Source of the DNA: Fluviicola sp.
GTDB taxonomy: Bacteria > Bacteroidota > Bacteroidia > Flavobacteriales_D > Crocinitomicaceae
DNA length: 64,000 bases
NCBI GenBank assembly: GCA_029866325.1
Contig: JARWZO010000019.1
Span: 310,001 to 374,000 of the forward strand
Direction: 5' to 3'
The position numbers were made by a program, and so were the translations under genes. The notes beneath the pieces were generated by a model. That model was not told the origin of the DNA, did no database searches, and saw nothing but the letters and a program-made list of their open reading frames with translations. Positions 1 to 64,000 of this stretch are shown here, piece after piece. Every line of letters begins with the position of its first letter. Positions within the stretch are counted from its first letter, which is position 1.

Positions 1-349
1 TCACAATTCCGATTTTACTCAATAATTGCTCGCCGATGTATTCTTCCCAGGTCGATTTTTCTTTCGGAGCAGCCGGTTTCACTGTTTTTACAGGATCTTC
101 GGGCCAACCTTTTTTTTCAGGAACGGGTGAAGGTGAAGCTGTTGGTGGTATTTCGCGCGAGTTTGGAGCAATGACAGGCTCTGGAGTGGCTTGAGGCGCA
201 GATTCAGCTTCAGGAATTCCCATACGATCACGGATGTCTTTGAATTCAGCATAGTTTACACGAATGCTTTCCTTCAGCTCAAGGTGTTGTTCCCACAACT
301 TTCGGTACGATTCCTCCAGTTGACGGATGCGTTCATTGTCAGTTGACAT
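1..349 (-). CDS. DUF2339-type membrane protein, N-terminal part (truncated by window edge)
   Basis: The reading frame is open from an ATG at 347-349 to the window edge, giving about 116 residues. It starts with a charged, probably coiled-coil segment (MSTDNERIRQLEESYRKLW), followed by a Pro/Ala/Glu-rich linker and the motif WEEYIGEQLLSKIGIV. In bacterial DUF2339 proteins this motif directly precedes the first of many transmembrane helices. The family is predicted to be a large polytopic inner-membrane protein of unknown function. The transmembrane part lies outside the window, so the call rests on the N-terminal architecture alone. No neighbour on this side is visible. Confidence 0.6.
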   Translation of the reverse strand, partial: MSTDNERIRQLEESYRKLWEQHLELKESIRVNYAEFKDIRDRMGIPEAESAPQATPEPVIAPNSREIPPTASPSPVPEKKGWPEDPVKTVKPAAPKEKSTWEEYIGEQLLSKIGIV

Positions 350-660
350 AGCACTGGTTTAATGCTCGAATATTAAGGATATTTAGATTGCAGAAAATGA
401 AGTTCGATGATTTTATTGTTTTTTAACACTAAAAAAAGACGCTATAAATGTGGTTTACCGCAAAACAAATATCGGTAAATCATAGTTGAAATACCGTATA
501 AATACACTTGTACACTATAGAACCATTGTATAAATTAGCCGCACAAACAACTGTTAATCATTTACTTAATTAACCAAAACGCATTTTAAAGTAGGCATTT
601 GTACAAAACGGAGTAACCCGAAAATCCGAACAAAGAGTAAGGACATAATCCACTATTCTT
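350..660. other. AT-rich divergent intergenic region
   Basis: This is 311 bp between the divergent starts of the DUF2339-type gene and the copper oxidase gene. No ORF or RNA gene is apparent. It must carry both promoters; on the plus strand, GGCATTTGTAC near 593-605 is the closest thing to a Bacteroidota -7 box, with imperfect spacing. I see no strong hairpin. Confidence 0.35.
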
Positions 661-3600
661 ATGGCAACATTTGAAATTACGAATCCAGATTCAGAAATTC
701 TGGCAATTCATGCAGTATTACTTCCAACCGGCTCCAAAGGTCAAGTCTTAATTATGGGAGGAGATGAACATAATTTTGATCAGGCGGGGAGAGATGAAAC
801 CCCAGCAACGGTAACTAACGTAGATAATTCTAGAATCTACGATGTTGCCAGTAAAAACATCACCTATATTTCATCCCCCACAACCGATATTTTTTGCAGC
901 GGACACGCCTTTCTTGGTGATGGCAGACTCCTTATTGGAGGAGGAACCGAATCTTGGGAATTAGGTGGTGATGTAGGTCCCGGTGGTGGTCACGATCATA
1001 GTTTAGGTCAATTTGGTGGTCACCAGGCATGTTGGGTGTTTAATTACATTCGCAAAACATGGGAGCGTGTTTCTGATTTTAATTTTGATAATTCATTTGA
1101 TAAGACAGGTGGTGGAAGATGGTATCCAACCTTGGTTAGTTTATCAAACGGTGATGTAATGGCCTTTTCAGGTCATCCTAGTAGAAGAAGTGATCATTGG
1201 CACAATAACGATATACCTGAGCGATATAGTCTTACGGGCAACAACTGGCAATGGATCAAACCCACAGATAGTGAAATTACATTTTACCCAAGGGTACACT
1301 TACTCAAAGGTGGAAAGTTATTCATTTGTTCAGTTGAAGATGGAACAAGTAGGTTGTATGATGCAACTACAGGTGATTTCGGAGCTTCCATAACAGGACC
1401 AACTGACGGGCTTTATACAGGTTGGGATAACTCGTCTGTTTTGTTACCGCTATTACCTGCAGAAAATCATAAGCCTATTGTGTTAATGACCAATGGAAAC
1501 CAGCCGATAAAAATTGATTTAAGTGACTCGACACCAGTTTGGGAAAATGCAGGAACAAGAACAGGTGCTGCGGCTGGGCGCGAAAGAAGATTTGCCTATT
1601 CAACCATTTTACCGGACGGGAAAATTTTAATCAATGGTGGTATTGGCGGCGCAACAAATAATGATGCGAATGCGGTATTGCAGCCAGAAATTTATGATCC
1701 GGGAATTAATTGGACAACAGGTACCTATTCAAATCCGGAAAGTTGGGTTTCTTTACCAGCTGACCCCAATGGAATTGTCCGCAATTACCATTCTACCAGT
1801 TTATTATTACCTGATGGCAGTGTTTTCACAGCAGGCTCAAGTATAAATTCAAACTCTGGGAATCCTGATACAGCAGGCGAAAAACGTATTGAAGTAATCA
1901 AACCAGATTATTTTGACAATCCTGCCAGACCTGATTTAACCGCAGCTCCTAAAAGCGTCACTTACAATCAGCAATTCGATATTGGAACAACTGATTCGAG
2001 TGTCATTCAGCGAGTGGCAATCATCCGAAATGGAACGGCAACACATGCCCTTAATGCTGACCAACGTTACATTGGTTTGGCTTTTGAGGTCGTAAATTCA
2101 ACAACATTGCGGGTGCGAATCCCATCAGATGCCTCCGTTGTGCCTCCGGGTTATTACATGCTTTGGATTATTGACAATGCCGGGCTACCTTGTAAACTTG
2201 CCAAATTCATCCGCATTGCAAATCAAAACTGTGAAATCATTACAGATCGCAGCACTTTTTCTGTATTGGAAGTAGATGCACAGCCAGCTGGAAACGCCAT
2301 TTTTCAAAACGCTTTTTATGTTGTTTATGATGGGTTTATACCTTCTGAATTAAATGATTTTGTGGTTCCTCCAACAATTAGTTTCACGGATGCAACAAGT
2401 AATGCAGTTATCCCTGGAATGAATTCAATTCATGTAAACACCTTGTATGAAGATCCTTCATTGACTCCGGATGTACCCCAAAAAGTAACATTTGTATTCA
2501 ACGTACGATTCTCCTCAAACACCGCATTTACGTTTGCCGGTTTATCGCGAAATGTGACGATCACAGCCAATTTAATTCCTCACAAATGCACGGCAAACAT
2601 CAACCTTATCAAAGCTCCTAATCCGTATATGGTTGACGGCCCAACATCTTGGTTGAGTGTAGATTTACGTGTGTTTCAAATGAGAGAAGGTGGCCCAACA
2701 CGCGCAACAATACCACAAGGAAACTCCGGAACGACTTTTATCAACCAACTACTCACACGATTTAACAACAGGGAAATCTACCCCACAGATGAGCTACATC
2801 CGTTTAATGATATTTCTATAGATCAACAAACATCTCAACTTGAATGGTTAGAAACAAACGGAGGATCGCGGGTATTCAACTATGCTATTGCAAAAGTGAG
2901 ATTCAAAGCTCCGATACCACTCTCTCCACCTTTAACTGCAAATGATGCAACAGATGTCAGGGTATTTTTCAGAATGTTCAATACGGCCGGAACAGCCATG
3001 CAGTTTAATCCGCTGACAACCTACAAAAGAGGTGTAAATGAGGGAAATACAATTGCAGTAGTGGGTAAAGAAGGTAGCGAAATCAGCTCTATTCCTTTTT
3101 TCGCAAGTCCACGAGTGAATTATGGAACCAAACTCATGGCTTCGCAAACGGATAGTCAAAACGTGCAAACTATACCGGCTCTTGGTAACACAGAATCAGT
3201 ATTCTACTTTGGATGTTGGCTTGATTTCAACCAACCTGCACAACAAATTCCAATTAGCGAAGATGCAACTCATGCCACTTCATTGGCCAATCTGCAAACT
3301 AGTATCAGAGGAATTCACCAATGTCTGGTTGCCGAAGTCTTTTTCCCGGGAGATCCAACACCAACAAATGCAACTCCTTCTTCCAGCGACAATTTATCAC
3401 AACGCAATCTCGCAATTGATCATTCCGATAATCCGGGGAGTTTGACAACCCATACTGTTCATCATACTTTTGAAATAAAACCATCACAGTTTGATTTCAG
3501 CCAGTATAGTCTTGACGACACCCAAACTCATTCAATTAATTTGTCTTCCAAAGGCGGAGAAAAAGCTAAGGGCCCCGATTTATTAATGATTCATTGGAAT

Positions 3601-4248
3601 AATTTACCTCGGGAAAGTAAAGTGATTCTGTACATGCCTGATTTGAATACTGATGACATCTTGCAATTGGAATCACACTTCCGCTTTTCACCATCTAAAA
3701 TCACCAAAGAAGACGAACACACGTTTAGCTTCTTGAGTGCTGACATTAATTACATTCCTATTCCCGGTGGATTTGAAAAGAACATTCCGGGATTGTTGAC
3801 AATTGAATTACCGTCTACGGTGGTAAAAGGTCAGTTATTCAAAGTTCTCGTGCAACAAGCTCGGTACTATAGAGAAACGCGTTACATCATTGGAAGTTTT
3901 CAGTTCAATGTGGTTGTGAGTGTAGCCAATGTCATTCTGAAAAAACAAATGAGAAATCTCTCAATTCTGAAACATGTGCGAGAGTCTCTTGCCGTTACGA
4001 ATCCATGGAGGTTGATTTTTAATCGATATATCCAATCACTTTCAGACAAAGTAAACGGTTTAGGAGGTGATGCTGATGAAGTTCCTGCTGCAACAGATGA
4101 TAGATGGCTTTACAATACAAATAAGCAACCATCTAAAGAAAATGTAGTGGTCGATTTCATTAAAAAATGCTGTGCGAAAATGTCAGTTTTAATCGTACTG
4201 ATATTACTCATTCTACTTGCATTACTTATTGTCACACTATTGAATTAA
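661..4248 (+). CDS. Galactose/glyoxal oxidase-like copper radical oxidase (AA5 fold) with C-terminal membrane tail
   Basis: The 1195-residue protein has a kelch-type propeller (about 15-415) followed by a galactose-oxidase-like early-set domain (about 422-517). All active-site residues of the family can be placed. Cys79 in IFCSG and Tyr155 in GRWYPT would form the Cys-Tyr radical cofactor. Tyr376/His377 in RNYHSTSLLLPDG and His462 in THALNADQR would be the copper ligands. Such enzymes oxidise alcohols or aldehydes to aldehydes or acids and make H2O2. Residues 520-1165 are an uncharacterised extension of mixed beta-rich sequence. The last roughly 24 residues, after KKCCAKM, are almost purely Leu/Ile/Val and look like a tail anchor. 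No N-terminal signal peptide is visible: the protein starts MATFEITNPD and the propeller follows at once. The substrate is unknown. Confidence 0.8.
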   Translation: MATFEITNPDSEILAIHAVLLPTGSKGQVLIMGGDEHNFDQAGRDETPATVTNVDNSRIYDVASKNITYISSPTTDIFCSGHAFLGDGRLLIGGGTESWELGGDVGPGGGHDHSLGQFGGHQACWVFNYIRKTWERVSDFNFDNSFDKTGGGRWYPTLVSLSNGDVMAFSGHPSRRSDHWHNNDIPERYSLTGNNWQWIKPTDSEITFYPRVHLLKGGKLFICSVEDGTSRLYDATTGDFGASITGPTDGLYTGWDNSSVLLPLLPAENHKPIVLMTNGNQPIKIDLSDSTPVWENAGTRTGAAAGRERRFAYSTILPDGKILINGGIGGATNNDANAVLQPEIYDPGINWTTGTYSNPESWVSLPADPNGIVRNYHSTSLLLPDGSVFTAGSSINSNSGNPDTAGEKRIEVIKPDYFDNPARPDLTAAPKSVTYNQQFDIGTTDSSVIQRVAIIRNGTATHALNADQRYIGLAFEVVNSTTLRVRIPSDASVVPPGYYMLWIIDNAGLPCKLAKFIRIANQNCEIITDRSTFSVLEVDAQPAGNAIFQNAFYVVYDGFIPSELNDFVVPPTISFTDATSNAVIPGMNSIHVNTLYEDPSLTPDVPQKVTFVFNVRFSSNTAFTFAGLSRNVTITANLIPHKCTANINLIKAPNPYMVDGPTSWLSVDLRVFQMREGGPTRATIPQGNSGTTFINQLLTRFNNREIYPTDELHPFNDISIDQQTSQLEWLETNGGSRVFNYAIAKVRFKAPIPLSPPLTANDATDVRVFFRMFNTAGTAMQFNPLTTYKRGVNEGNTIAVVGKEGSEISSIPFFASPRVNYGTKLMASQTDSQNVQTIPALGNTESVFYFGCWLDFNQPAQQIPISEDATHATSLANLQTSIRGIHQCLVAEVFFPGDPTPTNATPSSSDNLSQRNLAIDHSDNPGSLTTHTVHHTFEIKPSQFDFSQYSLDDTQTHSINLSSKGGEKAKGPDLLMIHWNNLPRESKVILYMPDLNTDDILQLESHFRFSPSKITKEDEHTFSFLSADINYIPIPGGFEKNIPGLLTIELPSTVVKGQLFKVLVQQARYYRETRYIIGSFQFNVVVSVANVILKKQMRNLSILKHVRESLAVTNPWRLIFNRYIQSLSDKVNGLGGDADEVPAATDDRWLYNTNKQPSKENVVVDFIKKCCAKMSVLIVLILLILLALLIVTLLN

Positions 4249-4260
4249 ATTTACAAGAAG

Positions 4261-4296
4261 CCGGATCATTTGTTAGATGATGATCCGGTTTTTTTA
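4261..4296. terminator. Intrinsic terminator after the copper oxidase gene
   Basis: A perfect 9-bp stem, CCGGATCAT (4261-4269) and ATGATCCGG (4280-4288), is followed by eight T residues on the plus strand. It sits 12 bp after the oxidase stop and just before the convergent stop at 4310. Confidence 0.9.
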
Positions 4297-4309
4297 TTGC
4301 GTGCAAAAA

Positions 4310-5917
4310 CTACTCCCTCCTCACAAAACTCCCCTTTTTCACCACAAAAGTTTCTTTCCCTACCTGAAACGTTGCTCCTTCTTCGAAGGTATGAAGGTTA
4401 GAATAATCTTTGTTATTGAAGTGCAATGTACCTTTGGTCAAACGCACCAGATTCATGTAATCTTCGTTTAAAATCGGTGAAGAACCACACACGATTACAT
4501 GCACCGGTTTGGTTAATTGCGGTATCAGAATCATATCGCGTGGTGAAGCCATGTTGTCGGCAATCAAAACGGTGGACTGACAAGTTGGACAAGCTGCTTC
4601 GGCCTGAATCAGGGCTTCGATATTGTTTTCTTCCAAATCACCACCGGTTCCGGCTTTCATGGCTTCTGACATGTTGGTTAAGGTTTCTTCGAGCGTAGTT
4701 GCTTTGGTCACATAAATTCCACCCACACTACCTACTTTTTTGGTGTTGTCTTTCCGATCATTGCCATCGTTGAAAAACACAAAATGGGTCATTGAAGTAT
4801 CTTTTTTTGCAAATTGTCCTTTGATAAACTCGAGTACCTGAGCGCTATATGGAGCCATACTCGCGGTTACGTCGCACACCAGAATGGACTGTTTCCAGTT
4901 GTTGGTGGCCAGTGTTGTGGAAACAAATTTACCCTGTGGCGTGGGTTTGATACGCGAATAATCGAATTTAGGTAACGAAGGTGCTGCATCGCTGTCCATG
5001 GCGTACACTTCCAACGGACTAGGTACAATGCTTCCGCGTTCCATGAAATCGACGGTAAACATCACCATACAATCTACCTTTTTGCCATTCACCGATCCGG
5101 GCGACCACTTCGGCATGCTACGCATAAAACGCAATAATTCGTCGTGATAAGGAGTCGGACTTGCCGCTCCCGGCAAAGAAATGTGCTGTATATTTCCTTC
5201 TTTGTCAATGATGAACTGCACCACCACTTGTTCGGCTTCGCTTTTTTCGGAAGTGGAGGGATACTTGATATTGTTGGCGAAAAAATCGATTCTGGCACGC
5301 TCTCCACCTGGAAAATCGGGCATCTTGATTTTCGGAGGTTCGGCACTCGCTGCCGTTCCGGCTGTATCACCTTTCAATTCATTTTTCAGGTAAGTATCAT
5401 AGGCCGATGGCGGAACGGTACCGTCTGCAACTCCTCTCAAAAACTCCAATTCGGTGTCGCGCAACGCAGCTGATGGCGGTTCCCGATAAGTAATGGCGAC
5501 TCCATGAAAATAATCTTTTCCTTCTTCTGAAGACGTGCAACCGGTTTGCGCCATCAACACCCACTCTACCGAAGGTTGGGTCAATAATTGTGGGGCGGCT
5601 GCAAATAAGGCTCTCAAACGCTTGCGGTTCAAGCCGTGCTGATCGAAGGTTTCCGATTTACGGTAAGTGGTATAAATCAATTCGACTTTCGTGATGACCT
5701 TTCCTTTCAGAGCCGCCACAGAAGCTTTATCCTGGTAAATGGCGTCGTTGAAACCCGTGCGCAATAAAAACACATTGGTTCGTGGTTTGGTTTCGTATTT
5801 CACCAACGGCCGTGGTGTCAATGCTATCACATCAGCGATTAGTTCATCTGAAGTTTGCTGAGCTGTTGCTGATAAAAAACTCCCGATAATCAACGCAATT
5901 AAAGACCACTTTTTCAT
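4310..5917 (-). CDS. Secreted protein with TonB C-terminal-like and vWA-like domains
   Basis: The 535-residue protein begins with a signal peptide (MKKWSLIALIIGSFLSATAQ). Residues about 25-150 are an unrecognised N-terminal domain. Residues about 195-295 resemble a TonB C-terminal domain: the PDFPGGERA entry, a VVVQFIIDKEGNI strand and a MPKWSPGSVNGKKVD turn are typical of Bacteroidota TonB-like proteins. Residues about 343-510 look like a von Willebrand A-type fold, with a MIDAS-like D349-V-T351-A-S353 sequence. There is no N-terminal transmembrane anchor other than the signal peptide, so it is unlikely to be a working energy transducer; a periplasmic or surface binding role is more plausible. 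It is monocistronic and convergent with the oxidase gene. Confidence 0.6.
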   Translation of the reverse strand: MKKWSLIALIIGSFLSATAQQTSDELIADVIALTPRPLVKYETKPRTNVFLLRTGFNDAIYQDKASVAALKGKVITKVELIYTTYRKSETFDQHGLNRKRLRALFAAAPQLLTQPSVEWVLMAQTGCTSSEEGKDYFHGVAITYREPPSAALRDTELEFLRGVADGTVPPSAYDTYLKNELKGDTAGTAASAEPPKIKMPDFPGGERARIDFFANNIKYPSTSEKSEAEQVVVQFIIDKEGNIQHISLPGAASPTPYHDELLRFMRSMPKWSPGSVNGKKVDCMVMFTVDFMERGSIVPSPLEVYAMDSDAAPSLPKFDYSRIKPTPQGKFVSTTLATNNWKQSILVCDVTASMAPYSAQVLEFIKGQFAKKDTSMTHFVFFNDGNDRKDNTKKVGSVGGIYVTKATTLEETLTNMSEAMKAGTGGDLEENNIEALIQAEAACPTCQSTVLIADNMASPRDMILIPQLTKPVHVIVCGSSPILNEDYMNLVRLTKGTLHFNNKDYSNLHTFEEGATFQVGKETFVVKKGSFVRRE

Positions 5918-6002
5918 AAGGATTGTTTTTAGCCTAATGACAACGAAACTGCTTTGTTACAATTTTTACTCCAAAAAAGCAGGATGAATTTTCAGAATTC
6001 GG

Positions 6003-6024
6003 GTGTTCGCAATATTGCGAACAC
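6003..6024. repeat. Perfect 22-bp palindrome upstream of the TonB-C/vWA gene
   Basis: The half-site GTGTTCGCAAT (6003-6013) is followed immediately by its exact reverse complement, with no spacer. A second, shorter perfect palindrome (CTAAAATTTTAG, 6024-6035) adjoins it. The site lies 86 bp upstream of the minus-strand start at 5917 and downstream of the 6120 gene. It could be a dimeric operator or a cruciform/terminator stem; there is no long T-run on the minus strand. Confidence 0.5.
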
Positions 6025-6119
6025 TAAAATTTTAGAACTTCAATTTAAAAAACAGAAAAACAACTCATTATCAATTGATTAATCAAGGCATTCAGCAAGA
6101 TAGCATACAATTCACACAC

Positions 6120-6686
6120 CTACTCCACCATCAACGCCAGCGTCAGATGTTTACTCAAAAAGAAAAAAGTAAACAAAAACACAATGTTGCGGTGAATGCT
6201 CGCTTCTTTGTTATCGGCATAAAAACAAACCAACCAAGCAACAAGCGGAGCCATTGCAATGAGGTAACTATTGAATATAAAGCATCCCACAAATCCGGTA
6301 ACCATCAACATTCCCGTTACGCGCAGTGATAGTTTTTTCCATTGCCAGGATACAAAGAGTCCCCAAACCAAAAAAACAAGCGCAAAACCTAGTAGTAAAT
6401 AGTCAATGAAGAAACTGTCTTCGAACCATTGAAAATTGCGTTCGGTGAGAAAAAATTCAAGAATAAAATCGGAAGCAATGAGTTGAAAAACTGCCCATCC
6501 GATAGCCGTAAAGCCAATAAGATCGGGCATTTTGCGTTCGGCAATGTACAGCAAAACAATGGCTGCCAACATGCTTACTTCATACAATGGAAAAGGGAAA
6601 ATCCAGGTATCTTTTTGCATGTAAATGGAAAACCCGAAGATACACGCAGTAAGAATGGTCAATCGAACAACGTGTTCCCTAGTCAT
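6120..6686 (-). CDS. Small polytopic membrane protein of unknown function
   Basis: The 188-residue protein has about six hydrophobic segments (roughly 8-24, 31-48, 56-76, 94-112, 120-156 as one or two helices, and 166-182) with short charged loops such as ERKMPD and KDTW. I do not recognise the family. Its ATG (6684-6686) overlaps the last codons and stop of map by 8 bp, so the two are probably translationally coupled. Confidence 0.65.
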   Translation of the reverse strand: MTREHVVRLTILTACIFGFSIYMQKDTWIFPFPLYEVSMLAAIVLLYIAERKMPDLIGFTAIGWAVFQLIASDFILEFFLTERNFQWFEDSFFIDYLLLGFALVFLVWGLFVSWQWKKLSLRVTGMLMVTGFVGCFIFNSYLIAMAPLVAWLVCFYADNKEASIHRNIVFLFTFFFLSKHLTLALMVE

Positions 6687-7461
6687 TTTTTTTCGCCAAT
6701 GCTTCTTCGATGTAATCGAACGTAGAAAGGATGACCGGTTTTCCGTTTACAACCGCAATATCGTGCTCAAAGTGAGCGCTTGGTTGACCGTCGGCTGTAA
6801 CGATGGTCCAGTTATCTTCCAACTGCGTTACCTTATCGGTTCCCATGTTAATCATCGGTTCGATGGCAATGGTAAGGCCGTTCATGATTTTCTTTCCGCG
6901 ACCGCGTTTGCCGTAATTGGGAACCTGCGGATCTTCATGCAGGGTTTTACCCAAGCCATGACCTACCAATTCACGTACTACGCCATAACCGTTGTTTTCG
7001 GCGTGTGTTTGAATGGCATAACCGATGTCTTCAATGCGATTGCCCACCACAGCTTGCTCAATACCAAGGTAAAGGCATTCTTTGGTGACATCGAGTAATT
7101 TTTGTCGTTCGGGTGAAATTTTACCCACCGCAAAAGTGTAGGCATGATCGCCATAATAACCTTTGTAAACCGCTCCACAATCAACAGAAACAATATCGCC
7201 TTCTTGAATAGGGCGCGAAGTTGGCAAACCGTGTACTACTTGCTCGTTGATCGAAATCAGCAAGGTACTCGGGCAACCGTACAATCCTAAAAAACCGGGA
7301 ATAGCATCCTGCGAACGGATGTATTTCTCGGCCATTGTGTCCAATTCGAGTGGTGTTACTCCGGGACGCAATTCCGCGGCAATGAGCCCAAGCGTGCGAC
7401 TAACCACCAAGGCAGCCTGACGCATGATTTCAATTTCTTCTGCGGTTTTGTATTTAATCAT
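6679..7461 (-). CDS. map: Methionine aminopeptidase, type I
   Basis: Removes the initiator methionine from nascent proteins in the cytoplasm. The five metal ligands of the family are visible: two Asp in VSVDCGAVYKGYYGDH, His in GHGLGKTLHEDP, Glu in IAIEPM and Glu in SAHFEHD. The chosen start, MIKYKTAEEIEIM, gives 260 residues, the usual length for a type I enzyme. The longer frame to 7560 runs through a hairpin repeat and the -7 box at 7490-7497, so its first 33 residues are unlikely to be translated. An intermediate ATG at 7482 lies very close to the predicted transcription start. The gene precedes and overlaps the small membrane-protein gene. Confidence 0.95.
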   Translation of the reverse strand: MIKYKTAEEIEIMRQAALVVSRTLGLIAAELRPGVTPLELDTMAEKYIRSQDAIPGFLGLYGCPSTLLISINEQVVHGLPTSRPIQEGDIVSVDCGAVYKGYYGDHAYTFAVGKISPERQKLLDVTKECLYLGIEQAVVGNRIEDIGYAIQTHAENNGYGVVRELVGHGLGKTLHEDPQVPNYGKRGRGKKIMNGLTIAIEPMINMGTDKVTQLEDNWTIVTADGQPSAHFEHDIAVVNGKPVILSTFDYIEEALAKKND

Positions 7462-7489
7462 AGGGCGATTCAACAAATTCATGAGGGAA

Positions 7490-7497
7490 CAAAGGTA
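7490..7497 (-). promoter_or_regulatory. Bacteroidota -7 box for map
   Basis: TACCTTTG on the minus strand matches the TAnnTTTG housekeeping consensus of Bacteroidota. It lies 28 bp upstream of the preferred ATG at 7461 and argues against starts beyond about 7482. Confidence 0.55.
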
Positions 7498-7506
7498 AGA
7501 TTTTTG

Positions 7507-7548
7507 TTGGGATCGTAGGCGCGGGATGCGTCCCGCGCTTACGACCAA
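7507..7548. repeat. GC-rich hairpin element between two minus-strand genes
   Basis: An 8-bp perfect core (GCGCGGGA, 7519-7526; TCCCGCGC, 7531-7538) with a 4-nt loop is extended by TCGTA/TACGA and TTGG/CCAA arms with a small bulge. It lies just downstream of the 7557 stop. No T-run follows on the minus strand, so it looks more like a REP-type element or mRNA stabiliser than a standard terminator. Confidence 0.6.
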
Positions 7549-7556
7549 CATTAAAA

Positions 7557-8594
7557 TCATTTCCCTTTCGGAACGTGTTTGTCAGTATATTTTTGTGCCG
7601 TTCTGTTCCAGTTGTCGATGTACTTGCTACGCAAGGTGTTCAACAAGTCATTGGTTTTGTTGTAGGTTTCAACACCGGCATTCATTTCGTTGACAGCTTT
7701 GTTGTAACCGTCCACGTCTTCTTTTGTACGATCGCGTTCTTTCTTCTGATCAAACGCCGCTTTCACTTTGTTGAAGTTTTCTGTTTTCAGGAAATAATCG
7801 GCCATTTTAGGAACATCCTTCTCGGCTTCGGTGATGTAAAACTTCAAAAGTTCTTTGGTAACATCGATCAATGAAGCATCGTTGGAATAACCTGTCAGTT
7901 TGTCCAATTTGGCCAATCCTTCTTCGGCAGTTGTTTTCAAGGCGTTTCTGTTTTGTTCGATCGCACTCAAATCCTTGCGGTTGATGGCATCCATCATGTA
8001 TAGTTCTTGCTTGAAGCTTTTGAAGAAGATCAAATACACTTCGTTGTAGTGATCGTATACCTGACCGGAAATTTCCATTTTTTGATCCAACGCATCCGAC
8101 GATTCAATGAGGTTAATATCGTTAGCATCTGCAAATGTTTTTTGCGCATCACCGACCATTTTACCTGCTTCCACCAATTTGTCATTGGCTTTTTCGCGGG
8201 CAGTCATATAAGCTTCCATGGCATCATACGAATCTTCTGCAATGGCTTCCATATCCACAATTTTGGCGTAATCTTCTTTCAACACCAAATTCACTAGTTT
8301 AAAATAAGCAACTACCGAATCGCGGTAGGCAGTAGAACCACCAAATCCTTTGGCCGATTTTGCTTTGGAAAGCGCTGCGTTCGACGTTTGGATCAGTTCG
8401 CCACGACGTTTTTCTACTTTGCGCGCGCTTTTTCCATGAGAAACCGAGCTGGTATAATCCCACATATCTTGTTGAATGCTTCTGTATTCGGTACTGAAGA
8501 CATTCATGTAATCCAGTGCTGAATTCTGAGCCGTGGCCGTTCCGGCAATCACCAATACGATTGCAGTGATTAGGAGTTTGAATTGATTTTTCAT
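7557..8594 (-). CDS. Secreted alpha-helical protein, possibly LIC11966-type surface protein
   Basis: The 345-residue protein has a clear signal peptide (MKNQFKLLITAIVLVIAGTATAQ) followed by an almost entirely helical, Lys/Glu/Asp-rich sequence. Long heptad-like stretches occur at about 55-95, 120-165 and 270-320. There is no lipobox and no transmembrane helix after the signal, so it should be periplasmic or surface-exposed. The overall pattern recalls proteins annotated as LIC11966 family surface proteins; I am not certain of that link and infer no function. It lies in the same direction as the protease gene at 8624, with a 29-bp gap. Confidence 0.55.
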   Translation of the reverse strand: MKNQFKLLITAIVLVIAGTATAQNSALDYMNVFSTEYRSIQQDMWDYTSSVSHGKSARKVEKRRGELIQTSNAALSKAKSAKGFGGSTAYRDSVVAYFKLVNLVLKEDYAKIVDMEAIAEDSYDAMEAYMTAREKANDKLVEAGKMVGDAQKTFADANDINLIESSDALDQKMEISGQVYDHYNEVYLIFFKSFKQELYMMDAINRKDLSAIEQNRNALKTTAEEGLAKLDKLTGYSNDASLIDVTKELLKFYITEAEKDVPKMADYFLKTENFNKVKAAFDQKKERDRTKEDVDGYNKAVNEMNAGVETYNKTNDLLNTLRSKYIDNWNRTAQKYTDKHVPKGK

Positions 8595-8623
8595 TGTGTT
8601 TGTATTTGGTTGTAAAGTTCGAA

Positions 8624-10705
8624 TTATTTTTTGCTTTTGATGAGATCGTTCATAATATTAACGGTTTCCATCAGTTCGATATCGGTGTTCAGACGCTCAA
8701 GGAATTTGTCATTGTATTGACGCATTAAGTCATTGGCCTGGTAAATCTCGGCATCAAACAAGTTGGCTTTCGGTTCAAAACCCACTGATAAACTATCCTG
8801 AAAATCTTCCAGTTTTTTGGTAAGTAATTGCCATGCGTTGCGTTGTTTTAATTGTGCTGCCAAATCGAAGCTGAGGATCGTATCTTTTTCAAACATCGCT
8901 TGGTATTCGCTGAGCAAAGCCACGTAGTTCTTCAACGGTTCGCTGGTTTGAACACGATTTTCCGACGCCGTTTTCAGCTGATTCACCGGTAAGGCTGCAT
9001 TTGGCGTGAAGGTCATTTTCTTCGTAATAGAATCAGGAATCAAAGCGTTTTCGTAGGTTTCTTCCCGGATCGATTCTCCGGTTTCCAATCGGAAGGGTAA
9101 CGTAATATCCGGCACTACGCCATTTTTTTGGTTCCAGTTGCGGGTTACACGATACAACACTCCGCCGGTAATATTGGCATAACCGAAATCGCTGTTTTCT
9201 TCCATTAAAAACGCGGTAAGCTCGTTGTAGTTCGGATCGAGCGGATAGATGCGCTGACTGGTAGCTTTTCCAAACGAGCGTTGTCCAACAATCAATGCCT
9301 TGTTGTAATCTTGTAATGCGCCAGCCACAATTTCAGAAGCCGAAGCGCTGCCTTCATCAATCATCACGATCAACGGGCCGTTGTAAACCGAACCGCGGTT
9401 AAAGTCTTTGAGCACTTCTACTTCACCTGTATTGTCTTTGATTGCAACCACAGGACCATAATCGATAAACAATCCTGACAAATCAACCGCTTCATGTAGC
9501 GAACCACCGCCATTTCCGCGCAAATCGAGGATCAGCCCTTGAATGTTTTCTTTATTGAGTTTCAAGATGCATTTGGCCAAATCGTTGGAACAACCCAGCG
9601 CGGAAGTATCTGTCCAGTTGACATAAAAATCGGGCAAGGTAACATAGCCTATTTTTTGCTCACCGTGTAAAACTGCGTTTTTGATAATGTCGCCATCGCT
9701 GTAAACGCGTGCTTTGGTCAGATTGACTTCGCGTTCTTTTCCGGCTTCATCCAAAATAATCAGTTTGATCTCGTCTTCGTCGTGCGTATCAAAATAATCG
9801 CGCACGGCAGCAGCATCGTTCTTCGGATCGGTGAGATCAAGCATCTTCGCTTTTCCTAATTGAATGCCTTTTAGGATATCACCTTCGTGCAATTCATCGC
9901 TGAGCCAGGCCGGACTTCCGGGAAAAACATCTGTAACAATCACTTTCTCAGACTCACTTTCACCGAAGGAAAACCCAAATAATTCGCGATCGGGAGTTAA
10001 TTCTTCTTCAAATTCACTTTTTTGCGTTGGCGAGAAATACAGCGAATGCGGATCGAAGGCCATGGCAATCGCTTCCAGATATGCATCTTCCAATACGTGT
10101 TGATTTTTAGTGAGTTCGGTTGTCGTGGTTTGGTAATAATCAGTGATTTCGGTCCTTACTTTTTTCTCCCAAACCGCAATGGAATCTGATGGAAACTGAT
10201 CCTGATCATCGGTGAGCAAGCCCAACATACGATCCATTACCTCTAGCTGCAATTCTTGTTTCCAGCGTTCGTGGTGTTTGCTTCCCAAAGCCGGATGATC
10301 AAACATGGAATACGGAACACGAATGGTGCTTTTTAAGTTAACCGGATTGGTTAAAAAGGTTTGCGTTAATGTAGTCAGTTCTGAAAGTCGTGTTTCGAAG
10401 CGTTTGGCAACTACCGAAAAATAGGTCAGCTTCTTTTCTTCGATGTCTTGATCAATAGAAGCAGAAAGACGCTCAAATTCCTGCATGTCTTCGGCTGTGA
10501 AAAACCGGTGTTGCGGATCGAGAAATTGCATCACCAAGCGGTGAACACTTTTCCCGAAATCATCGTTGATGGCGCGCGGTTTTACGTGTTCTTTTTGAAT
10601 GCGTTTTACAAGAATGTCAGCTTGGTTGATAACTCTGGATTCGTCAATGGCCAGGCCAACTATCGAATGGAACAGGAAACCGCATAAAAGAAGATAAAAG
10701 CGCAT
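8624..10705 (-). CDS. prc: Tail-specific (C-terminal processing) peptidase, S41 family
   Basis: A periplasmic serine protease that degrades or trims proteins from their C-termini. From the ATG at 10705 it has 693 residues with a signal peptide (MRFYLLLCGFLFHSIVGLA). The N-terminal helical domain is typical of Prc/Tsp, a PDZ domain spans about 240-335, and the S41 core is about 350-540. The Ser/Lys dyad is Ser455 in DEGSASASE and Lys480 in GQRSFGK; the GNGGGS oxyanion segment is also present. A longer frame to 10846 translates through 7-bp tandem repeats and is rejected. The sucC terminator separates it from the gene upstream, so it has its own promoter. Confidence 0.93.
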   Translation of the reverse strand: MRFYLLLCGFLFHSIVGLAIDESRVINQADILVKRIQKEHVKPRAINDDFGKSVHRLVMQFLDPQHRFFTAEDMQEFERLSASIDQDIEEKKLTYFSVVAKRFETRLSELTTLTQTFLTNPVNLKSTIRVPYSMFDHPALGSKHHERWKQELQLEVMDRMLGLLTDDQDQFPSDSIAVWEKKVRTEITDYYQTTTTELTKNQHVLEDAYLEAIAMAFDPHSLYFSPTQKSEFEEELTPDRELFGFSFGESESEKVIVTDVFPGSPAWLSDELHEGDILKGIQLGKAKMLDLTDPKNDAAAVRDYFDTHDEDEIKLIILDEAGKEREVNLTKARVYSDGDIIKNAVLHGEQKIGYVTLPDFYVNWTDTSALGCSNDLAKCILKLNKENIQGLILDLRGNGGGSLHEAVDLSGLFIDYGPVVAIKDNTGEVEVLKDFNRGSVYNGPLIVMIDEGSASASEIVAGALQDYNKALIVGQRSFGKATSQRIYPLDPNYNELTAFLMEENSDFGYANITGGVLYRVTRNWNQKNGVVPDITLPFRLETGESIREETYENALIPDSITKKMTFTPNAALPVNQLKTASENRVQTSEPLKNYVALLSEYQAMFEKDTILSFDLAAQLKQRNAWQLLTKKLEDFQDSLSVGFEPKANLFDAEIYQANDLMRQYNDKFLERLNTDIELMETVNIMNDLIKSKK

Positions 10706-10745
10706 AAGCTGATTGTAAGGATGCAAAAGTACGGAAATCAATGAC

Positions 10746-10787
10746 GAATGAAGAATGAAGAATGTAGAATGCAGAATGATGAATTCC
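10746..10787. repeat. Tandem 7-bp repeat array (GAATGNA)n
   Basis: Five consecutive 7-bp units of the form GAATGAA, GAATGTA, GAATGCA or GAATGAT, ending in GAATTCC, lie 40 bp upstream of the protease start. Related 7-bp units occur at 35041-35067 and, inverted, at 35167-35190. Confidence 0.7.
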
Positions 10788-10831
10788 TTTGTTGTAGATT
10801 TCCTTTTTGCATGTAGGGAATCTCTCATAAA

Positions 10832-10865
10832 AAACACCCGCTCCACATAGGCAGAACGGGTGTTT
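10832..10865 (-). terminator. Intrinsic terminator of sucC
   Basis: AAACACCCG (10832-10840) pairs with CGGGTGTTT (10857-10865). On the minus strand the stem is followed by a T-run. It lies 21 bp after the sucC stop. Confidence 0.85.
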
Positions 10866-10886
10866 CATATTATTCGCTGAATTGAC

Positions 10887-12098
10887 TTACGCCAATACTT
10901 CTTTCACTTTATCTGCCGCTTCTTGCAACAATACCGCCGAATGTACATTCAAACCTGAATCATCGATGATTTTCTTTGCTTCGATAGCGTTTGTACCTTG
11001 CAAACGAACGATAATCGGCACAGGAATGTTCCCGATGTTTTTGTAAGCATCAACAACTCCTTGAGCAACACGGTCGCAACGAACGATACCACCGAAAATG
11101 TTGATCAAAATTGCTTTTACGTTCGGGTCTTTCAAAATGATGTGGAATGCTTTTTCAACACGCTCGGCATCGGCAGTTCCACCTACGTCCAAGAAGTTGG
11201 CAGGATTTCCACCCGAATATTTAATGATATCCATGGTTGCCATTGCCAAACCTGCTCCGTTAACCATACAAGCAACGTTTCCGTCTAGTTTCACAAAGTT
11301 CAATCCTGCTGCATCAGCTTCTACTTCTGTCGGATCTTCTTCCGAAGTGTCACGCATAGCCAAGTAATCCGGGTGACGGAACAATGAGTTTCCATCAAGT
11401 GTTACTTTCGCATCAACAGCAATGATTTTATTGTCGGATGTTTTTAACACCGGGTTAATTTCGAACATCGAAGCATCGCACCCTTCGTAAGCAGCGTATA
11501 ATGCCACAACGAATTTGGTCATTTGTTTGAACGCTTCGCCTGATAAACCAAGATCAAACGCAATTTTACGCGCTTGGAATCCTTGAATACCAACACGTGG
11601 GTCAATTGCTTCACGGTTGATCAAGTGTGGTGTGTCGTGCGCTACGGTTTCAATGTCCATACCACCTTCGGTAGAATAAACGATCACGTTACGACCCAAT
11701 TCACGATCCAATAATACCGACATGTAGAATTCGGAAACTTCCGATTCGCCCGGATAATAAACGTCTTCGGCCAACAAGATTTTGTTCACTTTTTTACCTA
11801 CACCGTTTGTTTGAGCTGTTTCCAAGTGACCGCCTAAAATGCCTTTCACTTTTTCTTCAACTTGGTCAATTCCTTTGGCAAGAACTACACCATGAGAACC
11901 TGTTTCAGCTACAACGCCTTTTCCACGTCCACCTGCGTGAATCTGTGCTTTTACAACGTACCAGCCAGTACCTGTATCTTCTGTCAATTGTTTCGCTGCA
12001 GCTACTGCATCTTCAACTTTTTCAACTACAACACCGCGCTGAATGGCTACGCCGTATTTCTGCAAAATGGTTTTACCTTGATATTCGTGTAAGTTCAT
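10887..12098 (-). CDS. sucC: Succinyl-CoA ligase (ADP-forming), beta subunit
   Basis: The TCA-cycle beta subunit, which binds nucleotide and pairs with SucD; no sucD is in the window. The 403-residue protein starts [17 protein letters not shown], typical of SucC. It has the ATP-grasp region (about 1-240), the FEINPVLKT metal/nucleotide segment, and the C-terminal CoA-ligase-like domain with [13 protein letters not shown] and [15 protein letters not shown]. An imperfect -7 box (TACCTTTA) lies just upstream on the minus strand. Length and motifs are normal. Confidence 0.96.
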
Positions 12099-12283
12099 GA
12101 CAACTATCGTTTTTTTTGGAGCGCTAAAGGTAGGAAGTATTCTTGAATTGTTGGCTGTGAAAAGAATAATAATAACCTGAATTTAATGCTTCCATTTCAC
12201 TGTTTGAAATTTTGCTTATTTTAGAAAGCTATGCTAGGAATGTGATTCAAACCATCAATCATTTCACGTAACTCTTTCGCTTT

Positions 12284-12802
12284 ATGAAACCTGCTACTTT
12301 ATACAAAGTGATTCTGATTTTAAGTTGGATTTTTCTGGCTCCAATCGCTTTTTCGCAATTCAAATTAGATGAGAATGCCGAAAAAGGGCTTACACTAGGG
12401 GCGTTCGGTCTCATAGAAATAGAAGGAATCCTTGTTGGTCCGGAATTCGGGATCGTACGAAAACATCATTCGTTTCAATTCGGTTTAGGAAACAATATTT
12501 CAGCATATCCGCGATTCAGAAGTTGGGGTGGTAATTTTAATTACAGTTATTATCCCAATGGACAATCAAATAGATTTGACTTGTTTTTCAATTACAATTT
12601 AGTTGCTGCCTACCGTTACTATTCCAGCAAAAGCCAAGGTTTTCTTCAGTCTCACCTGCTGGGATATGGTTTCAATATCAATTTCAGCCAGCGATGCTTT
12701 TTGGCAACAAGTCTGGGGTTTGGCATACAAACCTATAATTTCGCATACGGCGATTTTAGTGGTGATATTATGATTCGTCTTTCACTTGGATTTAGATTGT
12801 AA
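12284..12802 (+). CDS. Putative small outer-membrane beta-barrel protein
   Basis: The 172-residue protein has a signal peptide ending FAFS/Q-like (PIAFSQ). Alternating hydrophobic/polar strands and many aromatics follow (NFNYSYYP, RFDLFFNYNL, MIRLSLGFRL). It ends in Leu after a strand, as small outer-membrane barrels do. It is divergent from sucC and upstream of the sigma-factor cluster, but lacks the cluster's promoter motif. Family not recognised. Confidence 0.6.
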   Translation: MKPATLYKVILILSWIFLAPIAFSQFKLDENAEKGLTLGAFGLIEIEGILVGPEFGIVRKHHSFQFGLGNNISAYPRFRSWGGNFNYSYYPNGQSNRFDLFFNYNLVAAYRYYSSKSQGFLQSHLLGYGFNINFSQRCFLATSLGFGIQTYNFAYGDFSGDIMIRLSLGFRL

Positions 12803-12867
12803 TAAACACGTGCATTGCTCTATCTGGCGTTTCTTGGAAAAAGTATTTCCAAAAAAAACATGCCTCA

Positions 12868-12896
12868 CCCAAGCTTTTCAAATCTGTGATTGTCTA
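12868..12896 (+). promoter_or_regulatory. Candidate ECF sigma promoter, copy A
   Basis: CCCAAGCTTTT, then 10 nt, then ATTGTCTA, 24 bp before the ATG at 12921. It shares the same two blocks and exact 10-nt gap with copies B, C and D; it is the most divergent copy in the first block. A run of A residues precedes it, as in copies C and D. Confidence 0.65.
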
Positions 12897-12920
12897 TAAA
12901 AACACAAACACATTTTTGAC

Positions 12921-13796
12921 ATGAAAAAAGGACTATTTATTATCGCCGCGCTTTTCACAGCGGGCACACTTACCGCGCAGCAATTACCGAATAACGGTTT
13001 CGAAGACTGGCATACTTTTTTTGCTTCCCAAGCACCCGATTATTGGGTTGGAACCAATCAGATGGTAATAGCAGGCGCCACTCCCGGAATTGAACCCACA
13101 ACCGATGCGCATAGCGGAACTTACGCCGCCAAATTTTCTACTCTTGTATTGGATCTTTTTGGTGAAGAGGTGCTTTACCCAAGCGTGATGTACATTAATT
13201 CCACCCCCGAAACGGATGATGAAGGATGTCCGTTTACCGGCAGGCCCGATTCGTTGGTTGCATGGATAAAATACCTTCCCGGCGGACAAAATCAGTTTCT
13301 TATTCGAGCCGATTTACTAAAATACAATACAACAACACAACAAGTAGAAGAAATTGCCTCAGCTGGTTATGTGGGTACAGAAACAGGAAATAGCTATACG
13401 CGCATTTCGTTTCCGTTCACCTACAATTCTTCGGATACGCCCGATACACTTACGCTCACCATTGCATCAAGTGTAATCGAACCTACGTTAGCATCTACTG
13501 TTTTGATTGTGGATGATCTGCTACTGGTTACAAATAGCGTAGCAGAAGCACAAGAACTAGACACCAAATCGGTTGAGTTTTTTCCCAATCCGGCAAATGA
13601 TTTGCTCTATGTGCGCTCTGAAAAAGAGTTATCCATGATTGAATTGGTGGATTTGAACGGAAAAATAATCCGCACTGTTGCCAACCCATTACCCAATAAT
13701 CCGCTGCAGCTTGATGAACTGGCTGCCGGCACTTTTATTTGCCGTGTGCATACAACCGACGGATTTATTCATCAAGAACGCATTATCAAACAATAA
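12921..13796 (+). CDS. T9SS-exported surface protein with C-terminal sorting domain
   Basis: The 291-residue protein has a signal peptide (MKKGLFIIAALFTAGTLTAQ) and an N-terminal beta-rich domain of about 190 residues beginning LPNNGFEDWHTF. This opening is common in Bacteroidota proteins with a carbohydrate-binding-like jelly-roll. A type A T9SS sorting domain follows (about 215-291: FFPNPANDLLYV, a Leu-rich strand region, and the GKI and AGTFICRV segments). It is therefore expected on the cell surface or released. It carries promoter copy A, so it is a likely target of the sigma factor at 15944. A degraded relative lies immediately downstream. Confidence 0.85.
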   Translation: MKKGLFIIAALFTAGTLTAQQLPNNGFEDWHTFFASQAPDYWVGTNQMVIAGATPGIEPTTDAHSGTYAAKFSTLVLDLFGEEVLYPSVMYINSTPETDDEGCPFTGRPDSLVAWIKYLPGGQNQFLIRADLLKYNTTTQQVEEIASAGYVGTETGNSYTRISFPFTYNSSDTPDTLTLTIASSVIEPTLASTVLIVDDLLLVTNSVAEAQELDTKSVEFFPNPANDLLYVRSEKELSMIELVDLNGKIIRTVANPLPNNPLQLDELAAGTFICRVHTTDGFIHQERIIKQ

Positions 13797-13824
13797 CACC
13801 TCATTCTAACACACCTTGAAAAAG

Positions 13825-13854
13825 TCGTCAGCTTTAGGTTGACGATTTTTTTTT
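13825..13854 (+). terminator. Intrinsic terminator after the T9SS protein gene
   Basis: TCGTCA (13825-13830) pairs with TGACGA (13840-13845) and is followed by nine T residues. It separates the 12921 gene from promoter copy B. Confidence 0.85.
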
Positions 13855-13873
13855 GAGAAAATGTCACCTCCGA

Positions 13874-13902
13874 CCAAAGGTTTTTTAGCTCGTGATTGTC
13901 TA
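13874..13902 (+). promoter_or_regulatory. Candidate ECF sigma promoter, copy B (in front of a gene remnant)
   Basis: CCAAAGGTTTT, 10 nt, ATTGTCTA: identical blocks and spacing to copies C and D. No intact gene follows, only the degraded remnant at 13943. Confidence 0.65.
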
Positions 13903-13942
13903 GTATAATAAGTCAGGCCGTTATTCACATTTGTGAATGCAA

Positions 13943-14100
13943 TCTTGACCGATTTTGGATGATTCCGTTTTTGTTGCAGATGATCTCATACTCGTTACAA
14001 ACGGCACCTCCAAAACTGAAAAAGAAACGAAAATCGAACAATCGTGCACCCCTACCAGTTGTTTGAAAAGAAGGTATTTAAAAAGCACCAAACTGCTTCG
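13943..14100 (+). pseudogene. Remnant of a paralogue of the 12921 T9SS protein
   Basis: In one frame the sequence reads DDSVFVADDLILVTNGTSK, continuing TEKETK. This matches the TVLIVDDLLLVTN...DTK segment just before the sorting domain of the 12921 protein (residues about 193-215). After that, similarity breaks down and the frame is lost, so the sorting domain is not readable. There is a stop just upstream in the same frame, and the signal peptide and N-terminal domain are absent. The remnant sits directly behind promoter copy B, which suggests an internal deletion of a duplicated gene. Exact ends are uncertain. Confidence 0.5.
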
Positions 14101-14204
14101 TTGTTTTCGGATTTCAACCTTGGTCATTTACTCCAGTAAACTCCCAACGTCTTATCCTCAACACCTTGCATTTTACCACTTTTTAAAAACCTTCATGTTT
14201 TCTT

Positions 14205-14239
14205 AAAGAGATTGCCTTTTTAGGCAGTCTCTTTATTGT
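14205..14239 (+). terminator. Intrinsic terminator after the gene remnant
   Basis: AAAGAGATTGCC pairs with GGCAGTCTCTTT (one mismatch) around a T-rich loop. It ends the remnant's transcription unit before promoter copy C. Confidence 0.75.
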
Positions 14240-14276
14240 TAAAAACGCTCTTTTTTATAAAAAAAATTCATTCAAA

Positions 14277-14305
14277 CCAAAGGTTTTAAAGGGTTTCATT
14301 GTCTA
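14277..14305 (+). promoter_or_regulatory. Candidate ECF sigma promoter, copy C
   Basis: CCAAAGGTTTT, 10 nt, ATTGTCTA, 29 bp before the ATG at 14335, with an A-run about 10 bp upstream. Blocks and gap are the same as in copies B and D. Confidence 0.7.
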
Positions 14306-14334
14306 TTAAGTAGAACATTAAAACAAGAATTATT

Positions 14335-14985
14335 ATGAGAAAAGCAGTGAAATTCGGATTCATTTTAGCAGGCTTCATGAGTCTCCATACAATCCACGCG
14401 CAAGAGCAAATAGTTGCACCGGAAGCGGAATTTACAGTTCAACAAAAACACCTCTTTTCAGCAGGTTATTCTCCTGGAGTTCCAATTTTACTTTACGGAA
14501 CGCGTACCTTAATCAATCGTGATACCGATCAATTCAGGTTGCGGAATTCGGGCTCAATGGGAACAATTAATTTAGGTTACGAATACAGGCTGGGGCGTTC
14601 ATTCAGCATGGGAATAACGGGTTATTACAGTCAATTTTCATCTGAAGGAACGATGATCGAAGACTCAACAAACATTGAATCAGATGCAACTTACACCATT
14701 AACCGATTTCGGGTTCAGGCGCGTTTCAATTACTTGTTTAAGGTTTCAGATCCTGACCTTGATCTTTACCTGGGTTGCGCAATCGGTACCAACAAACGCA
14801 TCAATAAACTTTTCATCAATGACGTGCGAAGCGACGATTCAGAACTACCTGTTATCTTGACATTACCGTTTTCAATGAGAGCGTATTTTGGAATGCGTTA
14901 TACGGTTTACCGTAATCTTGGTTTACACATCGAATTCGGTTTGGGCGGACCGGCGGCAACATTCGGGATCAATTACCGTTTTTAA
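14335..14985 (+). CDS. Outer-membrane beta-barrel protein, paralogue of the 15181 protein
   Basis: The 216-residue protein has a signal peptide (to HAQ). Alternating strand segments include MGTINLGYEYRLGRSFSMGITGYYSQF, YTINRFRVQARFNYLF, LDLYLGCAIGTNKR and LHIEFGLGGPAATFGINYRF. It ends in Phe, as outer-membrane barrels normally do. It aligns with the 15181 protein in two marked stretches (NRFRVQA and the C-terminal GLGGP strand), so the two arose by tandem duplication. It has its own candidate ECF promoter and a terminator behind it. Its role is unknown; a stress-responsive or cell-surface role would fit the regulation. Confidence 0.75.
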   Translation: MRKAVKFGFILAGFMSLHTIHAQEQIVAPEAEFTVQQKHLFSAGYSPGVPILLYGTRTLINRDTDQFRLRNSGSMGTINLGYEYRLGRSFSMGITGYYSQFSSEGTMIEDSTNIESDATYTINRFRVQARFNYLFKVSDPDLDLYLGCAIGTNKRINKLFINDVRSDDSELPVILTLPFSMRAYFGMRYTVYRNLGLHIEFGLGGPAATFGINYRF

Positions 14986-15010
14986 CGTGAGCAAAACATA
15001 AGCCCTGATA

Positions 15011-15045
15011 AAGAGGTTGTTGTAAATCGACGACCTCTTACTTTT
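15011..15045 (+). terminator. Intrinsic terminator after the first barrel gene
   Basis: AAGAGGTTGT (15011-15020) pairs with ACGACCTCTT (15030-15039), with one G-T wobble position, followed by ACTTTTT. Confidence 0.8.
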
Positions 15046-15128
15046 TCAATTGAAACTTCCTTCGGAAATGCGGTTGAGGTTCTTTAATTTTGTCCATTGA
15101 ACTTTTTTTTGAAAAAAATCATCTTCGA

Positions 15129-15157
15129 CCAAAGGTTTTTCACTGTACAATTGTCTA
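15129..15157 (+). promoter_or_regulatory. Candidate ECF sigma promoter, copy D
   Basis: CCAAAGGTTTT, 10 nt, ATTGTCTA, 23 bp before the ATG at 15181. It drives the second barrel gene and, because the sigma gene follows 31 bp after that gene, probably the sigma operon too. Confidence 0.7.
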
Positions 15158-15180
15158 CTCGTATAGAAATGGTTCTTATT

Positions 15181-15912
15181 ATGAAGCACATTACACTACA
15201 AGCAATTGCAAATTCGATGCGGCGACTTCGCTTCGGAGCGCTTTCAGCTATGCTTGCACTGGCACTTTTGTTGGTCGTTTTTAAGCCTTTAAACGCTTCA
15301 GCACAAGATTCAACCCGATTTTCTGTGAGTCTCAGTTATGGAGTTGGGGCTTTATTTTTGACTCCGGACTTGCAAAACTATAGTTCCTTTGACTTCGATT
15401 CTACTGCTATGCAAGGATCAACGCGCATAGAACAGTTATCTACAGACTTAAAAATCAAGCCCTTTTTGTTGAAATTCGACATGGATATCACGCCGAAAAA
15501 AAGTATTGGCCTCCAGCTGATTTACAACGGATTCACTTCATCAGGAACTCGCCTTGATTCCATTTGGGTGCCCACATCCGGTACTTACACCGTTGAAGAA
15601 AAAAGCACGAAATACACCATGAATCGTTTTCGGGTTCAAGCCACTTTTACCTGGCATTTTTACCATAAAAACCCATTGTTTGAAAGTTACTTTTATACAG
15701 GCGTTGGCTGGAGCAGAAAGTATCGAAAATACCGTGTTGGCGATGAATATCCGAATTACAGTGAAGCTCCGGTGTTTGATCTCATCAATTTTCCGGTTTC
15801 CATCAGGTTTGCTTACGGTTTTCGGTTCAACTTTACCGAACGTTTTGGCTTACAAACAGAAATTGGACTGGGTGGACCATTATTATCCATTGGCTTATCA
15901 GCCAAGTTTTAA
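15181..15912 (+). CDS. Outer-membrane beta-barrel protein, first gene of the sigma operon
   Basis: From the ATG at 15181 the protein has 243 residues with a long signal peptide (about 1-42, ending NASAQ). Barrel-like strands follow: YTMNRFRVQATFTWHFY, FESYFYTGVGWSRKYRKY, FPVSIRFAYGFRF and a final GLGGPLLSIGLSAKF. The open frame extends upstream to 15097, but that stretch contains the promoter motif at 15129-15157, so the upstream codons are not translated; an ATG at 15169 is the only near alternative. It is a paralogue of the 14335 protein. The position directly before the sigma gene suggests that the sigma factor controls its own operon. Confidence 0.75.
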   Translation: MKHITLQAIANSMRRLRFGALSAMLALALLLVVFKPLNASAQDSTRFSVSLSYGVGALFLTPDLQNYSSFDFDSTAMQGSTRIEQLSTDLKIKPFLLKFDMDITPKKSIGLQLIYNGFTSSGTRLDSIWVPTSGTYTVEEKSTKYTMNRFRVQATFTWHFYHKNPLFESYFYTGVGWSRKYRKYRVGDEYPNYSEAPVFDLINFPVSIRFAYGFRFNFTERFGLQTEIGLGGPLLSIGLSAKF

Positions 15913-15943
15913 CACGTGTTTTGGATAACTAATTACTAGAGAA

Positions 15944-16480
15944 TTGGAACTTGAATTGATAAAACAGTGTTTGAAAGAAGACAGAAGGGCGCAAGAAACC
16001 TTCTACAAAATCTGCTATGCACGTTTCATCGGAACAGCCAGTCGGTATGCCACCAACAAAGAGCAGGCGGTTTTCTTTTTTAACTTAGGCTTTGTGAAAC
16101 TGCTGATGAACCTGAAACAATACAACACTGACAATCCGTTTGATTATTGGGCGAAACGGGTACTCATCAACACCATTTTAAACGAGCTAAAAAAAGAAAA
16201 ACGTGAACAAGACCGGGTACTCATTACCGATGATTGGAATAGCATTTCGGTGAATCACCACGAAGCGGACTACGAAGAAGAACTGAAAGCAAAAATGGAA
16301 CTAATCAAAGAAAAAGTGCAGTTTTTGCCCCCCATGACAAAAAACGTGTTTAACCTCTACGCAATAGATGGTTACAAACACCACGAAATAGCAAGCATGC
16401 TGGATATTAACGAGAATACCAGTATGTGGCATTATTCGGATGCCAAAAAGAAAATTCGCAAACTGTTAGAACTTAATTAA
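15944..16480 (+). CDS. ECF-type RNA polymerase sigma factor
   Basis: A 178-residue sigma-70 family protein of the extracytoplasmic-function type. Region 2 is about residues 8-75 (FYKICYARFIGTASRYATNKEQA, with a DYWAKRVLINTILNELKK end). A short acidic linker follows, and region 4 is about 115-175 (FLPPMTKNVFNLYAIDGYKHHEIASMLDI, the helix-turn-helix). It starts at TTG; no ATG is nearby. It lies 31 bp after the barrel gene and 7 bp before the membrane-spanning partner, so the three genes form one operon. The shared promoter motif upstream of its neighbours is its likely target. Confidence 0.85.
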   Translation: MELELIKQCLKEDRRAQETFYKICYARFIGTASRYATNKEQAVFFFNLGFVKLLMNLKQYNTDNPFDYWAKRVLINTILNELKKEKREQDRVLITDDWNSISVNHHEADYEEELKAKMELIKEKVQFLPPMTKNVFNLYAIDGYKHHEIASMLDINENTSMWHYSDAKKKIRKLLELN

Positions 16481-16487
16481 GCGGCAG

Positions 16488-17792
16488 ATGGAAGACTTTA
16501 CTAACAATCAAAACGATTCTATTCCTGAAGGATTAGAATTCAACGAAAGCTACATGACTCAAGCTTTCGAGATGTACGATGCTGCCAAGAAATCGCGCAA
16601 ACGCCGGTTGTTTATTTGGTTTTGGCGTTCTTCGCTGGGCTTTGCTGCCATTACCGGTATTTCCATTGGAATTTATTTCGCTACACGCGCGGATGAACCT
16701 ACCAGTCAACGAATTCCTGAAACAGCCAAGCATTCCTCTCACAAACAACAGGTTGAATCTACTACTTCAACCTATGGAAAAAAGATCTTGAAGCAGCACG
16801 AAACAAATCAGGCGCAGAAAGCTCTTACGGCAAGCACGACTTCTTCGGAATCAACTCGTGCAACACAAGCCAACAACAACAACAACAACAACCGTAATCA
16901 GAATGGATCAACGTTCGGATCGAATTCAATCGGTACTCCATTGATCGGACAGAACTCTGGAGCTACTCCTCCGTTATCCGCCGGACGTTTTTTAATGTCG
17001 TTATTGAATAGTTCGGGATCACCGCTTTCCAATGCTTTAACCGATCCTGATCGTTTAGCTGACCGAACCAACTCGCCTGATTTAGCGGATAGTGCGGACC
17101 TAAGTAATCGCCCGAACGATTCCGTGCCGGTAATCACCGATAGTTTAACAGCGAATGAAGTTCCTGCAGCTGTCGATTCAGCAGCTTTTAGAAACCGGTT
17201 CGTCAACACGAGTAATCACCACATTTACATGAACTTGGGAGTGAATACCTTGTTTGGAATTTCGGAATTGAAAAACTCCTTCAATATGCGCGAATCGTTT
17301 GGATTGGGATACGATTACACCATCAACAAGCTGTTTTTTGTGAGTATCAATGCCGAATACCATTCCATTTCCAAGATCAATTATTACCGCTACATCGGTG
17401 AAAACACCAAGAGTTCAGCTTCAAGCACGTATTTTACCAAAACTACGCTGAAGTATCTGTCACTGGATCCGAAAATCGGGGTAACCTTTGGGAAACGACA
17501 TTCGGCAACGTTGGGTATGGGATTTGAATACCTGATCAAAGACAAAGACCCGAAATATGAGGTGAAAGGATACACCAATTCGGTATCAAGTATGCCTTCC
17601 GATTATTATTCGACCTTTAATCAGTTCAATGTTTTCGCCAGTATCGGTTACGGCTTTCGTTTCTCTAAAAACGCCAGCCTTTTCGCAACTTACCATTACG
17701 GTTTTTCAGACATTACCCGCAACATGGGTTTGGAAAACACGTTTGATCGCAATAGCAGATTGCAGTTGTTGCTGAGGGTAAAGTTGTATTGA
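16488..17792 (+). CDS. Dual membrane-spanning anti-sigma-like protein with C-terminal beta-barrel domain
   Basis: The 434-residue protein has a short cytoplasmic N-terminus (1-40, acidic then KKSRKRR), one transmembrane helix (about 41-64) and a long Ser/Thr/Asn-rich disordered linker (about 65-240, including a run of Asn at 129-134). The C-terminal domain (about 243-434) has alternating beta-strands typical of outer-membrane barrels (HHIYMNLGVNTLFG, LFFVSINAEYHSISKINYYRY, SIGYGFRFSKNASLFATYHYGF, ending LLLRVKLY). This order matches the Dma proteins described in Bacteroides thetaiotaomicron, which span both membranes and hold an ECF sigma factor at the inner membrane. It directly follows an ECF sigma gene, as expected for its anti-sigma partner. 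The assignment is by architecture, not sequence search. Confidence 0.75.
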   Translation: MEDFTNNQNDSIPEGLEFNESYMTQAFEMYDAAKKSRKRRLFIWFWRSSLGFAAITGISIGIYFATRADEPTSQRIPETAKHSSHKQQVESTTSTYGKKILKQHETNQAQKALTASTTSSESTRATQANNNNNNNRNQNGSTFGSNSIGTPLIGQNSGATPPLSAGRFLMSLLNSSGSPLSNALTDPDRLADRTNSPDLADSADLSNRPNDSVPVITDSLTANEVPAAVDSAAFRNRFVNTSNHHIYMNLGVNTLFGISELKNSFNMRESFGLGYDYTINKLFFVSINAEYHSISKINYYRYIGENTKSSASSTYFTKTTLKYLSLDPKIGVTFGKRHSATLGMGFEYLIKDKDPKYEVKGYTNSVSSMPSDYYSTFNQFNVFASIGYGFRFSKNASLFATYHYGFSDITRNMGLENTFDRNSRLQLLLRVKLY

Positions 17793-17861
17793 TTTCGGGA
17801 TTAATCGATACTAAATGGCAAGATTCTTGAAAAGGCGAACATCGTTTTGTAATTTTCAGAC

Positions 17862-20800
17862 ATGAAATGGTTTCGCTTTCTCAAACGAAAAAAATTCTGG
17901 AAACGGGTTTTTATTTACTTGGTACTACTTCCGGTGTTCTTGTTTAGCATCTTGATTCTGGTGCTCTATTGGAAACAAGACGCTATTGTTCAGGATTTAC
18001 TCACTACCTTAAACAAAGATTTTAAAGGTGAAATCCGGATCAAGGGCAGTCATATTTCTCCGTTCGAGAATTTCCCTTACATCTCAATCGATTTGGAAGG
18101 TGTTGAGATTTACGAAGCTAAAAAAGACACCAATCACCCCATTCTGAAAGTACAGGATGTGTATGTCGGTTTTAATCTTTTCTCCATTGTTTCAGGTAAA
18201 ACGGACATCAAAACCATCAAGGCAAAAACCGGGAAAATTTTTCTGACGCAGCACAAAGACGGAAGTTTCAACATTGCCAACGCGCTTAGTTCACCGAAAC
18301 CAATTGCCAATCCGAAAGAAGAATTTCACCTCGATCTGCAATCAATTCAACTGGAAGACATTGAAATCCGAAAGCTGAACGAAGCCAATAATTTACTAGT
18401 GGATGTGCTGGTAAAAAATGCCAGTAGTTCATTTAAAACATCCGGCGGACATACCAATGCCACGCTCGACAGCAAGTTTGTGATGAGTATTTTGCGAGAT
18501 AACAAACCAACCGTTATTCGTGAGAAACACATTGATTTTGAAACGGAGATCGATTTCAACGAAAAAAAGCATACTGCTCGCATTTCACCAACTGAAGTGC
18601 ACCTCGAAAATGCTTTTTTTGGAATGGAAGGCTCGTTTGATGTGTTGGACGACATGAATCTCAACCTCAATTTCAAGGGCGATAAACCCAATTTCAACCT
18701 GTTCATTGCACTGGCACCACCCGAACTCATTAAAGTATTCGAACAGTACGAAAACCGTGGGAAATTGTATTTCAAAGCCAGTGTGAAAGGAAAATCAATC
18801 AATGGACATTCGCCGGCTATTCGTGCCGATTTCGGTTGCAAAAATGCTTTTTTCAACAACGAAGAAACCCACAAGAAAGTGGATGGTATTCGGTTTAAAG
18901 GGCATTTCACCAACGGTGCTAAACGCAGTGCCGAAACCATGGAGTTTGCCATTGCCGATTTCAGCGCCAAACCCGAAACGGGGAAATTTACCGGATTCAT
19001 TAAGGTGAAGAACTTTATTGCACCCAATATCCACATGCAGCTGGTTTCTGATTTTAACCTCGATTTTCTGGCCAAATTTGTCAATTCTGCCGATCTGAAA
19101 GGTCTAAAAGGCGGTGTGAAGCTCACGATGAACTTCCGCGACATCATTGATCTGAACAATCCTGAGCGCAGCATTCGAAGACTCAATGAATCGTATTACA
19201 GCAAATTGGAAGTCAAAAACTTGCGTTTCAACAGTAAAAAAATCCCGTATCCCATCAAAGACATTGATCTGCTGGCAGAAGTAAATGGACATGCAGCTAC
19301 GCTTAATTATTGCAACATTCGTGTTGGAAACACCGATCTGCACATTGACGGTTCGGTGAGTGATTTACCGGCAATTGTACACCACACGGATCTTCCGGTT
19401 ACAACACACCTCAACATTCAATCGCGTTTACTGGATTTGCATGAACTTACCAAAACAGAAAAAGAGCAAGCGGCGGCGGTAGATGAACAGTTGGAAGACC
19501 TGCGTTTAAAATTGTCGTTTGTCACTTCGGCCCGCAACCTCACCGAATCGCCCAACTTGCCGGTTGGTGAATTTTATATCGACGACCTGTACGCCAAAAT
19601 GAAGCATTATCCGCACAAGTTACACGACTTTCATGCCGATGTGATTATCAAGGAAAACGATTTTAATGTGGTGGATTTTACGGGTCAGATTGACAAAAGT
19701 GACTTTCATTTTTCGGGTGGTTTGCAGAACTACAATATGTGGTTTGATGAAAAACTCAATGGCGATACGCGCGTGGATTTTGATCTGACATCCAACATGC
19801 TCAAACTGGAAGATTTGTTTGTTTACAAAGGAGAGAATTTTGTACCCGAAGATTACCGTCACGAAGAATTGGATCAGTTAAAATTACACGGAAATGCCCA
19901 ACTTCATTTCAATCACGGTTTAAAATCCACCGATTTGCAATTGGATCGTTTCAGCGCAAAAATGAAAATGCACCATTCGCGCATCGAACACATGAAGGGT
20001 CGCATCCACTTCGAAGACGAGCATTTGATGGTGCAACACCTCGACACAAAAATAGGTCGCAGTTCTATGTTGGTAGATCTCAATTATTACCTCGGAAAAA
20101 ACGAAGCCATTCGCAAGCGCGATAATTTGCTGAAGATTAAAGCTTCCAGACTCGATTTTGATGAGTTGATGAATTACAACACAAGTAATGGCGCTAAATC
20201 GACCGCTGAGCCTGCTGTTGTTGACCACGATAAAGGATTCAGCATTTACGATCTTCCGTTTCCGGAAATGCATTATGAACTGCACATTGATCATTTGAAT
20301 TATCACAAATATCACTTAGCAGCCATCGATGCCAAGATGCACAGTAAAACCAACCATTACCTGTACATTGATAAACTGAACATGCATGCTGCGGGTGGTG
20401 AATTTAAAATCAACGGTTATTTCTCGGGAATCGATAAACAACACATTTATTTCCGCCCTACCATCACGATGAAACACGTAAATCTGGATCAGCTGTTGTT
20501 TAAGTTCGATAATTTCGGACAGGATCATTTGGTGTCTGAAAACCTGCACGGTCAGCTCTCGGGCACGTTAAAAGGAAAGATTCACATGCATGCCGATATG
20601 ACACCCAAGCTCACCGATTCGGAACTGCACTTGGATATAGAAGTGCTCAAAGGTCGTTTGGAAAATTATGCGCCGATGCACAGTTTAGCCGAGTATTTTC
20701 AGGACAAAAACCTCGATAAAATTCTCTTCGACAGCCTAATCAATCAATTGGATATGAAAAACGGTGTACTGACCATTCCGCGCATGGGAATCAATACATC

Positions 20801-21059
20801 GCTGGGATACATGGAGTTTTCGGGCACGCAAGATATGAATATGAACATGGAATATTACGTAAGTGTTCCGCTAACGATGGTGACGCAAGTGGGCTTTAAA
20901 AAACTCTTTGGTAAGAAAAAGGAAGAAGTTGATCCCGATCAGGAAGACGCTGTAATGTATCGTGATAAAGAGAAAAAAATGCGTTTCATTACTGTAAAAC
21001 TTACGGGGAATGCCGATAATTATTCGGTGAAGTTGTCACGAGAGAAGAAGCATAAGTGA
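17862..21059 (+). CDS. AsmA-like membrane-anchored protein
   Basis: The 1065-residue protein has an N-terminal transmembrane helix (about 15-38) and then a very long periplasmic beta-strand-rich region. It opens with GEIRIKGSHISPFENFPYISIDLEGVEIYE, the usual AsmA-family start, and contains repeated short amphipathic strands throughout (for example VKNLRFNSKKIPYPIKDIDLLAEV). The AsmA C-terminal part is near 870-1010 (GQLSGTLKGKIHMHADMTPKLTDSELHLDIEVLKGRLENYAPMHSL). AsmA-like proteins are thought to bridge the periplasm and move phospholipids to the outer membrane. It is monocistronic, 69 bp after the sigma operon, and ends with a Lys-rich tail. Confidence 0.85.
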   Translation: MKWFRFLKRKKFWKRVFIYLVLLPVFLFSILILVLYWKQDAIVQDLLTTLNKDFKGEIRIKGSHISPFENFPYISIDLEGVEIYEAKKDTNHPILKVQDVYVGFNLFSIVSGKTDIKTIKAKTGKIFLTQHKDGSFNIANALSSPKPIANPKEEFHLDLQSIQLEDIEIRKLNEANNLLVDVLVKNASSSFKTSGGHTNATLDSKFVMSILRDNKPTVIREKHIDFETEIDFNEKKHTARISPTEVHLENAFFGMEGSFDVLDDMNLNLNFKGDKPNFNLFIALAPPELIKVFEQYENRGKLYFKASVKGKSINGHSPAIRADFGCKNAFFNNEETHKKVDGIRFKGHFTNGAKRSAETMEFAIADFSAKPETGKFTGFIKVKNFIAPNIHMQLVSDFNLDFLAKFVNSADLKGLKGGVKLTMNFRDIIDLNNPERSIRRLNESYYSKLEVKNLRFNSKKIPYPIKDIDLLAEVNGHAATLNYCNIRVGNTDLHIDGSVSDLPAIVHHTDLPVTTHLNIQSRLLDLHELTKTEKEQAAAVDEQLEDLRLKLSFVTSARNLTESPNLPVGEFYIDDLYAKMKHYPHKLHDFHADVIIKENDFNVVDFTGQIDKSDFHFSGGLQNYNMWFDEKLNGDTRVDFDLTSNMLKLEDLFVYKGENFVPEDYRHEELDQLKLHGNAQLHFNHGLKSTDLQLDRFSAKMKMHHSRIEHMKGRIHFEDEHLMVQHLDTKIGRSSMLVDLNYYLGKNEAIRKRDNLLKIKASRLDFDELMNYNTSNGAKSTAEPAVVDHDKGFSIYDLPFPEMHYELHIDHLNYHKYHLAAIDAKMHSKTNHYLYIDKLNMHAAGGEFKINGYFSGIDKQHIYFRPTITMKHVNLDQLLFKFDNFGQDHLVSENLHGQLSGTLKGKIHMHADMTPKLTDSELHLDIEVLKGRLENYAPMHSLAEYFQDKNLDKILFDSLINQLDMKNGVLTIPRMGINTSLGYMEFSGTQDMNMNMEYYVSVPLTMVTQVGFKKLFGKKKEEVDPDQEDAVMYRDKEKKMRFITVKLTGNADNYSVKLSREKKHK

Positions 21060-21071
21060 GGAAACGAAACA

Positions 21072-21818
21072 TCATTTCAAAGCTTTCCTTAAACCTCTTG
21101 GCCAGTGTGAATTAATCGGGTAAAATGTTTCATAACTAATTGAAATACCGATGGTTATTTGGTGAGGATTAATCGTAAATGTATTTGTTGAATTCAAATC
21201 AAGGTTGTATCCATACGAAATAGATGGATGCAAATAGATGTAGTGAAAACGATAAACTCCTTTTTCTATTAATTTTTCGTGTCTTTTTTTTCCAAGTTGG
21301 AAATAAGGTGAAATGCCAATTTCCGGACGAATACATTGATCGTTTGTCTGCTTTCCGTTGAAATAATAAACATAATTTGCCCTTATGTAAAGTTGACCTA
21401 TCGTGTAATACAGAAAATCAGAAAATGCAAAAGTGTTATGCGGAGCTACGGTAGAGAATTGCACACGATAAAACGGGGTGAAATCAAGTCCAACCTTCAA
21501 CCCGTTGATTGACCTGTTCAAATAACATTCATTTCCAAGCAAGAGATTCATTTTCTGGGGTGCGGTTTTCATTCTTCCATAGCGCACCCCAACGCCTATA
21601 GACTTTTTGTTGATCAATTGAATTTTGAGTGATACATCAACCGCATTTTGAGGGAAATTAAACCCAGAGAAGAGTTCAAACGGATAGGTTCGTTTCCATG
21701 GTTGAGCTTTTCTTTTCACAATAGAATCTTGAGCATAAACGGTTCTGCAACCGAATAACGAAACAAACACTAGTAAAAAAAGCGCTTTCAAACTTTCACA
21801 AAATTGAACCGAATACAA
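21072..21818 (-). CDS. Secreted, barrel-like protein of unknown function
   Basis: The 248-residue protein has a probable signal peptide (about 1-30, ending VYAQD; a Cys at 24 is not in a good lipobox). Strand-rich segments follow: YPFELFSGFNFPQNAVDVSLKIQLI, SIGVGVRYGRMK, LYIRANYVYYF and HQITIGISISYETFY. Family not recognised; a small outer-membrane barrel is the best guess. It starts 13 bp after the stop of the 21832 gene, so the two are co-transcribed. Base composition is AT-rich, like the rest of the block. Confidence 0.55.
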   Translation of the reverse strand: MYSVQFCESLKALFLLVFVSLFGCRTVYAQDSIVKRKAQPWKRTYPFELFSGFNFPQNAVDVSLKIQLINKKSIGVGVRYGRMKTAPQKMNLLLGNECYLNRSINGLKVGLDFTPFYRVQFSTVAPHNTFAFSDFLYYTIGQLYIRANYVYYFNGKQTNDQCIRPEIGISPYFQLGKKRHEKLIEKGVYRFHYIYLHPSISYGYNLDLNSTNTFTINPHQITIGISISYETFYPINSHWPRGLRKALK

Positions 21819-21831
21819 CCATAAACCAACC

Positions 21832-23253
21832 TCATTTTTTAATCAACTCTCCTTTTTCATTGAATAATAAACACGCAAACGGTACCGTAAAATCACTTGA
21901 GAAGATCCCTAAATTTTTATCAAGAACATGAGCTCCTTCAACTTGATCAGTTTCCAAATGATGCAAAAGAACAGTGCCGTCTGGTAATAAAAACCAAATT
22001 GAGATTGGATTCCTAGAACTTCTTATTTCAAAGAAAACAGCATCATCAAAAAATGTTTTTTCTTTTCGCAAGTTACAACCGCAATTGACTCTTTCAGAGG
22101 TTGCAATCGCCTTTTTCACATCAAATGATCGTTGATTCTCTGCAGTTTCATACCTTTTTAAACTTTCAACATATTTATCGTGTTTTCCCCATTCTTCTGG
22201 TGTTTTGTTGATATTGAGAATGTTGTATTCGTTGATTGCAGCATTATTAAAGAAATAAATATCAAGTGTTGCACTTTTGTCATTTTCTAAATACTCGGTA
22301 ATAAAATCCAATGACTGTACTTTATTTAAAACCGCTTGATAGTTCGTTTTGATACTGTCTCTTGAATAAATTGAATTTTCGACTACTGACGCAAGAAACT
22401 GAATTTGAACATTTGACAACATGTGCTTATTTCTCAATGTGATTTTTAGTGTCTTTGGTTCACCCCCAATGTAGCGCCCTCTACCATACACTTCTTCAGA
22501 TGAAATAATGTCAAAATCGGTTGATAGTTCTGAAATTTCTTTTTCGTAAGAATATGCGCTCAACTTATAGAGTTTTTTCATGTTGTCTTCTATCGTCTGA
22601 TTGACAATGTGTTTCAGTAAATCGTTTCCAAACAACGGTTCTTTTATCTTGTTTTTTTGTTTAAACAGTTCTTTCAATTGCTTATCAACAGCAAAACTAT
22701 ATACAGTGTTATTTGACTGATCTACAAACGGAAAGAGATAACCGCCAACACTTTTTCTTGATGTAAAATGGTGTATCATTTCATTGTTGCTATACATCAA
22801 AATCTCATACTCATACCGATATGAATTATGCATGGTGTAACAACAACCTTGTGATAAATAATCGTTTAATGCTGATTTGTAGGTCCCAATATTCGCGAGT
22901 TCCTTAAATAGGAGTTCCTTTTGTTTATCATTCCAATCAATCTTATTCTGGTAGAATCCATCATACAGTTTCAGCATGTCGTTTGGATTGTTTAAGATGT
23001 AATTCGTGTCAATTCCAAATTTAGTTAGTAACTGCTCTTCGGTATCAAATTGGGTTAATGCTGAATACAATTTAGCTATTTCGTCCTTATCGCTTAAAAG
23101 GAGGGTGTCTGAACAATAAATCACTTCGTCATCGTCGATAAAACTCTGACTCTGATAGGTGTTTTTAGCCACTATTATCTTTTCGGGAAGAGACTGCCCT
23201 TGAACCGCAAAAACGATAATTGTCAAGATAACAAGTAACGCCATATTTTTCAT
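21832..23253 (-). CDS. Secreted protein of unknown function
   Basis: From the preferred start (MKNMALLVILTIIVFAVQGQ, ATG 23251-23253) the protein has 473 residues with a signal peptide. The frame is open 37 codons further upstream, but that part (MLNYVPKTSKVIGFKK) is not a secretion signal. The mature part is Asp/Asn/Lys/Tyr-rich with no repeats or known motifs that I recognise. A Cys pair (GCCYTM) and a CGCNL segment may form disulfides. The C-terminal half (WFLLPDGTVLLHHLETD...) suggests a beta-rich domain. It is upstream of and coupled to the 21072 gene. Confidence 0.5.
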   Translation of the reverse strand: MKNMALLVILTIIVFAVQGQSLPEKIIVAKNTYQSQSFIDDDEVIYCSDTLLLSDKDEIAKLYSALTQFDTEEQLLTKFGIDTNYILNNPNDMLKLYDGFYQNKIDWNDKQKELLFKELANIGTYKSALNDYLSQGCCYTMHNSYRYEYEILMYSNNEMIHHFTSRKSVGGYLFPFVDQSNNTVYSFAVDKQLKELFKQKNKIKEPLFGNDLLKHIVNQTIEDNMKKLYKLSAYSYEKEISELSTDFDIISSEEVYGRGRYIGGEPKTLKITLRNKHMLSNVQIQFLASVVENSIYSRDSIKTNYQAVLNKVQSLDFITEYLENDKSATLDIYFFNNAAINEYNILNINKTPEEWGKHDKYVESLKRYETAENQRSFDVKKAIATSERVNCGCNLRKEKTFFDDAVFFEIRSSRNPISIWFLLPDGTVLLHHLETDQVEGAHVLDKNLGIFSSDFTVPFACLLFNEKGELIKK

Positions 23254-23387
23254 CCCAATTGAATGCAACGAATACCGTTTCACATAGCGAAAGTCTTCCG
23301 TTGGCGCTTGATTATATTTCTTAAATCCTATCACTTTTGACGTTTTCGGAACATAGTTGAGCATATTGATCGTGGAATAAGGTTCAT

Positions 23388-23858
23388 TTAAAAAAACTCC
23401 TTAAGCTCTTTCACAAAATTGATATTCAAGGCATTCAGATCATCAGCATATTCATAGAATTGTTGGTCGAGTTCATTCCAAACTTCATTTGCCGTAGCTT
23501 CTATCTGTTCAACTAATTCATTTCTTTCGTCTCTGTCTTGCGGAACTTTTTTCTCCGGAAACTGATCAATGGCTTTTTGTAAAATGTCAGCCGTTGTGTT
23601 TGCTCCTATTCGTTTCAATGATTCGATTGTCTGATGTGCATATTCACCACTTGAATTTATGAAATACTGATTAAAACCACCATTGTTGACTTCTCTCTCT
23701 AAACATTGTATGTAATAAAACAATTTTTGAGGTTCGGTCAACGTATCCATTTCGTCTCCATACGAGCACAATTCTCCAATGAAATTATCCAATTCAATAA
23801 TGCTGCCGTTGGTGTCATCGGAAGAGAGTAAGGTTTCTAGATGTTTGATTCGTGTCAT
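23388..23858 (-). CDS. DMP19/DUF4375-type protein
   Basis: The 156-residue, acidic, helical cytoplasmic protein contains the characteristic core KLFYYIQCLEREVNNGGFNQYF, then NSSGEYAHQTIESLKRIGA and the NELDQQFYEYADDLN tail. This matches DMP19 (DNA-mimic)-like/DUF4375 proteins, common in Bacteroidota and often found near toxin-immunity or defence loci. Function here is not established. It lies in the accessory block, between the interrupted gene and the secreted unknowns. Confidence 0.7.
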   Translation of the reverse strand: MTRIKHLETLLSSDDTNGSIIELDNFIGELCSYGDEMDTLTEPQKLFYYIQCLEREVNNGGFNQYFINSSGEYAHQTIESLKRIGANTTADILQKAIDQFPEKKVPQDRDERNELVEQIEATANEVWNELDQQFYEYADDLNALNINFVKELKEFF

Positions 23859-23947
23859 GGATGATCATTTTTAACGTAGACAAGATACGGAAGTTTGGGA
23901 GAAGTGTGGTTGAAGGTTTGTGCTTCGTGAAGTAAAATCCACGTTAA

Positions 23948-24061
23948 CTACATTTTGCCCCCTTTACTCATGATGTTTCCTTCTTTATCGTAAATCGTCA
24001 GGTAATCATCATTGTACATGCGACTCGTCACACCAAGTTTATCCAATAAGATATTCGCTTT
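23948..24061 (-). pseudogene. In-frame 3' continuation of the 24062 gene beyond a TAA codon
   Basis: Directly after the TAA that ends the 24062 frame, the same frame stays open for 37 codons to a TAG at 23948-23950. It encodes KANILLDKLGVTSRMYNDDY, then LTIYDKEGNIMSKGGKM. This reads like ordinary protein: a helix start, then acidic and aromatic strand residues. It has no start of its own near the 5' end; the first ATG is internal, within RMYNDD. The simplest reading is that the TAA is a nonsense mutation (from GAA, CAA or AAA) in a gene of about 165 codons. Confidence 0.45.
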
Positions 24062-24445
24062 TTATCGAGTTATAAGCCACGTTTCATGTTGATCCAGGAA
24101 TTCCCATTCCCAAATTTCAGTTGGAATCTCTTCAATTTCTTTTTTAAACACCAACAATTCATCCTTCATTGAGTCGGTAATCAGCTCCATTCTCACCACT
24201 GTATCAAGACATACAGGCGTGCACGCAAATTGAAGTTCTTCGTACAATTCAGTCAACGGATCAATCAAAACAGGAGCCATTTCCTCCAGCTTCACGGAAT
24301 CGTAAGTGAAGAGAATAAGGGAGTTGATCACATTCGTGAAATAAAAGTCAACGTGTTTGCCGTAATCTGTTTCTTCTATTCCGACGGAAGAATTTTCTGT
24401 TGAGGATACTTTATTTTTGAATAGTGATTTCCAGGTTAGTTTCAT
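24062..24445 (-). CDS. Small acidic protein of unknown function, probably truncated
   Basis: The 127-residue cytoplasmic protein from the ATG MKLTWKSLFKNK is rich in Glu/Asp and aromatic residues (IPTEIWEWEFLDQHETWLITR at the C-terminus). It resembles small immunity-type proteins in composition only. A GTG start 17 codons upstream (24496) would overlap the HEPN gene by 26 bp; the internal ATG leaves a 25-bp gap, which I prefer. The frame continues past its stop for 37 codons, see the next entry. Co-oriented with the HEPN gene. Confidence 0.45.
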   Translation of the reverse strand: MKLTWKSLFKNKVSSTENSSVGIEETDYGKHVDFYFTNVINSLILFTYDSVKLEEMAPVLIDPLTELYEELQFACTPVCLDTVVRMELITDSMKDELLVFKKEIEEIPTEIWEWEFLDQHETWLITR

Positions 24446-24470
24446 TGGGTATTTGTTATATAATCCGTCT

Positions 24471-25898
24471 TTAAAGCATTGCATCATCAATTTCACTTAC
24501 TCCATTAATTTCATTTTCAAGAATTGTTTTGAGTATGTGTCTTAATAAATCTAATGCAATTCCAATTATTTCAATTTCATTAGAGTTCTGAATACTAATT
24601 GTTTTCGTTTTATTAATTCTTTTGGTGTCTCCATGAATAACCGCACTTCTATAATCATATAATTTCTTACATAATTCAAATACTTGCCTTGCATTTAGAT
24701 CTTTAAATTTCGATATTTTACAAATTTGTGCAGCTCGAATCGATAATCGATAAGTTATTTCTGTTTTAGAATCATTAGTTAGCAGACTTTCTAATGCACT
24801 TGTTATATCTAGTATAGTGTCCTCATCACTTTTTCGGATTGAAGCTGAATTCAGCTTTTTAATTGCGAATGATTTATTAACATTCGATAGCTTTTCAAAT
24901 AGCAAATTAAATCTCTCTAACTCATATAGTTTAATAGTTCTAACCTCATCACTCCAACCATAATTCTCAAACTTTTCAGGATATTTTCTTTCTGTAATTA
25001 TGCTCATATCCAAAAGATCAGCATGAAAATTTCTTATAGACTTGGTTGGACTAGTCAAAATTTGTGAATAGCCCGTTTCCACACTAGTACACAATCTAAG
25101 TGTTGCAAAAAGTCTATCCACTGACTCGATTACATTTTGATAAGCACCGATATCGTAAATGGTATTTCCTACAGTGTCAGAATCTGTATTATCAATATTC
25201 CATGATTTTAATAAAAATGCATGAGTAGCAGCCCCAACGACTTTTTCATGCACTGACACCGTATTACTTTTTTTTATATTTCTTGATAATTGTTGTCTTT
25301 CACTTAGTCTTACAATTAGAATAGTGTCAGTTATCTTAAACTCTTCAAAATCAAATTTCGCACATAATATTGGAACAATGATATCAAATTCATACTTATC
25401 AGAAACAATAGAGTTAATGTATAGGGAAAAATAATTATTAAAAATTAGTTCATCAAAATAGAACGAATTGAGATGTATATACGAGTCTACAAACTTTAAT
25501 AGGAAATGAAATGTATATATTCTGCTATAAAACTCTATTATATCATTTTCGGCTCCATCTTTTAGTTTATTGAAATCAAATATTTTGAAATACCTTTTTA
25601 AATAAACTGTTTCTCGGAAAAATTCATGATATTTTTTCCATGATTCAATATCCAAAAACTTATTGTCTTTTAAAAGAATTTTTGAATAATCTCTTTTTTG
25701 AAAATTACTTAAATAAAATGATGGTAGTCCGTTGTCAAAATACGATATCGATGCATAATCACTGTGATAATCAAAATGGAAACTCCAGCCTTTGTTTTTA
25801 TCATCTTCAACTTTCAGCCTAATTATTTCTAAACCATCTAATAAGCAGGTTTTTAGCAGATTATTAAATTTCTCGATATCTATGTCATTATTTTTCAT
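24471..25898 (-). CDS. HEPN-domain protein (ApeA-like C-terminal domain), candidate defence RNase
   Basis: The 475-residue protein has no signal peptide. The N-terminal 200 residues are Phe/Tyr/Asp-rich and of unknown fold. The C-terminal part (about 320-460) is helical and looks like an Apea-like HEPN domain, with ITSALESLLTNDSKTEITYRLSIRAAQ leading to the RX4H motif R417-SAVI-H422 in YDYRSAVIHG. This motif forms the active site of HEPN ribonucleases in many anti-phage and toxin systems. Codon use is markedly more AT-rich than the flanking accC and AsmA genes, which suggests acquisition by transfer. An imperfect -7 box (TATATTTC, 25915-25922) lies upstream. Whether it acts in defence is inference. 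Confidence 0.65.
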   Translation of the reverse strand: MKNNDIDIEKFNNLLKTCLLDGLEIIRLKVEDDKNKGWSFHFDYHSDYASISYFDNGLPSFYLSNFQKRDYSKILLKDNKFLDIESWKKYHEFFRETVYLKRYFKIFDFNKLKDGAENDIIEFYSRIYTFHFLLKFVDSYIHLNSFYFDELIFNNYFSLYINSIVSDKYEFDIIVPILCAKFDFEEFKITDTILIVRLSERQQLSRNIKKSNTVSVHEKVVGAATHAFLLKSWNIDNTDSDTVGNTIYDIGAYQNVIESVDRLFATLRLCTSVETGYSQILTSPTKSIRNFHADLLDMSIITERKYPEKFENYGWSDEVRTIKLYELERFNLLFEKLSNVNKSFAIKKLNSASIRKSDEDTILDITSALESLLTNDSKTEITYRLSIRAAQICKISKFKDLNARQVFELCKKLYDYRSAVIHGDTKRINKTKTISIQNSNEIEIIGIALDLLRHILKTILENEINGVSEIDDAML

Positions 25899-26092
25899 TT
25901 AGTAGTCGTGTTGAGAAATATATCACATAAGGTTTTGCTGCTAACTGCAGGCAGGGTTTTACCACCGAAGTTCATCGCAAAACCGGAATTGGTTCTTTAG
26001 AATGTCACCTCCCATTTCATCACCAGCCGCGGTTGGTTCTTCCCATCCTCAAGGAGGGAAGTAGTTTCATCTCTAAATCAAAGCTTCCAATC

Positions 26093-27577
26093 CTAATGCC
26101 CGTGCATCTTCCACATCGAATCGATGTTGCGCGAAGCGGCGTCGGCGTTGGCTTGCTCTTTCAAGTCATTCCAGATTTGATTGACACCTGCCTTGAGCGC
26201 AGCAGTTTCGTCTTCGTAGGCATCCCACATGGTGCGCGGGTCTTCGAAGTAGTGTTTGATGAAGTTGGTGTCGAAATCGCCGGAGCGGAAAGCAGGATGT
26301 TTCATCACAAATTTCCCGAAGTCGAGGGTGGTTTTTACACCTGAAATTTGGTACGCGTCGATGGCTTGCACCATTTTGTCCATGGCAGCTTCGCGGGTTT
26401 CGGCCCATACCACCAATTTGGCAATCATCGGGTCGTAGAAAATCGGAACGTCCATTCCTTCTTCAAACGCATCGTCTACACGTGCCAAGCCGGTATTCGG
26501 TCGACGGTAACGATGTAAGGTTCCAATATCCGGCGTAAAACCGTTTAAGGTATCTTCGGCATATACACGCACTTCGATGGCATGTCCGTGAATGTGCAAT
26601 TCGTCTTGCAATTTCGGTAAACGTTCGCCACGCGCCACGCGTACCTGCCATTCAACTAAATCCAATCCAGTGATTTCTTCCGTTACCGGATGCTCTACTT
26701 GCAAGCGGGTGTTCATTTCCAAGAAGTAGAATTTCAATTCGGCATCCAATAAGAACTCAACGGTTCCGGCACCTTCGTAATTGCAGGCTTTGCAAACAGC
26801 TACTGCGGCTTCGCCCATTTGTTTACGAAGTTCCGGAGTCAACACAGCACTTGGTGCTTCTTCGATTACTTTTTGGTGACGGCGCTGAATGGAGCACTCG
26901 CGTTCAAATAAATATACGGTATTGCCCAATTGGTCAGCAAACACTTGGATCTCGATGTGACGCGGTTTGGTCACAAACTTTTCGATAAAAACGGCATCGT
27001 CGCCAAACGAAGAACGAGCTTCACTTTGCGCCAATTGCATTTGTTCTTCAAACTCTTCTACGTGGTTTACCAAACGCATTCCCTTTCCACCACCACCGGC
27101 AGAGGCTTTGATCAAGACCGGAAAACCGACTTCGGCAGCGATGATTTTGGCAGCTTCTACGTCAGTAATGGCTTCATCTACTCCGGGAACCAAAGGTACA
27201 TTGTAGCTTTTCACAGCTTGTTTGGCGCTGAGTTTGTCGCCCATCAATTCCATGGCTTCCGGTGAAGGTCCGATGAACTTGATTCCGGCAGCTTTTACCT
27301 TGCGCGCAAAACCGGCATTTTCAGATAAAAATCCGTATCCGGGGTGAATTCCATCAACACCCAACTCTTTGCAATGTTGCAAAATAACGTCTTGTCTCAG
27401 GTAACTTTCAGAAGAAGGTGATTTACCAACATACACTGCTTCATCGGCTTCGAGCACATGCGGCGCAAACCGGTCGGCATCCGAATAAACAGCTACTGTA
27501 GTGATGTTCATTTTTTTAAGTGAACGAATCACACGTCGGGCAATTTCTCCTCTATTGGCAACCAAGACTTTTTTCAT
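26093..27577 (-). CDS. accC: Biotin carboxylase subunit of acetyl-CoA (or related acyl-CoA) carboxylase
   Basis: ATP-dependent carboxylation of biotin on the carrier protein, the first step of fatty-acid synthesis. From MKKVLVANRGEIARRVIRS the protein has 494 residues. Typical features are the GYGFLSENAGFA segment, the ATP-grasp Gly-rich loop KASAGGGGKGMR, the catalytic FLEMNTRLQVEHPVTE and the ARGERLP region. It has about 45 residues more than E. coli AccC at the C-terminus. An ATG two codons earlier (27583) is possible. No accB lies next to it, unlike the usual accBC operon, so an acyl-CoA carboxylase role is possible; accA at 57044 is also in the window. Confidence 0.93.
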   Translation of the reverse strand: MKKVLVANRGEIARRVIRSLKKMNITTVAVYSDADRFAPHVLEADEAVYVGKSPSSESYLRQDVILQHCKELGVDGIHPGYGFLSENAGFARKVKAAGIKFIGPSPEAMELMGDKLSAKQAVKSYNVPLVPGVDEAITDVEAAKIIAAEVGFPVLIKASAGGGGKGMRLVNHVEEFEEQMQLAQSEARSSFGDDAVFIEKFVTKPRHIEIQVFADQLGNTVYLFERECSIQRRHQKVIEEAPSAVLTPELRKQMGEAAVAVCKACNYEGAGTVEFLLDAELKFYFLEMNTRLQVEHPVTEEITGLDLVEWQVRVARGERLPKLQDELHIHGHAIEVRVYAEDTLNGFTPDIGTLHRYRRPNTGLARVDDAFEEGMDVPIFYDPMIAKLVVWAETREAAMDKMVQAIDAYQISGVKTTLDFGKFVMKHPAFRSGDFDTNFIKHYFEDPRTMWDAYEDETAALKAGVNQIWNDLKEQANADAASRNIDSMWKMHGH

Positions 27578-27596
27578 GGACATTATTGAATTTGCA

Positions 27597-27604
27597 CAAA
27601 AATA
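27597..27604 (-). promoter_or_regulatory. Bacteroidota -7 box for accC
   Basis: TATTTTTG on the minus strand fits TAnnTTTG and lies 19 bp upstream of the preferred ATG, supporting the short form of AccC over the frame reaching 27649. Confidence 0.55.
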
Positions 27605-27670
27605 GTAAAACCTGATCTTGTTTAACCACATAAAGACTATAGAAAACAAAGAGATTTTTGTGAAACTTTT

Positions 27671-28033
27671 TCAACACAAAGACACAAAGTTTTTTTGAAG
27701 GATAGACGTGTTAAGATCACAAAAGTGATCCGCTTATACTACTTTGGATTATTCATCCTAAGTCAAAAAGTTCCTTGAAAAATAGATTTGTTAAGAACAA
27801 GAAGCGCTCTGGTTGGATCACCTTTGTGTTCTTTTAGCAAGTCAAACACGTCCTTTTTCTTTGTTCCTTCGCTAGAGCTTGTGCGGTCGGCGAAAGCGTT
27901 GTGTTGAAAGTCTTTTCTTTTAATGTAAAATGTTTCTCCCTTTCTGAAGGTAACGCTGACACACTACTACTGGAATCCCTTTGTGTTCTTAACAAGTCAA
28001 ATTTGTCCTCATTCTTTGTGCCTTTGTGTTGCA
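27671..28033. repeat. Nested inverted-repeat intergenic element with CACAAAG-type ends
   Basis: The element begins CAACACAAAGACACAAAG and ends CTTTGTGCCTTTGTGTTG, its near-exact inverse. Inside are two related direct units (TTGAAGGATAGACGTGTTAAG and TTGAAAAATAGATTTGTTAAG type) and two inverse units (CCTTTGTGTTCTT...AGCAAGTC type). About 58 bp at its left end are almost identical to the inverted right end of the 39049 element. It fills the gap between accC's 5' end and tamB's 3' end. No real ORF lies within. Confidence 0.75.
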
Positions 28034-28040
28034 ATTTTTC

Positions 28041-31000
28041 CTATTCACCCTCTTTTTTAGAATCAGGGTCAGTTTGCGGTACGGTAGATGGAGGTGTCAC
28101 CGGAACTGCTTCTTTGGGATCTTCGAGCGGGGCCGATTCGGGTTTTTTGGGAATAGGTGTTTTTTTGCGACGTTTCTTCGCGTTCTTTTTCCTCTCTTTC
28201 AGGTCTTTCGCGTTATTGAACTCCTTCTGGTAATGCAAACCGACACCCTGCGTAAATGCACCTTGAGATTTATCCTGAATAACACTATTATCGTTCGATT
28301 CGTTAAAGAGATTCACCCGGAACGATCCGTCGTCGTTGATCAGGTATTCCAAGCTCATATCACCAATAAGGTTACTTTGAGTCTGACTTTGCGCGTCGGT
28401 AGAATTGGAAACACCGAAACTTCCTTTCAATACAACCTTACCGAGGCTTTTCTCAAAACCAAGTGCAATGTCCTGACCGCCCTCTTTGTCGTCGTACTCC
28501 AGCGCAAGTTTCACATTCTTTGACCATTCTTCCAAAAGTCCATTGATTTGTTGGGTCAATACATCTGCAATTCCTCCGCCTCCACCTGTGTTTTGACCTG
28601 CAAGTGGCGCAAATTTCTTAAACAACAAGAGCGAGAAAAACTGTCGCTGCATTTCATCGGGCGAAGCTTTCACGCCGTCCAAAATGGTTTTTTCAGATTC
28701 TGTTGCTTTCGGAGCTTCAATATCTAGCGTAATCAATGGATCAAAAAGCGTTTGTGTGATTTTCATGACACACTGCACCTCCTGATTTCCGGATGAGTTG
28801 GAATTGGTAACATCCGGTGTGATTTCGTTGATATCGGCGCGCACAGGATTATATGCCTCTAGCTTCAATTGTGCATCATAAGGAGTGTCCGACCAAGAGA
28901 TGGTACCTTCTTCCTTTATCTTAAACGGCTGTTTGATAGGTCCTAGCACGAAGTTGTAGTAATTGTCTTTACCAACTACCGTGTAAGTACCGTTCATTTT
29001 CAGTTCATTGAGATTATTGAGGCTGATATTCAAACCATTATGCCCTGTATGTCCGTGTGAAACAATCTGATCTCCGGTTTTCGGGTTGAAAATAAGCCTC
29101 ACTTCCGCTTCCGGTGTCACATCGAAGTTCATGTTCAAATCCAATCCGGTTAAGTCGATTTCTTGTTTTTCAACCGCGGTAGTATCTTTCGGATCTTTGA
29201 TCACAATGAACTTGTTTTCTTCCAGCTCTGAAGTTCCGTACATCGGAAGGTCTATTTTGGTTCCTCGTTCGGTTTTCACGTCTACGTTGATTTCCGTTTC
29301 CTTGTCGTTGATATAAATACTGGCAGTTCCAGTTCCATATGCACGTCCATAATACACATCGCCTTCTTTGTACTGCGTGTTTAGCAACAAGAAACGTTCA
29401 ATCGGTTTGGGTACGCCTCTATAATTGAGTTGCGAATAATCATCCTCGATGTTGAATTCGATGGCACTATTCCAATCCTTAAACTTCGTGTGATTGATGG
29501 TGGCCGTGAGAAAGGCTTTGTTTGCTTCTTCATCAATCACCGGCATGTTATCGATGTAGAATCCACTCGATTCGCCGTCAAACTGGATAGGTCCGCTTAA
29601 TTTGTAATTGGTACCCAGCAGCGCCACTTTCACGTTTCCGTTTTCCAATCGAAGTTTTCCGTCGATAATAGGCGCATCAATATCGCCCGTAATGTTGATA
29701 TCTCCTTTTACTTTTCCACGTATATCGGTAATCACCGACGGATCAATAAATGCGTTGGCAAATTGGAGGTCCATTCCTTTGAACTCCAGAATAAAATCGA
29801 GGTTATCATGCTCTTTGTAAGGGTAATAATAGCCTGTGAAATCGAAGGTTTGATTCTTGAGGTACTTGAGATCGCCACTCATGGCCATACGCTTGTTATC
29901 ATTGTCCCACAAACCGTCAATGAAGACATCGCCTATCGGTTCTTTTTCAATCACCAACGCTTCTACTTCCAGCGCCCCATCAGCTTTAAATGCAGTGAAA
30001 GGCGTACGCAACTTCACATCTCCCTTTAAATTCCCCTCAATCTGTACTTTGGTATTAATAAACGATGAAAATTCGTCCAAATGAATTTCATTGAGATTCA
30101 ACACCAATTCATCCTCCGGTAAATCGGAAAGCACACCATTAACGGCAATAAATTGTGCGTCACGCTCTATTACCAAGTGACCTATTTCTAACCTGTTTTC
30201 GGCATACACCAAACGAGCCGTGTTTTGAATTTCCCACAGCTGATTCTTCACCGTAAAGTAAGAATCGCGTAACAGACGAACGTCAATTCTCCCACTTTCA
30301 GCCAAGGTGGTTTTCCACATAAACTTAGCCGGGTTTGCGATATTTTCATTCCATTTGATGGTGGAATTGTAAATATTATCAGCACCATTAACGGCCAGAT
30401 TCACATCATTCACGTACAAGGAATCGTTCAAGGAAAAATAACCGGCAGTCACATTCGTTTTTACATTACCTGCTAACAGTGATTCGTTAACATTCAGATT
30501 GCGAACGATGATGCTATCGTAGATGATTTCACCTGAAACCAGATCAATGGTCTCTTCCTGTTGTGCAGCATTGTAATGAACTTTCAGATTCGTACCACTT
30601 GAAATGGCCAAATCGGGCACAAAAACGCGCAACACTTCAGACGCATTCCAAACATCTACATCCAAATCGAAAAAGGAATTGTCTTTGGTTTTTGCCGGAA
30701 AGGGTTTGTATTGAAAATAGGCCGACAGCGGTTTCGACAACATGTTATTGATCGATTCGTCTATGAACTTAGTGCTCACTTTTCCGGTCAGTGTAGCATC
30801 TGCAACACCGCTTCGTATTTCCACTCTGTCCATCTGAATTCCGCGAACGAGCGTCAAACTCATATTCGGAATCCCAATGGCGTTACTGTCTTCGTGATAG
30901 TCAAACTTTTGTAAATCGATAGTGCCACTGTAATTAGACAAATCGGTTCCTTTGATATTGATTGAAAAATTGGTGATCAGGCTAGTGCTGTTGTTATTGG

Positions 31001-32651
31001 TGAAGTTTAAAATTCCCAGATCGGCTTTGGGCATTTGCACCTCAAATTCAAATGACTCGCGGCCTTTATTGAGATCGATAGAACCATCATAGGTGAGATT
31101 GAGATGCGGATCATTCACCACAATGTGCGCATCAAACACTTTATCGATGTAGGAACCTTTCGAAACGGTGATATTGGAATAGGTATAGCCGTTGAATCCA
31201 CAGGAATTAATCAACCCGTCGAGTTTCGTTAGTCGAATAACGTCTTTTTGTCCCACTACTCCACTCATAAACAACGAACCTCTTACCTTTCCATACATCG
31301 GATCGTTAATGAATTTGGCAAGGTTAAAACTATCAATGGCAACGTCGTAACTGCTGTTGGCAGAACGTTCAAAGGAATAGCCGCCTTCTTTTAGTTCGCT
31401 AAACAACAAGCCGTTGTCGAGGTGAACGGTCCCGAGTTGTGTTCGTAATTGCCGGCTCGACATCACAAATTGCGACCAATAGCCGATCAGATCGAGTTTC
31501 TTGACTTCAAAGTAGCCTAGTCGCTCAATCATCGGATCAAACGAAAGAAACTTCTTCACTGCTTTATCCGGCAATCGCAAAGCTTTTACGTCATTCAAGT
31601 CGATGTAAGCGTACGAGATTTTTTCTTTCAAGAACGACCCGTCGAGTGAATTAAAATCCGGCAACAGCAAATCGCCCCGAAGGATTGTTCGTTCGCCTGT
31701 TCGTAAATCGATATCACTGATCTTCAAGTTCTTTACTTTCTGACGCAATCCTGCTTGGAGGTACACTTTCTGGTACATTCCCTTAAGAGCCGAAGCGAAG
31801 TAGGAAACGTCAACCAGACTCACTTCGCTGGAATCGATCATGGCATCAAACGAAACGCTGTCTACAAAAGAACGCACATCGCTCAAACCGGTCATTCGCA
31901 TGTTGAAGCGCTGTGCGTAAATGCTTGAACGGGAAGTGTTGATTTTTACATCGCTCAACAAAATGCCCCGGTATCCGATCAAACAGCGTGCTTTTAAGCG
32001 ATGGAGGACGATGCCGCATTTCTCGCGGGCACTTAGTTTTTCGAGGTTAAAAGCAAAAGTTTTACCATCCGACTCAAATTCATTGACCTCCAAAATCACA
32101 TTTTTGAAATTGAGGTGTTCGTAATCCATCCCGTAATCGTCGTAACCTTTGCGGTAATCGTCATAGGTAATATCTACTTGATCAATATCCAGCGACCGCA
32201 CAGTAACATCCATCGGATCGGAACCTTTTGATTTGGAACCTGAGCTAAAATAATCGGCAATGAATGCATAGTTGTAATCTCCATTAGCCGAATCGCGGCT
32301 GATTCCAACACGCCCTTCATTTAGCGCAATGTTTCGAAGAGTCATTTTGTTGGCACTCAGGTTCAACGATTGTAAGGTAACATCGATGGAACCCAATGAA
32401 GCTAGGGTATCTCCCTGCTGATCGCGTACAAACACATCATCCAGTGAAAGGCGGTCAAAGAAATAAATATCCACCTTGCCGATATGTAGTTCGGTATCGA
32501 GTTCTTTCGACAAATAATCGGTCGCTAATTCGGCAAGATAGGTTTGAAAAGTGCTGGTGCGAATGGCGAAGGCAACTGCAATTATTAGGATCAGTGACCA
32601 CTCGAGGGTACTCCCAATTATTTTAGCCAGTATTTTCAGTAATTTCGCCAT
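28041..32651 (-). CDS. tamB: Translocation and assembly module protein TamB
   Basis: The 1536-residue inner-membrane-anchored periplasmic protein is involved in outer-membrane biogenesis and is now thought to help carry phospholipid across the periplasm. It has one N-terminal transmembrane helix (about 13-32), and a long beta-helical repetitive region starts with LDTELHIGKVDIYFFDRLSLDDVFV. The TamB C-terminal domain (DUF490, about 1080-1480) contains GIKQPFKIKEEGTISWSDTP-like and QNTGGGGGIADVLTQQINGLLEEWSKNV segments. A Lys/Pro-rich tail of about 50 residues ends the protein. It is divergent from tsaD, with only 25 bp between the starts. No tamA/BamA-like gene is adjacent. Confidence 0.92.
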   Translation of the reverse strand: MAKLLKILAKIIGSTLEWSLILIIAVAFAIRTSTFQTYLAELATDYLSKELDTELHIGKVDIYFFDRLSLDDVFVRDQQGDTLASLGSIDVTLQSLNLSANKMTLRNIALNEGRVGISRDSANGDYNYAFIADYFSSGSKSKGSDPMDVTVRSLDIDQVDITYDDYRKGYDDYGMDYEHLNFKNVILEVNEFESDGKTFAFNLEKLSAREKCGIVLHRLKARCLIGYRGILLSDVKINTSRSSIYAQRFNMRMTGLSDVRSFVDSVSFDAMIDSSEVSLVDVSYFASALKGMYQKVYLQAGLRQKVKNLKISDIDLRTGERTILRGDLLLPDFNSLDGSFLKEKISYAYIDLNDVKALRLPDKAVKKFLSFDPMIERLGYFEVKKLDLIGYWSQFVMSSRQLRTQLGTVHLDNGLLFSELKEGGYSFERSANSSYDVAIDSFNLAKFINDPMYGKVRGSLFMSGVVGQKDVIRLTKLDGLINSCGFNGYTYSNITVSKGSYIDKVFDAHIVVNDPHLNLTYDGSIDLNKGRESFEFEVQMPKADLGILNFTNNNSTSLITNFSINIKGTDLSNYSGTIDLQKFDYHEDSNAIGIPNMSLTLVRGIQMDRVEIRSGVADATLTGKVSTKFIDESINNMLSKPLSAYFQYKPFPAKTKDNSFFDLDVDVWNASEVLRVFVPDLAISSGTNLKVHYNAAQQEETIDLVSGEIIYDSIIVRNLNVNESLLAGNVKTNVTAGYFSLNDSLYVNDVNLAVNGADNIYNSTIKWNENIANPAKFMWKTTLAESGRIDVRLLRDSYFTVKNQLWEIQNTARLVYAENRLEIGHLVIERDAQFIAVNGVLSDLPEDELVLNLNEIHLDEFSSFINTKVQIEGNLKGDVKLRTPFTAFKADGALEVEALVIEKEPIGDVFIDGLWDNDNKRMAMSGDLKYLKNQTFDFTGYYYPYKEHDNLDFILEFKGMDLQFANAFIDPSVITDIRGKVKGDINITGDIDAPIIDGKLRLENGNVKVALLGTNYKLSGPIQFDGESSGFYIDNMPVIDEEANKAFLTATINHTKFKDWNSAIEFNIEDDYSQLNYRGVPKPIERFLLLNTQYKEGDVYYGRAYGTGTASIYINDKETEINVDVKTERGTKIDLPMYGTSELEENKFIVIKDPKDTTAVEKQEIDLTGLDLNMNFDVTPEAEVRLIFNPKTGDQIVSHGHTGHNGLNISLNNLNELKMNGTYTVVGKDNYYNFVLGPIKQPFKIKEEGTISWSDTPYDAQLKLEAYNPVRADINEITPDVTNSNSSGNQEVQCVMKITQTLFDPLITLDIEAPKATESEKTILDGVKASPDEMQRQFFSLLLFKKFAPLAGQNTGGGGGIADVLTQQINGLLEEWSKNVKLALEYDDKEGGQDIALGFEKSLGKVVLKGSFGVSNSTDAQSQTQSNLIGDMSLEYLINDDGSFRVNLFNESNDNSVIQDKSQGAFTQGVGLHYQKEFNNAKDLKERKKNAKKRRKKTPIPKKPESAPLEDPKEAVPVTPPSTVPQTDPDSKKEGE

Positions 32652-32676
32652 GCGTAATACACAAAATTAACAAAAG

Positions 32677-33708
32677 TTGAGTCAAAAACCCCTCCTCATT
32701 TTAGGAATCGAATCATCTTGTGATGATACTTCTGCTGCGGTTATCAAAAATGACACCATTTTATCAAATGTCATTGCCGGTCAGGATGTACATCGTCTGT
32801 ATGGCGGCGTGGTTCCAGAATTGGCGTCGAGGGCACATCAGCAACAAATCATTCCGGTGGTTCATGCAGCGCTTTCCAAGGCTGGTGTTCGCTTGCAGGA
32901 GCTTGACGCCATTGCATTTACGCGTGGGCCAGGATTATTGGGATCGCTCGTTGTTGGAACATCTTTTGCAAAAGCAACAGCTTTGGCACTTGGCATTCCG
33001 CTGTTGGATGTGAATCACATGCACGGTCATATTTTAGCACATTTTATCAATGAAGGGCAAGAAATGCCTGCATTTCCCTTCATTTGTCTCACCGTTTCGG
33101 GTGGACACACCCAATTAGTGCTCGTTCGCGACTACCTCGATATGGAAATTATCGGAACAACAATTGACGATGCAGCTGGTGAAGCTTTCGATAAAACGGC
33201 TAAATTAATCGGGTTTCCGTATCCCGGAGGACCGTTGATTGACAAGGCGGCACGTGACGGAAATCCACTGGCATTTACCTTTTCAAAACCACAAATAGAT
33301 GGCTACAATTATAGCTTTAGCGGTCTGAAAACATCGGTACTTTACTTTTTACAGAAAATGGAAAAGGAAAATCCGCAGTTCATTGCTGAAAACACCAACG
33401 ATATTTGTGCTTCGGTGCAACAAGCCATTCTGGATATTCTGTTCAAAAAACTTGTGCTTGCGGCAAAAGACCTGAATGTAACAGATATCGCCATTGCAGG
33501 CGGTGTTTCTGCCAACTCGGGATTACGCAGCCGTTTGCTGGAAGAAGGTGAAAAACGAGGCTGGCGGGTCTTTATCCCGAAATTCGAATACTGTACCGAT
33601 AACGCCGCCATGATTGCCATTACAGGCAAATTTCTGTGTGAAAAAGGACTATTCACCGATCAATCCGTGAGCGCATTGGCGCGCTTGCCTTTTACACGTC
33701 AGCAATGA
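32677..33708 (+). CDS. tsaD: tRNA N6-threonylcarbamoyladenosine transferase
   Basis: The catalytic subunit of the t6A37 tRNA modification complex, with TsaB and TsaE. The 343-residue cytoplasmic protein starts at TTG (LGIESSCDDTSAA follows; there is no better ATG). The metal-binding His pair is His114/His118 in NHMHGH, with the Asp in YCTDNAAMIA near the C-terminus, and FTRGPGLLGSLVVG is the ASKHA nucleotide segment. The length is normal. Its last 4 bp overlap the start of the methyltransferase gene (ATGA), so the two are coupled. Confidence 0.95.
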   Translation: MSQKPLLILGIESSCDDTSAAVIKNDTILSNVIAGQDVHRLYGGVVPELASRAHQQQIIPVVHAALSKAGVRLQELDAIAFTRGPGLLGSLVVGTSFAKATALALGIPLLDVNHMHGHILAHFINEGQEMPAFPFICLTVSGGHTQLVLVRDYLDMEIIGTTIDDAAGEAFDKTAKLIGFPYPGGPLIDKAARDGNPLAFTFSKPQIDGYNYSFSGLKTSVLYFLQKMEKENPQFIAENTNDICASVQQAILDILFKKLVLAAKDLNVTDIAIAGGVSANSGLRSRLLEEGEKRGWRVFIPKFEYCTDNAAMIAITGKFLCEKGLFTDQSVSALARLPFTRQQ

Positions 33709-35036
33709 GTCATTTACTTCCTCCGGATTTTGTGGCCCGTGTGCAACAGGATGCTTTTCTCGGAAATCCGTTATTGGAAGCCTTGGCAACCGAGCCTCCG
33801 ACCTCGATTCGCAGAAATCCGTGGAAACAAGTGGCCGATTTACCCGTTGCAAATCCGATTCCTTGGTCGGAAAACGGCTTTTTTCTTTCCGAACGACCGT
33901 TGTACACGCTTGATCCTTTGTTTCATGCCGGGAGTTATTACCCTCAGGAAGCAGGTTCACAATTGCTGGATGCCGTTTTAAAAGCCCTTCCACTTCCTGC
34001 TGAACCGTTGATCTTGGATTTATGTGCTGCGCCGGGAGGAAAAAGCACCTTAATCGCCTCTTTTCTAAACAATACCGGTTTATTGGTGAGCAATGAAGTT
34101 ATTCAGTCGCGGGCCAAAGTATTGAAAGAAAACCTCACCAAATGGGGAGCAACCAATACCATTGTTACCAACAACGATCCGGCAGATTTCGCGAGAGTTC
34201 CGCATACCTTCGACTGCATTGTGGTTGACGCACCTTGCTCCGGCGAAGGCATGTTCCGTAAAGATCATGCTGCCAGAAACGAATGGTCGCAAAACAATGT
34301 GGATTTGTGTGCCGCACGTCAGCGCAGAATTGTGATGGACGTTTGGGAAAGCTTGAATCCGGGAGGATTTTTGGTGTACTCGACCTGCACATTTAACAGT
34401 CAGGAAAACGAAGAAAACGTAGCTTGGTTTGCACACGAAACGGATGCTGAAATAGTACACATTCCTTTGTCATTTGCAAAACCCGACCGCACTGAAACCG
34501 GTTGGTACGCCTTACCAAACGAATTGGATACGGAAGGATTTTATTTAGCCGTCTTGCGAAAGCCGGATGGTAATTCTCCGAAGAAAAAATGGGCAAAGAA
34601 TCCGAAATTACAGTTGTTCAAAGATCGATCATTGGTTGAACCGTTTATTACCACAACCGACCTTTCACTCATTCAATGGCAGGAATATGTATTTGCGCTT
34701 CCTGTCAAGTTTGAAGAAACGGCTTTTTACCTGCATCAGCAATTACGTGTAATCAAATTGGGAACCGAGTTGGGTGAAGCTGCTCGCAAAGGATTGATTC
34801 CACATGAAGCACTGGCACTGAATCCGTTTATCCGAAACACCGGATTATCAACAATAGAACTTTCCAAAGACCTAGCACTTTCTTACCTGCATGGTGATAC
34901 CTTTCAACTGGAAGGAGCGCACGGATTTCAGCTGATGACCTATCAAAACGAAGCCTTGGGTTGGATCAAACATCTGGGCAACCGGTTCAATAATCTCTAT
35001 CCGAAGGAATGGAGGATCAGGATGGACGTTAGGTGA
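33705..35036 (+). CDS. RsmF/RsmB-type rRNA (cytosine-C5) methyltransferase
   Basis: A 443-residue SAM-dependent RNA m5C methyltransferase. The SAM site is ILDLCAAPGGKSTLIA (about 103-118). The first catalytic-cysteine motif is VDAPCSGEGMFRKD (about 175-188) and the second is YSTCTFNSQENEE (about 225-237). The C-terminal region after about 290 (with KLGTELGEAARKGLIPHEALAL and the WIKHLGNRFNNLYPKEWRIR end) resembles the RsmF PUA-like domain more than RsmB. It is coupled to tsaD by a 4-bp overlap. The exact rRNA target is not clear from sequence. Confidence 0.88.
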   Translation: MSHLLPPDFVARVQQDAFLGNPLLEALATEPPTSIRRNPWKQVADLPVANPIPWSENGFFLSERPLYTLDPLFHAGSYYPQEAGSQLLDAVLKALPLPAEPLILDLCAAPGGKSTLIASFLNNTGLLVSNEVIQSRAKVLKENLTKWGATNTIVTNNDPADFARVPHTFDCIVVDAPCSGEGMFRKDHAARNEWSQNNVDLCAARQRRIVMDVWESLNPGGFLVYSTCTFNSQENEENVAWFAHETDAEIVHIPLSFAKPDRTETGWYALPNELDTEGFYLAVLRKPDGNSPKKKWAKNPKLQLFKDRSLVEPFITTTDLSLIQWQEYVFALPVKFEETAFYLHQQLRVIKLGTELGEAARKGLIPHEALALNPFIRNTGLSTIELSKDLALSYLHGDTFQLEGAHGFQLMTYQNEALGWIKHLGNRFNNLYPKEWRIRMDVR

Positions 35037-35197
35037 ATTCAGAATGCAGAATTATGAATTATGAATTATTAATTGGCTGTAAATCAGTTAGTTATAGACT
35101 CTACTATGAATTACAAGATTGCTCTTCTTTTCATTTAAGACAATTGAATGTTATGCCACAAATCAATTCAGCATTCTACATTCTACATTCATAATTT
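35035..35197. repeat. Inverted-repeat element of 7-bp units between convergent genes
   Basis: The left arm (35035-35067) is made of GAATTCAGAATGCAGAATTATGAATTATG-like 7-bp units (GAATTNA/GAATGNA). The right arm (35164-35196) is their inverse: CAATTCAGCATTCTACATTC and ATAATT. The element fills the whole gap between the methyltransferase stop and the bestrophin stop. It is related to the array at 10746. Confidence 0.7.
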
Positions 35198-35198
35198 G

Positions 35199-36185
35199 TT
35201 AAAGCATTATATCATTATGTGCTTGCAGTTTTTCAGGGATTTCAGTTTCACCCATCATTTCTAGAATATCAATTTCAATGTTGCGGCAAATCGTTGAAAT
35301 TGGCGTATCATTCATCCCATTATCAAACGGATTTTCACTGGCTTCCCCGATCTGTTCCATGGTCATAAATACCCATGAAATGAGTGTTGTAAAAGGAATC
35401 GTCAACCAAATACCATACTCACCGAATTTACTCATTTCATTAATCAGTCCGAAAGGCAACAACAAGATAAATAAGTTTACAAAAAGGCGACTAAACAAAC
35501 TAAATTGGCGAAACAACGGCGTTGATTTAATACGCTCACAACCACCTTGTAAGTTGTATAATTCTCCTAATAATTTGGTAAGGTCGCTGTGTTCGTATTC
35601 ATCGATTATCCCATCGCGTTTTAATTTCAATACGGTTGCAAACTGTCCTTTTAGTGCTAGGTTGGCAATATTTCCTTTGTGCTTGATTTGCTCATAGATT
35701 TCTTGTTTATCCATGTGTTCAAAAAGTGCTTTGAGAGCGGTTTCAAATTCGGTGATTTCTTCAAAATCTGAAATCAACCGCTGGTGGTAATCTTCGCGAT
35801 TGGTAGCCCAAGGAATGGTTTTTCGCAATTGCAACCGCACAATATTAATATACGCTATATGCCTGAACAAAATTGTACGGCGCATCTCTTTGTCATCAAC
35901 CAACGCAATGATGGAAGCTGTAAGTGTGCGGCTAGTGTTGGTGAAGCCACCCCACAACTTTCGCGCTTCCCACAAACGATCATACGCTTGATTGTTTTTA
36001 AAACCTACATAAAACGCTACTGCCGTACCAATGGTAGCCACGGGTAAAAACGGAATGGCAATGAATTTCCATTGCAACAATTGATAAACGCAGGTAACTG
36101 CAGTGCTGAGAATAGCTGTTTTGATGAGGTTTTTTCGGGCGAAGACCCACATGGCGCCGATGCCCATTTTTTTTCCGATGTACAT
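35199..36185 (-). CDS. Bestrophin-family (RFP-TM) ion channel protein
   Basis: A 328-residue inner-membrane protein of the bestrophin/YneE family, which in bacteria are mostly cation-selective pentameric channels. It has the N-terminal helix (AILSTAVTCVYQLLQWKFI), then the family motif FKNNQAYDRLWEARKLWGGFTN. The middle region is amphipathic (DKEMRRTILFRHIAYINIVRLQLRK), and further hydrophobic helices lie near 215-275. The conserved Asn/Pro-containing ENPFDNGMNDTPIS is at about 287. Start ATG with MYIGKKMGIG. Monocistronic. Confidence 0.88.
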   Translation of the reverse strand: MYIGKKMGIGAMWVFARKNLIKTAILSTAVTCVYQLLQWKFIAIPFLPVATIGTAVAFYVGFKNNQAYDRLWEARKLWGGFTNTSRTLTASIIALVDDKEMRRTILFRHIAYINIVRLQLRKTIPWATNREDYHQRLISDFEEITEFETALKALFEHMDKQEIYEQIKHKGNIANLALKGQFATVLKLKRDGIIDEYEHSDLTKLLGELYNLQGGCERIKSTPLFRQFSLFSRLFVNLFILLLPFGLINEMSKFGEYGIWLTIPFTTLISWVFMTMEQIGEASENPFDNGMNDTPISTICRNIEIDILEMMGETEIPEKLQAHNDIML

Positions 36186-36247
36186 TTGTCTGTTGAGTTA
36201 AAACCTAGTCTGAATCGGCTAAAATATAAAAAACAACGATGCTTTTG

Positions 36248-36634
36248 TCAATTGACGACTCTCTTAAAATGATAGATCTCTGGAGTTCCAATAAAATCGA
36301 AAAGCTCTACTTCGATGGTGTTTTCATCCAAACGCTTTACATAACAATAATCCGGTGGCCAATGAGCATGCGATCCTACAGAAGAAAAACCGGCTTTTGT
36401 ATCAGCATGACTAAAGTAATACAACTCAATTCCCTTCATTCGAAAAACATTGCCTTCTTGCTCAAAACGTATAGAGTGCTTTACGGAATCTTCAAACTGC
36501 CAATCTCCCATTAGAAAACTAGTATCGATGGTTTCGTTTAGCCTTTTTAAATACACTTCATATTGATCTACTTCCTCTTGCGAAGAAACAGAAAATGAAA
36601 GGAGTAAAACGAAAAGCAGCATCAATTTAGACAT
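36248..36634 (-). CDS. Small secreted protein of unknown function
   Basis: The 128-residue protein has a signal peptide (MSKLMLLFVLLLSFSVSS/QE). The mature part is beta-rich (MGDWQFEDSVKHSIRFEQEGNVFRMKG, ENTIEVELFDF) and may be a lipocalin-like domain. It starts 5 bp after the stop of the 36640 gene, so the two are likely co-transcribed. Family not recognised. Confidence 0.6.
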   Translation of the reverse strand: MSKLMLLFVLLLSFSVSSQEEVDQYEVYLKRLNETIDTSFLMGDWQFEDSVKHSIRFEQEGNVFRMKGIELYYFSHADTKAGFSSVGSHAHWPPDYCYVKRLDENTIEVELFDFIGTPEIYHFKRVVN

Positions 36635-36639
36635 ACTCG

Positions 36640-37128
36640 CTAATTTTTCTTCACAGGTCGGTAAAACATCATGGTACCTTTGGTTTTATTGGCAAGGTTA
36701 AAATCGGTGACGCCCATTTTGCGGCCGAATTGACCGGTATTTTGGTGGATGAGTTGTAAATCGCCTGCTCCATTTACTTTATAAACAATGGCTGTATGTT
36801 GGTAAAACGATTCGGAATAACTACCGTTTTCGGTTTTTACTTCCATTTCCACCTTGTCGAATTGTATAATATCTCCGGGCTGAATGCATTCTTTTTTAAT
36901 ATCAATTTCCCGACCGAAGACATACAATCCATCCCAGTCTGCATTTACTTTATTCAGCGCAAGTTCTGCTGCGTCCCAGCATTCACCACGGCCTATTTTC
37001 TTACCGATATACGGTTTCAGCACGTCTACAATGGCTTGATTCAGCGCAGGAACGTCTTTGCAAGGAGCCGCAAATTCCTGGGCACTGGCTAATGAACAAA
37101 CAAACAGAAAACAAAAGAGAACTTTCAT
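36640..37128 (-). CDS. Secreted NlpC/P60- or CHAP-like cysteine hydrolase
   Basis: The 162-residue protein has a signal peptide (MKVLFCFLFVCSLASAQ). The sequence order fits a papain-like peptidoglycan hydrolase: Cys in GRGECWDAAELAL (about 50) as nucleophile, a short QPGDIIQF strand, His in YQHTAIVYKV (about 112), and LIHQNTG (about 127). The GDIIQF turn is a hallmark of NlpC/P60 and CHAP domains. It could also be a divergent inactive relative. It is followed immediately by the small secreted protein gene. Confidence 0.6.
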   Translation of the reverse strand: MKVLFCFLFVCSLASAQEFAAPCKDVPALNQAIVDVLKPYIGKKIGRGECWDAAELALNKVNADWDGLYVFGREIDIKKECIQPGDIIQFDKVEMEVKTENGSYSESFYQHTAIVYKVNGAGDLQLIHQNTGQFGRKMGVTDFNLANKTKGTMMFYRPVKKN

Positions 37129-37182
37129 AACTTTAAAAATAGGACTTTATCTCTAGCAAGAATAATACCAGAGAATTATGAA

Positions 37183-37232
37183 TGTAAAATTGAAAAGGTA
37201 CGTTAACTTAATACCCCCTTTTCAATTTTACA
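37183..37232. repeat. 16-bp perfect inverted repeat downstream of the porin gene
   Basis: TGTAAAATTGAAAAGG (37183-37198) and its exact inverse (37217-37232) are separated by 18 nt. The right arm is followed by a further ACATTTTACATTTTCAATTG, so it belongs to the same kind of AT-rich 7-bp-unit element as 35035. On the minus strand it could act as the porin gene's terminator. Confidence 0.65.
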
Positions 37233-37249
37233 TTTTACATTTTCAATTG

Positions 37250-38584
37250 CTAAAGCGCTATCTGGTATTGCAACACCATCATCCCCTTACGGGCTGTTTG
37301 CACATATTCACCAGACGTATTGGCTTCAAAAATTGGTCTCGATTGGTAATTCAAGGAGATTTTACCGCTGTGAGTACCATGAATGAGCCAGTTGACACCG
37401 CCTTCGAATAGAATCATCGGATCGTACAATTTCTTCAATTGCGAATACTGAACGGATGCATACGGTTGCAAGGTTCCGTTTTCTCCCAACAAACCGTCTT
37501 TGAATTTATACCCCACTTGTGTAAAAACTGTTTGTCCGGTTCCGATCATTGGAAAAGCGACTCCGGCCCCATCGAACGTTGCATTGATTCCCGTTCCGGT
37601 AGCTGGATTCATGACGCCAACGTTGCGCACGTAATTCGGTCCCAAATCAAACTCATTAAAAGCCACATAAGCCGTAATCGCGCCTCCGTTTTTGCTTACA
37701 GGCATATCTAAAAATACATCTACGCCCAACAACAACATATCTGAACTCGTAGTATCACCTACTGAATTCAAGTACCACATGGCATCTTTTTGGTGGATAA
37801 ATCCGGCACCGAGGTTTAGGATTTTCTTTTTGCCTAAGTAAGTTCCTGTTGTATAGGGCAAAGTATTGTTTTCCTTGTCGAAAAATTGCCAGTATAGGTA
37901 GGCTTGTGATTGTAATTTCGGCGCCGCCATCGAGAAATTGGCATCAGTAGAAATAGCCGGAATTGTGACCAGTGAATTTTGAGCCGACATTGGTGAAGAA
38001 AGTGCTATTCGATAATCTAATTGACCAATTTGACCTTTTGCGTAAACGGATAATTTACGCAAAAACTGATCCGTAACTCCATTGGTAACTTGTTCATAAA
38101 GCGGAACATCTGTCCCTAAAATAGAACCAACTGCCGGCGACGCATAACGTGATAATCCACTCCATCCAGTTAAACCGGCACCAATGTGTAGTTGAGGAGC
38201 TACTTTAAACTCAGTAATCGCATCATGGAAAAAAGCGCCTGTATTGCGCTTGGAAAGAAAGTTAAAATTGTTTTGTCCGAATTGCGTGTAGAAAAAGATG
38301 CGATCAGTCAATTGTGTCCACACCGAGAAACGCAAACGGCGAATTCCGATATCTCCGTAGTTATTTACCGGCGTATCATAAATTTTCGACCCAGGATTCA
38401 TTTCTGAATAACGCGCCCACATCTGAGCTACAGCAGTTGCTTTGATGTAATGCGAACCGGATGCGTTGAATTTGTATTTGAATTCGGGAATGACCAGTTT
38501 AGATGTGTCTTTCCAGTTTTTTTGTGCGGCTAATCCTTGCGAAAGGCATACAGCAACTATGCTTATTATTAATTGAAATTTCAT
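37250..38584 (-). CDS. Phosphate-selective porin O/P-like outer-membrane porin
   Basis: The 444-residue protein has a signal peptide (to LAAQ). A barrel region with alternating strands follows: IGIRRLRFSVWTQLTDRIFFYTQFGQNNFNF, APQLHIGAGLTGWSGLSRY, QLDYRIALSSPM, KILNLGAGFIHQKDAMWYL and a final GMMVLQYQIAL. The R-rich IRRLRF strand and the early FGQNN turn resemble porin O/P-type proteins (OprP-like/OmpS). The substrate cannot be read from the sequence. Monocistronic, minus strand. Confidence 0.7.
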   Translation of the reverse strand: MKFQLIISIVAVCLSQGLAAQKNWKDTSKLVIPEFKYKFNASGSHYIKATAVAQMWARYSEMNPGSKIYDTPVNNYGDIGIRRLRFSVWTQLTDRIFFYTQFGQNNFNFLSKRNTGAFFHDAITEFKVAPQLHIGAGLTGWSGLSRYASPAVGSILGTDVPLYEQVTNGVTDQFLRKLSVYAKGQIGQLDYRIALSSPMSAQNSLVTIPAISTDANFSMAAPKLQSQAYLYWQFFDKENNTLPYTTGTYLGKKKILNLGAGFIHQKDAMWYLNSVGDTTSSDMLLLGVDVFLDMPVSKNGGAITAYVAFNEFDLGPNYVRNVGVMNPATGTGINATFDGAGVAFPMIGTGQTVFTQVGYKFKDGLLGENGTLQPYASVQYSQLKKLYDPMILFEGGVNWLIHGTHSGKISLNYQSRPIFEANTSGEYVQTARKGMMVLQYQIAL

Positions 38585-38625
38585 GATGTCTTGATTTAAT
38601 AAACTAAAAAATGATCGAACTGCAG

Positions 38626-38964
38626 TTATGCAATTGGTTCGTCAATTTTGAGTTGCTGATACATCATCCATTTGGGAAGTGATTTTCCTTTTCGCCCACA
38701 AACCGGAATAGGATTTTGTACTTTACTCCCTGTAGTAGTATAACCTACTGCCTTGCCATTACCAAATAGCAAATCACAATCACTTCCGCCGATAAGATCG
38801 TTGTCATTATCTTCATCGGAATCGCATTCGGCAATTTGCTCGGTAACTGCTTTTTTACTGAACTGAGACTGTGGCTTGCGTTTCTCAAAAAAACCAACCA
38901 ATACCACTGCAATCGTTGTTAAAACGAAGATGCGTTGTATAGACCAAACGGATTTCTGAATCAT
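38626..38964 (-). CDS. Small membrane-anchored protein of unknown function
   Basis: The 112-residue protein has an N-terminal hydrophobic segment (about 10-25, RIFVLTTIAVVLVGFF). A short periplasmic part follows with an acidic CDSDEDNDNDLIGGSDCDLLFGNG stretch that could bind Ca2+, then a Cys-Gly pair (PVCGRKGKSLPKW). There are three Cys residues in the mature part. Family not recognised. It lies just upstream of, and in line with, the porin gene. Confidence 0.5.
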   Translation of the reverse strand: MIQKSVWSIQRIFVLTTIAVVLVGFFEKRKPQSQFSKKAVTEQIAECDSDEDNDNDLIGGSDCDLLFGNGKAVGYTTTGSKVQNPIPVCGRKGKSLPKWMMYQQLKIDEPIA

Positions 38965-39048
38965 ACCTGCGAATGTACAGCTAGTTCATCGCTTAATCGG
39001 AATTGAGTTGTTAAAACTTATGAAAAGTGCACACGATACCTATTATTC

Positions 39049-39263
39049 ACCACAAAGGCACAAAGAAAAAGAACACACTTGACTTGTTAAGTTCACAAAG
39101 ACGCTGTAAGTAGAATCCCTTTGTGCAGTATCTGGAATCTTTGAAAATAGCTAACGGTACAAGACGAGTTTGGCTTGTTGCGTAAACTCTTGTTTCCTAC
39201 GAAAATCACCTTTGTGATCTTAACACGTCTATCCTTCAAAAAAGCTTTGTGCCTTTGTGTTGA
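39049..39263. repeat. Inverted-repeat intergenic element with ACCACAAAGGCACAAAG ends
   Basis: The left end ACCACAAAGGCACAAAG and the right end CTTTGTGCCTTTGTGTTGA form terminal inverted repeats about 215 bp apart. The right 58 bp (39206-39263) are the near-identical inverse of the left end of the 27671 element. It occupies most of the gap between the 38626 gene and the 39267 gene. Confidence 0.75.
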
Positions 39264-39266
39264 GTT

Positions 39267-40898
39267 TTATTTCCCAAACAATTCCACCATCGGTTTTCCG
39301 GTCATGGCGTTGGGGCGTTGCACTTGTAACAGGTGAACTAAGGTTGCTGCAATATCCACAATTTCGTAAGGTGTAAATACTTCCTGAGCTGGTACATCGG
39401 CACCGTAAAACAATACCGGAACGTGTGTATCGTAGTTAAACGCCGATCCGTGACTGGTTCCTTTACGTGCGCGTTCACTGTCGACAGACTTGTCTAGATA
39501 TCCCGGTTGCAACAGGTAAATCACTTCTCCACTTCGTTCAGCATCGTAGCCTTTCCTTACCATTTCTATCCAGTTATCGCCGGTGGTTCCCGATTGCAAT
39601 TGCGTTTGTGTATAAACAGCTTTCACGCCATTCCACAAGCGAATTTGCTCTTGAATGAATGTCAAAAACTGTGGTTTCAATTCACTGGAAACGTATTCCG
39701 CTTTCAGGTAAACATTATTGTTTTCAATTCGCTCGATGATGTCGGTTTGAAACTCGGCGATGGAAGCTTTACGCAAATCGGCCAGTAAGGTATCTTCAAA
39801 CAAATACCCACCCGGCAATTTGTGATCGGTTAGGTATTGCGGTACCGGAACCACTGCATGATCTGCTGTGAGGAAAAACACGTAATTGCCTTTACCTACT
39901 TGTTTGTCAAGAGCTGCGATCAAACGCGCAATTTCCAAATCGAGGCGCAGGTACATGTCTTCCATTTCCAATGAATACGGCCCGAAAGCATGGCCTGCTA
40001 TATCAGGAGTAGAAAAACTAATCGTGAGCATATCCACTTCATTATCCTTCCCCAATTGTTCACTTTGCAACGACTGAATGGCAAAATCGGCCAGATAGGT
40101 ATTGGCAAATGGCAAAACTGTGAACAGTTCCAATTGATTCTCGGCAGGTAACTGCGTGAAGTTATACGGGAATGTCGGACTGGTTTTACCACCGATCAAT
40201 TGCTCGTAAGGAGAGTCATCGAAACTACCATACGTATAAGTGTCTTGTGGTTTCAACAGGTTCCATTCCTGATTCATATAGGTTTGAACCGGGTGTGTAC
40301 CATGAAAATCATCGACCCATTTAGGTAATTGAGTGGTGTAAAACGAACTGGTGATGAATTTTCCGCTAAGGTAATCGTACCAATACGCGCCGTTGGGCAT
40401 GTGTCCACCAGGCAAAATAGCACTGCGATCTTTAATGGAAACACTCACCACTTTCCCTTCCGGATACGTTAATTTCAATTGGTCGGTAATCGTGTTGGCA
40501 CGCAAAAATTGAGGTGAACATTTTCCGTAATCGCTTGTGGTGCCAACCGAAGTCATCGTGGTGTCCGAAACACAATTCGTCACTTTATCAAACGGACGGT
40601 GAAACCATTCATTTGCAACAATACCGTGATTAGCAGGTGTTGTGCCCGTGTAAACCGAAGCGTGTCCCGGGCCGGTATATGTTGGAACATAGTTGTAGGT
40701 CACATTTCTGAAATGCGTTCCTTTGGTCATGAGTTTATTGAAACCGTTTTTTCCGAATTGCTCGTTGAAACGGAACAAATAATCGTAACACATCTGGTCG
40801 ACCACTACACCTACCACCAACTTGGGTTGCTGTTGTTGAGCAGTTCCGTTAAAAACCGAAAAAAGGCTGAAAAACAGCAAGATTGGAAGCAATTTCAT
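39267..40898 (-). CDS. pafA: PafA-like phosphate-irrepressible alkaline phosphatase
   Basis: The 543-residue periplasmic phosphomonoesterase of the alkaline phosphatase superfamily starts at MKLLPILLFFSLFSVFNGTAQ, a clear signal peptide. The first metal-ligand Asp is in VVGVVVDQMCYDY, and the nucleophile is Thr75 in YTGPGHASVYTG. A DxxGHxxGP-type ligand set is in STPDIAGHAFGPYS, with DH in LTADHAVVPVP and a final His in GTSHGSAFNYDTHVPVLF. This layout is that of the Thr-nucleophile PafA family. The frame to 41000 lacks a secretion signal and is rejected. Divergent from the MiaE-like gene. Confidence 0.88.
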   Translation of the reverse strand: MKLLPILLFFSLFSVFNGTAQQQQPKLVVGVVVDQMCYDYLFRFNEQFGKNGFNKLMTKGTHFRNVTYNYVPTYTGPGHASVYTGTTPANHGIVANEWFHRPFDKVTNCVSDTTMTSVGTTSDYGKCSPQFLRANTITDQLKLTYPEGKVVSVSIKDRSAILPGGHMPNGAYWYDYLSGKFITSSFYTTQLPKWVDDFHGTHPVQTYMNQEWNLLKPQDTYTYGSFDDSPYEQLIGGKTSPTFPYNFTQLPAENQLELFTVLPFANTYLADFAIQSLQSEQLGKDNEVDMLTISFSTPDIAGHAFGPYSLEMEDMYLRLDLEIARLIAALDKQVGKGNYVFFLTADHAVVPVPQYLTDHKLPGGYLFEDTLLADLRKASIAEFQTDIIERIENNNVYLKAEYVSSELKPQFLTFIQEQIRLWNGVKAVYTQTQLQSGTTGDNWIEMVRKGYDAERSGEVIYLLQPGYLDKSVDSERARKGTSHGSAFNYDTHVPVLFYGADVPAQEVFTPYEIVDIAATLVHLLQVQRPNAMTGKPMVELFGK

Positions 40899-40978
40899 GA
40901 GTCGAATTTGAAGATGTGCAACAAAACTAATGGTTGATCGGGATAAATAGCGAAATTTGCGATGAAATTTTAGTGAAC

Positions 40979-41569
40979 ATGCTTGGATTAAAGTTGCCAA
41001 CCGACCCGCGCTGGGTGAATATCGTAGAAAAAAACATTCAGGAAATTCTGATCGACCATGCCTATTGTGAGCAAAAAGCTGCTACAAATGCCATTACGAT
41101 CATTGTGAAGTTCCCCGAATACCCTGACGTTGTGCAAGCGATGACCGAGTTATGTCGCGAAGAAATGGAACATTTCGGTATGGTGCATACCAAGTTGATC
41201 GAACGCGGTTACGAATTGGGAATTGAACGGAAAGATGCCTACGTCAACGACCTGTTGGAATACCTCAAACAAACCTATCCGGGCGATTCGCGCATTAGTT
41301 TCTTTGTGAACCGCATGTTGTTTTCGGCTATGATCGAAGCCAGAAGTTGTGAGCGTTTCCGTTTGTTATCTGAAGAAATCAATGACGAAGATCTGCGCGT
41401 GTTTTACCGCAGTTTGATGGAAAGCGAAGCCAGACATTACACTAGCTTTTTGCAGTTTGCCCGCAAATACGGTGAAGGCATTGATGTAGAGGCCCGTTGG
41501 CAGGATTTCCTAGCATTTGAAGCGACGTTGATGAATAAATACGGGAAGGAAGAGACGATCCATGGATAA
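40979..41569 (+). CDS. miaE: MiaE-like tRNA 2-methylthio-isopentenyl-adenosine hydroxylase (diiron)
   Basis: The 196-residue ferritin-like protein starts at ATG MLGLKLPTDPRWVNIVEKN. Four-helix-bundle iron ligands can be placed: Glu in NIQEILIDHAYCE, the EEMEH motif in LCREEMEHFG, and the later E...ExxH pair in MIEARSCERF and MESEARHYTSF. This pattern and the start sequence match Bacteroidota MiaE-like proteins. A TTG 15 codons upstream is open but has no homology-like sequence. It is divergent from the pafA-like gene and followed at once by a repeat element. Confidence 0.82.
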   Translation: MLGLKLPTDPRWVNIVEKNIQEILIDHAYCEQKAATNAITIIVKFPEYPDVVQAMTELCREEMEHFGMVHTKLIERGYELGIERKDAYVNDLLEYLKQTYPGDSRISFFVNRMLFSAMIEARSCERFRLLSEEINDEDLRVFYRSLMESEARHYTSFLQFARKYGEGIDVEARWQDFLAFEATLMNKYGKEETIHG

Positions 41570-41570
41570 A

Positions 41571-41750
41571 TTGATTTTTGATGCTTGATTTTTGATGAGA
41601 TTTCAGGTAGAAGCGCAGTTAAGGAAACCTTGATTATATTGACTTTTAAATGAATTATCATGGCTGTTCAGGAAAAACTTGGTTTGGATAAAAAATTTCA
41701 GTTAAGAGGTAAATCTTCATCAAACATTCAACATCAAGCATCAAAAATCC
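41571..41750. repeat. 180-bp terminal-inverted-repeat element, copy 1
   Basis: The left arm (TTGATTTTTGATGCTTGATTTTTGATGA type, 41571-41598) and the right arm (41714-41750) are inverse of each other over about 30 bp. It shares the arm sequences and internal words (AGGTAG, GGAAACCTTGA, GTAAATC/GTAGATCTTTCATCAAA) with the element at 54736. It fills the entire gap between two convergent genes, with 1 bp spare at each side. Confidence 0.8.
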
Positions 41751-41751
41751 C

Positions 41752-42537
41752 CTACAAGAAAAAGTTACTCATCTCCCTCAACACCTCATCTTTCTTCTGA
41801 CGTGAAATCGGAATGCTGTGACCGTTAGTCAATTTGAGTGCTCCGCCGTCTTCCTTAATGTATTCCTGTAGGTAATTCATGTTGATGATAAACGATTTGT
41901 GTGGGCGCAAAAACACCCGTTCACCTTCCAATTTATCTGAAAAGTATTTCAACGGACGAGAAACCAACACATGTTTTCCATCGTTGAGGTAAATGGTGCA
42001 ATAAGAACTATCAGCCTCCATGAAAATAATCACATCCAGTTGTATGAAGCGCAATCCGTCGGAAGTCGGCACAGCGAGTTTTCTCTCAGAATTACCGTAG
42101 TGAGCGATCCACTGCTGAATATTTGTAGATTGATCTACAGAGGTAACGGACAAAGCATGACCTACGGCTTCTTCAAACGCATCCGGGTCAATGGGTTTTA
42201 GCAAATAATCAAGTGCGTGGTAACGAAATGCCTGAACAGCATAATTATCAAAAGCCGTGGTAAAAATGACGCTCGATTCAAGGTCTTTGAGGTTATCCAT
42301 CAAATCAAACCCCGAACCATCACCGAGGTTGATGTCTAGAAAAACAATACTTGGCTTTACGCTACGCAACAGTTGTAATCCCTCTTTCATACTGGAAGCT
42401 TCACCCAAAATGACAATTTGCGGAAAATAACGTTCGAGGTACTTACTAATGATACGGCGAGCGTCAAACTCATCATCAATAATTACGGCAGTAGTGGCAT
42501 CTTGAACAGTAGCAACATCGTATTTGTTTGGCATCAT
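41752..42537 (-). CDS. LytTR-family response regulator
   Basis: The 261-residue cytoplasmic regulator has a CheY-like receiver domain at about 15-130, with acidic residues in VIIDDE and phospho-acceptor Asp in VFLDINLGDGSG. The LytTR DNA-binding domain is about 155-258 (RFIQLDVIIFMEADSSYCTIYLNDGKHVLVSRPLKYFSDKL, RPHKSFIINMNYLQEYIKEDGGALKLTNGHSIPISR). There is no adjacent sensor kinase. The start at 42537 (MMPNKYD) or the next ATG at 42534 are both possible. Its target is unknown; its own 5' region has several GATCG words that might be bound. Confidence 0.9.
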   Translation of the reverse strand: MMPNKYDVATVQDATTAVIIDDEFDARRIISKYLERYFPQIVILGEASSMKEGLQLLRSVKPSIVFLDINLGDGSGFDLMDNLKDLESSVIFTTAFDNYAVQAFRYHALDYLLKPIDPDAFEEAVGHALSVTSVDQSTNIQQWIAHYGNSERKLAVPTSDGLRFIQLDVIIFMEADSSYCTIYLNDGKHVLVSRPLKYFSDKLEGERVFLRPHKSFIINMNYLQEYIKEDGGALKLTNGHSIPISRQKKDEVLREMSNFFL

Positions 42538-43061
42538 ATTTTAATATCTACGTTAGCTTCGTTATCGGTATATTAAAAAACTCTTTCTTTTACTGAATAT
42601 TGTTTAAAGTAAATAAGTAACCCTGACTTTGTTACAGGTTTAAGCTTCCATTAGCTGCAAATAAGTAGTTTGATTGGGTAATGAAGCAATCCTTATCTTT
42701 AATAACACAATCGTTACTAACACTTTACCACTTTCCACTCCGTTGATCGTCTCGATCATAAAAAGATCGCTCTATTTTTTAATAAAAAACCGAATCGATC
42801 AAAAAATAACGGAAACAAAGTAGATAAGCACTTGCGGTATTTCACGATAAAACGATCAAAATTGTGACAGCAATGATGAACTGATTCTCGGGTACATCGT
42901 TGTAAAAATACAAGGAATGTTGAGAATTCACGAAATACACCACAATCCGTTTCAGTAACTCAAATCATTATTTACTGTATTCTAGTCTGTTGAAACGACT
43001 TCACTGACTACATCATTTTCAAAAAAAACTGTACTTTCGGACTCCCAATTAACGGTAAAAC
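42538..43061. other. 524-bp divergent intergenic region with clustered CGATCA words
   Basis: No ORF or RNA gene is apparent. It contains a perfect TGATCG-TCT-CGATCA inverted repeat (42744-42758), GATCG at 42765, and further CGATCA sites at 42796 and 42853. A TACTTTCG box about 30 bp upstream of the 43062 ATG resembles TAnnTTTG. It probably holds promoters for both the LytTR gene and the 43062 gene. Confidence 0.4.
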
Positions 43062-44030
43062 ATGTATAAACCGGTTCTTTTCATCATTTTCACGGCGCTG
43101 TATGCTATTACAAGTTCGTTTGTTGTTTCAGATGACACAACATCAGGAGCAAATTCGCTTAGAAAACGGACTTACAAAACCAAACACGTGATCGTGTTGA
43201 TTATTGACGGACCAAGATGGACAGAAACCTTCGGTGATACCGCTTGCAGTAACATTCCCCGAATGGGAAAAGAAATGATCCACGACGGTGTGTTGTTTAC
43301 CAACTTCCGCAACAACGGCACTACTGAAACCAATTCGGGGCACACGGCTATTGTTACCGGCGTTTATGATAAGGTTTCCAACAATGGAAAAGAGATCCCG
43401 AAAAACCCTTCCATGTTTCAATATTACCTGAAAGCGTCGCAATCCGACCGTAATGAAGCATGGATTGTGAGCAGCAAAGGAAAACTGGAAATTCTGGGCA
43501 ATTGCAAAAACAAAACATGGTGGAATACCTACATGCCTTATACGTATTGCGGTCCAAACGGAAATAGTGCCGAATATGTAGGTGATAAACTCACCTTTGC
43601 ACGCGTGAAGGAAGTGATTGATCTGCATTCACCAAACCTGATGCTGATCAATTTATTGGAGGCCGATGTGCGAGGACATGAAAACAAATGGGACGAATAC
43701 CTAAAAGCAATCAAAAACTGCGATAATTACGCCTATGAATTGTGGAACTATATTCAAGACAATCCTGAAATGAAAAACTCCACCACGTTGTTGATCACCA
43801 ATGACCACGGCAGGCATTTGGATGGTCGAAGAACCGGTTTTGTGAATCATGGTGACGGTTGCGAAGGATGTAGGCATATTTCGTTATTAGCTATTGGACC
43901 TGATTTCAAAAAAGACGTAATCGTGAGTGAAGAAGGCGAATTGATCGATTTGAGTAAAACCATTTCTCACCTGCTCGGGTTTGATATGCCTACTACAAAA
44001 GGCAGGTTATTGAGTGAGTTGTTTCAGTAG
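43062..44030 (+). CDS. Alkaline-phosphatase-superfamily hydrolase, secreted
   Basis: The 322-residue protein has a signal peptide-like start (MYKPVLFIIFTALYAITSSFVVS). Superfamily metal-site residues are Asp49 in IVLIIDGPRWTE, Thr90 in ETNSGHTAIVTG (nucleophile, equivalent to the Thr in PafA), the Asp/His pair in NLLEADVRGHENKWDEY, DH in ITNDHGRH, and His in NHGDGCEGCRH. The NSGHTAIVTG motif differs from the more usual PGHASLYTG. Closest in style are the sulfatase/phosphodiesterase-like members; substrate unknown. A 23-bp perfect hairpin follows the gene. Confidence 0.75.
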   Translation: MYKPVLFIIFTALYAITSSFVVSDDTTSGANSLRKRTYKTKHVIVLIIDGPRWTETFGDTACSNIPRMGKEMIHDGVLFTNFRNNGTTETNSGHTAIVTGVYDKVSNNGKEIPKNPSMFQYYLKASQSDRNEAWIVSSKGKLEILGNCKNKTWWNTYMPYTYCGPNGNSAEYVGDKLTFARVKEVIDLHSPNLMLINLLEADVRGHENKWDEYLKAIKNCDNYAYELWNYIQDNPEMKNSTTLLITNDHGRHLDGRRTGFVNHGDGCEGCRHISLLAIGPDFKKDVIVSEEGELIDLSKTISHLLGFDMPTTKGRLLSELFQ

Positions 44031-44082
44031 GAGAAAAACTTCTGAGAGCCCTACAAATAGGGTATTCTTTCGTTTTTTAATT

Positions 44083-44144
44083 CGTTCGTAATTTTGCGAA
44101 TTTACGACTTAATTAAACGGGGTAAATTCGCAAAATTACGAACG
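44083..44144. repeat. Perfect 23-bp inverted repeat with 16-nt loop
   Basis: The left arm 44083-44105 (starts CGTTCGTAATTTTGCG) and right arm 44122-44144 are exact complements. GTTTTTAG follows on the plus strand and a T-run also lies to its left, so it could terminate in either direction. It is too long and perfect for a routine terminator. Confidence 0.75.
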
Positions 44145-44203
44145 GTTTTTAGTCAAAAAAATCAACCTCTAAAACAACTTTCCTTCCCATTCGTTTTACC
44201 TCT

Positions 44204-44797
44204 ATGAAAGTGCTTTCTATATTCCTTGTAATGATTGTTTCAGGTGTAGCTTTATCGCAAAGCGAACAAGACATTCTAAACTTTGACCAGCAGCAAAAAC
44301 GAATCAATCAAAACGGTATGATTGTTCTTGGCTCTTGGGCAAGTACAAACATCGTTACAGGACTCATAGCGCGGTCACAAACAACCGAAACCGCTCGGTA
44401 TTTTCATGAAATGAACGCGCTTTGGAATACAGTAAACGTTACATTGGCAGGAATTAGCCTTATTCAATCGCGCAAAGAGCAGCCTTTCGGATTAACTTAT
44501 TCACTCAAACGACAACGAAAATTGGAAAATATTTTCCTCATCAACAGTGGATTGGATTTGGCCTACATTGGATCGGGGTTTTACCTTCGACATGCAGCTT
44601 CAGATCAAACCGGTCTCAAATCACAACGCCTGGAAGGCTATGGAAACAGTTTGATTCTTCAAGGTGGGTTTTTATTGTTTTTTGATGGCGCTATGTACTT
44701 GATCCACAAACGTCATGGCAAACAATTGCAGCCAAGCGAAACAAAAGTTACGATAAATACATCCGCAAACGGCATTGGAATTTATTGGAATTTTTAA
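44204..44797 (+). CDS. Membrane protein of unknown function with signal peptide
   Basis: The 197-residue protein has a signal peptide (MKVLSIFLVMIVSGVALSQ), followed by several moderately hydrophobic segments (about 42-57 MIVLGSWASTNIVTGLIA, 75-88, 112-128 and 150-166 ILQGGFLLFFDGAMYLI). The DQQQKRINQNGMIVLGSWA opening and the SGLDLAYIGSGFYL stretch recall an uncharacterised Bacteroidota family that I cannot name with confidence. It precedes the sigma operon; the gap to 44896 is 98 bp. Confidence 0.55.
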   Translation: MKVLSIFLVMIVSGVALSQSEQDILNFDQQQKRINQNGMIVLGSWASTNIVTGLIARSQTTETARYFHEMNALWNTVNVTLAGISLIQSRKEQPFGLTYSLKRQRKLENIFLINSGLDLAYIGSGFYLRHAASDQTGLKSQRLEGYGNSLILQGGFLLFFDGAMYLIHKRHGKQLQPSETKVTINTSANGIGIYWNF

Positions 44798-44895
44798 TTT
44801 TCTTTCGCTTCAAATGAACCTTTTGCGTTCGACTGAGTAATACTGCCGAACTTTCAGAACATTGGTGCACCGGTTTTCTCTTAAAAACAATCGTT

Positions 44896-46068
44896 ATGAA
44901 ACTTGGAATAATGCTTTTTTGCCTTTCGCTTGCACTTACAAGCTTGGCTCAAAAACCCGAAACGGTATACGGAATTGCGAAAGAACGTCGCGAAGAAAGC
45001 TGGTACCTTACTCAATTAAATGGCTGGAAAAAGATCTTGGACAGCGACAAAACCAATGCCGAAGCGTGGTACAATTACTACAAAGCCAGTCGCGCTTTGC
45101 GGAATATTTCCGAAACGGATGAAACACGCAAAAAATACAGTGACCTATGCACACAGATTGTCACCGATGCGTATGCAACAATTCCAAATACATTTGAAGC
45201 TAATCTCCTGAAATGGGCAGAAGGCGGTAACGATGAAACCATGTTCAGCTACCTGAAAAAAGCACACGAAATCAGCCCCGATGATCCGCGCGCTTACGAA
45301 GATTTGGCAACTTATTACGAAATACAGCACAACAAATCAGAATACAGTAAGGCATGTGTGTTAATGTATCAGCACAATTTAATGCACGCATCCATGGTAA
45401 ACTGGGGTTACAACTTACTGGCCGGTGTTGATCAAAACGCAATTGTGTTTACTGCCGGAGACAACGATACCTACTCTGCATGGATAGCGCAAGAGGGACT
45501 CAACTTCAGAAAAGATGTGCGTGTTGTAAACCTTCACCTCATGATGATCGACAACTACCGCGATCTGCTATTGAAAGAATTGGGTTTCCCGCCATTGACG
45601 CTAAAAACGGATCCTTTAACAAAAGGAGATAAGTATGAAGAAAACCGTGCAAAAGTTCTGGACCATTTTTTAAAGAACGCTTCGATTCGACCAATTCATA
45701 TAGCGGTTTCTGCCATCCACTCGGTCAAGGATGAAAGCTTGAAAGCAAAATTCTACCTCACGGGACTTACCTATCATTACTCTGAAGAATCGTTCGACAA
45801 TGTTTCCTTGATTATTCGCAACTACGAAAAACGTTATCTGACCGATCATCTGAAACAGTATTTTTCTTTCGGAATCGGTGAAAAAGTAGCCGATCAGCTC
45901 AACGGATGTTACTTGGTTTCTCTTGTAAAGCTGCACGAACACTATGCGGTAAGCGAACAAGAAAGTCACGCTGCAGAAATAGAACTACTGTTGCGCGATA
46001 TCAGCAAAAAATCAGGACAGGAAGACGACATTAAAGCTTACCTTGAAAGTGCACAAAAAAACAACTAG
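44896..46068 (+). CDS. Secreted TPR-like protein carrying a DUF2723-type soluble motif
   Basis: The 390-residue protein has a signal peptide (MKLGIMLFCLSLALTSLAQ). Residues 30-150 are helical and TPR-like (NAEAWYNYYKASRAL, SPDDPRAYEDLATYYEI). Residues about 176-225 contain AIVFTAGDNDTYSAWIAQEG and KDVRVVNLHLMMIDNYRD. This sequence closely resembles the soluble segment of Bacteroidota DUF2723 membrane proteins (putative protein O-mannosyltransferases), but no membrane helices are present. It is the first gene of an operon with a sigma factor 3 bp downstream and an anti-sigma-like protein. It may sense or act in the periplasm; this is inference. Confidence 0.6.
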   Translation: MKLGIMLFCLSLALTSLAQKPETVYGIAKERREESWYLTQLNGWKKILDSDKTNAEAWYNYYKASRALRNISETDETRKKYSDLCTQIVTDAYATIPNTFEANLLKWAEGGNDETMFSYLKKAHEISPDDPRAYEDLATYYEIQHNKSEYSKACVLMYQHNLMHASMVNWGYNLLAGVDQNAIVFTAGDNDTYSAWIAQEGLNFRKDVRVVNLHLMMIDNYRDLLLKELGFPPLTLKTDPLTKGDKYEENRAKVLDHFLKNASIRPIHIAVSAIHSVKDESLKAKFYLTGLTYHYSEESFDNVSLIIRNYEKRYLTDHLKQYFSFGIGEKVADQLNGCYLVSLVKLHEHYAVSEQESHAAEIELLLRDISKKSGQEDDIKAYLESAQKNN

Positions 46069-46071
46069 ATT

Positions 46072-46671
46072 TTGGGCATTTTCAATAAGCATATCACGCA
46101 TTATACCGACGAGGAGCTGATGAAGGAAATTATCCGGAATCATTCCTCGTTGGCTATTACCGAACTGCACCGTCGTTATAGTAAAAAGCTGCTAGGCTTT
46201 TTTATTAAAATGTTACAGCGAGATGTCGACACGGCCAACGATTTTGTACAGGAATTGTTTTTACGAATTCTCGAAAAAAAACACCTCTACGATCCGGAGA
46301 AAAAATGCTACACATGGATTTTTACCATTGCATCGAACATGTGTAAAACGGCCTATCGTAAAAGTCCGATTGTAGCGCTTTCAAACGATGGATTTGAATT
46401 GCAAAGTCACACTATTGATGGCGATGATCTGGCTGAAAAAAACCGATTCAAAGAGCTGCTGAAAGAAAGCCTCGAACAATTGGAACATCACCATAAAACC
46501 GTATTTGTATTGCGATACATGGAACAATTTAGCCTCAATGAAATAGCCGACATTACGGAAACCTCGCTTGGAACGGTGAAATCGCGCTTGTTTTATGCCA
46601 CAAAAAAAATGACCGAACACCTGAAAGCATTCGACCCGACCTACGAATCAACATTTTTTAAATTGAATTGA
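46072..46671 (+). CDS. ECF-type RNA polymerase sigma factor
   Basis: The 199-residue sigma-70 family protein has region 2 at about 18-88 (ITELHRRYSKKLLGFFIKML, DVDTANDFVQELFLRILEKK, CYTWIFTIASNMCKTAYRK) and region 4 at about 125-185 (HHHKTVFVLRYMEQFSLNEIADITETSLGTVKSRLFYATKKM). It starts at TTG 3 bp after the stop of the upstream gene; an internal ATG at codon 17 is less likely because region 2 begins there. Its partner is the anti-sigma-like protein 1 bp downstream. Confidence 0.88.
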   Translation: MGIFNKHITHYTDEELMKEIIRNHSSLAITELHRRYSKKLLGFFIKMLQRDVDTANDFVQELFLRILEKKHLYDPEKKCYTWIFTIASNMCKTAYRKSPIVALSNDGFELQSHTIDGDDLAEKNRFKELLKESLEQLEHHHKTVFVLRYMEQFSLNEIADITETSLGTVKSRLFYATKKMTEHLKAFDPTYESTFFKLN

Positions 46672-46672
46672 A

Positions 46673-47275
46673 ATGGATAAGCATTTGAACGACAACGAAG
46701 AACGATTGTTTGATCTAGTGGATCAAAAAGAGTTCGATCAGCTCACCACAGAAGAGAAAGCTTTTGTGGAAGCGCATTTTTCGCAGGCAGAATACCGTTT
46801 GCAGCGTCAAATGATCCGTGAATCTGAAAACTTATTCGAACCTGTTTCGGAGACTCCGTCATTGGTGATTTCGGGTTCTTCCTTTACCGGCAAAACGATA
46901 CCTTTGTATCAGGCATTGATTGGCATTGCTGCAACTGTCGTTTTATTCATTTCTATTTGGCCCAATCAAACGGAAACACCGCAACTACCAAACAATAAGC
47001 CAGCATTGAGTAAAACAGATACCGTCATTCAAACGCAAATTATCCGTGACACGATCATTCGTTACAAAAACTACCGGAATGGTAATCAATTGGCCCGAAG
47101 CGAACAACCTAACAAACAAGTTCTGGCAACGCAGATGCGCTTGCTGGAAGCTACCAATTCGGATCCGTTGCCTGATATTGTAAGTGAAATGAATCGCCCT
47201 GCCGGAAGCTCACTCAAAGACGATCCTGCCGCTGAACGTTTGCTGAAAAGCACGTATCGGTCGGATGCAAAATAG
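46673..47275 (+). CDS. Putative anti-sigma factor, single-pass membrane protein
   Basis: The 200-residue protein has a cytoplasmic N-terminal domain (1-76, helical, LFDLVDQKEFDQLTTEEKAFVEAHF) that looks like an anti-sigma binding domain. One transmembrane helix (about 77-96) and a periplasmic Ser/Pro/Asn-rich tail follow. Unlike the 16488 protein it has no beta-barrel domain. It follows the sigma gene by 1 bp. No zinc-binding HxxxCxxC motif is present. Confidence 0.75.
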   Translation: MDKHLNDNEERLFDLVDQKEFDQLTTEEKAFVEAHFSQAEYRLQRQMIRESENLFEPVSETPSLVISGSSFTGKTIPLYQALIGIAATVVLFISIWPNQTETPQLPNNKPALSKTDTVIQTQIIRDTIIRYKNYRNGNQLARSEQPNKQVLATQMRLLEATNSDPLPDIVSEMNRPAGSSLKDDPAAERLLKSTYRSDAK

Positions 47276-47293
47276 ATAATCATTTTTTTGCTC

Positions 47294-47498
47294 CCACAGA
47301 TGATAAGATAAGGCTCTCGGCCTAAGGCTGACTCGCTATTATATTGCGTGGTTGTTGTTACGTTCTCCAAAAGTGGAGTAATTCGTGGAGGATAGTTCGC
47401 CCCACAATTCTTCCGAATGATTCATAATAAAGGACAAGAGTTGACAATGACAGCGCAGTCAGCCTGAGGCTGAAGCGCGAAAATCTGGGCATCTGTGG
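47294..47498. repeat. 205-bp inverted-repeat element with CCACAGATG ends
   Basis: CCACAGATG at the left end pairs with CATCTGTGG at the right end. Inner AGAT/ATCT and GGCCTAAGGCTGACT/AGTCAGCCTGAGGCT segments also pair, giving a long imperfect hairpin. It lies between the anti-sigma gene and the transglycosylase gene, in a 317-bp gap with no other features. Confidence 0.65.
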
Positions 47499-47592
47499 TA
47501 AAGAGTTCATAGTTAGCAGGAACTTCCACTTTTTTAACTAACTTGTGCAACCAAAAGGCAAAGCATTACTTATTTCCAAAAACAATTGCTTC

Positions 47593-48558
47593 ATGCGCAC
47601 ATTTGTAATTTCAATTTTCTCTACCCTAGCAGGTGGAATGCTTCACGCACAACAAAATCCTCAGTGGGAAAGCGAAATGATCGCTTTTGAACAAGACAAT
47701 CAGGAACAGGTTATTATGGGGGCAGCTCCTATCGTTTCAGGTGTTTGGGATGAATTACCCCAACCGCAATTCTGGCGACAAATCATGTTGCTTTCACCAG
47801 ATTCGGTATTGGTAAACATTGCTTCGAATAGAAAAGTGGTGGCTAAAATGTCGAATCGCATGTGGCAAGCCCAAAACGATACCCAAAAAGCCTTGTTTAA
47901 AGACAGTGTGCGTCGTTCACTTGGTTTACCCGAAGAAGAACGCATTATGGTAACTACCGGTAAAAATGATTTCTACCGCTTCGACCTCGTATTTGAAAGT
48001 TTACCAAAAGGTGTGGCTTGTTTTAATGAATACGGCGTTGATCCGTGGTATGCGCAATCGATTCTATTGATCGAAAGTCCGGGACAATTGAAAAAATCGA
48101 CCGCCGGCGCCTACGGACCGTTTCAGTTAATGCCGGGTGTGGCCCGTTCTATGGGACTCACCGTAAACAAAACCGTTGACGAACGCAAAGACTTTAAACG
48201 ATCCGCTTACGGAGCTTCACAGTTGTTGAAACGCATTTGTATTCCTTCGGCACGTACTATTGCCACCAACGCCGGATTAGTTGTTGATGAACAATCCATT
48301 TGGTTTCGTTTGTTGGTCATGCATGTGTATCATGCAGGTTCATTGAATGTAAAAGCAGTTGTAGAGGAAATCGGAACGGTGAAAAACGGCGATGAACTCA
48401 TTCAGAAAATGTGGGTCACAACAGCGGCTAGCTTTGGCAATTCTTCACAAAACTATTCACAATTGGCCTTGGCTGCACACATTCAGTTGGATCAGTTGTT
48501 GACCGTGAAAAAGTGTGATGTTTACCACTGCACGCAGTTTGCATCCGAAGAGGAATAA
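47593..48558 (+). CDS. Secreted lytic transglycosylase-like protein (SLT/GH23 fold)
   Basis: The 321-residue protein starts at MRTFVISIFSTLAGGMLHAQ, a signal peptide (the open frame extends 16 codons upstream without a secretion signal). The C-terminal half has the goose-lysozyme/SLT core: WYAQSILLIESPG with the catalytic Glu, TAGAYGPFQLMPGVARSMG, VDERKDFKRSAYGASQLLKRI and YHAGSLNVKAVV. It cleaves the glycan strand of peptidoglycan. The N-terminal domain is unrecognised. Preceded by the 205-bp repeat element. Confidence 0.82.
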   Translation: MRTFVISIFSTLAGGMLHAQQNPQWESEMIAFEQDNQEQVIMGAAPIVSGVWDELPQPQFWRQIMLLSPDSVLVNIASNRKVVAKMSNRMWQAQNDTQKALFKDSVRRSLGLPEEERIMVTTGKNDFYRFDLVFESLPKGVACFNEYGVDPWYAQSILLIESPGQLKKSTAGAYGPFQLMPGVARSMGLTVNKTVDERKDFKRSAYGASQLLKRICIPSARTIATNAGLVVDEQSIWFRLLVMHVYHAGSLNVKAVVEEIGTVKNGDELIQKMWVTTAASFGNSSQNYSQLALAAHIQLDQLLTVKKCDVYHCTQFASEEE

Positions 48559-48606
48559 AAACAAGAGCGGAAACAGTAACTGCCTCCGCCCTGCTTTTGG
48601 TTATTA

Positions 48607-48870
48607 ACCTGAGTTCGATTTTAAATTTAGATTCAGAATTCTATTTTAAAAGTGCCAAACAAGGCAATTTTGTGAGTGATAGCGGGCTATCATGAATAAA
48701 ATTAACGCAGGATGGAGCTTTTAAAATGAATAGCCGTTTTCGAAATTCACCTCTAAATGCTCAGCTTTGGCGCAAAAGTTCCTTGAAATAACCCGTTATT
48801 ACTGCGTCACTTTCGCTAAAATCTGAGCATTTATAGGCGTTCTGAACAAAATTTAAAATCGAACTCAGGT
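48607..48870. mobile_element. MITE-like element with terminal inverted repeats and 5-bp target duplication
   Basis: It begins ACCTGAGTTCGATTTTAAAT and ends with the exact inverse, with the match running on for about 30 bp with two or three mismatches. TATTA flanks it on both sides (48602-48606 and 48871-48875), as expected for a 5-bp target duplication. It has no ORF. The right TATTA contains the stop codon of the convergent receptor gene. Confidence 0.8.
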
Positions 48871-48872
48871 TA

Positions 48873-51305
48873 TTAAAACTCCAGGATGATTCCCAACGTT
48901 GGTGTAATGAGTCTTGTTTCGTCTGTTAATATGATTGGAATTGCATTGGAGCCATCTGATTTTAACGCTTGCCCGTCGGTTGTTTCAAATCCGGTATTAT
49001 CCGCATTGCGTTTAAAAGTATATGAAGGAACACCTTCTTGTGCAGAAGCAAGTACATTTTGGATATCGATGAAAAAATCGAAGCTAATCTTCTTGTAATT
49101 CACCTTTTTATCCAATCGAATATCCAATTGACTAAACGTGCGTAAACGCTCGGTATTGAGCGCAGAATAATCCAAGGTGCCAACACCAAGCAAAGCATAT
49201 GTTTGCTGCGAAGCGGCCAAATCGAATGGTGTATACGGAGAACCGCCGGCCAAACGGTATTTTAATCCCAATTGCCATTCTTTCCCGAATTTATATCCCA
49301 GTGTTCCAGACAATAAGTGCTGATTGTCCCATGCCGAAGGAAGTAACTTTCCGTTGATTCCTGAAAATTTACTGCGCACGTAGGTATAACTCACAAAATA
49401 GAAGATTTTCTTAACGAGTTTCTGCTGCACAAACACCTCGAATCCGTAGGTTTGACCGTCGCCGGTACTTTGGATTGTTTCCGTTCCTACCGCTCCGAAT
49501 TCCGAACCTTGATTGGCCAAAGATATTCCGGAAGCAATGGAAACAGGATAGTTGGCGTATTGCTTGTAAAATCCTTCCAATGTAAAACGCAAGGATGAAT
49601 TTGGAATAAACTGTGTTCCCAGCACATAATGATCCGATTGAATGTACTTCACATTGCGATTCACCAATTCATTTTGTTGGTCACGAAACCCAAGTGAAGT
49701 ATAGGTCGGGATTTTGTAATACCTTCCGATAGAAGCCGTTAAATCCCATTTTTCATTGAACGAATAAGCTGCTGAAAGGCGCGGAGAAAGCGTGCTCAAC
49801 GGATTGTTTCCATCGTCTGTAAATGAATTCATATCCGAACGAACTCCGGCAGAAACCAGTAGTCGTCTATCGAAAAAAGTTTTTGAAACCTGTCCAAAAG
49901 CTCCGTACTTAAAAAACTCAATTGCGCTTTGTGAAGAAACCTCCACCGCAGGCTGCAACACATTATTTGTATCTAGATAAGCATCTGCCAATTTGTTATA
50001 ACTGTCGATGTTATACTTGACATATTGACCCGAAACACCGAACGCATATTTCCATCCGTTCACGTATTTGTTGAAGTCAAACCGAAACTTATTTTCAATT
50101 TCCTGCGAACGTAGTTTGAGGTTTCGGTAGGCTTCATTTCCGTTTTGTGCATCCGTAAAACGATCCAGTTCGTTGTTAAACATGTTTCTGCTCAAGGCAA
50201 AATTGAGGAAGCCTTTGTTGATGAGTCGCTTTACCGTAAATCCGGTGGTGTAATTCCACTGATTGATAAACGGCAGTGAACGGCGGTAATATTCATTTTC
50301 GAGTGAAGCTTCTTTGGTGACACCGAATTTAAACTTGTCGATCGCTCCGATTCCGATTGCGGTAATTGTTGTTTTGGGATTCAGATTCGCTGTGACTTTA
50401 TACTGAAAATCGGTATATCGTGGACGAATAGGCAAATCAATCGCTGTAAACAACAAATCGAGGTAGGAGAATCGTGAAGCGGCCAAAAAATCGACCTTTT
50501 TTCCGAGCGGACCTTCTAATGTAACGGCACTTTCTGTAAGACTGGCACGCACATTTCCTGAAAATTTCTGACTATTTCCCTGCCGTTGCTTGATCACAAA
50601 TGTAGAAGCCAATGCATTGTCGTACCGCGCATCAAAAGCAGAAGAAGTTAATTTCAAATCTTCTATAAACGAAACATTGACCAACCCTTGTGCTCCGCCC
50701 GAACTTCCTTGAGTCTGGAAGTGATTAAACACCGGAATCTCGATTCCATCCAAATAATACACGTTTTCGTTGGGTGCGCCACCGCGAATGATGATATCGT
50801 TTCGTGCAGCTCCACCGGCAGAACCTCCTACTCCCGGCAATGTTTGTACAACCTTCGATACATCATAACTTCCTCCCGGATTACTCTTGATTTCTTCGGA
50901 TGTCAGTTTTTGAACAGACAACGGTGTGGTCATATCGGTTGTCGTCACATTTTTATTAAAATCCGTTCGAATAACAACTTCATCTAGCTCCGTTTCTTTG
51001 GAATTCAATTCAAAGTTGACAATTTGTGCATTCCCGGAAGTAACAACGATGTTGAATTTTGTTTCCGATTCATAACCCTCGGCGGTGATCATCAAGTTGT
51101 ACGTTCCGGTAGGTATTTCCAGTAAAAAATTACCATCCACATCTGAAACAGCTCCGGATTGTTTATCCTCTGTTGTAATCGTAGCGCCAAAAATAATTTC
51201 TTGTGTGTTTTTATCTTTTACAGTTCCTTGAATAGTACCCTTGGTTTGTGCTAAAGCCAGATTGGTAAAAAAACACAGTAGTAGTATGGAATAAAATGCT
51301 TTCAT
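48873..51305 (-). CDS. TonB-dependent outer-membrane receptor with carboxypeptidase-regulatory-like domain
   Basis: The 810-residue protein has a signal peptide (MKAFYSILLLCFFTNLALAQ). A CarboxypepD_reg-like domain spans about 22-108 (GTIQGTVKDKNTQEIIFGATITT, SDVDGNFLLEIPTG). The plug is about 115-230 (PLSVQKLTSEEIKSNPGGSYDVSKVVQTLPGV, NDIIIRGGAPNENVYYLDGIEIP) and the 22-strand barrel runs to the C-terminal Phe (TPTLGIILEF). It imports an unknown ligand with TonB energy. It lacks an adjacent SusD. The -7 box TACATTTG (51334-51341) overlaps a palindromic operator candidate, and a MarR regulator is transcribed divergently. Confidence 0.9.
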   Translation of the reverse strand: MKAFYSILLLCFFTNLALAQTKGTIQGTVKDKNTQEIIFGATITTEDKQSGAVSDVDGNFLLEIPTGTYNLMITAEGYESETKFNIVVTSGNAQIVNFELNSKETELDEVVIRTDFNKNVTTTDMTTPLSVQKLTSEEIKSNPGGSYDVSKVVQTLPGVGGSAGGAARNDIIIRGGAPNENVYYLDGIEIPVFNHFQTQGSSGGAQGLVNVSFIEDLKLTSSAFDARYDNALASTFVIKQRQGNSQKFSGNVRASLTESAVTLEGPLGKKVDFLAASRFSYLDLLFTAIDLPIRPRYTDFQYKVTANLNPKTTITAIGIGAIDKFKFGVTKEASLENEYYRRSLPFINQWNYTTGFTVKRLINKGFLNFALSRNMFNNELDRFTDAQNGNEAYRNLKLRSQEIENKFRFDFNKYVNGWKYAFGVSGQYVKYNIDSYNKLADAYLDTNNVLQPAVEVSSQSAIEFFKYGAFGQVSKTFFDRRLLVSAGVRSDMNSFTDDGNNPLSTLSPRLSAAYSFNEKWDLTASIGRYYKIPTYTSLGFRDQQNELVNRNVKYIQSDHYVLGTQFIPNSSLRFTLEGFYKQYANYPVSIASGISLANQGSEFGAVGTETIQSTGDGQTYGFEVFVQQKLVKKIFYFVSYTYVRSKFSGINGKLLPSAWDNQHLLSGTLGYKFGKEWQLGLKYRLAGGSPYTPFDLAASQQTYALLGVGTLDYSALNTERLRTFSQLDIRLDKKVNYKKISFDFFIDIQNVLASAQEGVPSYTFKRNADNTGFETTDGQALKSDGSNAIPIILTDETRLITPTLGIILEF

Positions 51306-51318
51306 ATTTATTATGTTT

Positions 51319-51388
51319 TCGTATTAGTTTAGGCAAATGTAATACGTTTTAGTAATATAAACGTCATAAATAGTATGAAATCGTATTA
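51319..51388. promoter_or_regulatory. Operator/promoter region between receptor and MarR gene
   Basis: It contains TCGTATTA (51319 and 51381) and the inverse GTAATACG (51339), plus an ACGTTT...AAACGT inverted repeat (51344-51349/51359-51364). The receptor's -7 box TACATTTG (51334-51341, minus strand) overlaps the middle site. The arrangement suits a MarR-type dimer repressing the receptor and itself. Confidence 0.5.
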
Positions 51389-51422
51389 TTTTTTATAAAT
51401 TCGTAGTAGAATCATTGTAAAT

Positions 51423-52088
51423 ATGGACAGCACACTTGTTCAACTAATTAAACAATACGAGGCTTATAAAGTTCAGAAGTCAGGTGGAATCAACGAGGAT
51501 TCACTTGCCGATTTTGTGGTTTATCTAACCGGTCAGATGAATACAAACGCTTCTACTACTGCTGATTTCGGAATAGAAAGCTGGCAGAACTTCAACCGTC
51601 AAACCTTGGCGGAAATGGGGGTAAGTTATTTAGGGAAGATGAATCGGTATGTGGAGAATTATTGTCGTAAAGCGATGCCTAAAACACAGGTTCCGTCTAT
51701 TGATGAGTTCACCTACCTGATTCTGTTATTACAGTTTGAAAGTTTAACCAAAACCGAGTTGATTCACCACAACGGTCACCCGATTACTACTGGCACGGAA
51801 ATCATTAAACGTTTGCTGAAAAAAGAATTCATTAGTCAATTTGATGATGCGACCGACAAGCGCAGTGTGCGTGTAAAACTGACCGATACAGGCAGAGTTG
51901 CCTTATTCAGCACAGCTTCGGCTACCAAAACCATTTCTTCGTTGGCAACAGGAATTTTAAGTGATCAGGAATTGATCTCACTTGTCAATACATTGCGAAA
52001 ACTAGATGAGTTTCACGACAGGGTCTTTCGCGAAGGAAAACAACTGGAAGTGGAAGAATTGACAGCTAAATTCCTGCCTGAGAATTAA
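51423..52088 (+). CDS. MarR-family transcriptional regulator
   Basis: The 221-residue cytoplasmic regulator has the winged-helix domain about 95-165 (IDEFTYLILLLQFESLTKTELIHHNGHPITTGTEIIKRLLKKEFI, then DDATDKRSVRVKLTDTGRVALF, the wing). A helical dimerisation tail follows. It has a longer N-terminal helical part than most MarR proteins. Divergent from the receptor gene, probably its regulator. Its last 4 bp overlap the stop region of msrB on the other strand. Confidence 0.88.
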   Translation: MDSTLVQLIKQYEAYKVQKSGGINEDSLADFVVYLTGQMNTNASTTADFGIESWQNFNRQTLAEMGVSYLGKMNRYVENYCRKAMPKTQVPSIDEFTYLILLLQFESLTKTELIHHNGHPITTGTEIIKRLLKKEFISQFDDATDKRSVRVKLTDTGRVALFSTASATKTISSLATGILSDQELISLVNTLRKLDEFHDRVFREGKQLEVEELTAKFLPEN

Positions 52089-52459
52089 TCGTTCTTTTTA
52101 AACTTAATCGACAATGAATTTACACAATGCCGTGTGTTCTTGGCTGTGAATCGTTCGCCTTTGAAGACATGCCCCAAATGACCGTCACAATTGCCACACA
52201 CAATCTCAATGCGCTTGCCGTCGGCATCCGGAACTTGTTTTACCGCACCGGGGAACGTATCGTCAAATGAAGGCCAGCCACAGCCGGAATCGAATTTATC
52301 GGAGGAATTGTACAATGGGTTTTCGCACCGTCGGCACACAAACACACCCGTTTCTTTCCATTTGTTGTATTCACCCGTAAACGGATATTCCGTGCCTTTG
52401 CGCTCAATAATACGTGCTTCTTCTTCCGTAAGTTTATTCCACTGATCTTTTGGTAACAT
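52085..52459 (-). CDS. msrB: Peptide-methionine (R)-S-oxide reductase
   Basis: Repairs oxidised methionine (R form) in proteins, cytoplasmic. The 124-residue protein has zinc-binding pairs CRRC (42, 45) and CGNC (88, 91), SGCGWPSFDDTF (about 58-69), and catalytic Cys112 in RHCVNS. The length is normal. It starts MLPKDQWNKLTEEEARIIERKGTE. Its 3' end overlaps the MarR gene's 3' end by 4 bp. Confidence 0.95.
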   Translation of the reverse strand: MLPKDQWNKLTEEEARIIERKGTEYPFTGEYNKWKETGVFVCRRCENPLYNSSDKFDSGCGWPSFDDTFPGAVKQVPDADGKRIEIVCGNCDGHLGHVFKGERFTAKNTRHCVNSLSIKFKKND

Positions 52460-52507
52460 TGTAACAAATCTTGAAGTGACTGTTTCTGATTGAGAAGGAA
52501 AACGGCC

Positions 52508-52526
52508 TCCCCCTTTGGAGGGGGAT
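52508..52526. repeat. Short GC-rich hairpin upstream of msrB
   Basis: TCCCCC and GGGGGA stems around TTTGGA, followed by GATTGAGGGGGAGG. Similar CTCC/GGAG palindromes occur at 58904 and, partly, near 26049, suggesting a dispersed small repeat. Confidence 0.45.
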
Positions 52527-52564
52527 TGAGGGGGAGGATTATTTAAAAAATGGATCTATCTCGA

Positions 52565-54058
52565 TTACATCGACATTTCGTTCATTTTATCTTCAAATAT
52601 CTTGGCGTAAAACAACCCGATTTGTTTCAAAATGTTGGATGAATTGGATTTAGTTGTCATCACCATATCGGTGCCTTCACGATCTACGGTCATGTAGAAT
52701 GTATCCATGATTTCCAATACTTTCATTTCATCTTCCAATTCAAGGCTTTTCACGTTTATTTGTCCGAAATCAACAAACATTGAGAAGGTTTTTTTACCAA
52801 AATCTTTCGCGAATGAAGGAATTTTCAATGCGTTACCTTTGTTCTCCGGAAGGGTATAACCATACAATCCATCTTTTCTCGGAGCAATTGCCATTCCTTC
52901 CGTAATGAACGCATCACCTTGTTTTTGCAAGCCCATCAACCCGGCATACTGAGAAGCCTGTTCGTTGATGAATTGTCCTTGAGAGCCTAAACCTAGGAAG
53001 AAATTGAATTGTGGAATCATTCCCATTCCGCTTCCCGGATTTCCGGTAAATACCAATCCAAACTGGCCGGAGAACATTTTCGAGAACGGACTATCACCCA
53101 TCATTGCTAGGGCAAATGCTGCCTCACCCGGCAAGATATTATTCATCTTTTTCTGTCCTTCCGGCACAAAATCAGCTAAAAACGATTCCATTTTGCGTAC
53201 GTCAACATTGGCGCTCATTCCCATCCAGGCATTTCCTGAACCCAATTTTTTCACAACCGAAGCTTGCGGATCTTCTTTGAAGAATAACAAATCTTTCAAT
53301 TTATCATTGAACAAGTTGCTAGCTTTCATGGTCACCTTTCCTTTCTCGAAATTGGTTACCGTTTGAATGTATCCGTCAGCCACCAAATCATTCAACGTTT
53401 TTTGTTTGTCGGCAGGCAATCTGTTCAACGCCGTATTTGCGGTAGTAAACAAACGTTCAATGTTCAATCCGGTAACGATATCGCCTGTATTGGCCAAAAT
53501 GGTTCCGGTTTTCCCTGTACTTTCGTCACCTTCTGTTTGTTCGAATGCTGTTTTTAGCATGTCCGTAAAATCCGGTGAACCACCTTTGATCAATACGATT
53601 GCCAATGTATTGCGAATCCCGATTCCAACATCGCCGTTTGTGAAACATTGAATATCACCCGATTCTGTGCTTTCGTACCCCATTCCGTTGAATTTGTCGA
53701 TCAAACTGTCTTTGTCTTTTACGTCAAAGAGCATGTACGTCAATTCGGGAGATCCGTCATACGCAAACGGAGCTTGTACGGCAAAGTATACGGGTTTTGA
53801 AAAATCAACCCCACTTTCCCACGAACTCAATTCGCCACTTAAAAGAGCGCCTGCTTTCGGAAGGTGTTTGTAATCCAGTTTATCTAGTAATTGCTGAACG
53901 GAAATGTGCCCGAACGCAACGATACTTTTGTTTTCATTGATTAAGGCAGAGGTAGCTGTTTTAGCATCGCGATCATCACCGCCGGAACATCCGACCAAAG
54001 TGACAACTCCTAGGGTTGCAACAAAAGCTAATTGGAAGATTTTTTTTACCGGATTCAT
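52565..54058 (-). CDS. Lipoprotein, possibly DUF4836 family
   Basis: The 497-residue protein has a lipoprotein signal (MNPVKKIFQLAFVATLGVVTLVGCSGG, lipobox LVGC). It is an all-alpha/beta protein with repeated patterns such as NENKSIVAFGHISVQQLLDKL and SGNAWMGMSANVDVRKMESFLADFVPEG, which fit DUF4836-like lipoproteins of Bacteroidota. The function of that family is unknown. Divergent from the 54161 gene. Confidence 0.6.
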   Translation of the reverse strand: MNPVKKIFQLAFVATLGVVTLVGCSGGDDRDAKTATSALINENKSIVAFGHISVQQLLDKLDYKHLPKAGALLSGELSSWESGVDFSKPVYFAVQAPFAYDGSPELTYMLFDVKDKDSLIDKFNGMGYESTESGDIQCFTNGDVGIGIRNTLAIVLIKGGSPDFTDMLKTAFEQTEGDESTGKTGTILANTGDIVTGLNIERLFTTANTALNRLPADKQKTLNDLVADGYIQTVTNFEKGKVTMKASNLFNDKLKDLLFFKEDPQASVVKKLGSGNAWMGMSANVDVRKMESFLADFVPEGQKKMNNILPGEAAFALAMMGDSPFSKMFSGQFGLVFTGNPGSGMGMIPQFNFFLGLGSQGQFINEQASQYAGLMGLQKQGDAFITEGMAIAPRKDGLYGYTLPENKGNALKIPSFAKDFGKKTFSMFVDFGQINVKSLELEDEMKVLEIMDTFYMTVDREGTDMVMTTKSNSSNILKQIGLFYAKIFEDKMNEMSM

Positions 54059-54120
54059 AGTCTAAAAATAGTTATTGGTACAGGTATCAAATGTACAGTT
54101 TATATTTAATTTCGAGTCAG

Positions 54121-54140
54121 GTAATACAAAAAAGTATTAC
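54121..54140. promoter_or_regulatory. GTAATAC palindrome in a divergent gap
   Basis: GTAATAC-AAAAAA-GTATTAC is a perfect inverted repeat 20 bp upstream of the GTG start at 54161. The half-site is the same word as the GTAATACG site at 51339 near the MarR gene, so the same regulator might act here. Confidence 0.45.
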
Positions 54141-54160
54141 TCATTTAAAACACTAATAGT

Positions 54161-54727
54161 GTGCATTTTATAGAACCGTATTTTAACTGGCGACATGTTT
54201 ATATTGCCTCCGAAGATCCCCATTCGCCCTTCTTCAATCGTGAATACAGCGAATTTGAATTCACAGACCGGGTTTACAATTACCTCATTCATCCGCAATG
54301 GGACAATATCGGTTCGCGCACACTCTTTGCCAAGATTTTAGTGGTGGACTACGAGGAGCAATATGCCGTACTCGAATTTATCGGAGAATGGAACGATGCG
54401 ATTGAAAATGACATCATGACCTTAAAGCGCAATATCATTGAACCCATTCTGGAACAAGGCATCAACAAGTTTATTTTGATTGGTGAAAACGTATTGAATT
54501 TCCACTACTCCGACGATTGTTATTACGAGGAATGGTTTGATGATGTGGAAGAAGGCTGGATTGCGATGGTGAATTTTCACGACCACGTGGTCACCGAGTT
54601 TTCAAAAGCGCGGATCGATCATTATTTTGTAATGGGCGGCGAATTGGAGGAAATCGAGTGGAGAACGTATCAGCCGCGTGATTTTTTTGATCGAGTGAAT
54701 GCGTTGGTGACGAGGAGGATTGGGTAA
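54161..54727 (+). CDS. Conserved cytoplasmic protein of unknown function
   Basis: The 188-residue protein starts at GTG with MHFIEPYFNWRHVYIASEDPHSPFF. It has no signal or transmembrane segments and is rich in acidic and aromatic residues (NFHYSDDCYYEEWFDDVEEGW, DHYFVMGGELEEIEWRTYQPRDFFDRV). I see it as a conserved Flavobacteriia-type protein but do not recognise a domain. Followed by a repeat element. Confidence 0.6.
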   Translation: MHFIEPYFNWRHVYIASEDPHSPFFNREYSEFEFTDRVYNYLIHPQWDNIGSRTLFAKILVVDYEEQYAVLEFIGEWNDAIENDIMTLKRNIIEPILEQGINKFILIGENVLNFHYSDDCYYEEWFDDVEEGWIAMVNFHDHVVTEFSKARIDHYFVMGGELEEIEWRTYQPRDFFDRVNALVTRRIG

Positions 54728-54735
54728 CCAATGTT

Positions 54736-54880
54736 GGATTTTTGATGCTTGATTTTTGATGAGGGTTTAGGTAGGGACTCCATTTTCGGGAAACCTTGAA
54801 GAGAATTGAAAAGGAAGTACAGAAAACAGTGTTTTACTAAGAAGTAGATCTTTCATCAAAAATCCAACTTCAAAAATCAA
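54736..54880. repeat. Terminal-inverted-repeat element, copy 2
   Basis: The left arm (GGATTTTTGATGCTTGATTT and on to TTGATGAGG, 54736-54763) and the right arm (TTTCATCAAAAATCCAACTT and on, 54851-54880) are inverse. It shares arms and internal words with the 41571 element. It lies between the convergent 54161 and 54936 genes, just before the latter's terminator. Confidence 0.75.
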
Positions 54881-54883
54881 TAA

Positions 54884-54915
54884 AAAATCCCGCCACCTAA
54901 AATAAGATAGCAGGA
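54884..54915 (-). terminator. Intrinsic terminator of the 54936 gene
   Basis: On the minus strand TCCTGC (54910-54915) pairs with GCGGGA (one G-T) at 54888-54893, followed by a T-run. It lies 21 bp after the gene's stop. Confidence 0.7.
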
Positions 54916-54935
54916 TTCCATGGAGAGATTCTATT

Positions 54936-55814
54936 TTATTTCTGAATGTAAATTTTCTTTGAAGTAAAATTGTTGTTGATGTTGAGGTGAGCAATGTACA
55001 CACCCGATTGCAAGTCACTTGGCAAACGCACTTCTTTTTTGTTTTCACCAATTTCAGTGCTTCCGATAGATTCATTAAACACTGATTTACCGTTCAGGTC
55101 AACCAAATTTAACATCGATTCACCGGCCGTTAAAGTATTGTAATTCACAATCAATGTATTGTCGGCTGAATTGAAACCTAATTCGAGACTGATATCCTGC
55201 TGGTTTTCTTCAATTCCCGCAACGGAACCAAAGATGTGCTGCGATAAGTAAATTACATCACCCGAATTATTGTCTTGCGCATTTGTTTTATTAGTAGCCA
55301 AGTAAAAAGTCACGTTCCCCACATTGGTTGCCGGAGCAGTCCATTGAAAAGCCCATGTAGACTGAACATTTCCAGCCAACGTATGGGTTACGTATTTTTT
55401 ACCACTCGCTCCGTTTTTAAGCTGAGTGCCCGAAGCAGGAATAATGGAGATCGTACCTGCTTGTGCATTGGAACCATTCAAGGCTACAATTTGGAAACCG
55501 TTGATTGTACTTGGATTGGCAAGACTGATGGCAACATTGTAAACTGTGCCCGGAGTATAACTTGTCACAACATTGGCACCTTCTGTCATCACAACAGTAT
55601 TTACACCTGCTCCACTTTGAGCAGTTCCGGTATGGCATTGCGTGCAATTGTTTTCGCCCGGAGCTCCTGTTTTTCCGGCACTTGCACCATTGTTATCAAG
55701 AACATGAGATTGTTTGTATGCTGATAGTTCAACGGAATAATCGCTACTATTACTAAAGGCTAGTAATGCAGTAACACCTATAAATGCAATTGGGAGGAGA
55801 TGAATCTTTTTCAT
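54936..55814 (-). CDS. T9SS-exported protein with c-type heme motif and Reeler-like domain
   Basis: The 292-residue protein has a signal peptide (about 1-22). A CXXCH motif in GENNCTQCHTG (about 57-61) suggests a covalently bound c-type heme. An adjacent beta-sandwich (about 80-195, VYNVAISLANPSTINGFQIVALNG, WTAPATNVGNVTFYLATN) is like Reeler/choice-of-anchor-V domains. A type A sorting domain ends the protein (about 215-292, VDLNGKSVFNESI, GVYIAHLNINNNFTSKKIYIQK). It should be cell-surface bound. Possible roles are surface electron transfer or binding; inferred only. Confidence 0.72.
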   Translation of the reverse strand: MKKIHLLPIAFIGVTALLAFSNSSDYSVELSAYKQSHVLDNNGASAGKTGAPGENNCTQCHTGTAQSGAGVNTVVMTEGANVVTSYTPGTVYNVAISLANPSTINGFQIVALNGSNAQAGTISIIPASGTQLKNGASGKKYVTHTLAGNVQSTWAFQWTAPATNVGNVTFYLATNKTNAQDNNSGDVIYLSQHIFGSVAGIEENQQDISLELGFNSADNTLIVNYNTLTAGESMLNLVDLNGKSVFNESIGSTEIGENKKEVRLPSDLQSGVYIAHLNINNNFTSKKIYIQK

Positions 55815-56189
55815 TTTACTAATAGTTTTGGGTGAAATTAGAACAAATTCGGTTACATACCATGGTATATTTGTCGTTTTTTAATGTACAATTGTGCCAT
55901 CTACTGTCAATAAATACAATTGCTGCCACATCGAAAATAACCTTGGAATTTGTTTTCAAATCTTGTTTTGAATAAGACGAAAAAAGAACAGAACGGTATT
56001 CATTAATTGCTGCTTTTGGGGCAAGCTTTAAGTGAACGGTACTTATTATTGATTCAAGTACAACAAATTTAATGTGTAGGAAATTAGTGCAATTGATTGA
56101 TAAATCGATTTAGCATGATTGTTATTTCACAAAATGGCTTGTGATTCATTAGAAAGAACTGCATATTTGTCAAAAAAAACCAAAACAAT
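55815..56189. other. 375-bp AT-rich divergent intergenic region
   Basis: No ORF, RNA gene or strong hairpin is apparent. CATATTTG near 56162-56169 is one base off TAnnTTTG and could serve the 56190 gene. Confidence 0.35.
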
Positions 56190-56951
56190 ATGAAGATCAA
56201 ACTACTAGTGCTTTCATTATTCAGCTGCATGGCAGTAATGGCCGCTAAAACCGTAACGGTGACCGTAAAATGGACCTTTGAAGAGGTTGTAGAAGGTTAT
56301 GACCACGACAATAAAATTCTGGTTTTCATTGACGGAAAATCAGTGGGTGAATCACAAGTATTTAAAGAATCGGCAAAAGCCTCTTATTCTTTTGAAGTAC
56401 CAAAAGGAAAACACTCCATCAAAATCGTTGACTATTCGTTTTACGAAGGAAAATGGGATATCCACACAAAAGAAAACCAATATTCGGTAGATGCTTTTTA
56501 TGAAGCAGATATCAATTTCACAGCCAATACAACCATTAACATGTTGTTTAATGTCGACAAAGAATCATCTGAATTCACAGTTACCGGCGGAAAAACAGCA
56601 GCTGCGAAAGGTGTTCCGTTAACTGTGACGTGGATTTACAAAAACGTTGAAGTAGGTTACGATCACGAAAACCGTATGATTGTTTACGTCGATGGCAAGC
56701 AAATGGGTACCTCGGCTATTTTCGCCGAATCGAAAAAAGGAAGTATGACGGTTATAGTTCCTCCGGGACAACACGATGTCGTGATTGAAAACTATGCTTT
56801 CTATGAAGGTCAATGGGAACTACACTCCATCGAAAACAACTATTCGGTAGATGCTTTTTACTCCACTAACATGATTTTTGCTAAGAAAAAACGCTCTGTC
56901 GATTTGGTCTTCGATATTGAAACATTGGAGACTACTACAACCGTTAAGTAA
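56190..56951 (+). CDS. Secreted protein with two tandem copies of one domain
   Basis: The 253-residue protein has a signal peptide (MKIKLLVLSLFSCMAVMA). Residues about 22-128 and 140-248 are two repeats of about 105 residues each. Both contain VxVxWxxxxVxxGYDHxN, a VFIDGK/VYVDGK strand, a VPxGxH turn, and YxFYEGxWxxHxxENxYSVDAFY. The duplication is clear. Each unit looks like a beta-sandwich with an exposed acidic face. No T9SS domain; periplasmic or released. Family not recognised. Confidence 0.65.
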   Translation: MKIKLLVLSLFSCMAVMAAKTVTVTVKWTFEEVVEGYDHDNKILVFIDGKSVGESQVFKESAKASYSFEVPKGKHSIKIVDYSFYEGKWDIHTKENQYSVDAFYEADINFTANTTINMLFNVDKESSEFTVTGGKTAAAKGVPLTVTWIYKNVEVGYDHENRMIVYVDGKQMGTSAIFAESKKGSMTVIVPPGQHDVVIENYAFYEGQWELHSIENNYSVDAFYSTNMIFAKKKRSVDLVFDIETLETTTTVK

Positions 56952-56987
56952 TAGTAGCTCTGAACAACCAATAATACATCCTAATAG

Positions 56988-57022
56988 AAAAGGGCTGCCT
57001 CAACGTTGAAGCAGCCCTTTTT
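56988..57022. terminator. Bidirectional terminator between 56190 gene and accA
   Basis: AAAAGGGCTGC (56988-56998) and GCAGCCCTTTTT (57011-57022) form a perfect stem with T-runs in both directions. Confidence 0.88.
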
Positions 57023-57043
57023 AGTTAGAACTTCTTTATCGGA

Positions 57044-58000
57044 TTAATCCACCCAAACTCCCATGGAGTTAAACTTCTCAATACGATCGTGAACACGTTG
57101 TTTCGGTTCAATCGGATCTAATTCTTTCAAATAATCTTTGATTTTCACTTTCACACGTTCAAACATCAATTCTTGTTTGCGGTGAGCACCCGAAAGCGGT
57201 TCTTCGATGACATCATCTACCAGTTTCAGGCGTTTCATGTCAACAGAAGTTAATTTCAACGCATCGGCTGCTTTCTCTTTGTAATCCCATGAACGCCATA
57301 AGATTGACGAACACGATTCAGGAGAGATCACTGAGTACCAGGTGTTTTCCAACATCACTACTTTGTCACCCACACCAATTCCCAATGCACCACCCGAAGC
57401 TCCTTCACCGATGATGATACAAATGACAGGAACTTTCAGCTGCATCATTTCATAAATGTTGCGTGCAATGGCTTCTCCTTGTCCGCGTTCTTCGGCCTCA
57501 AGCCCCGGAAACGCACCCGGAGTATCAATAAACGTTACGATAGGTTTATTGAATTTTTCAGCCAGTTTCATCAAACGCAATGCCTTACGGTATCCTTCAG
57601 GATTGGGCATTCCGAAATTTCGGTACTGACGCATTTTGGTATTGATTCCTTTTTGCTGACCGATAAACATAACCGATCTTCCGTCAACCAACCCAAAACC
57701 GCCAATCATCGCTTTGTCGTCTTTCACGCTGCGGTCACCATGCAATTCCTGGAAAGTATTTTCGGTAATGGCGTTGATATAAGCCAATGTATATGGACGA
57801 TCCGGATGACGAGACAATTGCACTCGCTGCCATGGTGTCAACCCGGTGAAAATTTCCTTGGTTTTATCGGCCAGTTTCGTTTCCAACACCTGAATGGTCT
57901 CTTCCATGTCTACATCCGTAGTACGACCGATTTCACGTGTTTGTTCAATTTGCTCTTCAAGTGCCTTCAACGGCTCTTCAAAATCGAGATAAGTCGACAT
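57044..58000 (-). CDS. accA: Acetyl-CoA carboxylase carboxyltransferase, alpha subunit
   Basis: Transfers the carboxyl group from biotin to acetyl-CoA, with AccD; no accD is in the window. The 318-residue protein has the diagnostic [28 protein letters not shown] start region, FHELHGDRS-like [16 protein letters not shown], the crotonase-type [21 protein letters not shown] and [19 protein letters not shown] active-site loops, and [15 protein letters not shown]. Length is standard. Divergent from ispE with a 61-bp gap. Confidence 0.96.
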
Positions 58001-58061
58001 ATAATGTAATTTTGAGTGGCGAAATTTACGAAAATAGTTCGCTCATTGCTACTTTTACCAA

Positions 58062-58859
58062 ATGATAGTTTTCCCTTCCTGTAAAATCAATCTTGGTTTG
58101 CACATCCTGCGAAAGCGCAACGATGGCTATCATGAAATAGAAACAGGCATGCTTGAAATTCCGTTTCGCGACATTCTTGAAATCGTGCCGTCAGACAGTT
58201 TTCAGTTTACCACTTCAGGAATTGAAATACCCGGCAATGGTAATAGTTGTTTGGATGCTTACCAATTATTGAAACGCGACTTTAATTTACCTCCGGTTCA
58301 CATCCATTTACACAAACAGGTCCCGATGGGCGGTGGTTTGGGCGGTGGATCATCTGATAGCACGGCTACATTGAAAGGTTTGAATGAATTATTTCAACTT
58401 CGGCTATCGGTTGAACAGTTGAAAACCTACGCCGCACAACTCGGAAGCGACAATGCTTTTTTCGTGGAAGGTGGCTTGCAATTGGCCAAAGGTCGAGGGG
58501 AAGAATTGCAATCACTTTCAATCTCACTTCCTAGCTGGAAGATCTGTGTGGTGAATCTGGGAATTCACGTTCCAACATCAACCGCCTACGCACAAGTAAC
58601 CCCGAATGAACATCGAACATCGATTTCTGAAATAGTACAACAACCTGTTTCCACCTGGAAAGATGCGTTGGTCAATGATTTCGAACCGAGTGTTTTTGCG
58701 CAGCATCCGGAACTTCAAACCCTTAAAACCGATTTATACAACGCAGGAGCAATCTACGCAGCCATGTCGGGATCGGGTTCTACCCTTTTTGGATTGTTTG
58801 AAGAAAAACCGAAGCAGATCTCTTGGTTGAAGATGCCGGTTTATGAGGTGTGGGTGTGA
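58062..58859 (+). CDS. ispE: 4-(cytidine 5'-diphospho)-2-C-methyl-D-erythritol kinase
   Basis: A GHMP kinase of the MEP isoprenoid pathway, cytoplasmic. The 265-residue protein has the N-terminal CKINLGLHILRKRNDGYHEIET motif, the ATP-binding loop PMGGGLGGGSSDSTATL (about 88-104), the substrate-binding GSDNAFFVEGG and the C-terminal MSGSGSTLFGLF. The length is slightly short but complete. Divergent from accA. Confidence 0.95.
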   Translation: MIVFPSCKINLGLHILRKRNDGYHEIETGMLEIPFRDILEIVPSDSFQFTTSGIEIPGNGNSCLDAYQLLKRDFNLPPVHIHLHKQVPMGGGLGGGSSDSTATLKGLNELFQLRLSVEQLKTYAAQLGSDNAFFVEGGLQLAKGRGEELQSLSISLPSWKICVVNLGIHVPTSTAYAQVTPNEHRTSISEIVQQPVSTWKDALVNDFEPSVFAQHPELQTLKTDLYNAGAIYAAMSGSGSTLFGLFEEKPKQISWLKMPVYEVWV

Positions 58860-58903
58860 GTTGAATTGCGAAGATATTTCTACTATCGAAGTCCAAATTT
58901 GGC

Positions 58904-58923
58904 CTCCCTCCTTGAGGAGGGAG
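58904..58923. repeat. CTCCCTCC/GGAGGGAG palindrome between convergent genes
   Basis: A perfect 8-bp stem with TTGA loop, between the ispE stop and the convergent 58952 stop. It could act as a bidirectional terminator although there is no T-run; it is similar to the 52508 hairpin. Confidence 0.5.
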
Positions 58924-58951
58924 ACAAATCCACCTTCATAATTTAAGGTAT

Positions 58952-61213
58952 TTATTCCTTCACCAACCTTAGTGTCTCCTTACGATTATCCGTCATCACC
59001 ATCACTACATACATTCCCTTTCCGAATCCGGAAATATCTAATGCAACCGAACCTTGCACGGAAGTTTGCAACACCAACTCGCCCATCATCGAATAAACCG
59101 AAACCTCTGCCGGTTTGGAATGCTGGAATGCATACAACATCACTTCTTCTTTCGCCGGATTGGGAGCCAACAACCATTGCGGTGATTCCGGCTTGTTTTC
59201 ATCAAGACTTGCTGTGCTCAGCGGATCGGCTTCCATGTGGTACAATCCTCCAAGGTCTTGTCCAACAAACAGATTGAGCAAGCCGTCGTTGTCAATATCT
59301 TCTACCCAAAATGCACTGTACAAACCAACATCAATTCCGCGGTAGGCAGCACTTACCTGCTGAAACGAACTGTTCGGATCTAAATTCCCGTCGATATCGT
59401 TGTAATAATGCAACTTACCGTCGTAAGCTCCCAAAAATAAATGTGTTGTATCGTTTACCCTAAAAAAATGTGGAATTGCATAACCATCAGGTGTACTGGA
59501 TACATCCACATCACCAAGCGTATCGTCGATCAACGAAAAAATGGCATTGGAAACCGACCCCGTATTTCGGTAATAAGCTACTTCACCGGTTTTGTTCCCG
59601 ATGAGCAAATCAAGCAAACCGTCGTCATCCAAATCAAATAACTGTGGTGCGGCATAAGCTGTAACGCTGATCGGAACACCGTTGTTATCATTCAATGCCG
59701 TAGCTGAACCGAACGCCACATTGTTGCCTGCACCGGCTGTATTGGTATAACGGTTAATTTGACCGTTTTCCAAACCGATTAGCAAATCATCATCCCCATC
59801 GTTGTCTAAATCACCGAAGGTAGGAATAGAACGTAAACCAAATGATTGCGTTGTTAAACTCAAAAAATCATCGTCGAGGTATGAATATTGTGGTACAGAA
59901 GCAGTTCCCGTATTGCGGTAAACCAACAACGCGCATTCTTTGTTGAGCGTAGGTTTGTAGCGAAAAAAGTTCGATACTAATAAATCGCGTTTTCCGTCCC
60001 CGTTTTGATCAAACATCACCGGAATACTGCCCAAACCATGCTCAATCATGTCTTCCTGAAGAAAACCTTTGGTCCTAAAAAAGAAATTCGGTTGGTTGTT
60101 TTGACCGAGGTTTTCATAGTAGGTTATACTCGCTTCATTTTGTGAAACCGTTCGCGCATTGGCACCAACAATCAGGTCTTTTACGTTATCGTGATTGACA
60201 TCCACGTAAAACGAAGCAGGGAAAATCTGAATATTTGCCGGAGTGGTATTACTGGGGAAATTAACATCCTGCGAAACCATTGCCGAGTTTGTATTGGGTG
60301 CACTTCCTCCGTTCATGAGCAATACTAGGTTGGGAGAGGCAACGTCACCCAATATCAGATCAAGTACATCATTATTGTTCATGTCTAGGGCCAATAAGGT
60401 CGAACCCGCATGACGCGTCGGTGTAATAGCAGCTGAATCTGTTTCCAGAACAGGCGAACTTCTCAAAGGATTGGGAACATCGCCATTCCCAGGTCCGCAT
60501 GGACTTTGAGTGTCATTCAATATCACGTTGCTACTATTCGGATCTTCGCGGAAATGTCCCCAACATTCGTTTTGAAGTATAAATTCCAATGAATCGGGAA
60601 TACCATACAATTCCATACTTTGATTCTGATGATATTCTACCCGTTCGCCACCGATGTGAAACGTGAGAATATCCAGATCGCCGTCACCTTCCACATCTAC
60701 CAATGCCGGAATGTCGCTATTGGGAATGTACAGGTTGTTATAATCGCCGATGTAATTTGATTCGAGGCTTTGTTTAAACAATTGCCACTGCAATCCAGTC
60801 CCTGCATTCCCTACATTTCGGTAAACGGTCATTCCACCCGTGCCGTAGCAAAAAAGGTCGTTTCTGCCATCCTGATCGTAATCTACCAATGCAGCTCTGT
60901 AACGAAGATCGGACGGGAAAAGTGATGCACCATTATATAAATAGCGATAAACCGGATTTCCGTTGACCTGATCCGTAACAAAAACGGCTACTTCATTACC
61001 GCTGCGATCAAAAACAAACAAATCCATATCACCATCGTAATCGATATCGATATCCGAAAACTGTGAAAAGTTCAAACCGCCTGCCCAAGCATGTTTTAGT
61101 GTATCTGACCCCAGTTTCACCACCACGCTTGGATCGTATTCAAACCCAAGATAGGTTTGCGCTTTTAAACAGGTAGAAGAAAACAGCAAGAAGCCAAAAA
61201 GCAAAAATTTCAT
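58952..61213 (-). CDS. T9SS-exported FG-GAP/VCBS repeat protein
   Basis: From MKFLLFGFLLFSSTCLKAQ (ATG 61213) the protein has 753 residues with a signal peptide. The body has many FG-GAP/VCBS-type repeats with Ca2+-binding DxDxDG motifs: DIDYDGDMDLFVFD, DVEGDGDLDILTF, DQNGDGKRDLLVSNFF, DLDNDGDDDLLIGLENG, DLDDDGLLDLLIGNKTG and DIDNDGLLNLFVGQD. A type A sorting domain follows (about 680-753, LLAPNPAKEEVMLY to ETLRLVKE). Expected to be a surface beta-propeller. The longer frame to 61303 lacks a proper signal peptide. Confidence 0.85.
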   Translation of the reverse strand: MKFLLFGFLLFSSTCLKAQTYLGFEYDPSVVVKLGSDTLKHAWAGGLNFSQFSDIDIDYDGDMDLFVFDRSGNEVAVFVTDQVNGNPVYRYLYNGASLFPSDLRYRAALVDYDQDGRNDLFCYGTGGMTVYRNVGNAGTGLQWQLFKQSLESNYIGDYNNLYIPNSDIPALVDVEGDGDLDILTFHIGGERVEYHQNQSMELYGIPDSLEFILQNECWGHFREDPNSSNVILNDTQSPCGPGNGDVPNPLRSSPVLETDSAAITPTRHAGSTLLALDMNNNDVLDLILGDVASPNLVLLMNGGSAPNTNSAMVSQDVNFPSNTTPANIQIFPASFYVDVNHDNVKDLIVGANARTVSQNEASITYYENLGQNNQPNFFFRTKGFLQEDMIEHGLGSIPVMFDQNGDGKRDLLVSNFFRYKPTLNKECALLVYRNTGTASVPQYSYLDDDFLSLTTQSFGLRSIPTFGDLDNDGDDDLLIGLENGQINRYTNTAGAGNNVAFGSATALNDNNGVPISVTAYAAPQLFDLDDDGLLDLLIGNKTGEVAYYRNTGSVSNAIFSLIDDTLGDVDVSSTPDGYAIPHFFRVNDTTHLFLGAYDGKLHYYNDIDGNLDPNSSFQQVSAAYRGIDVGLYSAFWVEDIDNDGLLNLFVGQDLGGLYHMEADPLSTASLDENKPESPQWLLAPNPAKEEVMLYAFQHSKPAEVSVYSMMGELVLQTSVQGSVALDISGFGKGMYVVMVMTDNRKETLRLVKE

Positions 61214-61309
61214 AGGAATCCAATTGTTTACCCAAAAGACAATACGAATAGTCTTTACAGAAAGGCAACGTTTCGACACGAATGTAGTTAAATGAGTAAA
61301 CATCTACAA

Positions 61310-62548
61310 ATGAAAAAAGGGGTACTTATTCTAATGACGTTTATGCTGACTGTTTGGTCGCATGCACAAGATTCCATGTCGGTTCTTTTCATCGGAAACA
61401 GCTATACTTATGCCAATGATCTGCCTAACATGACGCGTCAACTGGCCGAATCAATGGGAAAACAGTTAACCGTAGGTTCTAAAACCAACGGTGGTTATAC
61501 CTTTCAAAATCACACAACCGATCCGTTAACCTGGGCAGCCATGCATCAGCAAAATTGGGACGTCGTGGTATTGCAAGCTCAAAGTCAGGAACCCAGTTTC
61601 CCCGATGATCAGGTCGATAGCGGCACCATTCCTTATGCCAAACAACTAGCCGATAGCGTTGCCACGATCAATGCCTGTTCGAATGTACTTTACTTCATGA
61701 CGTGGGGGCGAGAAAATGGTGATCCGCAATGGGCACCCATCTCGACCTTTGCCGGAATGAACGAACGACTTTACAATGCCTATATGCGCATGGCAGATAC
61801 AACAGAAAGCATGGTAGCTGCAGTTGGTGCCACATGGAAATATGTTCGAGATAATTATCCTTCTATTCAACTGTATTCCGGAGATGGTTCTCACCCTAGT
61901 GCTGCAGGTTCTTATTTGGCAGCTTGTACCTTTTACACATCATTGTTTCAAACACCAATAACCGGAGCCACTTATACGGCAGGGCTGGATGCACAAACAG
62001 TTGCGCAATTGCAAGGAGCAGTTGATTTAGTGATTCTTGATAGTCTGGACCATTTTAAACTACACCCGATCAATGAACCTGTACAAGCAAACTTTACATT
62101 CAATGAAGGAAACGGTTTTGTGCAATTCACCAACACCTCCATACGCGAAGATCAGTTGAGTTGGGATTTTGGTGACGGTAATACCAGCATACTTGAAAAT
62201 CCGGAGCATGTATACGGAAGTGCCAACATCTTTACGGTTACATTAATTGCTTCGAATGGCTGTGCATCCGATACTGTTACACAAGTAGTGGAGACCCAAA
62301 TAGAAGGAATCGATGAACTCGCACAATCGGGAGTAGAACTGCGCGAATTCAATGATCATTTTGAGATTTTATCTGCAACGCAGGAACTTTCGTATTCCAT
62401 TTATTCCATCGATGGCAAACTGGTTCAATCAGGCCATATCTCGATTTCGGAACCAACTATCATTTCCAAAACAATTGATCTGGGATTCATCCTATTGAAG
62501 AATGAACTTCGTCCTATTTACAGTAATCGATTCGTTACCTTAAAATAA
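61310..62548 (+). CDS. Secreted SGNH-hydrolase-like protein with PKD domain
   Basis: The 412-residue protein starts at MKKGVLILMTFMLTVWSHAQ. Residues about 25-225 form an SGNH/DUF4886-type hydrolase (FIGNSYTYANDLP with the Ser, TNGGYTF, VVLQAQSQEP, and DGSHPSAAGSYLAA with the Asp/His pair). A PKD domain follows (about 262-325, SWDFGDGNTSILENPEHVY). The last about 75 residues resemble a T9SS sorting domain ending NRFVTLK, although the usual G-x-Y strand before it is not clear. An ATG six codons earlier is possible. Divergent from the FG-GAP gene. Confidence 0.75.
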   Translation: MKKGVLILMTFMLTVWSHAQDSMSVLFIGNSYTYANDLPNMTRQLAESMGKQLTVGSKTNGGYTFQNHTTDPLTWAAMHQQNWDVVVLQAQSQEPSFPDDQVDSGTIPYAKQLADSVATINACSNVLYFMTWGRENGDPQWAPISTFAGMNERLYNAYMRMADTTESMVAAVGATWKYVRDNYPSIQLYSGDGSHPSAAGSYLAACTFYTSLFQTPITGATYTAGLDAQTVAQLQGAVDLVILDSLDHFKLHPINEPVQANFTFNEGNGFVQFTNTSIREDQLSWDFGDGNTSILENPEHVYGSANIFTVTLIASNGCASDTVTQVVETQIEGIDELAQSGVELREFNDHFEILSATQELSYSIYSIDGKLVQSGHISISEPTIISKTIDLGFILLKNELRPIYSNRFVTLK

Positions 62549-63115
62549 AACTTGTAAAAATACTGCCACTTTTTGGCAAGTTAAACCATTCAACTCGGGG
62601 AGAATAACCTATTCTTACCCGAGTTTTTGTCTGAAGCCTAATTCGTCATAAATAAGTTAGCATTTATTCATTCAGGCTTAAAAAACCGAAATGAAACACA
62701 ACTTGATCAAAACAGTTGAAAATCAGCATAAAAACGACCCAATTATTCATAATCACACGCTTATAGAGAATAACCAGTCAACTAAACCGATATACTAAGA
62801 AATATAGCTTGTTAACATAAATTTTATTTTTTCTGATTAAATTTTAACAATCAGTTTACAGTTAATTATAAAAAATAAAATAATCATAATTATTTTGTTA
62901 AATACCGAACTAACAGTTTAGAGTAGAAGATAGCCTCAAAATACCTATCAAAGCATTGATTCACAGTCATATAATGAGAATTTACTCACCCAAAAACGCT
63001 TAGTTACACAAACCAAACACCTTGTTTGTACTTGCCTTTTATTATAAACAATCACATTTTAATTGACTGGTGTTCGTTTTTTGCGGAATTTTGTACCCAA
63101 TAATTTAATTAGCTT
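62549..63115. other. 567-bp AT-rich intergenic region with one terminator
   Basis: The first 80 bp contain the hydrolase terminator. The remainder, to 63115, is very AT-rich (TAAATTTTATTTTTTCTG-like tracts at 62818-62900) with no ORF or RNA gene that I can support. It should carry the promoter of the 63116 gene. Confidence 0.4.
62592..62628 (+). terminator. Intrinsic terminator of the SGNH hydrolase gene
   Basis: AACTCGGG (62592-62599) with AGAATA inside pairs with TATTCT and CCCGAGTT, followed by TTTT. Confidence 0.85.
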
Positions 63116-64000
63116 ATGAGAAATTTTAACTTTAATCGAGTTATCAAAAGATCGCTGTTGCTTTTCAGCTTCATTTTGGTAGCAAGCGGATTGAAGGCAC
63201 AATTGACTGGAATTAAAACGATTCCTGCGGATTATGCTTCAATTGCTTTGTTCGTTACCGATGTCAATACACAAGGTGTTGGCGCAGGTGGTGTAACATT
63301 AAATGTACCTGCAGGGTACACTGAAACCTCTACTGGAGTGATTTCATTGACTGCTACCGGTACTATTACAAATCCAATCATCATCCAAAAATTTGGTGCA
63401 GGTGCTAATCCAGTAATCACTTCTTATACTGGTGGTACTGGTACACCGGCAACAGTTCTCCAAGACGGTATTTTTGCGTTGATTGGTTCTGACTATGTTT
63501 TAATAGATGGGATTGATTTAACTGAAAATGCTGCGAACACAACCAATCCTTCTACAATGGAGTATGGTTTTGGTTTGTTTAAAGCAAGTGCCACTGATGG
63601 TTGTCAATTTAATGCAATTCGCAATTGTGTTGTGACGTTGAATCGTGTGAATAATGCTTCAGGTACCGCACCTGCTTTTGATGGTTCACGTGGTATCAAT
63701 GTAGTCAATTCATTGATTACAACTCAAACAACAGCAGTAACTGTTACTGCTGCAACTGGGTCTAACTCAAACAATATATTTTACTCGAATACGCTACAAA
63801 ACGTAAATATAGGTATAGCCCTTTCTGGATTTGCTGCTGCAACTCCATTTACATTAGCTGATACAGGAAATGACGTAGGTGGTTCTTCTTTGGCTACTGC
63901 GAACTCAATTTTGAACTTTGGTGGTGGTGGTACAACTAGCCCTGCTGCAGGTATCCGAACGGCTAATCAGTGGACATTGAATGTCTCGTTTAACACAGTC
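63116..64000 (+). CDS. Large secreted repetitive surface protein, 5' part (cut by window edge)
   Basis: Open from ATG 63116 to the window end, 295 codons. It has a signal peptide (MRNFNFNRVIKRSLLLFSFILVASGLKAQ). The mature part is Thr/Asn/Gly/Ala-rich and beta-strand-forming: GVTLNVPAGYTETSTGVISL, TNPIIIQKFGAGANPVI, YVLIDGIDLTENAAN and DGCQFNAIRNCVV. This is typical of right-handed beta-helix or adhesin-like T9SS surface proteins. The C-terminus, where a sorting domain would be, is outside the window. Confidence 0.75.
   Translation, partial: MRNFNFNRVIKRSLLLFSFILVASGLKAQLTGIKTIPADYASIALFVTDVNTQGVGAGGVTLNVPAGYTETSTGVISLTATGTITNPIIIQKFGAGANPVITSYTGGTGTPATVLQDGIFALIGSDYVLIDGIDLTENAANTTNPSTMEYGFGLFKASATDGCQFNAIRNCVVTLNRVNNASGTAPAFDGSRGINVVNSLITTQTTAVTVTAATGSNSNNIFYSNTLQNVNIGIALSGFAAATPFTLADTGNDVGGSSLATANSILNFGGGGTTSPAAGIRTANQWTLNVSFNTV

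Follow-up and report, generated by a model that had tools for sequence, protein, structure and literature searches.

What reads a short two-block element that recurs at one locus of a Fluviicola genome, next to a gene for an ECF sigma factor? In the 64-kb stretch of DNA analysed (the window), the motif CCAAAGGTTTT-N10-ATTGTCTA occurs in four copies, starting at 12868, 13874, 14277 and 15129, with CCCAAGCTTTT as first block in the one at 12868. We consider it very probable, from the sequence evidence below, that the element is a -35/-10 promoter of the ECF type and that it is recognised by the sigma factor of gene 15944, which would be controlled by an envelope anti-sigma and would transcribe its own operon.

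Sites in the window and in the genome

An initial annotation had reported the four copies with an identical 10-nt gap and no further copy in the window. Every position and the gap are as it gave them, and a both-strand scan of the 64 kb at ≤3 mismatches returned these four and no fifth, the expectation from shuffled sequence being a mean of 0.13 (maximum 1, 100 shuffles). The 23-29 bp that it placed between three copies and gene starts were measured as 24, 29 and 23 nt from motif end to ATG (genes 12921, 14335 and 15181), and the remnant that it saw downstream of the fourth copy (13874) is weakly recognisable by blastn and tblastn against gene 12921 (Table 1). This remnant is missing from the closest relative (G011), where the intergenic stretch is ~400 bp shorter. 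Gene 15181 has an alternative in-frame ATG at 15169, 11 nt from the motif, and its product has no significant Pfam match of its own. For the 12921 product, AlphaFold gave a model (mean pLDDT 54.5) too weak to identify the fold.

Table 1. Features of the locus, in window coordinates (Dma, dual membrane-spanning anti-sigma).
Feature	Coordinates	Strand	Evidence or remark
Promoter copy 1 (putative), CCCAAGCTTTT-N10-ATTGTCTA	12868..12896	+	24 nt upstream of gene 12921
Exported protein, type IX secretion C-terminal sorting domain, 291 aa	12921..13796	+	PF18962 E 1.5e-07; TIGR04183 E 2.4e-08
Terminator-like hairpin and T tract, 3' of 12921 unit	13818..13852	+	Fold -17.3 kcal/mol, z -6.57; missed by pattern scan
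Promoter copy 2 (putative), upstream of gene remnant	13874..13902	+	Motif scan
Stretch with remnant akin to 3' part of gene 12921	13955..14206	+	blastn 35 bp, 80% identity, E 1e-4; tblastn E 2e-4
Terminator-like hairpin 3' of remnant unit	14204..14235	+	Fold -20.6 kcal/mol, z -7.89
Promoter copy 3 (putative)	14277..14305	+	29 nt upstream of gene 14335
Probable outer-membrane beta-barrel protein, 216 aa	14335..14985	+	PF13505 E 7.1e-05, 23.5 bits (below cut-off 28.7); homologous to 15181 product
Terminator-like hairpin 3' of 14335 unit	15011..15039	+	Pattern scan and fold, z -6.03
Promoter copy 4 (putative), would transcribe 15181-sigma-Dma	15129..15157	+	23 nt upstream of gene 15181
Second barrel-like envelope protein, 243 aa, paralogue of 14335 product	15181..15912	+	Homology to 14335 product
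ECF sigma factor, TTG start	15944..16480	+	PF04542, PF08281; TIGR02937 E 1.2e-19
Dma-like candidate anti-sigma: conserved N-terminus, putative membrane segment, variable tether, C-terminal 8-strand barrel	16488..17792	+	Profile search, alignment, model

Scanned genome-wide, as the initial annotation had proposed, the motif is not strewn before housekeeping genes: 4.68 Mb at ≤3 mismatches gave 10 matches, namely the four window sites, another that deviates at a single position, and five with 3 mismatches each. Because a backward control pattern gave 9 matches in the same scan, the last five, all in the window's genome (G000), are at noise level and were discarded. The one-mismatch site, C32:20399, stands upstream of an unlinked outer-membrane-barrel gene that adjoins a different sigma gene of its own; it is possibly a fifth, unlinked site that the initial annotation overlooked. 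Its G011 counterpart is weaker, differing from G000 at two positions that both lie in the blocks, with the spacer unchanged.

Recurrence of the motif in the genus

Among 14 congeneric genomes, the pattern CCMAAGGTTTT-N10-ATTGTYTA at ≤1 mismatch has 22 matches, confined to seven genomes, the control having 0. Comparison of orthologous upstream regions, which the initial annotation had advised, showed that six related species carry the motif ahead of the corresponding genes (copy 1 corresponds to L046:2298 in G011). The 24 site rows represent 23 sites, L059 being dropped as identical to L060 and L052 read as L062, the same site; the C32 site of G011 and a G002 site with an 11-nt gap lie outside this set. 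Over the 23 sites, from seven genomes, mean information is 1.74 and 1.53 bits in the blocks, values inflated because the sites were chosen by a pattern, and 0.40 bits in the gap. Outside the search pattern, an A precedes CC in 22/23 sites, and an A/T run of at least 5 lies within 24 nt upstream of the motif in 22/23, against 13 of 46 control stretches that are partly coding DNA. The second block reads TTGTTTA in 11/23. Motif and ATG are 22-31 nt apart in 21 of the 24 rows (ATG 15181 being used for 15129), the remaining three having no ORF of 60 aa at that distance. Bar one orthologous site, in G002, whose gap is 11 nt, two conserved blocks at a fixed spacing precede the target genes, as in ECF promoters, and the likeness to ECF -35/-10 promoters that the initial annotation saw in this layout is supported, as far as sequence goes, by the genome-wide and comparative checks.

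The first block could instead be a transcription-factor operator, a short dyad (ACC-AAA-GGT), and the second part of another promoter type, a reading that we regard as very unlikely: ACC-N3-GGT is an inverted repeat, with ACC in 22 of the 23 sites and GGT in 17, but conservation is lower in its right half than in its left, the second block follows at a constant distance in 23 sites (11 nt in the one further site), the blocks lie at their 22-31 nt from start codons in a single orientation, and no regulator gene besides the sigma was noticed in the conserved unit.

In favour of sigma 15944 as reader, the motif was not found upstream of homologues fetched from genomes without this sigma, namely the 12921-like genes of G010, G004 and G007 and the C32 barrel gene of G004 and G005; at ≤1 mismatch, the genus scan gave none before other 12921-like genes in sigma-less genomes (e.g. 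G013:C1:4482815). On the other side, whole gene families are not marked by the motif: at ≤1 mismatch, 12921/15181 paralogues elsewhere in sigma-bearing genomes (e.g. G008:C24:75042, G000:C6:42406, G000:C32:151507) have no site. G009 and G002 share an identical extra site followed by ~320 bp in which no long ORF lies; from 25 nt after the site the DNA opens with ATGAAAAAACAAGCATTATT, which resembles by eye the start of the 12921 orthologue, and the site is therefore read as another decayed copy. We give almost no credence to the idea that the repeats arose along with local gene duplications and regulate nothing, since gene 12921 has the same site without detected similarity to the barrel genes, the blocks recur across seven genomes while spacers and flanks differ, and in G003 the T9SS-protein gene, displaced to ~9 kb from the sigma, has retained its motif, even though 14335 and 15181 are paralogues and a decayed relative of 12921 lies downstream of 13874.

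The sigma factor and its neighbour

The reading of the sites as promoters of sigma 15944 draws further on the sigma gene itself. Its start codon is TTG or GTG in all seven orthologues, whose residues 64-88 are invariant, as are 142-170 except residue 152. A gap of 31 bp separates it from gene 15181; a fold scan of that gap (15912-15944) found no hairpin, and strong hairpins stand 3' of three other units. Because the sigma gene thus lies within the last unit, autoregulation is likely, as the initial annotation had proposed in having the last promoter transcribe it; a cognate ECF sigma gene, with matches to sigma-70 regions 2 and 4, would be co-transcribed in a motif-preceded unit.

Sigma orthologues (at least 69% identity), Dma orthologues and the motif occur in the same 7 of the 14 genomes, a co-occurrence that is partly circular because the locus itself supplies most of the sites and the seven genomes may form a single clade. 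This like distribution of sites and sigma, the position of the sites around the sigma operon, and the ~1.5-kb flanks of 23 non-orthologous sigma loci, which hold no match at ≤3 mismatches on the sigma strand (the best differ at 4 positions, with an 11-nt gap, or at 5), argue against ECF promoters read by a different sigma, with sigma 15944 having other targets. We judge that arrangement unlikely, while noting that a search of the genome with a Bacteroidota sigma-factor family gave 36 matches (one over the cut-off), so that another sigma could read the sites, and that the similar site on C32 precedes a barrel gene adjoining another sigma.

Locally repeated elements were also sought at related sigma loci. 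Among 25 of these, with ORFs taken from ATG only and each locus shuffled 25 times, four (the window locus, L055, L053 and L124) had repeated two-block elements at the smallest p attainable, 0.038, where chance would give about one; at the window locus the best-scoring pair joined the A tract to the -35 block, not -35 to -10. The repeats of L053, partly within coding DNA, and of L124, T-rich, were rejected as implausible by eye, and a convincing repeat is present at 2/25 loci, the window locus and one other; a general rule is unsupported by this test. L055 (G000:C30) has its own motif, TTCCAACCA-N13-ACAGTCCTA, in two copies in G000, upstream of the two genes bracketing that sigma-Dma pair; a scan of the other 13 genomes at ≤1 mismatch, taken irrespective of whether they carry an orthologue of that sigma, found none. 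It is a parallel case, not proof.

Gene 16488, absent from the initial annotation's account, directly follows the sigma gene; the two are 6-9 nt apart in seven genomes. The N-terminus of its product, a candidate sigma-binding region, is highly conserved in the alignment among relatives. Hydropathy of the putative membrane segment is weak (1.39; 1.36 in G011; 1.97-2.06 in five relatives), and the model has no helix there (mean pLDDT 47.5). Residues ~67-240 align poorly among five relatives and have pLDDT 24-38, in a model weak overall, forming the long, variable and presumably disordered tether characteristic of Dma. The C-terminal region has the outer-membrane beta-barrel likewise characteristic of Dma: PF13505 matches it at E 5.3e-06 and 27.2 bits, just under the cut-off of 28.7, eight strands are predicted within residues 244-433 (ten-residue pLDDT means 37-88), and the top Foldseek matches of the model are outer-membrane barrels with low TM-scores (e.g. 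OmpW E 1.3e-3, TMt 0.44). The 16488 product is probably the brake (anti-sigma) of sigma 15944.

A proposed circuit and its relatives

The sites, their recurrence and spacing, the gene order and the hairpins come from the sequence; we infer that this sigma reads the sites, that the 16488 protein is its anti-sigma, and the signal. On this model, sigma 15944 would recognise A-CCAAAGG-TTTT as -35 and ATTGTC/T-TA as -10, and would probably be kept at the inner membrane through the short N-terminal, cytoplasmic part of the 16488 protein, whose tether would span the periplasm to the outer-membrane barrel. On sensing a change at the outer membrane or along its tether, this protein would release the sigma, which would then transcribe the genes for one T9SS-exported protein and two small barrel proteins, possibly also a third barrel protein encoded elsewhere in the genome, and its own operon including the brake, giving positive autoregulation limited by the co-made anti-sigma. 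More tentatively, and less likely than not, the circuit might be a closed feedback loop on the outer membrane: the barrel of the trans-envelope anti-sigma would signal the state of barrels or surface proteins, and the released sigma would in turn supply a dedicated set of small barrels and a T9SS surface protein, using a class of promoter so far undescribed for sigmas linked to Dma proteins.

Classical ECF promoters, e.g. of the RpoE type, have a -35 of GGAAC type and cognate autoregulation. The Fluviicola element shares with them two blocks, a fixed spacing, a GTC-like -10 core and a cognate sigma in the proposed regulon, but differs in its -35 (CCAAAGG) and in the A/T tract upstream. Non-canonical -30/-10 promoters of Bacteroides thetaiotaomicron tied to the ECF sigmas SigW-1 and SigH-1 have a TGTT core near -10 (PMC12596196; PM2 of PMC7366714), comparable, on the -10 side alone, with the Fluviicola TTGTTTA; those sigmas and targets are others, and the SigW-1 motif was not significant in PMC12596196. 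PorXY-SigP of Porphyromonas gingivalis likewise ties an ECF sigma to type IX secretion, but SigP is described as working with a two-component system on the T9SS machinery and not with a barrel-bearing anti-sigma.

The closest likeness is to the Dma proteins of B. thetaiotaomicron, which accompany ECF21 sigmas (Das); in PMC13088901 the protein encoded beside the sigma is described as having an anti-sigma region at its N-terminus, then a membrane segment, a long tether and a barrel at its C-terminus. The 16488 product, with its conserved N-terminus, putative membrane segment, tether and barrel, resembles this architecture, and the Fluviicola layout thus probably belongs to an already known kind. 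The same paper reports that Dma2 loss raises das2 itself (log2FC 4.54) and its neighbours (PMC13088901). The Fluviicola locus differs in coming from another Bacteroidota lineage, in its neighbours (barrel proteins and a T9SS protein) and in its visible repeated private promoter. A literature search whose reach stopped short of the original Dma paper (PNAS 2024, 10.1073/pnas.2321910121), the ECF reclassification and the EcfO papers turned up no promoter described for a sigma linked to a Dma protein.

A classical (class I) anti-sigma domain neighbours 6% of Bacteroidetes ECF sigmas against 32% across phyla (PMC7406223), and in 2020 a recognition motif was known for no B. thetaiotaomicron ECF (PMC7366714), some having been proposed since (PMC12596196). 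With a promoter defined by its sequence, few proposed targets and a candidate brake across the envelope all at one locus, the targets of a sigma switch of this sort become directly testable, and it can be asked what such brakes sense and control; the locus may also offer an orthogonal promoter/sigma pair for Bacteroidota genetics.

The two-block element and the units it precedes

The locus of the ECF sigma factor gene at 15944 holds four copies of a two-block element, a CCAAAGG-type and a TTGTYTA-type block separated by 10 nt and read as the -35 and -10 boxes of an ECF promoter, and the initial annotation was right both in their positions and spacing and in recognizing no other copy in the window, where a search at up to three mismatches found 4 against 0.13 expected, a number reached by 0 of 100 shuffles. 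Scanning the 4.68-Mb genome at the same threshold gave 10 matches versus 9 for a backward control, namely the four window copies, one single-mismatch site on contig C32 and five sites with three mismatches, and only the first five are credible. Another ECF sigma gene, followed by one for a 200-aa protein without a Pfam barrel match, lies at 46072-47275, and the window motif scan found no motif there.

Predicted units of the sigma locus and candidate sites elsewhere in the same genome (G000); bare coordinates are window positions
Feature	Promoter or motif	Genes	Hairpin (folding z against shuffles)
Unit 1	12868	12921 (291 aa, T9SS sorting tail)	13818-13852 (-6.57)
Unit 2	13874	remnant similar to 3' part of 12921	14204-14235 (-7.89)
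Unit 3	14277	barrel gene 14335	15011-15039 (-6.03)
Unit 4	15129	barrel-like gene 15181, sigma 15944, gene 16488	
Fifth regulon-like site	L062:2400-2428 (G000:C32:20399)	barrel gene	
C30 motif, 2 copies, minus strand	L055 3535-3565 and 6120-6150		

All three hairpins fold far better than their shuffles, and the junction between 15181 and the sigma gene (15908-15950) folds no better (z 1.07). The gaps within unit 4 are 31 nt before the sigma gene and 7 nt after it, the corresponding values in six relatives being 13-21 and 6-9 nt. The copy at 13874 does precede a gene remnant, as proposed earlier; identical extra sites at L060:2047 (G009, contig C19) and L059:619 (G002, contig C284), each followed by what seems to be the degenerate beginning of a 12921-like gene, form a parallel to this remnant.

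In a profile of 23 sites chosen by pattern, information averages 1.74 and 1.53 bits in the blocks, 0.40 in the gap, 0.50 upstream and 0.36 downstream, and at the sixth position of the second block C and T each occur in 11 sites and A in one. An A directly precedes CC in 22 of the 23, at a position outside the selection pattern. Runs of at least five A or T within 24 nt upstream, present in 22/23 sites versus 13/46 control stretches (some of them coding DNA), resemble an UP element. The first block could possibly be a symmetric operator, as it contains an ACC-N3-GGT dyad, but the left half is kept in 22/23 sites and the right half in 17/23, an inequality that speaks against this. Consistent with the promoter reading, the ATG lies 22-31 nt from the site in 21 of 24 site entries, those with an ORF.

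Distribution among related genomes

At up to one mismatch the motif occurs in 7 of 14 congeneric genomes (22 matches, control 0), and these same seven carry orthologues of the sigma factor (at least 69% identity; best matches in the other seven, 32-38%) and of the 16488 product, a co-occurrence partly built in because most sites fall inside the locus. In G008 the 16488-like gene (L011:6546-8061) is split across two reading frames, really or through an error of this metagenome assembly. The genome lies near Fluviicola: the five named database records found for the sigma protein carry the labels Fluviicola (two records), Flavobacteriales (two) and Glaciecola amylolytica (one).

More independent evidence comes from genes differing in linkage or site: a G003 gene about 9 kb from the sigma gene that retains its site, 12921-like genes in G010, G004 and G007, none of which has one, and the C32 barrel gene, whose site is present in G000, weaker in G011 and absent in G004 and G005, genomes without this sigma. 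The C32 case is ambiguous because a different ECF sigma, not seen beside the gene in G004 and G005, lies downstream in G000 and G011, and both differences between their sites fall inside the blocks; in G000 the barrel gene is also followed by one for a protein of 639 aa that has a hydrophobic segment and whose C-terminal part is repetitive. Arguing against a family-wide rule, no site at up to one mismatch accompanies the 12921 and 15181 paralogues located elsewhere in genomes that carry the sigma. No match at up to three mismatches was found on the sigma strand in the roughly 1.5-kb flanks of 23 non-orthologous sigma loci, and local repetition of such an element proved not to be general among the 25 sigma loci scored.

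A candidate brake and what the promoter adds

The 16488 product is probably the brake, a candidate anti-sigma factor of sigma 15944. Aligned with its relatives, it opens with a conserved stretch (PEGLEFNESYM...), followed by a putative membrane segment (hydropathy weak in the window protein and G011, clear in five relatives), a barely alignable tether and a conserved C-terminal barrel. AlphaFold (five-sequence alignment, mean pLDDT 47.5) places eight strands of mixed confidence within residues 244-433 and nothing reliable before residue 240, and Foldseek matched the model to outer-membrane barrels at low TM-scores. These parts match the four-part organisation described in PMC13088901 for Dma, the dual membrane-spanning anti-sigma factors of Bacteroides thetaiotaomicron; the same paper reports das2 and adjacent genes among those raised most by Dma2 loss, as the present layout would predict. 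Each of another 23 sigma homologues in the order has a large ORF downstream of it, and 16 of these 23 ORFs encode a strongly hydrophobic segment (hydropathy at least 1.6) within the first 120 residues, several of the 23 extending past the fetched stretch.

At rest, the brake would hold the sigma factor; an event at the outer membrane or tether would release it, perhaps through proteolysis or a conformational change, to read the CCAAAGG/TTGTYTA promoters. The products would be the T9SS protein and two, perhaps three, barrel proteins, along with additional sigma and brake. The sigma start codon, TTG or GTG in 7/7 genomes, perhaps keeps sigma scarce relative to the brake.

A second sigma-Dma pair, on contig C30, has its own motif, TTCCAACCA-N13-ACAGTCCTA, before both bracketing genes; a search at up to one mismatch found no copy in the other 13 genomes. 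A literature search whose coverage stopped short of the original Dma paper found no promoter described for a Dma-linked sigma factor, and the words motif and consensus occur 0 times in the Dma2 paper (PMC13088901). This kind of locus is already known; of its new elements, the most useful is a defined promoter together with its predicted targets.
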